A stretch of 22,915 bases of DNA from a virus: positions 1 to 22,915 of the IMG/VR virus record IMGVR_UViG_3300021138_000187. One strand, given 5' to 3'. This document shows positions 1 to 22,915 of the stretch, in pieces; within the stretch, counting starts at the first letter, position 1, and each line of letters starts with the position of its first letter. Both the position numbers and the translations under genes were made by a program. The notes beneath the pieces were generated by a model that saw only the letters and a list, made by a program, of their open reading frames with translations, had not been told where the DNA came from and made no database searches.

Positions 1-418
1 CTTCAGCAAAAACATACTTGGCGTTACCAAACAGGAGTGGCACGATGGCTCGAACGAAAAAATGAGCCCGGCAATCTGGGTTTCCAGCATGGTGAAAAAT
101 GCAAGCCTGCACATGGGCATTATGGGCACCGACAAAATCGCCAGCTCCACCAACACCGTTTGAACCTGGTGTTGTATTGGATAATCCGCTAATTGTTGCT
201 GAATTTTTAATATACAAATACGAGCCACCTTTCCAACCAGTTCCAGTTTGAAAAGCGTAAGTTGTTGTTGAGTCTGAACTGATATTAGCAGTAATATTAC
301 AATATACATTAATTGGTTGTGCAGGACTATTTGCTTGAGCAAACAAGTTGATATTATTAGATACCGAATTGATATTTACTATTTGATTTTGTCTAAGCAA
401 TATTGGCATTAAAATCAT
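1..418 (-). CDS. Glycine-rich tail-fibre-like protein, N-terminal part; runs off the contig
   Basis: The frame opens at ATG 418 (a second in-frame ATG lies at 409) and stays open to the edge. It begins 4 nt after the stop of the gene at 423-932, so it is the next gene of the same operon. Residues 1-75 resemble the head of phage fibre proteins that lead into a glycine-rich tip: SYLYIKNSATISG is followed by GSNGVGGAG at about residues 85-93. In such fibres a long Gly-rich domain normally follows, often used for host receptor binding. Here the sequence changes at about residue 93 (near base 140) to an unlikely stretch containing CIFHHAGNPDCR. That coincides with a jump in G+C and a plus-strand coding signature. 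I trust the protein only for about 140-418. The Shine-Dalgarno is weak (GAG 8 nt before ATG 418), so translational coupling is likely. Confidence 0.6.
   Translation of the reverse strand, partial: MILMPILLRQNQIVNINSVSNNINLFAQANSPAQPINVYCNITANISSDSTTTYAFQTGTGWKGGSYLYIKNSATISGLSNTTPGSNGVGGAGDFVGAHNAHVQACIFHHAGNPDCRAHFFVRAIVPLLFGNAKYVFAE
2..163 (+). other. Foreign-looking plus-strand coding fragment at the contig edge
   Basis: An open frame with no start in the window runs from base 2 to a TGA at 161-163. By my count about half of bases 1-150 are G or C, and 33 of the first 48 codons end in G or C. The phage genes to its right prefer A or T at third positions. The translation (for example WHDGSNEKMSPAIWVSSM) looks like a normal globular protein fragment, but I do not recognise the family. 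The real foreign segment probably ends near 137-150, where the antisense strand resumes a glycine-rich fibre. The last few codons before the TGA are then likely fibre DNA read on the wrong strand. The best explanation is an assembly chimera or a recombination junction. Antisense readability of fibre DNA is a weaker alternative. Confidence 0.4.
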
Positions 419-422
419 TAGA

Positions 423-932
423 TTATCTCACGTCGGGTAAAAACGAGCCGTAAAGATTAGTGCCATCACAATAAAATGAAATAATATCTTTGGCGTTCGC
501 CGTTGTTGTTAACGCTGGAGGAGTGGCCGCTGGCCACTTAAATGAAGATCCAAATGTTAAAGTTCTTGATCCAGTAGAATCCTGATTGATTATTAACATA
601 AGCGTTCCAACTTTTAAATTGGTTGGATTTGTCAATAATCTAGCTCCGGCAAGTGTTACAGTGGCAATCATACCTTGAGAAACATCCCAGTTGATTGTCG
701 CGCCATCAGTTAATGTTTGGTTTAATACATTGGCCGTGGCAAAATTAACAGTACCAGTTACAGATACTGTTGCACCATATGTGACATTTGCTGTATAGTT
801 TACCGAAGTAGTATTGATCGACATAGCGTTGGCGCTACCGGCAACCAAAACATAATTATTGAATCCATTATATTGGATTCTATTATTTCCTGTGGATTCG
901 AACCATATATTGGCTACTTGTAATGTTGACAT
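423..932 (-). CDS. Tail-fibre-like virion protein (169 aa)
   Basis: The N-terminus MSTLQVANIWFES is a common head of fibre-like proteins in aquatic phages. Residues 35-70 form a short Asn/Thr/Val-rich beta shaft. The C-terminal ~100 residues match a widespread phage domain with the order LTDGATINWD, TLAGARLL, INQDSTGSRTLTFGSSFKWP and a terminal DIISFYCDGTNLYGSF. It is seen in many predicted tail fibre and tip proteins, and its biochemical role is not known to me. AAGGAA lies 8 nt upstream of the ATG, supporting the start. The gene lies 21 nt after the YkgJ-like gene and 4 nt before the glycine-rich fibre. The likely role is an accessory fibre or tip subunit at the distal tail; this is inferred from domain type and context. 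Confidence 0.75.
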   Translation of the reverse strand: MSTLQVANIWFESTGNNRIQYNGFNNYVLVAGSANAMSINTTSVNYTANVTYGATVSVTGTVNFATANVLNQTLTDGATINWDVSQGMIATVTLAGARLLTNPTNLKVGTLMLIINQDSTGSRTLTFGSSFKWPAATPPALTTTANAKDIISFYCDGTNLYGSFLPDVR

Positions 933-953
933 TTATTATTCCTTGAAAAATCT

Positions 954-1508
954 TTAATCTTTTAAACCCGTAAACAAATCAATTAAAGACATAGAATGTC
1001 CAGTTTCCCAAATTAATTCCATCAGATACTTTTCATAATCATATTTAAAAACAGTAACATCTGGATTAGTAAAGGATGTACAAACGCTTGTGCTTGTTAC
1101 AACTCTACAAATTAATGGCCTGACTTCATGGATACCGCATGATTTATCATCATCAAGAAATATACAATTTTTTCTGCCTAACCAATCATTATATGGCTTT
1201 TGGCCATTTTTCATAATTTCAGACCAGTTATCTCTCAAATATGTTTGCCATTCTGTAATAGTATCTTTATTTTTTTCCAGAATAGTTTCTTTCAAATTAT
1301 TTTCAATAATATATTTTTCGATTTCATTCCATTCTATTCTTGAAGAAGGAGCAACTTGGCGACAACAAAATCCACAACCCTTATGACAAGCTATCTTATC
1401 AGTTTTTTTCGAGTTTAGATCATTGTATACATTATGTATCGCTTTCGCGTAAATTATTCCCTTTTCTAATTCTTTGTTTACTAATATAATCACTTCATCT
1501 TTAGTCAT
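954..1508 (-). CDS. YkgJ-type cysteine-cluster protein (putative Zn/Fe-binding)
   Basis: The 184-residue protein has eight cysteines: C41, C45, C48, C49, C115, C124, C134 and C143. The arrangement CHKGCGFCC at the N-terminal side, CIFLDDDKSCGIHEVRPLICR in the middle and a later VC matches the YkgJ / CxxCxxCC family (PF03692), usually described as a zinc- or iron-chelating domain. Reactions are not established for most members. There is no signal peptide or membrane segment. The composition (Lys, Glu, Ile, charged helices) is unlike the Asn/Ser/Thr-rich fibres on both sides, so it is a soluble globular protein inserted in the adhesin cassette. AAAGG lies 8 nt before the ATG. It follows the fibre gene at 1527-2411 by 18 nt. 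It may act on a virion or host surface component, or supply or sequester metal; that is speculation. Confidence 0.8.
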   Translation of the reverse strand: MTKDEVIILVNKELEKGIIYAKAIHNVYNDLNSKKTDKIACHKGCGFCCRQVAPSSRIEWNEIEKYIIENNLKETILEKNKDTITEWQTYLRDNWSEIMKNGQKPYNDWLGRKNCIFLDDDKSCGIHEVRPLICRVVTSTSVCTSFTNPDVTVFKYDYEKYLMELIWETGHSMSLIDLFTGLKD

Positions 1509-1526
1509 AATATAAACCTTTCAATA

Positions 1527-2411
1527 TTAAGTAATATAAGCTGTCCATGCATACATAATATTTGTTGGGGTTGTTGCCCATGCCGGATCAACTTGTTTAA
1601 ATTCAAAATAATCACCAGCATTAACAGCAATAGATAATGCAGTATTAGAAAAGCTATTTGCTGTACTCGATACCATATTAAGAGTAATGTTAGCAAATAG
1701 GTAATCTGTTGTATTATTAACTCTTATGTATATGGGAACTGCTTCGGCAGTTCCCGCAGTACCAGCAGCATTATATGCAACAAGATATGCAGAAGTTAAA
1801 GTTCCGGAAGCGGGAACAAATACTTTATTCACACCAGAAGTAGTGATCAGACCTGATTGTGGTTGAGAACCAAAAAAATAAGTAGTGCTTGATACAAAAT
1901 TTGCTTTTTGTAAAGAACCAGTTAATGCATAATTTTTTGCAGTAACAGCAGTAGCCCAATATGTAGTAGTTCCATTTGAGGTTAATACTTGGTTTGCTGT
2001 GCCAACAGTTCCATTGGCGTTTATTGTGGCAACTGTTAATGTGGTTACGTTAACAGAGTTTGTCGTTAGGTTATTTGAAGTCATGACGCTATTAACTGTT
2101 GCGTTACCAACATATACAGCAGAAGAATTTATATAAGAATTCGCGCCAACAGTAATGTTGGTCGCAGAATGAATTGTATTAATTGTAGAATTACCAACTG
2201 TAAAAGATGTTGTATTGGTAATTACGTTGGCGCCAACGGCCATAGAATTTGTGTTAATAGTTACTGTATTTGATCCAGAAGATACTTGTAAAGCAATTCC
2301 TGTACCATTTGCAGAAATTACAATGGCGCTTCCGATATTATTGCCTGTTTTGACAGTTAAATCTGTACCAGCATTCGCGGTGTTGATATTTGTTACTGTA
2401 AGTGTTGACAT
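1527..2411 (-). CDS. Tail-fibre-like protein with Asn/Ser/Thr shaft and C-terminal adhesin domain (294 aa)
   Basis: The head is MSTLTVTNINTANAG. Residues ~45-125 are a beta-shaft of GN-S/T-x-N repeats (VGNSTINTIHSATNITVGAN, VGNATVNSVMTS). The linker TANQVLTSNGTTTYWATA, near residue 140, is a familiar phage-fibre element. The final ~95 residues (PASGTLTSAYLVAYN, IYIRVNNTTDYLFANITL, VNAGDYFEFKQVDPAWATTPT) form a conserved domain found at the ends of many aquatic phage fibres, likely a trimeric beta tip. The start is supported by AAGGAA upstream of ATG 2411. It is followed closely by the YkgJ-like gene. An unusually strong inverted repeat sits within the C-terminal domain coding region (1734-1755). 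The role is probably receptor recognition, inferred from architecture. Confidence 0.78.
   Translation of the reverse strand: MSTLTVTNINTANAGTDLTVKTGNNIGSAIVISANGTGIALQVSSGSNTVTINTNSMAVGANVITNTTSFTVGNSTINTIHSATNITVGANSYINSSAVYVGNATVNSVMTSNNLTTNSVNVTTLTVATINANGTVGTANQVLTSNGTTTYWATAVTAKNYALTGSLQKANFVSSTTYFFGSQPQSGLITTSGVNKVFVPASGTLTSAYLVAYNAAGTAGTAEAVPIYIRVNNTTDYLFANITLNMVSSTANSFSNTALSIAVNAGDYFEFKQVDPAWATTPTNIMYAWTAYIT
1734..1755. repeat. Perfect 9-bp inverted repeat with UUCG/CGAA tetraloop
   Basis: Bases 1734-1742 (GGGAACTGC) and 1747-1755 (GCAGTTCCC) are perfect reverse complements flanking the four bases TTCG. In a plus-strand transcript this gives a C(UUCG)G loop, the classic extra-stable tetraloop. 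In the minus-strand mRNA the loop is CGAA. It lies inside the coding sequence of the fibre at 1527-2411 (codons for GTAEAVP). No T run follows on either strand, so it is not a standard intrinsic terminator. Confidence 0.8.
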
Positions 2412-2421
2412 TTTAACTTCC

Positions 2422-2931
2422 TTAAACTATAACGACTCTGGCGCCAGTATCAATTATCAAAGAATATGAATCGCCCAACGTCAATGGACCAGTCGCTATG
2501 GCGTTTTCTCCGGCCAAAAATTCAATATTAGCATTTATTGTATTGGCATTGATTCTAAAAATATTGTTGATATTGCTGGTATTTCCCACAACACCATTGG
2601 AACCTTTATAATATCCGCCACCGCTTTGAAATGCGGTTCCGTTGACATATAATCCAGTGGAAGTGAGATATGTGTTTGTCGAAGAATTACCAACAAAATA
2701 CGCGCTTGTATTAATGGTAATATTCGCCCCAATCTGGAGCGCTGAAGTGTTCGCAGTTACGTTTGTTGAAGAGTTGCCAACAAAAATCGTACTATTTGGT
2801 CCAAAACTCAAAGACGTTGAATTTATCGTAACGTTTGATGAGGTGTTGCCAAAATATAAAGCGGTTGAGTTTGCGATAAATGTTGAATTTACGGACAAAC
2901 TATTTTTGACTACGAAATTTGTATCGGCCAA
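2422..2931 (-). CDS. Tail-fibre-like protein (169 aa), TTG start
   Basis: The start codon is TTG at 2931-2929. It is preceded by AGGGAG eight nt upstream, and an in-frame TGA lies two codons upstream, so a longer form is excluded. The following residues, ADTNFVVKNSLSVN, match a recurring fibre head. Residues 15-100 are a regular shaft: YFGNTSSNVTINSTSLSFG, IFVGNSSTNVTANTSALQIG and YFVGNSSTNTYLTSTGLYVNG repeat with ~20-residue spacing. The C-terminal domain (YYKGSNGVVGN, IFRINANTI, GENAIATGPLTLG, GARVVIV) is another widespread phage fibre ending. A T4-late-promoter-like TATAAATA lies 28 nt upstream of the start. The predicted location is tail fibre or baseplate periphery. Confidence 0.75.
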   Translation of the reverse strand: MADTNFVVKNSLSVNSTFIANSTALYFGNTSSNVTINSTSLSFGPNSTIFVGNSSTNVTANTSALQIGANITINTSAYFVGNSSTNTYLTSTGLYVNGTAFQSGGGYYKGSNGVVGNTSNINNIFRINANTINANIEFLAGENAIATGPLTLGDSYSLIIDTGARVVIV

Positions 2932-2959
2932 AGATCACTCTCCCTGTTGGCGTTTTTAT

Positions 2960-2967
2960 TATTTATA
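2960..2967 (-). promoter_or_regulatory. T4-type late promoter-like box (TATAAATA)
   Basis: The minus strand reads TATAAATA, the exact consensus of T4 late promoters recognised by gp55-type sigma with gp33/gp45. It sits in the 46-nt gap between genes, 28 nt before the TTG start of the fibre at 2422-2931. Position and orientation fit a late promoter. At this A+T content, two or three such octamers per strand are expected by chance in a window this size (my rough estimate), so the placement matters more than the match. Confidence 0.5.
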
Positions 2968-2977
2968 TAAGAGTAGA

Positions 2978-3199
2978 TTATGCCCATACACAAACAGGGT
3001 TAGCCGGAATTATCCTATATGGTTCTAATGTTGATAAGTCAAAATCCTGATCGATAAGTCTGACGTTCAAATGCCACCCATCTTTATTTGGTATACTTCC
3101 GACTTCATGGGCAGCGAATTGATGTGACCATTGTGCGATAAAAGTATTATTATTTTGATCAATATTTGCCATACCTATGGGTATCAGAGCAGCTAACAT
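2978..3199 (-). CDS. Small conserved tail-associated protein, probably 5'-frameshifted
   Basis: The intact part reads from ATG 3199 and ends with GWHLNVRLID, LEPYRIIPANPVCVWA. This is a recurring ending of small phage proteins found next to tail fibre genes; its function is unknown to me. The annotated ATG has no Shine-Dalgarno. Upstream in the same frame the codons give FYKFPDQQT, which looks like a natural family N-terminus, but they are cut off by a TGA. A better start, ATG 3237-3235, overlaps the previous gene's TGA as ATGA but is one base out of frame. A run of seven T (minus strand, 3223-3229) lies between. With eight T, or a -1 slip on U UUU UUU, the protein would begin MIDFFYKFPDQQTMLAAL. 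I therefore suspect a true gene of 2978-3237. Confidence 0.65.
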   Translation of the reverse strand: MLAALIPIGMANIDQNNNTFIAQWSHQFAAHEVGSIPNKDGWHLNVRLIDQDFDLSTLEPYRIIPANPVCVWA

Positions 3200-3233
3200 T
3201 GTCTGTTGATCAGGAAACTTGTAAAAAAATCAA

Positions 3234-4946
3234 TCATGTGCCAGACCACTCTCTAACAGTTCTTGCATTATATACAATCGGAAAATATGTTATCGATTTG
3301 ATATATGCTGTTTGTCCGCCATTTATATTTAAATTATTGACATAAGGAAGAATACACCCATAAAGTTCTTCTGCGGTTAGGGACCCTGCTCTACTTAATC
3401 CATTAACAGACATAGCAGCGTAACCATTTCTATATGATAATATTTGTTTAAATGTAAAAGATTGTGAAGTAAACCCGTAATTTCCATTGAAGTCAAAAGT
3501 TGGTGGTATATTATTAAATGATCTTATATAACCCCCGCTACCACCACCAGTTAGTTTTATATTACCAGAGGTTGGTCCATATAATCCCATAAGATATATA
3601 TTAGCTCCAGATATTCCAATAGAATACCCGTTCATGATAAAGGTTCCACCTGATTGATTATATGCAGGAAGAAAAATAGGAGATGCCATAGTTGCGCTAT
3701 CAACTGATCTAGTTGTAGTAACATTTGCTGTATATATCGGAGTAGTGGCATATCCAGCACCACCTGCTTCAATCTGAGCGAAGTCCATCGCAACAGCATC
3801 ACCAGAGTTCTGTATTTGTACACCAATGCATGGGTTTGCTAATGTTGCTGATAAAACAACACGATTCCATAAACCATTTGATAAATCTACTGTAGACCAA
3901 GTTGTTCCATCAATAGTGATCTGAATAGAACCAGTCACAGTCAAAGCTTTGAGGTAGATGGAATACACCTGTGCTGCCGATGTTGCGGTCAACTGCTGAA
4001 TACAGGTCGCAGAACCGGAAGTAGATGTTAAGCTCGTTGCAGAATTTGATATTCCATCAATACCTGTTTGATTGAGTGCGGCTGTTATATTTGTTCTGAC
4101 CCAAGAAACTGGTAGAGTGGTTGCAGTCGTTGGCTGGTATGTTTGTGTTACGCTGCCGTTTTCAAGCTGTCCACCCCAGATGTAGATGCCGCTGTTTACG
4201 GTCAAGCCAGTATCTAAAGTCCCATCACGAGAAGGTGTTATCACAATAAGTTTTAAAGATGCTACAGTTGTAGTAATAGAGCATCTATACCATCCACTGC
4301 CAACAGAAGTAATTGCTGCTGTTGTTCCTGATGCTGTGGGTGCTGTTGAAACTATTCCGTTGATGAGATCAAATGCTGCCCAGAACCCAGATGCATAAGC
4401 GCCAACAGTCATGATTCCATAGTTGTAATCCGCCGCTTTCATATAGACGCTTGATGTAAATGTAGTTGTCAACGATGCATTTGCTTGACCAATATATGCA
4501 TTTCTGGCAGTTTTGCTTAAGGTGTTGCTATAAATTTTTTGACCAGTGTTTGATCCATCGGGGGCAGTTGTAGATGCTGGAACTCTTGTTATGAATGCAG
4601 CATTACCATCATAGTTCCATGCAGCGTTATCGAATGCTTGTGAGTAGGTTAAGAAGTTTTGATTCTTCGTTGCATCACGACACCAAAGAGCTAAATTTGT
4701 TCGCTGTTCTTCAATTAACAGACCATTTACTGTTGATGTGGCTACTAGTGGAGTGTTTGTAGATAAAAATGCTCCTTGGGCTTTATAATTGGTGGCAAAT
4801 GTACTAACTTCAATTTGAAACATATCTAGAAGAGTCCCAACATTACCGCCAGTAAAACTTATTTGTATATTTGCTGATGGGAATATAAGAAGAACAGTTA
4901 CTCTATACCATCCAGAACCAACACTTTGTATTTGCGCATTACCCAT
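3234..4946 (-). CDS. Multi-domain carbohydrate-binding-like tail protein, C-terminal portion after an in-frame TGA
   Basis: This frame is the direct continuation of the gene at 4962-6227. The two are in the same reading frame, separated only by TGA 4964-4962 and five sense codons. The ATG at 4946 has no Shine-Dalgarno, and the protein begins in mid-domain with IQSVGSGWYRVTV, the normal end of a repeat module. Residue ~75 carries GLLIEEQRTNL. A full module starts at ~98 (FLTYSQAFDNAAW) and ends at ~222 (SVGSGWYRCS). A further beta-sandwich-like module follows, then a concanavalin/LamG-like end with AYIKSITYFPIVYNARTVREW. These modules are typical of phage tail proteins presumed to bind surface sugars. 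Independent translation is doubtful; the piece is likely either the distal half of one interrupted gene or made by readthrough. Confidence 0.7.
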   Translation of the reverse strand: MGNAQIQSVGSGWYRVTVLLIFPSANIQISFTGGNVGTLLDMFQIEVSTFATNYKAQGAFLSTNTPLVATSTVNGLLIEEQRTNLALWCRDATKNQNFLTYSQAFDNAAWNYDGNAAFITRVPASTTAPDGSNTGQKIYSNTLSKTARNAYIGQANASLTTTFTSSVYMKAADYNYGIMTVGAYASGFWAAFDLINGIVSTAPTASGTTAAITSVGSGWYRCSITTTVASLKLIVITPSRDGTLDTGLTVNSGIYIWGGQLENGSVTQTYQPTTATTLPVSWVRTNITAALNQTGIDGISNSATSLTSTSGSATCIQQLTATSAAQVYSIYLKALTVTGSIQITIDGTTWSTVDLSNGLWNRVVLSATLANPCIGVQIQNSGDAVAMDFAQIEAGGAGYATTPIYTANVTTTRSVDSATMASPIFLPAYNQSGGTFIMNGYSIGISGANIYLMGLYGPTSGNIKLTGGGSGGYIRSFNNIPPTFDFNGNYGFTSQSFTFKQILSYRNGYAAMSVNGLSRAGSLTAEELYGCILPYVNNLNINGGQTAYIKSITYFPIVYNARTVREWSGT

Positions 4947-4961
4947 TACTATACCAGTTAA

Positions 4962-6227
4962 TCAGACAGAATACGAAGAATTTATGGTAAGGGAACCTCC
5001 ACCCGCAGAAGGATTAGATAAAGACATTGTTAATGTAGAAGTTACGTTTGATACATAAAAACTTAAAGTATTATTGGATGCAAGTGTCCCTAAAGTTCTT
5101 GTAAGTCTACTAGCAGTGACATCAGTAAAAGAAGCTGCCGTATTTAAACCAGTCAAACTGTTTAAATTACCAAAAGATACGTTTGATGATGCAGGAAAAT
5201 TTGACCCAATTGTTGTCCAAGCACTAACATTTGCTGGACTTGAATATGTTAATATATTTTGTGGTAGCTGAGTGGTTGATGACCAATCAAATCTTGGTTG
5301 TGCGTATGGATTTATTATTGGAGACTCTAGTTGAGCACCAGTGACGAACATACCCGAAGTTCCATCTCCGGTATAACCACCCAAATTATATGAGTTAGTA
5401 GCTACAATTTTATCAATCATACCAATAGAAAAATATTGACCCCCCAAGGGAGAACTTATTGCAACAGAAACTCTTGCCCAACCATTTCCGGCATCAGTAA
5501 AAGATACCCCAGTAACCGCATCTTGAATACCATCAGTATAAGTTTTGTATTGCCTACCAGCAAGGTCAACAACTGCCCATCCCCATCTATTAAAACCTGT
5601 ATAATACATACCTAACACAAGGTATCTTTTAGCACTTGTAGGGTCTTCTTTAGCAAAAACAGAAAATACTTGATTATAGGGATATTGCACTGCATCATTT
5701 TGTCTGTTATACATTGCAGAAAGTGTAATAGCACCAGAGTTTTCAGTAATTCGTTGCGCAGCAGCAAATCCAGTTGGTGGAGTTACTGCATTATTCGCAA
5801 CCGTTAATCCATTCTTAGTCCACGCAGCATTAGTAAAGTCTTCTGAATATGGTTCAAAATTTGTTACTGCTGTCGATGATGTTGTCTGAACATATGGCGT
5901 AGGTGGAACTGTGTAAAACGCTTTTGACAAAACACCATTTGCATTTATATAATTTGCATCAGACGCCCTTGTATAAGTCAAAGAATCCATAGAACGACCT
6001 TGACCGAAACCTTTGACAAAGCCTCGATCATTTACGAAATCCAAATCAAGAGTAGCACCCGGCGCTGGCCAAGCTTGTGCCCAGCCAGCTTCAATATTTC
6101 TTTTACCAACATTTGGACCTTTTGATAAACCGGCTCCAGTTCTTGACAAATCTGCGTTATAGATTGGTCCAGAAGCCAGAGTTGCACTTGGTCCTGATAT
6201 AATACCAGATACTAACCCTGATGACAT
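4962..6227 (-). CDS. Multi-domain carbohydrate-binding-like tail protein, N-terminal portion ending at an in-frame TGA
   Basis: The gene starts at ATG 6227, overlapping the previous stop as TAATG. Residues 1-50 are a Gly/Ser-rich attachment region (GLVSGIISGPSATLASG). Residues 60-100 have LDLDFVNDRGF and LTYTRASDANYINANGVL, a head found in many phage tail proteins. Module 1 (residues ~121-313) reads FEPYSEDFTNAAW ... NRWGWAVVDLAGR ... DAGNGWARVSVAI ... GAQLESP. It looks like a carbohydrate-binding-type beta sandwich. Module 2 starts at ~322 (NILTYSSPANVSAW) but stops at residue 421 before its expected GWYRV segment, which appears just past the TGA in the same frame. The whole unit, 3234-6227, would be about 998 codons. 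A likely adhesin or tail tip, truncated by nonsense change or sequence error. Confidence 0.75.
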   Translation of the reverse strand: MSSGLVSGIISGPSATLASGPIYNADLSRTGAGLSKGPNVGKRNIEAGWAQAWPAPGATLDLDFVNDRGFVKGFGQGRSMDSLTYTRASDANYINANGVLSKAFYTVPPTPYVQTTSSTAVTNFEPYSEDFTNAAWTKNGLTVANNAVTPPTGFAAAQRITENSGAITLSAMYNRQNDAVQYPYNQVFSVFAKEDPTSAKRYLVLGMYYTGFNRWGWAVVDLAGRQYKTYTDGIQDAVTGVSFTDAGNGWARVSVAISSPLGGQYFSIGMIDKIVATNSYNLGGYTGDGTSGMFVTGAQLESPIINPYAQPRFDWSSTTQLPQNILTYSSPANVSAWTTIGSNFPASSNVSFGNLNSLTGLNTAASFTDVTASRLTRTLGTLASNNTLSFYVSNVTSTLTMSLSNPSAGGGSLTINSSYSV

Positions 6228-6925
6228 TAGTACTCTTCAATCATCGCCGATACATACATCAAAGTACCAACAGTCAATGGAGGAGCAGTTCCTGGTGTAG
6301 ATGCAGAAAGCTTATAACCAGCCTTCAATGGCAATACTCTTTTACCGTTAGCATCATATGGCAGAGCAGGCATCAAAGTACCACTAAGGGCATCGACAGT
6401 TGCAGCAGTACCGTTAGTACCAGAAGAAGCAGGAATTGATACTGCACCAAGTACATAGTTGTTACCTGTTGTATCAGTAAGCCAGAAAGTAATAACACGT
6501 GCAGCAGTATCCGTTGAAGAAATATTCAAAGACTTAACTACAGCATCGTTGGTGTTTGAAGTGTAAATTGTCTTATATGGTCCCATAATAAGGTTGACTG
6601 TGGCATTTGTTGAACCAGAATCAACTGTCGGAGCATTTGACGTAACAGTTGGAAGAGTAAAGAATGAACCCTGTGCAGTTACAACAGGAATTGATGTGAT
6701 AGCGTTAGCTGTTGAGTTTACAGCCGTTACTGTTGCGGTAAACGTTGCGGCAGTAATAACGTTTGCAGTACCGTTAGCGACAGTAAATGTTCTGGTTCCG
6801 ACTGTCAAGTTAGAACCTGCGTTGTTAGCTGCAACTGCAATTACAGCATAAGGGTCGTTAGAGCCGAATGGTACAATTACAGTGTTAAGGTTCTGAGTAA
6901 AATTAAGTGATTGTGACTTTGCCAT
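6227..6925 (-). CDS. Conserved phage virion structural protein (232 aa)
   Basis: The protein is Ala/Thr/Val-rich and beta-predicted, without membrane segments. The C-terminal half has a pattern common in phage virion proteins: SLNISSTDTAARVITFWLT, then YVLGAVSIPASSGTNG, then a stretch with P-A-L-P-Y-D-A-N-G-K, LPLKAGYKL and MYVSAMIEEY at the end. A related order occurs in proteins annotated as tail or virion structural proteins in many phages; the precise role is unknown to me. GGGA in the last codons of the upstream fibre gene can act as its Shine-Dalgarno. Its own TAA overlaps the next ATG (TAATG), so translation of the large tail protein downstream is probably coupled to it. Confidence 0.65.
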   Translation of the reverse strand: MAKSQSLNFTQNLNTVIVPFGSNDPYAVIAVAANNAGSNLTVGTRTFTVANGTANVITAATFTATVTAVNSTANAITSIPVVTAQGSFFTLPTVTSNAPTVDSGSTNATVNLIMGPYKTIYTSNTNDAVVKSLNISSTDTAARVITFWLTDTTGNNYVLGAVSIPASSGTNGTAATVDALSGTLMPALPYDANGKRVLPLKAGYKLSASTPGTAPPLTVGTLMYVSAMIEEY

Positions 6926-6926
6926 G

Positions 6927-7589
6927 TTATGATCCCATTAATAAGAGTGGATTTAGGTTAATTAATGTTGCTGTTGTTGGTGTAATTGAAGTATTTATTG
7001 TTGAATTTCCAACAGAAATTGAATTGTTGACTGTTACAATTCCACTTGCCGAGAAATAGGCAACAGTATTATTATTGGCAATAATTCTCAAATCTCTTGC
7101 TGAACCAGTGCCTGCATTCTGTGTTCCAATTGTCAATATATTAGTGTTAGTTTGCCAGTCGAATACTGCTCTTTCATAGTTCGATGCATCAGTATAAGTG
7201 TTATATAGACGAAAAGTCTGAGCAGTTGTTCCAAAACGCTGGGCTAGGATACTGGCAGCATCACGATACAACGACAAATCTGGAGCACCCCAACCAGAAG
7301 CGGAAGACGTCCAATTAAAAGAAAATGTTCCGGGTATTACTATACCACCCGTTCCAATTGCTAAAGTCTGTTGTGTGTTATTCGTAAACCTAACTACAGA
7401 ACCAATAGATGTCAATAAACCATTGAAATATACTTGCCCTGTATTATCAACAGAAAACTTGTTACTTCCACTAACGTTTAAACTGAATAGGTTGGAGCCA
7501 GACACATTTGTTCCATCCAATACCAGACCTCTTTCTGGTAAGAATGGGTTAAAATTGCTTCTTAATCCGTAATCTAATCTAGCAGCCAT
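6927..7589 (-). CDS. Tail-fibre-like protein, tandem paralogue B (220 aa)
   Basis: The N-terminus MAARLDYGLRSNFNPFLPER, then GLVLDGTNVSGSNLF, is nearly the same as in the neighbour at 7605-8507. This suggests a shared attachment domain. The middle is a variable beta region. Residues ~125-170 carry FRLYNTYTDASNYERAVFDW and ILTIGTQNAGTGSARDL, a motif frequent in aquatic phage fibres. The end, ISVGNSTINTSITPTTATLIN, contains the shaft repeat shared with many proteins here. AAGGA precedes ATG 7589. A TATAAATA box lies 35 nt upstream, inside the tail of the paralogous gene. Probably arose by tandem duplication followed by divergence of the central part. Confidence 0.75.
   Translation of the reverse strand: MAARLDYGLRSNFNPFLPERGLVLDGTNVSGSNLFSLNVSGSNKFSVDNTGQVYFNGLLTSIGSVVRFTNNTQQTLAIGTGGIVIPGTFSFNWTSSASGWGAPDLSLYRDAASILAQRFGTTAQTFRLYNTYTDASNYERAVFDWQTNTNILTIGTQNAGTGSARDLRIIANNNTVAYFSASGIVTVNNSISVGNSTINTSITPTTATLINLNPLLLMGS
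7516..7553. repeat. 38-bp perfect direct repeat, copy 1 (contains hairpin 7521-7540)
   Basis: Bases 7516-7553 are identical to 8434-8471. They encode the conserved FNPFLPERGLVLDG segment near the start of the two tandem fibre genes. Within it, 7521-7540 is a 7-bp perfect inverted repeat (TACCAGA / TCTGGTA) around a 6-nt loop. Surrounding bases are similar but diverged, so this is the best conserved core of the duplication. Confidence 0.85.
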
Positions 7590-7604
7590 ATTTGATCCTT
7601 GGCA

Positions 7605-8507
7605 TTAAGCGGCAGTTAATGCCATATTTATAAGTGAAATAGTAGTTGGTGAAATAGTCGTTCCAATCGTAGGGGTGCCTACAGATACACCTGTTGTAGC
7701 ATATATGTTTGATGGGCGATTATTGGTCGCACCACCAATCTGTACTGCACCATCAACGTAAGCTAAAAAATTGCCCGCCGCATCAATATTCCATGTGGGT
7801 GTCGCACCTTTAAAAAATCTGATTGTTCCATCATAATAAAGATTGATTGAGCCAAAGCTTCCAGATGTAAAACCAAATGTTGCGTAACCAGTAGAACCGG
7901 GAGTTGCGCCACCAAATGAACTTCCCCCTGAGATGAAGTTAATGGCTCTTGCTGAACCAGTACCAGCATTCTCAGTACCGATTCTTATAACGTTAGCAGT
8001 CGTCTGCCAGTCAAAAACACCACGTTCATAATTTGATGCATCAGTATATGTGTTGTAAACTTGGAATGATTGAGATGTTGATCCATTTAATATGCCAACA
8101 AATTTATTGCCTGATGTGCTAAGTGAAATATTATCATTTTGTGAAGATATAGTTACCCAAGAAAATCCAACACTACCAGAACCACCAATAGTTATTCCGA
8201 AATTTCCGGAAGTGATAAAGGATGAAGAACCTGTATGACCTAATTGAAGACTTTGACTGCCTCCACTGCCTATAACAACATCAGCGCCTCCGCTACCAGT
8301 TGTAACATACAATGCGGGTCTATTAACAACTCCATTCAAATTAATCGTCGTAGTACCAAATTTATCAACTGTAAAATAGTTCAGACCGTTTCTTTGTATG
8401 TTGAATAGATTGCTTGCAGACACATTCGTACCGTCCAATACCAGACCTCTTTCTGGTAAGAATGGGTTAAAGTTACCTCTAATTCCGTAGTCTAGCTTTG
8501 CAACCAT
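7605..8507 (-). CDS. Tail-fibre-like protein, tandem paralogue A (300 aa)
   Basis: Residues 1-35 (MVAKLDYGIRGNFNPFLPER, then GLVLDGTNVSASNLF) match the paralogue at 6927-7589. The central ~100 residues are a Gly/Ser-rich region (TGSGGADVVIGSGG, GHTGSSSFITSGNFG) absent from the paralogue. The shared motif FQVYNTYTDASNYERGVFDW and IRIGTENAGTGSARAI follows. The C-terminal end is SVGTPTIGTTISPTTISLIN, the same terminal module as paralogue B. AAAGG is placed 6 nt before ATG 8507, just after the stop of the 54-codon gene. The shared ends with a different middle suggest modular exchange in a fibre or tail-tip protein. Confidence 0.75.
   Translation of the reverse strand: MVAKLDYGIRGNFNPFLPERGLVLDGTNVSASNLFNIQRNGLNYFTVDKFGTTTINLNGVVNRPALYVTTGSGGADVVIGSGGSQSLQLGHTGSSSFITSGNFGITIGGSGSVGFSWVTISSQNDNISLSTSGNKFVGILNGSTSQSFQVYNTYTDASNYERGVFDWQTTANVIRIGTENAGTGSARAINFISGGSSFGGATPGSTGYATFGFTSGSFGSINLYYDGTIRFFKGATPTWNIDAAGNFLAYVDGAVQIGGATNNRPSNIYATTGVSVGTPTIGTTISPTTISLINMALTAA
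7625..7632 (-). promoter_or_regulatory. T4-type late promoter-like box (TATAAATA)
   Basis: An exact TATAAATA on the minus strand sits in the last codons of the fibre gene at 7605-8507, 35 nt before the ATG of the paralogue at 7589. The spacing is like that of T4 late promoters. Because it overlaps coding sequence (ATA AAT codons) and such octamers occur by chance in AT-rich DNA, the call is tentative. Confidence 0.4.
8434..8471. repeat. 38-bp perfect direct repeat, copy 2 (contains hairpin 8439-8458)
   Basis: Identical to 7516-7553 and at the equivalent codons of the upstream paralogous fibre gene. The repeats start 918 bp apart, so recombination between them would fuse the head of one fibre to the body of the other. 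The 7-bp stem, 6-nt loop hairpin is retained in both copies. Confidence 0.85.
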
Positions 8508-8516
8508 TTATTACCT

Positions 8517-8681
8517 TTAACTTGGTTTTGGTTCTGTATCGGTTTCTTTTGCAGCATCTTCAAGCTTCTTGACAAGATGTAGAGCCGCTTCTGCCGCTTG
8601 TAGTCCTGCTGACTTGACAGCAACATCAATAAGGTTCATCAGTACCTGAGCTTCTTGCTCTGTGTAAGTAACTGTAATCAT
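8517..8681 (-). CDS. Small conserved phage protein (54 aa)
   Basis: A 54-codon gene starts at ATG 8681 with a strong AAGGAG Shine-Dalgarno seven to eight nt upstream, and ends in TAA at 8519-8517, just before the fibre gene at 8507. The protein begins MITVTYTEQEAQVLMNLIDV and continues AVKSAGLQAAEAALHLVKKL, ending in an acidic/proline tail (KETDTEPKPS). It is predicted to be mostly helical and soluble. Short proteins with an LLxLIDxAVKxxGLxxAExA pattern recur beside phage tail and fibre genes; I know no function. Its G+C is higher than that of its fibre neighbours. Confidence 0.75.
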   Translation of the reverse strand: MITVTYTEQEAQVLMNLIDVAVKSAGLQAAEAALHLVKKLEDAAKETDTEPKPS

Positions 8682-8699
8682 ATATTTCACTCCTTAATA

Positions 8700-8918
8700 T
8701 TAAACTTTATATTGGTTAGCATAACTCTGTGAAGCCATCTCCATGACAAACTGCACATAGTCATTATCAGTATTTAGGATAGCCGGATTAGGAATCATTG
8801 TTCCGGGGTTATTCGGATCATCAATTTCCTCTGATAATACTGAATTATAAGCATTTCTGGCAGCAGTGATTCCTGCTAATTTATTTTCATCAGTAATTGT
8901 AATGGTAAAGTCTGTCAT
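8700..8918 (-). CDS. Small conserved phage protein (72 aa)
   Basis: The protein starts MTDFTITITDENKLAGITAA and ends DYVQFVMEMASQSYANQYKV. The combination TITITD...GITAARxAYN with a C-terminal YVQFVxxxAxxSYANQY is a recurring small-protein family in tail regions of aquatic phages, function unknown to me. A short Asp/Pro/Asn-rich loop in the middle (DDPNNPGTMIPN) separates two likely helical parts. TAGGAG, overlapping the stop codon of the upstream fibre gene, lies just before ATG 8918 and gives a good Shine-Dalgarno. It sits between a fibre gene and the 54-aa gene, suggesting a role in tail or fibre assembly, unproven. Confidence 0.7.
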   Translation of the reverse strand: MTDFTITITDENKLAGITAARNAYNSVLSEEIDDPNNPGTMIPNPAILNTDNDYVQFVMEMASQSYANQYKV

Positions 8919-8927
8919 AATTTACTC

Positions 8928-9704
8928 CTAAAAACCTACAAGAGATAGTTTTGTTATTGGTGAAACGTAAGCAATCGCATTAGTATATGCGATAGCTGCT
9001 GCTCCTAATGAATCATAATTTGCTAAATTAGATTGTAACTGTGCATTAGAAACAACATTAACCGCTGCTACTGATCCAACAAATAATGTGTTATTGGCTG
9101 TTCCTGAATATGATGTAGAATTGATTGTCGAATTGACAGAAGCATTTCCAATAGTTAAATTAGAAGTAATGTTCAATGTATTCATCGCAGTAATGGCTAC
9201 ATTGTAGTAAGCGCCTGAACCAGTACTTAATGATAATGTATTATTATTGCTTTGATATGTGAATGAATTTACGCCAGCAACAGAAGCTATTGAAACGTTT
9301 GTTACACGACCAGTAGCGTCAACAGTAATGATGGGAATTGCTGCGCTGTTACCATAAGTGTTTGCTGTTACGCCAGAATTAGGCAGTAATGTTGCGCTTA
9401 AAGTTCCCGTGTTAATATTTGATGCATTCGAAGCAAAAGCAATAGCATTGGCGTAAGCAACCGATCCACCAGCGCTGTTGCTGTTTATCCAAATACCGTT
9501 TTCGTATGCAAGAACGTCATTATTGGCGGGATTTGCAATAGTAACATCTAATAAATCATTGATAAGTTTAACGCCCGAAGAAATTGTTGGTATATTCTTC
9601 AGTGTGACAGGTTCAGTTGTCTGTATTATGCCTGCAGTGGCGTTTGTGGAAATTTTTATTGTAGTCGGCTTGGCAACTACTACGTTTATGACTGTATTAG
9701 ACAT
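8928..9704 (-). CDS. Tail-fibre-like protein (258 aa)
   Basis: The N-terminal ~45 residues (INVVVAKPTTIKIS, VTLKNIPTISSGVKLINDLLDV) form a short domain that can attach to the tail. PANNDVLAYENGIWINS near residue 60 is a typical phage-fibre linker. The central part contains TGTLSATLLPNSGVTANTYG and ITVDATGRVTNVS, a repeat type seen in many phage side fibres. Shaft repeats ITSNLTIGNASVNSTINSTS follow. The end, YANAIAF / AIAYTNAIAY, looks like a short helical or beta segment. No strong Shine-Dalgarno is visible (AGAAAGAA before ATG 9704). A weak promoter-like ACTAAATA lies at 9728-9735 on the minus strand. Confidence 0.7.
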   Translation of the reverse strand: MSNTVINVVVAKPTTIKISTNATAGIIQTTEPVTLKNIPTISSGVKLINDLLDVTIANPANNDVLAYENGIWINSNSAGGSVAYANAIAFASNASNINTGTLSATLLPNSGVTANTYGNSAAIPIITVDATGRVTNVSIASVAGVNSFTYQSNNNTLSLSTGSGAYYNVAITAMNTLNITSNLTIGNASVNSTINSTSYSGTANNTLFVGSVAAVNVVSNAQLQSNLANYDSLGAAAIAYTNAIAYVSPITKLSLVGF

Positions 9705-9747
9705 TATTCTTTCTATTCTTTAGAGAATATTTAGTAAAGTGTATCAA

Positions 9748-10131
9748 TCACCCTGAAGTATATCCATTCGCCCACCAAGTATTATTAGTGGAGAATATTC
9801 CGGCAGTTACAGAAGGAGTTATTGTAACAATACCCTCGACAACTCTTGAAATTGCATTTGTTGTTGTATCTGTAATATTAACGTCATACACATACCTGCC
9901 AGAATATAAATTCGCTGTTATATAAGCATCCATTTCAAGAGTTATAGTTCCGGCAGTTGTGTTTATAGTTGTATTGAATGGGACATACGTTTGTGAAGTA
10001 TACCACTTTTTCAAAACAGAATTGGCTGTGAACCCAACAAGATCTAACGGATCGCCATTTTGATCCGTTAAATTAAGAGTCGCATTGAACGTTGCGCCTT
10101 GGTCAATTACTAGATTTGCTTTTGTTGCCAT
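9748..10131 (-). CDS. Conserved phage protein with beta-sandwich features (127 aa)
   Basis: The head, TKANLVIDQGATFNATLNLT, is followed by DQNGDPLDLVGFTANSVLKK and SGRYVYDVNITD...RVVEGIVTITP. This order is that of a small immunoglobulin-like protein family found widely in tail regions of aquatic phages, generally annotated as hypothetical or structural. It is likely a baseplate or tail accessory. Its ATG overlaps the TAA of the preceding fibre gene by one base (TAATG), implying coupled translation. It ends in TGA at 9750-9748, one of the three TGA stops in the window. Confidence 0.7.
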   Translation of the reverse strand: MATKANLVIDQGATFNATLNLTDQNGDPLDLVGFTANSVLKKWYTSQTYVPFNTTINTTAGTITLEMDAYITANLYSGRYVYDVNITDTTTNAISRVVEGIVTITPSVTAGIFSTNNTWWANGYTSG

Positions 10132-10868
10132 TATACTATTACCCTGGCAAATTTAACTGTGGTATTTGAAGAAATTGGCGTAAAATATAACAGAACATTA
10201 GTTCCGCTTGTTAATGTGGAAAAAACACCAACATAAGAATTAGAAGTATACGAGGCATATTCTGTGATGAACGCCGTAGTTGTATTATGAACAATCATTA
10301 TTTTAGAACCATAATGATTGTTTGAATTATTGTCGTTCACGGAAAGAAGGTATTCCGCGGAATTGTAAGTTGCCATTGGCCAGGAATCAATCAAAGCTGT
10401 TCCAACGCCTGTTGTAGTTATTTGGACATTGGATATACTTGTTTGTAAAATAACTGGCGCATAAGTTCCATTAGCATTGAGGAAATATTGGCCGTTGGAT
10501 ACTTGAGAGGCTGTGGGTATTTTTAAACTTAAATTCGCAGTAGAGTTCGCAAACGAAATAGAAGTTGTATTGATTGTGGCGTTTGTTGTTGAATTTCCAA
10601 GAAATATCGAATTAGTATTAATAGAAACATTTGATACAGAGTTACCTATCGTTATTGTATTACCGATAGATATAGAATTTACCACAGATATATTATTAGT
10701 AACAACTGAATTTGAATAAACGTTACCAGTTACCGAAGCATCTCCGACCGCAGCATTCGAACCAACAGTTACAATCGAATTTGATACAGCAGATGCAAGT
10801 TGGTTAACTGTTGTTAACAGTTTTTGAAATGTGTCCGTTGTTGCGACGTTGCCTATAAGAATTGTCAT
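10131..10868 (-). CDS. Fibre-like virion protein (245 aa)
   Basis: The N-terminal ~30 residues look like a coiled, helical attachment region (TFQKLLTTVNQLASAVSN). Residues ~35-115 are the Asn/Ser/Thr shaft repeat (SISIGNTITIGNSVSNVSIN, IFLGNSTTNATINTTSI). SNGQYFLNANGTYAPV is a common linker. The C-terminal ~100 residues form a domain I recognise from many marine T4-like phage virion proteins: LIDSWPMATYNSAEYLLSV, KIMIVHNTTTAFITEYASY, LYFTPISSNTTVKFARVIV. Possible Shine-Dalgarno AAAGAGA lies in the end of the 70-codon gene 6 nt upstream. Role: short tail fibre or baseplate-associated fibre, inferred. Confidence 0.75.
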   Translation of the reverse strand: MTILIGNVATTDTFQKLLTTVNQLASAVSNSIVTVGSNAAVGDASVTGNVYSNSVVTNNISVVNSISIGNTITIGNSVSNVSINTNSIFLGNSTTNATINTTSISFANSTANLSLKIPTASQVSNGQYFLNANGTYAPVILQTSISNVQITTTGVGTALIDSWPMATYNSAEYLLSVNDNNSNNHYGSKIMIVHNTTTAFITEYASYTSNSYVGVFSTLTSGTNVLLYFTPISSNTTVKFARVIV

Positions 10869-10874
10869 TTATTT

Positions 10875-11087
10875 TTATCTCTTTAATAGTTGTTGTAACA
10901 TATTCTTAATTTCTTTGACATCATTTTCCACTCTATTTAATCTTTCATCATTTAAAGCGGCTTTCTGTGCATTTTGTTTTTGCTTTTTATAGGCAATCAA
11001 TTTAGCATTATCCACATTTAAAATCGCTCCGGACCTTGGATCTTTAACGAGTCCTTCTACATCTGTCTTTATGTATTTATTACTCAT
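10875..11087 (-). CDS. Small coiled-coil phage protein (70 aa)
   Basis: I chose ATG 11087 (MSNKYIKTDVEGLVKDPRSG) rather than the longer frame from TTG 11123. The short form begins one base after the TAA of the giant gene at 11089, and the longer form would overlap that gene by 35 nt with no Shine-Dalgarno. The sequence VKDPRSGAILNVDNAKLIAY followed by a Lys/Gln-rich helix and NRVENDVKEIKNMLQQLLKR at the end suggests a coiled coil. Similar small proteins with a 'DxxTGAxLN' start and helical tail occur in structural regions of marine T4-like phages; the function is unknown to me. It may be a fibre chaperone or connector, speculative. Translation is likely coupled to the upstream gene. Confidence 0.7.
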   Translation of the reverse strand: MSNKYIKTDVEGLVKDPRSGAILNVDNAKLIAYKKQKQNAQKAALNDERLNRVENDVKEIKNMLQQLLKR

Positions 11088-11088
11088 T

Positions 11089-13803
11089 TTATAACTGTAA
11101 GGCCAGAGCTTGTAAACTATCAACCAATGGAACTTTAGAACTATCCTGTGCTTGTAAGATAACCTTTATCTGAAACTGCTTGAACAGGGTATACAAAGAA
11201 CCTCCAGCATTTTGATATGTTAATCCTTGTGGAGTTACCAAGTAAGCAGTAGTTCCTGTATTAGAATCCGACCAAGAAGTTCCGACAGTCAAATAAGTTG
11301 CGTTCGCAATTGAGACAACAACTTGTTCATCATTATCAATACCAATGATATTTCCTGGCATTAACTGACCAGTAAAATTAGTTCCGCTACCAGTAATAAT
11401 ATTACTTGTATTTGATACAGTAACTGTGCCAGTTAAAGCTGTGTTACTTGAAGTAGACATATAAGCAGTAGTTGGAGGAACTACAACGTAATAAGCATTA
11501 CTCGAGTAATTGCCATTAAATGGAGCATTAAGAGTTAATGATGTCGTATTGGCAATCGAAACAATTTGTCTTGCTGTTTCACCAAATGACGAATTAGCCA
11601 TCATATTAATGAAATTGCCTACTTGATTTTCTTGTCCAAATAAAGTATTAACACCAGTAATTGTTGTATTTGTATTGCTAGCAGTAATAAATCCTGATGT
11701 TGGAACTAAGTTATAATATCCATAAGTAGAATATGTAAATTCTCTAACATCATATGGATTGCTTGGATCACAAAATACGCTATCGCCTTGATTAAACATA
11801 GGAGTCCAAGTTTTTATGGACATTGGATCTGTATCTTGACCATTCAAGAATTTTACATAAACTTTGATGTCAGTACCTGGGGGTCTGTGAGCTGATAAGA
11901 TAATTTGAAGATCTTCAGAATCTTGTCCAGCAGCCAAGGTTACAATTTGTGAAATATATTTCGTTCTTGATGGACCGTTGTTGAAAAATTCATTATAAGA
12001 AATTTGTGGCCAGTCGACAAGGTTTCTTATGATTAGCGTATTATTTTTAACAGTATCAATCAATGGCGAAATAAACTGAGAATCAGTAGTCAGGCGCGCA
12101 TGAATAGTCATAGAATTATTGCCGCCGATATTAGTAACTTCGTTCGTGCGACTCAAAACTACTCTTTCTTGATCATAAAATTCTGTTTCCAATCCTGTTT
12201 GAATTGGGAATGTATTTGAATCATAAGAATATGTATTATTTACACCCGTATAATCGTAATTTACGGAAGTTCCGGATGGTGTAATATAAGAAAATTGGCC
12301 AACAATATCATTAAGAACTGGATTGTATAAAGCGGCAACGTTGGCATATGCCACTAAAGTAGAAGTGTTAACAAACGAAGAATTTGATAATGCATTCGCA
12401 GCCAATGCAGAATTAGCAAATCTATGTACTTGAAGAAACGTAGTTGTTCCGAAATTTCCAGTTGAGTTATCAACGTAAAACAATCCCTTAACGCTATCAT
12501 AGTATTTCAACACACCGTTAATACTGGTATTAACTGTATTTGGTGTTGAATTTGAAGCTGAAAATACAGTATCTCCTGGCAAAACAGTGGAAGATAAGTT
12601 ACTGTAACCAATTCCATAAACGGAAAGATAATCAACATTGTGGTTATTAAAATAAACGTCGCCAATACCAGAAGAAAATTTAGCAACATTTAAATTGAAC
12701 TTAATATATTCAGTTTGCAAAGCTGTCCATTCATTCATGGTAGAACCATAAAATGCAGTTCCTACTATAGGTTGGCTGTAAACTTGGACTCCAGTCGTAA
12801 TGTCAATATCGCCAAGATTCGCGCTGTAAACTTGAATATCTGGGTCATTATTATCGGGCTTAACAATAAATGCATATTCTGTGCCATTGTTAAGAAATAC
12901 TGGCGATTCAAAAGTAAATCTTGTGGCTACGTTTGCGGTAGAACTAGTCGTAATTTCATTGTAGTTTAGGTGCACCGTGGAAAACGGCAAAATAGATGAA
13001 CCATCCGGGTAACCATTGTTTATTTCACAAAGGTAAACAGTAACACCATTGTTGCTGATCAAAGATCCCTGTTTAAAGAAAAGATCAAGAGAAATTGCAA
13101 AAACACCGGCTGAATTATCAGGAGTATTAATTGTCAATCCTTGCGCGATTGGTTCATAATAATATGAAAGATTAACGATGTCAGGAATTGTTGTTACGTG
13201 TACATTAGTAGTAGTTGTTGATACTGTATTAACAACTGGAACAACTGATAAAATTGGGTTAACTGTTGTTAAAGTAACTACTTGTTTTGTCACACTTAGA
13301 TTTGAAGCAGTATACGAAGCTGAGGCGGAAGTCGTGATTGCGTCATTGCCTTGAGATAAACTAGTTACGTCAGCAAGTTCTATTACGTGATCGCCAGTCT
13401 GAAAAACGCCTGCAGGAACGTTGAATTGACCAGCGACATGTCCTTGTGAGTCGGTAACAATTGGAGTTCCCCAAGTTCCGGTCAGCTGAACTGTATTTGC
13501 AGTGGAAGTATCCAAACTAATTGAATTGTTGCCAGAACCTCCGCTCTGTAAAGCGGGAATAACACCAGGAGCGCAATATTGATCTACCAAAATACTATTG
13601 AAAAAAACGTGAATTATTTGATTTGGTCTCATGTTATAAGCATAGAAACCAATAACTGTGGGCGCCATGTATGGCTGTAGAGAAACGTCAGTGACGAAAT
13701 TGCCAACCGTAACTGTATTAGACTGAGTTTGAACTTGAAGCTGTAAACCCTGACTAGTAGAAGTTGTTGTTGTAGAAGTTGTTGTCGTATTAGTTGCTGC
13801 CAA
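11089..13803 (-). CDS. Giant virion structural protein, second component (904 aa), TTG start
   Basis: The start is TTG 13803 with AGGAGA placed 7 nt upstream, the best Shine-Dalgarno of the large genes here. The protein opens with a Thr/Ser tract (residues ~4-17). VGNFVTDVSLQPYMAPTVIG and a following NMRPNQIIHVFFN (residues ~33-70) match the C-terminal half of giant cyanophage-type virion proteins. At ~545-690 come VVLSRTNEVTNIGGNNSMTI and NPYDVREFTYS, also conserved there. Two tandem ~65-residue modules of type TGxxTxF...G (at ~700 and ~790) follow, and the C-terminus reads FKQFQIKVILQAQDSSKVPL. It follows the 1290-residue gene by 21 nt. In related phages I recall these segments as one polypeptide with the DUF4815 part. 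Likely a baseplate or tail-periphery protein. Confidence 0.7.
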   Translation of the reverse strand: MAATNTTTTSTTTTSTSQGLQLQVQTQSNTVTVGNFVTDVSLQPYMAPTVIGFYAYNMRPNQIIHVFFNSILVDQYCAPGVIPALQSGGSGNNSISLDTSTANTVQLTGTWGTPIVTDSQGHVAGQFNVPAGVFQTGDHVIELADVTSLSQGNDAITTSASASYTASNLSVTKQVVTLTTVNPILSVVPVVNTVSTTTTNVHVTTIPDIVNLSYYYEPIAQGLTINTPDNSAGVFAISLDLFFKQGSLISNNGVTVYLCEINNGYPDGSSILPFSTVHLNYNEITTSSTANVATRFTFESPVFLNNGTEYAFIVKPDNNDPDIQVYSANLGDIDITTGVQVYSQPIVGTAFYGSTMNEWTALQTEYIKFNLNVAKFSSGIGDVYFNNHNVDYLSVYGIGYSNLSSTVLPGDTVFSASNSTPNTVNTSINGVLKYYDSVKGLFYVDNSTGNFGTTTFLQVHRFANSALAANALSNSSFVNTSTLVAYANVAALYNPVLNDIVGQFSYITPSGTSVNYDYTGVNNTYSYDSNTFPIQTGLETEFYDQERVVLSRTNEVTNIGGNNSMTIHARLTTDSQFISPLIDTVKNNTLIIRNLVDWPQISYNEFFNNGPSRTKYISQIVTLAAGQDSEDLQIILSAHRPPGTDIKVYVKFLNGQDTDPMSIKTWTPMFNQGDSVFCDPSNPYDVREFTYSTYGYYNLVPTSGFITASNTNTTITGVNTLFGQENQVGNFINMMANSSFGETARQIVSIANTTSLTLNAPFNGNYSSNAYYVVVPPTTAYMSTSSNTALTGTVTVSNTSNIITGSGTNFTGQLMPGNIIGIDNDEQVVVSIANATYLTVGTSWSDSNTGTTAYLVTPQGLTYQNAGGSLYTLFKQFQIKVILQAQDSSKVPLVDSLQALALQL

Positions 13804-13824
13804 GTTTGTCTCCTGAACAAAAAA

Positions 13825-16800
13825 TTATGTAGCTGTAGATTGATAAATTGGAGCTCCGGCGCCAATATTAGAATAATTTGGCGTACTGCCTAAATTGTTG
13901 ATAATAGTATGCGAAGTGCTATTGGAAACAGTAGTATTCGTGGAAGATACAGCAGCGCCCCAACCTGTACCACCATGGTTCGCTACGAAAATTCCTGATA
14001 TACTTCCTATTTGGTAACCAGCTGCCGAATATTGCGCTTCTGTTTGAGGTAATAAACTTGATTCGTTATAACCCAAATTCACGTTCAATTTTGTCGCTGT
14101 TCCTGAAATAACAGTATTTGTCGTAATTGTTTGTGTTGTTTTCCATGGCCCCCAAACAGAACCAAATGGAGAAGAAGCAAACTGTTGCCAAGGAGTTGCA
14201 TTGTTTTGGGTTATATTAACGGCGGCTGTTTGGTTAATGTCGATATTATTATCAAAACAAGGAAGCAATATCATAGAACCGTTCCAAGCAAATGCAACGT
14301 GAGCGGCTGCTCTATATTTAGTTGCATAAGGTTGTGTGATAAATGAGACGCTTGTGTATGGCAGAGTAATTACTCTTCCAGTTTTCTGAACAGTAGAAGA
14401 TAAACCACTATTAAATTTGAGATAAACAACTTCTCTTGCAAATTTTGGTCTTGCTATGCTTTTGGTACTGTCGATAGCCACAGAATATTCTTGATTTGTT
14501 ACATCGCTGTAAGTAAAATCGTTAAATGGGTCAACGAATATTCCATTTTTAAATCTATTTAATCCGTTTTGATCGGTCACAGTTAAATTAGAAGCTTGTG
14601 ATTCGAGCAAAGATAAAGAAGTATAATATTCAAGATTAGTTATTCTTTGATCAAGTTTACCAATATCGGACATTGTGTAACCTCTATTTGTAACAATATT
14701 AGTTGTAATAGAGGTTGATACATCTCTTATCAAATTTTTAGTATTTTGATTTATTGTTTGGTCAGAAGTAATCTGATCATTTGTTAATGAAGGAAATGGC
14801 GGTATGTTGAAAACCGCGATAACCATTGCATTATCTGGGTAAAGAGGAGTTTGTGGATTTAATCTAGATACGCCTTCTTTAACCTTGATAGTATTATCTG
14901 GAGTGATCATTATAAGATCTTTTCTTGGCAGATACATAGTGTAATCTGCCTGGAAATTCGCTCCATAAGCAGGCGTATTTAATCCAGAGCCAGGTACAAG
15001 TAAAGATACTGTATTTGAAGGATTAACTGAAGCCAGAGCAACAGCTGTTGTAATTGATGCAGAAGTTGGATTGTTATTTCCATCATATGTCAAATTGCCA
15101 GTATCAGTGGCCGTTGATGTTGATGGTATTCTGAAGTCAACATAATCTCTTAAATATTTTTGATTACCCGCTGTGTCAACATAAAGAGGAATATCTTTTG
15201 TTTGCACTGCATTTGTATTTGCAGTATTTGCGTCATCAATTGGATAAGATTCAACAGTGAAAAATCCAATGCCTGGAGTATTGTTTGTTGAAAAATAATC
15301 CAACTGTACAAGCAAATATGGATAGGCTGTCTGAGAATATCCACCCTTTGGATATAGATACGCCAAACCATAATGGTCGTCTGTTTGACCAGTATCGTAT
15401 GTGAAACTTGTAGTTATGTTTGAACCTGATGTTGAATAAGTTGCAGTGGGCGAACCATAAATTGCAGTAACTCTACTTACATCACTAAATCCCAAACACC
15501 AAGGACCGAGAGGATTCGTTGTTGTATTAATTTTTACGAATCTATTTTTATTGAATACCTTCAAAGCAGGAGAAACACTAGTTCTCAATACATTATAAAA
15601 TACTTCTACGCCCATTGTGCTCTGTAATGTAACACCAGTGTTGATGCTGAAAGAGGTTGGGTTATTGATTGTAATGTAACTGCCATAACCGTTAATATTT
15701 CCGGTTATTGGAATCAATTTACCTGCCAGAAATGACTTATAATAAGTTTGACCAGAAGTATTAGATCCAAAAGGAGCGTCCACAGTCATAAGTGTACTGT
15801 TAGCAACGTTCATCACTGTTCTTACTGTTGAACCTACTTTAATCAAATCTCCGGGAGAAAATGAAGTCACGAAAGTAGTACTCGTACCAACAACATTGGC
15901 AGAAGTATTATAAATCTGAACAGTTCCAGTAAGAGCTGTTGAATCTACGTTGGCCGTTGAAATCAAAGAAAAAGTTTGTGAATCGGAAAACGCAAGAATA
16001 GAGCCGTTTGAAACACCATATGGCAAAATATCAGTTCCGCCAGGCGCCGAACTTGACAAAGTAATAGAAACAACGCCATTCGAATACATAGTTGAAGCGG
16101 CTTGTTTTCTATAAACATAAGAAGAATTGTTATTGTTGCTGGCATTTTTTAGTTTTTGCAAACCATTAACACCGAAAGAATACAGTTGGTCGTCGTAACC
16201 TGCTCCAACTATTCCATTAGAAATAACGTCTGCTATACCAGGAGTTGCTCCGTTATAATATAGCGACTGAACTTGATTTACATTATAACCATTACTCATG
16301 TTCACATTGAAAACGTGAATCAAATAAGTCGCATTATTGGCGCCCGGAGTTCCTGAGTTATAAGAAAAACATTTAATTGAAGCAGTTCCGATTATGGCAT
16401 TACTGTATGGAGCTACAGTTGCGAAATTTCTTTTTGTGACTGCTGATTGTGGTAAGTTTAAGAGCTGTACTGTTTGTGCTTGGTCGCAAGGAAAAGTTCC
16501 GGCAACTTCGTCGCAAACATAATATCCACCATAATTGAAAGTAATCTGTTGTTCGATATTAGTTTGTGTATCAACACCTCTACGCATGGTTACGTAGTTC
16601 GCTTTTACGAATCCAACAGGCTGGCCCTGAGCGTAACCGCTTCCCGGATTTACTTGACCGTAAAATGAATTGGCAGTTAAAATTGGCAGACCATTTCCTG
16701 ATGTATTAGTTACAGTTGTAATAGAAAATGGATTTGTTACATAATTTCCTGCCTCATCATAAGTTCTTGATGCGACTGCATTGCCAACAATAGAATATAG

Positions 16801-17697
16801 ATTTGCGGCAGAAGTTGACTTGCTGACTAGAGCATTATAATTATAATTGGCAATTGGATTGAACCCTGTTGTATTAGCAGCTGTTGCTGGGTCCAATGAA
16901 ACTAGTGTTGGAGATATTTTCAAACGATCGGCGCCAGGAGCGTTTTCGTTTGAATAGCCAAGAGCATTATCAAGTAATGAAGGATCTTGGTTATAAGTTA
17001 CGATTGATTCAAGACCCTGGAACCCAACAACATTATTCCCCGCTGCCACGCCATAAGCATTGACCAATCCAAAGGTTGGATTGATTACTTCGACGAAAGT
17101 TCCGTTAACGAAAATGACACCGCCAGAAACACTAATTCCGTGCGCATTACCAGTACTGGCAACATTAGCCGATGAGTTTGAATAAACATTGATAACAGCA
17201 ACTGTATCAGCAACATTGTTACCAGTTCTTGGAATTTTATAGAAAGTCAATTGGTCTGTGTTGGAAAATACCACAGAATTTGCAGTGCCAGTTCCCTGAT
17301 AATTGATATAAATTGCCGTTGGCATTGTATTGGGGTAGCTCGAAGCAAGACCCTGATTTGACAATAATACTCTGCCACTTAACCCACTAGTTGAACTTAC
17401 GCATTGAGTATTTGCCAAAGAAGAAACATTATAAGAAGAACCGTTAGATTGAAAATCTTGAAGAAATACATAAGGAACAATCGGTAGATCTGTTACTCCA
17501 CATCCAGAAACAATATCGCCGTTTTTAAACGCCCAGTTACCAAACTTTTCTATTTGATCCTGTAATATCGACTGAACTTGTGTTAGCTCGCGCGCCTGAA
17601 CAGCGACCGCTGGCTTAAATAGAACACGATAATACTGATTATTTGCATTAAAGTCATCGAAATAAGGACTTACATTAAGATCAGTTGTAATTGGCAT
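13825..17697 (-). CDS. Giant virion structural protein, DUF4815-type (1290 aa)
   Basis: Residues 1-65 carry the signature YFDDFNANNQYYRVLFKPA, then VAVQARELTQVQSILQDQIE and KFGNWAFKNG, characteristic of DUF4815 phage structural proteins (PF16075 in my memory). One ~65-residue TGTxTxF...GD module sits at ~585-650. Residues ~780-860 (YDTGQTDDHYGLAYLYPKGG, FTVESYPIDDAN, LRDYVDFRIP) and ~985-1060 (TMSDIGKLDQRITNLEYYTS, LNRFKNGIFVDPF) are further blocks seen in marine T4-like phage structural proteins. The C-terminal 60 residues are Asn/Ser/Thr-rich. GGGA lies before ATG 17697, just after the oxygenase stop. Location is probably the baseplate or proximal tail, where it may replace some T4 gp9-gp12 functions; this is inference. 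Confidence 0.75.
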   Translation of the reverse strand: MPITTDLNVSPYFDDFNANNQYYRVLFKPAVAVQARELTQVQSILQDQIEKFGNWAFKNGDIVSGCGVTDLPIVPYVFLQDFQSNGSSYNVSSLANTQCVSSTSGLSGRVLLSNQGLASSYPNTMPTAIYINYQGTGTANSVVFSNTDQLTFYKIPRTGNNVADTVAVINVYSNSSANVASTGNAHGISVSGGVIFVNGTFVEVINPTFGLVNAYGVAAGNNVVGFQGLESIVTYNQDPSLLDNALGYSNENAPGADRLKISPTLVSLDPATAANTTGFNPIANYNYNALVSKSTSAANLYSIVGNAVASRTYDEAGNYVTNPFSITTVTNTSGNGLPILTANSFYGQVNPGSGYAQGQPVGFVKANYVTMRRGVDTQTNIEQQITFNYGGYYVCDEVAGTFPCDQAQTVQLLNLPQSAVTKRNFATVAPYSNAIIGTASIKCFSYNSGTPGANNATYLIHVFNVNMSNGYNVNQVQSLYYNGATPGIADVISNGIVGAGYDDQLYSFGVNGLQKLKNASNNNNSSYVYRKQAASTMYSNGVVSITLSSSAPGGTDILPYGVSNGSILAFSDSQTFSLISTANVDSTALTGTVQIYNTSANVVGTSTTFVTSFSPGDLIKVGSTVRTVMNVANSTLMTVDAPFGSNTSGQTYYKSFLAGKLIPITGNINGYGSYITINNPTSFSINTGVTLQSTMGVEVFYNVLRTSVSPALKVFNKNRFVKINTTTNPLGPWCLGFSDVSRVTAIYGSPTATYSTSGSNITTSFTYDTGQTDDHYGLAYLYPKGGYSQTAYPYLLVQLDYFSTNNTPGIGFFTVESYPIDDANTANTNAVQTKDIPLYVDTAGNQKYLRDYVDFRIPSTSTATDTGNLTYDGNNNPTSASITTAVALASVNPSNTVSLLVPGSGLNTPAYGANFQADYTMYLPRKDLIMITPDNTIKVKEGVSRLNPQTPLYPDNAMVIAVFNIPPFPSLTNDQITSDQTINQNTKNLIRDVSTSITTNIVTNRGYTMSDIGKLDQRITNLEYYTSLSLLESQASNLTVTDQNGLNRFKNGIFVDPFNDFTYSDVTNQEYSVAIDSTKSIARPKFAREVVYLKFNSGLSSTVQKTGRVITLPYTSVSFITQPYATKYRAAAHVAFAWNGSMILLPCFDNNIDINQTAAVNITQNNATPWQQFASSPFGSVWGPWKTTQTITTNTVISGTATKLNVNLGYNESSLLPQTEAQYSAAGYQIGSISGIFVANHGGTGWGAAVSSTNTTVSNSTSHTIINNLGSTPNYSNIGAGAPIYQSTAT

Positions 17698-17715
17698 TAT
17701 TATTTCCCGTTTTTA

Positions 17716-18282
17716 TTATACTAAATCAAAATTTATTATGCATCTAAGGTTATTTTTTGGCTGGCTGCTACAATGGTATCGTTTACCATCAAAACAAACA
17801 AATCTACCTTTTTTTGGTGTTACTCTTTTATGTTCGACCAATTTAACATTATTAGAACCAGCTGGAGTATTTTCGGTAGTTTGTTCGTAAATTATAGTAT
17901 CACCATCGCTATCATTACAATAATAAATGCAAGCCAAATGATCTATGGGTAAATCAACATGTATGCCATTGTGTTCTTTAACGTATTTATCGTTCAATGG
18001 CAACTGTAAAAATGATCTAGTATAATGTATATCATTAATTTGCAAATTTAATTTTTTTATAAAATTATTTATTATTGGAACACAAAGTAGTTCATAAAAA
18101 TTAGATTGTATTCCTTCATTTGGATGCTTGAAAACTTGAACAAAACCGTGAGAAGGATATTTGCTAATTCCACCACTCACATCATTTAAAAAATTCCATT
18201 TTCCGGCCATAACATAATTAAAAATTTTATTTTGAAACTCAACGTCAATCAAATCATCAATAACAAAAGTTTCTTTCATCAT
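17716..18282 (-). CDS. 2-oxoglutarate/Fe(II)-dependent oxygenase (188 aa)
   Basis: The C-terminal half has the double-stranded beta-helix signature: H108 and D110 in GIHVDLP, distal H170 in GKRYHCS and R180 ten residues later in NNLRCIINFDLV. These give the HxD...H iron triad and the 2-oxoglutarate-binding Arg. The strand LACIYYCNDSDGDTIIYEQ (116-134) matches the YYLNxxxxGGxTxF region of prolyl-4-hydroxylase-like enzymes. The N-terminal half (FVIDDLID...) is the usual helical support. Such enzymes hydroxylate protein or small-molecule substrates; the target here is unknown. AGGA, overlapping the gp8 stop, precedes tandem ATGs at 18282 and 18279, and the second has better spacing. It lies between gp8 and the giant structural genes. 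All predicted catalytic residues are present, so it should be active. Confidence 0.88.
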   Translation of the reverse strand: MMKETFVIDDLIDVEFQNKIFNYVMAGKWNFLNDVSGGISKYPSHGFVQVFKHPNEGIQSNFYELLCVPIINNFIKKLNLQINDIHYTRSFLQLPLNDKYVKEHNGIHVDLPIDHLACIYYCNDSDGDTIIYEQTTENTPAGSNNVKLVEHKRVTPKKGRFVCFDGKRYHCSSQPKNNLRCIINFDLV

Positions 18283-18287
18283 ATATC

Positions 18288-19832
18288 CTATATTTGAATA
18301 ATCAATTTAAAAGCCTCAGTCTGTGCATTAGCGCGATTTACATTACTTATATTTTGATAATATAAAGGAATAATATCTCTCGCGTAAATTTGACCTTGTC
18401 CACTATTTATAGCTATAGAAGTAGTCAAAGAACTGTTTGTTGTACTTACAATTGTTTCATTATTGACGAAAAATTTATCACCAGTTAGATATATGACAGA
18501 AGAATTTGAAAAAGCAACTGTTCCAAGAGAACTACTAGTCACGCCTTCAACTTGACTTCCAACAGGAAAGGTTATTGCTGAAGATACGTTCGCATACAAA
18601 AGTTGATTAAATGTATTAGAAGAAAAATTAACTGAGCTTTTTGACCCATTCGCATTTAAAACATTTGGATTTTTAATAATGCCAATTTTATTGTAAAGAA
18701 CATTCGTTGGAATTGTGTTTGATTCTGAATTGATGAAATTGAAAGAAATAGCGTATCCTTTCATATTCAATTCAGCGGCTGGATTGCTCCCATGCCCGCC
18801 AGCTGGAGGAACAATAGCATAAGCATTCGCACCAACACCATAATGAGAATTACTTACAATAGAAACATTTGCTCTGGAAATATTAACGCCAGGATTAACA
18901 ACAACAATTTGCGAAATAGAATTTGATGTTGTATTAATTACTGAATAAGCTGAAGGATCAATTGAACCGTCAGTATCAAAAACAACTGACGGGGAAATGA
19001 TATATTGGCTTTGTGACGGAGTTATGTTTACGGTGTTTGGAGCTGAGTTTGTATAAACCCAATTACCTGAAGAATTAGAAACATAATTTTGAATATAAAA
19101 AAGTTGCGAAGAAGTTGGAGAGTTATTATTATAAACATAAATTGAATTATTGTTATAATAAGTGCTTACCGAATATGCATTTTGTTGAATTTGAATTACA
19201 CTACTATTCGCGAATTGTACATATCCTTGATGATATGTACTGTAACCTATACCACCATTCGATACAACCACAACGTCAATACCAGCATTATTTGAGGCAG
19301 ATGATGATATTAATGTGTTTGCATATACTGGAGCGTATTGATTAGTAGCGAAATTGTTATAATTTTCATTTGAAATTGAAGATATGTATCTCCAACCATA
19401 CCCATCCGATTTGTAAAACGTATTAGCTTGCAACTGATCTGGCTGTCTTGTGGAAGGACCGCCATTTGCATTGTTAATACATTTAAAAATAAGATAATCT
19501 CCACCAACAATGGATGGTGGAGTTATTACATAATATTGGCTATTTGCCAAATTAACGTTTGTATTATCATATTGTGTGTAATATGTATTAGGCGACCAAA
19601 TACTATTTAAAATAATTGGAGCAAAATTTGAATTGGCTAATTTTTTACCAAAAATAAATTGCCAATCATTAGTAAATGTTGTGTCATAATTATCTGTTGC
19701 AACCGTCGGAGTCCCATTTGTATACGCTATCGGATTTGAGGCGAAAGCGTAGTATTGTGAAACGTTGGCCGTAACATTATATACTAATTCATCAAATATT
19801 GCTTTTTTATAATTTGCGGAAATGTAACCCAT
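18288..19832 (-). CDS. 8: Baseplate wedge protein gp8-like, enlarged (514 aa)
   Basis: The layout follows T4 gp8. The N-terminal helix and FYxF-like YYAFASNP come first. NDWQFIFGKKLANSNFAPII, then WSPNTYYTQYDN (residues 56-90), precede YYVITPPS and DYLIFKCINNANGGPST (100-127). FYKSDGYGWRYISSIS (139-154) and FATNQYAPV (161-169) follow. Near the C-terminus VLYNKIGIIKNPN (378-390) corresponds to the T4 gp8 'ISIITNP' area, and NVNRANAQTEAFKLIIQI (497-514) to its 'DQTEEINILF' end. T4 gp8 is 334 residues; the extra length lies mainly at ~175-350 and ~390-480 as beta-rich Asn/Ser insertions including IGYSTY and GVGANAYA repeats. In T4, gp8 dimers join gp7, gp10, gp6 and gp53 in the baseplate wedge. 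It starts 3 nt after the preceding stop. Confidence 0.75.
   Translation of the reverse strand: MGYISANYKKAIFDELVYNVTANVSQYYAFASNPIAYTNGTPTVATDNYDTTFTNDWQFIFGKKLANSNFAPIILNSIWSPNTYYTQYDNTNVNLANSQYYVITPPSIVGGDYLIFKCINNANGGPSTRQPDQLQANTFYKSDGYGWRYISSISNENYNNFATNQYAPVYANTLISSSASNNAGIDVVVVSNGGIGYSTYHQGYVQFANSSVIQIQQNAYSVSTYYNNNSIYVYNNNSPTSSQLFYIQNYVSNSSGNWVYTNSAPNTVNITPSQSQYIISPSVVFDTDGSIDPSAYSVINTTSNSISQIVVVNPGVNISRANVSIVSNSHYGVGANAYAIVPPAGGHGSNPAAELNMKGYAISFNFINSESNTIPTNVLYNKIGIIKNPNVLNANGSKSSVNFSSNTFNQLLYANVSSAITFPVGSQVEGVTSSSLGTVAFSNSSVIYLTGDKFFVNNETIVSTTNSSLTTSIAINSGQGQIYARDIIPLYYQNISNVNRANAQTEAFKLIIQI
18404..18411 (-). promoter_or_regulatory. T4-type late promoter-like box (TATAAATA), internal to gp8
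   Basis: An exact minus-strand TATAAATA lies inside the 3' part of the gp8-like gene, 121 nt before the first ATG of the oxygenase. It could drive the oxygenase and downstream giant structural genes. It spans codons for Ala-Ile-Asn-Ser, and two or three matches are expected by chance in this window, so confidence is low. Confidence 0.25.
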
Positions 19833-19835
19833 AAA

Positions 19836-21785
19836 TTAAATCCCGATCGCAGTCCAAGTGATTAAAGCGTTGGCCGTGTTTGCTGTGATAATAGTAAATG
19901 CTGTGGCATTAATTGAATATACAGCAGGAGTATAAGTTCCACCCGCAGCATTAGTTGTTGCAGATAATGAGAAACAATTTGTTGTAAATGCAGCGCCAGT
20001 GGATGTTGCGAATGTAACAATCTGTGCTGTGCTGTTAACAGTTGCAGTTCCCCATTGCATCAATAAACCGTTAGTAATTCTCGAATAACCGTTTGCCAAT
20101 GCGGCTGCGTGAGCAACGTTTGACGTTCCCAAAGTAATAGTATTAGTTGAAACAGTAATATTGGAGTTTACGAAGGTGCCAGTCGTATTTGCAATAAACA
20201 CATTTGCTGATGCGTTGGAAATTACAACAGAAATTGGAGAAATATATACGTTTCCAGTTGGCGAAACTATCACATCAAAGGTTGAGTTGCCATAACCATA
20301 GTATGTTGAATTGCCTGAGAAAAAGTGTGTCGAATTAGAAAAAGTATTTACAGTAGAGTTACCGACAGAGAAAACGTTGGTAACAATGCTGTTGCCGTTT
20401 ACTGTCAAACCTGAGCTGTTGGCAATAACATATGTTCCGACATTTGCCGAAGTACTTGCATAGAAAGTAGCTGTATTTACCTGACCAGTAATGTTTATTG
20501 CAGCAGCGCCAATTAATGTAGAATTAGCGGTAAATGTAGCGCCAATAGAATAAGAAGCGGCGTTTACTGTTCCTGTTACATACAATCCAGTGGAGTTAGA
20601 AGCAATACCATTGGCATTAAATACGCTGGCATTAGCAACAACAACAGAACCAACTGTGAGAGCAAAAGCATTGATAGTTGCAATAGAGGTAACGTTCGCG
20701 CCAAAGTAACTGTTACCATTAACAGAAAGAGTATGAACAGGAGCGGTATTATTAATACCAATATTTCCAGTTGGAGTAATTCTCATTCTTTCGTTTGTAA
20801 TCAAAGTGCCATTGGTAAAAAAATTAACAAATCCGTTATTTGCTGTACCAATTGAAAGATTCGTATTGCCTGTGTAAAGATAACCGTCAGAAGCGCCGCC
20901 AATCGTCCAAAATGATTGAGAAAATGCGCTTCCGCTAATTCCCATATCAATAAAATTGTAACTATTTGAACCGTGAGAATCATAAGCGGCAAAATCAGAA
21001 GAAGCATTTGTCGCTAAAGTATTACCGTAGTTAACAACAACAGAATCAACGCTTGCGTTTGCTATTCCGGAAATTTGAGAAAACGTAGTAGTTCCTGATG
21101 TATTCTGATAGCCAACAACAGAATTAACAGTTGAATTACCAATAAACAGAGCTGAAGTATTAATAACTACGTTAGAACCAACATAAACTGAAGAAGTAGC
21201 ATTAATAACTGTTGTAAAAATACCAGAAGAATTGGATACTGTTGTCGTACCGACTGAAAGAGTGGCGGCATTAACAACATTAGCATAAACGCCGGAAGAA
21301 TTCGCCACAGTTGATGTGCCGACTGCGTAAGAAGCGGCGTTAATACCATTAGTAACAAGAACGCTGTTACCAATAACAACCGAATTAGCAACACCAATAC
21401 CGCCATTTACTACTAAAGCTCCTGTAGAAACGTTAGTAGATTGTGCATTAGAATATACTAGTATTTCAGTTTGATTAGTAAATATAACATCAGCCGAACC
21501 ATCTGGATCAATTATCAAATTGGCATTAGAACCAAACGGTGTGGAAATTGTATTGACGTATAAATTAGCTGTTACAGTTATATTATTAGACGCCAAAGCG
21601 TTGGTATATAAGTTGGCCGTAACGGTCATATTATTAGAGGCCACAACGTTATTAGTTGATAGCGTTGGCGTTAATGCAGAATAAAACTCACTAAAATTAT
21701 TTTGTATCTTTATCATCGCCGTGCGAATTGGATCGCCAGTTCCATCGTTCGCTATCGTTCCAACGTTTATTGTTTGTTGCGCCAT
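19836..21785 (-). CDS. Tail fibre protein with gp53-like C-terminal tip (649 aa)
   Basis: The N-terminus TINVGTIANDGTGDPIRTAM, IKIQNNFSEFY (5-35) is a widespread attachment motif in fibre and baseplate proteins of T4-like marine phages. The shaft (~50-240, 350-560) is built from 20-25-residue Asn/Ser/Thr/Val repeats (VGTSTVANSSGVYANVVNAA, IGNSTVNSVVG). A central block (~255-350) reads FAAYDSHGSNSYNFIDMG, YLYTGNTNLSIGTANNG and ERMRITPTGNIGINNTAPV. The last ~85 residues (YSRITNGLLMQWGTATVN ... CFSLSATTNAAGG ... LITWTAIGI) fit the gp53-like C-terminal domain of phage tail fibres, ending in the typical WIAIG-like tail. AAGGAA precedes ATG 21785. Location between a baseplate-type protein and gp8 suggests a baseplate-attached receptor-binding fibre. 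Confidence 0.8.
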   Translation of the reverse strand: MAQQTINVGTIANDGTGDPIRTAMIKIQNNFSEFYSALTPTLSTNNVVASNNMTVTANLYTNALASNNITVTANLYVNTISTPFGSNANLIIDPDGSADVIFTNQTEILVYSNAQSTNVSTGALVVNGGIGVANSVVIGNSVLVTNGINAASYAVGTSTVANSSGVYANVVNAATLSVGTTTVSNSSGIFTTVINATSSVYVGSNVVINTSALFIGNSTVNSVVGYQNTSGTTTFSQISGIANASVDSVVVNYGNTLATNASSDFAAYDSHGSNSYNFIDMGISGSAFSQSFWTIGGASDGYLYTGNTNLSIGTANNGFVNFFTNGTLITNERMRITPTGNIGINNTAPVHTLSVNGNSYFGANVTSIATINAFALTVGSVVVANASVFNANGIASNSTGLYVTGTVNAASYSIGATFTANSTLIGAAAINITGQVNTATFYASTSANVGTYVIANSSGLTVNGNSIVTNVFSVGNSTVNTFSNSTHFFSGNSTYYGYGNSTFDVIVSPTGNVYISPISVVISNASANVFIANTTGTFVNSNITVSTNTITLGTSNVAHAAALANGYSRITNGLLMQWGTATVNSTAQIVTFATSTGAAFTTNCFSLSATTNAAGGTYTPAVYSINATAFTIITANTANALITWTAIGI

Positions 21786-21798
21786 GTTTTACTGTTCC

Positions 21799-22915
21799 TT
21801 AGTAATTAAGAATATTTTTATCCGATGTGATATTTGCGTTATCCGATAGTATTACTATGCTATCTGCCGTGAAATAATCTTCAATAGTTTCATCAACAGT
21901 AATTAATAAATTATCAGAAGTGATAAGCGTTGTATCGCTAGTCAAATTCTTGTTTGGATAAACAGCAACATATGGTGTATCATAAAGTAATTCAACAGGA
22001 GAATTTTCATTATTTATTAATAAGAATTCGCCAAATAGTTCCGAACCAGCTGGATGGAACGTGTTATATATTATATTTTTATATGTGTCTAATGTTGAAG
22101 CGGCTTTGATTTGATATGAGAAATCTTGATAAAAATAACTATCCTGAATGTATTTATCAGAATTTAGGAATCCTCTTGTCGTTGACCAATAACCTCTTCC
22201 TTTACCAACACCAGATTTAATGACTTCTGCTTGAACAAAAGAAGCAGTGTTAAATTCTGATATTGTTGTACTCAATACAGCGCCCGATCCTTTCGCTGTT
22301 TTTACTAAAATATTTGGTAATGAATTATAACCAGACCCGGAAAATGTCAATACAGCTGCAGTAATTTTTCCGGTATTATCAGTAGTTACATAACCTTTGG
22401 CAGGAGAAGTTGTATCGCCTCCGGAAAATACCAATAACTCTCCATTACTATAACCAGATCCACCATTGATTACGTTTGGTTGAGTTAATCCGCCATAAAG
22501 ATACGCCTTAACAAATTCACCATCAATATATCCTTTACCAGAATTTACGAGAGAAACTTGACTGACGATGTTATTACCAACAGATGGTAAAGCTGATATG
22601 ATTTCATTTTTACCGTCTATAGTATTATCTGCTCTGTACATAACAGGATCGTTGAAAGTAAAATTCGCAGGTAAAATTACAGAGGCTGCTTTGAAATTTC
22701 CAACAGTATTTGAATATGATGGAGGACCGTATAATGTTATGGAAGTGTTTGAATTTACGGTTTTTATTATTTGTTCTTGTGATACTGTGGAATTAGCAAC
22801 GAGAACAATAACATCTCCATTTGAAAAATAAGTAGAAAAAGAAGTTCCACTTCCCGTAACTGTATTTGAAGTTGTGGAAAAAGAAATTGTTCCAGGCAAA
22901 GTGTTGCTGAACATC
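21799..22915 (-). CDS. Virion structural protein, C-terminal part (possibly baseplate wedge); 5' end beyond the window
   Basis: The frame reaches the window edge. The ATG at 22914 has only one base upstream, so it may be internal, and the sequence opens directly into a repeat module. Residues ~9-70 form the TGSGTSFxTxFxxGD module also found in the 1290- and 904-residue proteins. Residues ~130-220 contain two 'GSGY' beta repeats (GGSGYSNGELLVFSG, FSGSGYNSLPNILV). Residues ~240-310 carry GYWSTTRGFLNSDKYIQDSY, FYQDFSYQIKA and HPAGSELFGEF, a conserved block I associate with large baseplate-region structural proteins of marine T4-like phages. The C-terminus is Asp/Thr-rich (TLITSDNLLITVDETIE). In T4, gene 7 precedes gene 8, so a gp7-equivalent role is possible but not shown by sequence. 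Confidence 0.65.
   Translation of the reverse strand, partial: MFSNTLPGTISFSTTSNTVTGSGTSFSTYFSNGDVIVLVANSTVSQEQIIKTVNSNTSITLYGPPSYSNTVGNFKAASVILPANFTFNDPVMYRADNTIDGKNEIISALPSVGNNIVSQVSLVNSGKGYIDGEFVKAYLYGGLTQPNVINGGSGYSNGELLVFSGGDTTSPAKGYVTTDNTGKITAAVLTFSGSGYNSLPNILVKTAKGSGAVLSTTISEFNTASFVQAEVIKSGVGKGRGYWSTTRGFLNSDKYIQDSYFYQDFSYQIKAASTLDTYKNIIYNTFHPAGSELFGEFLLINNENSPVELLYDTPYVAVYPNKNLTSDTTLITSDNLLITVDETIEDYFTADSIVILSDNANITSDKNILNY

Follow-up and report, generated by a model that had tools for sequence, protein, structure and literature searches.

RcGTA head fibres mediate attachment to capsule polysaccharide (PMC7296036, PMC10218006). The profile of the module repeated in the gene described here matches the RcGTA head spike fibre Rcc01080 (E 5e-46), as well as E217 gp45 (6e-23) and Pa193 gp46. 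The A1 protein of phage Q-beta is its coat protein extended by UGA readthrough. UGA readthrough is also documented in E. coli (PMC5373646), and the tail gene E of phage P2 uses -1 frameshifting at TTTTTTG (PMC3091744).

The window analysed here comprises an entire IMG/VR fragment (22,915 bases) and carries the tail region of a T4-like myovirus (gp9/10-like N-terminus, DUF4815). It holds a fibre gene whose frame is broken by one TGA, and next to it a small gene with a lesion of its own. The features of the locus are as follows.

3234-6227, minus strand: fibre gene, one 998-codon frame (stops counted) with one interruption; 997 aa if read through
4962-6227, minus strand: N-terminal piece, 421 aa, with the conserved 50-aa N-terminus, module 1 and the front two thirds of module 2
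5316-5864, minus strand: module 1, GTA_spike_fiber domain (profile match)
4719-5297, minus strand: module 2, interrupted by the TGA; read through, it covers GTA_spike_fiber 8-170/182 at 35.8 bits (cut-off 36)
4962-4964, minus strand: in-frame TGA with T as the next base, inside module 2
4944-4946, minus strand: internal ATG, the nearest start past the TGA, with a weak ribosome site
4149-4688, minus strand: module 3, GTA_spike_fiber domain (profile match)
3678-4130, minus strand: module 4, divergent and GTA_spike_fiber-like, with approximate borders (profile 12-153)
3234-3677, minus strand: C-terminal tip, lectin/concanavalin-like, a family-typical end of such fibres
3223-3229, minus strand: run of seven T, the frame-change site of the phrog_1361 gene
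2978-3237, minus strand: next gene, phrog_1361 family; its ATG overlaps the fibre stop, the 0 frame ends after 14 codons and the family frame lies in -1

Re-reading of the minus strand gives the same frame as the original prediction. From 6227 towards 3234 it runs through 421 sense codons to the TGA at 4964-4962, then through five further sense codons (TTA ACT GGT ATA GTA), 570 codons from the ATG at 4946 and the final TGA at 3236-3234. The two other frames are shut within about 30 nt of the internal TGA, thus only the 0 frame continues and a simple local shift is no explanation. About 33 stops would be expected past the TGA in an unconstrained stretch of the same composition, and none of 500 simulated stretches stayed open. 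The open frame downstream of the TGA is not a product of chance.

Both pieces match phrog_5939 'tail protein' and NCBIfam NF048003 GTA_spike_fiber. With 154.1 bits for the C half, 69.9 for the N half and 221.9 for the read-through protein, they belong to the NF048003 family, whose curated domain cut-off is 36 bits; the cut module alone, at 35.8, falls just under it. The read-through protein has four GTA_spike_fiber matches. The second of them covers positions 8-170 of the 182 in the profile (E 1.2e-8) when module 2 is read through, while the front of the module alone gives no match to the GTA_spike_fiber profile and the rear alone matches positions 113-170 only. Since module 2 is whole only across the TGA, the two pieces are not complete domain sets in their own right. 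The closing segment of the module, QSVGSGWYRVTV, stands directly past the TGA, as had been described. In a model of module 2 of medium confidence (mean pLDDT 65) the TGA corresponds to residue 112, in a predicted beta-sandwich strand formed by residues 111-115.

One alignment claim needs correction. Other copies of the module had been said to carry V-D-L-A-G at the position of the TGA. The module profile, built from 123 copies, aligns the N of TINSS with the D/N-L column; this N stands 6 residues, or 8 columns of the alignment, ahead of the TGA, hence the V-D-L column precedes the stop. In the profile alignment the TGA falls in a variable loop rich in G, T and S, and in the MAFFT alignment it falls in an insertion. 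The position in a variable loop allows no inference on the residue that once stood at the TGA. A conserved Asp at this place, considered as a clue to the mutation behind the stop, was dropped because the alignments disagree there.

The fold of the module matches that of E217 gp45 (3e-6) and, weakly, CBM61. The model of the tip (pLDDT 66) resembles CBM40, sialidase lectin domains and galectins with TM of about 0.5. Together with the sequence matches to the RcGTA fibre, these likenesses agree with the earlier description of sugar-binding-type modules and a concanavalin-like tip. Judging from domain and fold likeness, we suggest that the full-length protein most likely serves as a fibre that binds polysaccharide.

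The only strain-level relative found in IMG/VR is L002 (IMGVR_UViG_3300003375_000044, 47.9 kb), which is 99.3% identical to the window over 7946-12710 and 98.9% over 1770-2970. Its ORF L002:5638-8661 is uninterrupted and encodes 1007 aa; its alignment starts at residue 1, reaches about residue 859 and spans the TGA. The fibre genes share only about 58% aa identity, with dS of about 1.4: the N-terminal 50 aa are 98% identical and modules 3-4 are 75% identical, and the final 147 fibre residues are wholly replaced together with the next small gene. Since the flanks are 99% identical but the fibre is highly divergent, comparison of the two sequences identifies the fibre as a hypervariable cassette set in genomes that are otherwise almost the same. 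The divergence of the L002 allele also means that the original residue at the TGA is not readable from it. In the 6 kb that is 99% identical to L002 there are 30 synonymous and 13 non-synonymous coding differences and no coding indels. The contig thus looks clean elsewhere, and a consensus error would have to be local.

Relative to L002, dN/dS is 0.29 for residues 51-317 of the N half and 0.13 for modules 3-4; within module 2 it is 0.47 before the TGA and 0.94 after it, in a stretch that is short and hard to align. Low dN/dS downstream excludes a long-standing untranslated state of that half. On these ratios the downstream half has been under purifying selection, and translated, for most of its history, which does not date the TGA itself. 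The uninterrupted sister ORF, the domain match spanning the TGA and the low downstream dN/dS uphold the proposal of one gene broken within a repeat module. With a single lesion and the gene intact in L002, the locus has the form of a pseudogene or nonsense allele.

Several other features were observed in the comparison of the two contigs. The fibre with its tip and the small gene that follows have diverged or been replaced between window 2980-7205 and L002 4650-8940, which reads as an exchange of the receptor-binding cassette. Two paralogous genes at window 6927-8507 correspond to one L002 gene (L002:4204-4932) composed of the front part of the one and the rear part of the other, which looks like a product of recombination between paralogues. 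The gene 10875-11123, which starts with TTG, overlaps the end of the gene 11089-13803 by 35 bases (11089-11123) in another frame, with the same arrangement in L002. The sister contig also has a tmRNA gene with the tag ATYASNDNVPYSAMKVAA, tRNA-Arg(tct) and tRNA-Ile(tat) (L056:9381-9758 and 10366-10539).

Among 52 contigs with 123 modules, a module is cut away from a contig end in two only, the window and L009. The latter, which comes from another sample, is the phage also represented by L008, L010 and L016; set against these three contigs, its sequence shows gaps but not a single mismatch. These gaps break a 1310-aa fibre into pieces at L009:1933-3372, and one of the borders is an in-frame TAG. 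Gaps without mismatches point to an assembly fault as the probable cause of this break, and L009 thus provides a precedent for an artefactual TGA in the window. An in-frame TAA between two module ORFs of L004 was set aside as an ordinary gene pair, the second gene having its own start. Search of IMG/VR with the exact DNA pattern around the TGA returned no second copy of the allele, where the third stop base was held fixed so that some variants are missed. The upstream gene and a two-sequence profile, used as baits, returned the same sister contig L002 alone. Three distant carriers of the module were found among genome contigs, and GenBank phages gave matches at 25-31% only. To see whether the contig end might be chimeric, the first 150 bases of the window were compared with plasmids, and no match was found.

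The second lesion lies in the small gene after the fibre. The phrog_1361 frame (profile 7-92 of 92) is found in -1 from just past the T7 run at 3229-3223, and the number of residues from the ATG up to the point where the match begins fits the profile. In four other contigs the family is matched as a single frame with no inner stops. As a bait the small gene returned no relative among viral contigs and two partial matches among phages. The T7 lesion and the fibre TGA are 1.7 kb apart, in the region of greatest difference between the near-identical strains. Two neighbouring lesions in the most variable region are better explained by an error confined to this part of the consensus, or by decay of the cassette, than by regulation.

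How, then, should the TGA be read? Programmed or leaky UGA readthrough would yield two fibre forms, a short one of 421 aa and a long one of 997 aa, and the frame past the TGA, which is open and has been under constraint, agrees with it. However, the TGA lies inside a domain and not at a boundary, therefore a short form released there would be misfolded at its end. The next base is U, in general a strong context for termination and not one that stimulates readthrough; no RNA structure was found downstream of the TGA (z-score +1.13). Nor is the stop conserved: L002 does not keep it, and, the assembly-type case of L009 aside, no other fibre among the 52 contigs shows such a split. Since readthrough of UGA exists in E. 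coli, low-level leakage could occur, but the use of such leakage is unsupported and we consider this reading improbable. A reassigned TGA, read as Trp or another amino acid, would also give a single open frame. Trp is encoded by TGG in nearly all genes, with 8 such codons in the N piece and 10 in the C piece, and TGA is the terminator of the gene 9748-10131 as well as of the fibre. The internal TGA described here was the sole one encountered, and a scan of the entire sister contig (L056, L057, L050) found no UGA-reading tRNA. Sense use of the codon is thus hardly credible. No sign of UGA recoding was found, be it sense use, a suppressor tRNA, selenocysteine or a downstream RNA element, and the readthrough option of the original prediction gains no support from the RNA structure, the codon usage or the tRNA genes.

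A two-part fibre would result if the C-terminal piece were a second gene, reinitiated at the ATG at 4946. The start lies 13-15 nt past the stop, close enough for coupled reinitiation. The lack of a Shine-Dalgarno before this ATG, noted earlier, is broadly right (duplex energy -2.9 kcal/mol); yet two normal genes of the window have sites no better (-0.9 and -2.9), and since sound genes can be equally weak in this respect, the weak ribosome site alone is weak evidence. Two observations weigh more heavily against a second gene: the C piece would start within the beta-sandwich, with a module 2 tail that matches the profile only at 113-170, and no relative is split at the TGA position, the sister gene being fused. 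No promoter or terminator signal in support of a second gene was seen beyond chance. A strong ribosome site and separate homologues of the two halves, which had been named in advance as evidence against one gene, were looked for and neither was found; a two-gene arrangement is about as improbable as readthrough. The T7 run and the TGA might also act as cassette switches, where slippage at T7 toggles the downstream gene, or -1 frameshifting takes place as in P2 gene E. The run qualifies as a slippery string, the small gene keeps its start and has its family frame in -1, and the P2 string is a precedent. The shift, however, would fall about 4 codons past the start, slippage cannot switch a TGA, and the family is one unbroken frame in the four other contigs, which makes switching very unlikely. 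Less likely still is a variable receptor-binding cassette in which a leaky TGA and T7 slippage together produce particles with short and long fibres.

Hence, we suggest that a single unprogrammed TGA in module 2 would have hit a receptor-binding fibre gene composed of an N-terminal anchor, four putative sugar-binding modules of the RcGTA head spike type and a lectin-like tip. Such an unprogrammed interruption of one gene, through error or recent nonsense mutation taken jointly, is highly probable. The TGA may be an error in the consensus of this metagenome, or a genuine nonsense mutation of recent date, carried by a minority allele or a defective one; the lesion itself is most likely either artefactual or recent. 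An error or assembly origin is slightly preferred, as a tentative choice, and a real recent mutation is a plausible, somewhat less favoured origin. If the TGA is real, only the 421-aa product would be made; it would stop within an incomplete beta-sandwich and lack modules 3-4 and the tip, which would amount to loss of function.

As it stands, a broken copy of a known fold is of little weight. It does offer a caution, because for a lone in-frame stop in a phage fibre gene from a metagenome, error or recent loss is the cheapest explanation. Set side by side, the window and L002 clearly document an exchange of the receptor-binding cassette between phages of almost the same genome. Genuine readthrough of the stop, were it to take place, would make the gene a rare instance of fibre length under regulation.

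The comparison with Q-beta A1, where one UGA gives a minor extended virion protein, holds at the level of the idea only: the stop there ends a complete protein, whereas the TGA of the window cuts a fold. The ORF L002:5638-8661 is the same gene in the sister phage and differs by having no interruption, another tip and another following gene. E217 gp45 and Pa193 gp46 (PDB 8env, 9b45) are myovirus baseplate or fibre proteins of Pseudomonas phages, alike in the sequence and fold of the module but uninterrupted and different in overall architecture. The RcGTA head spike fibre Rcc01080 (PDB 6tb9; NF048003) has the same domain by sequence, and both halves of the window gene pass the NCBIfam cut-off. 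However, unlike Rcc01080, which has 325 aa and one module, the window gene encodes a long phage tail-region protein with four tandem modules, a lectin-like tip and the TGA interruption.
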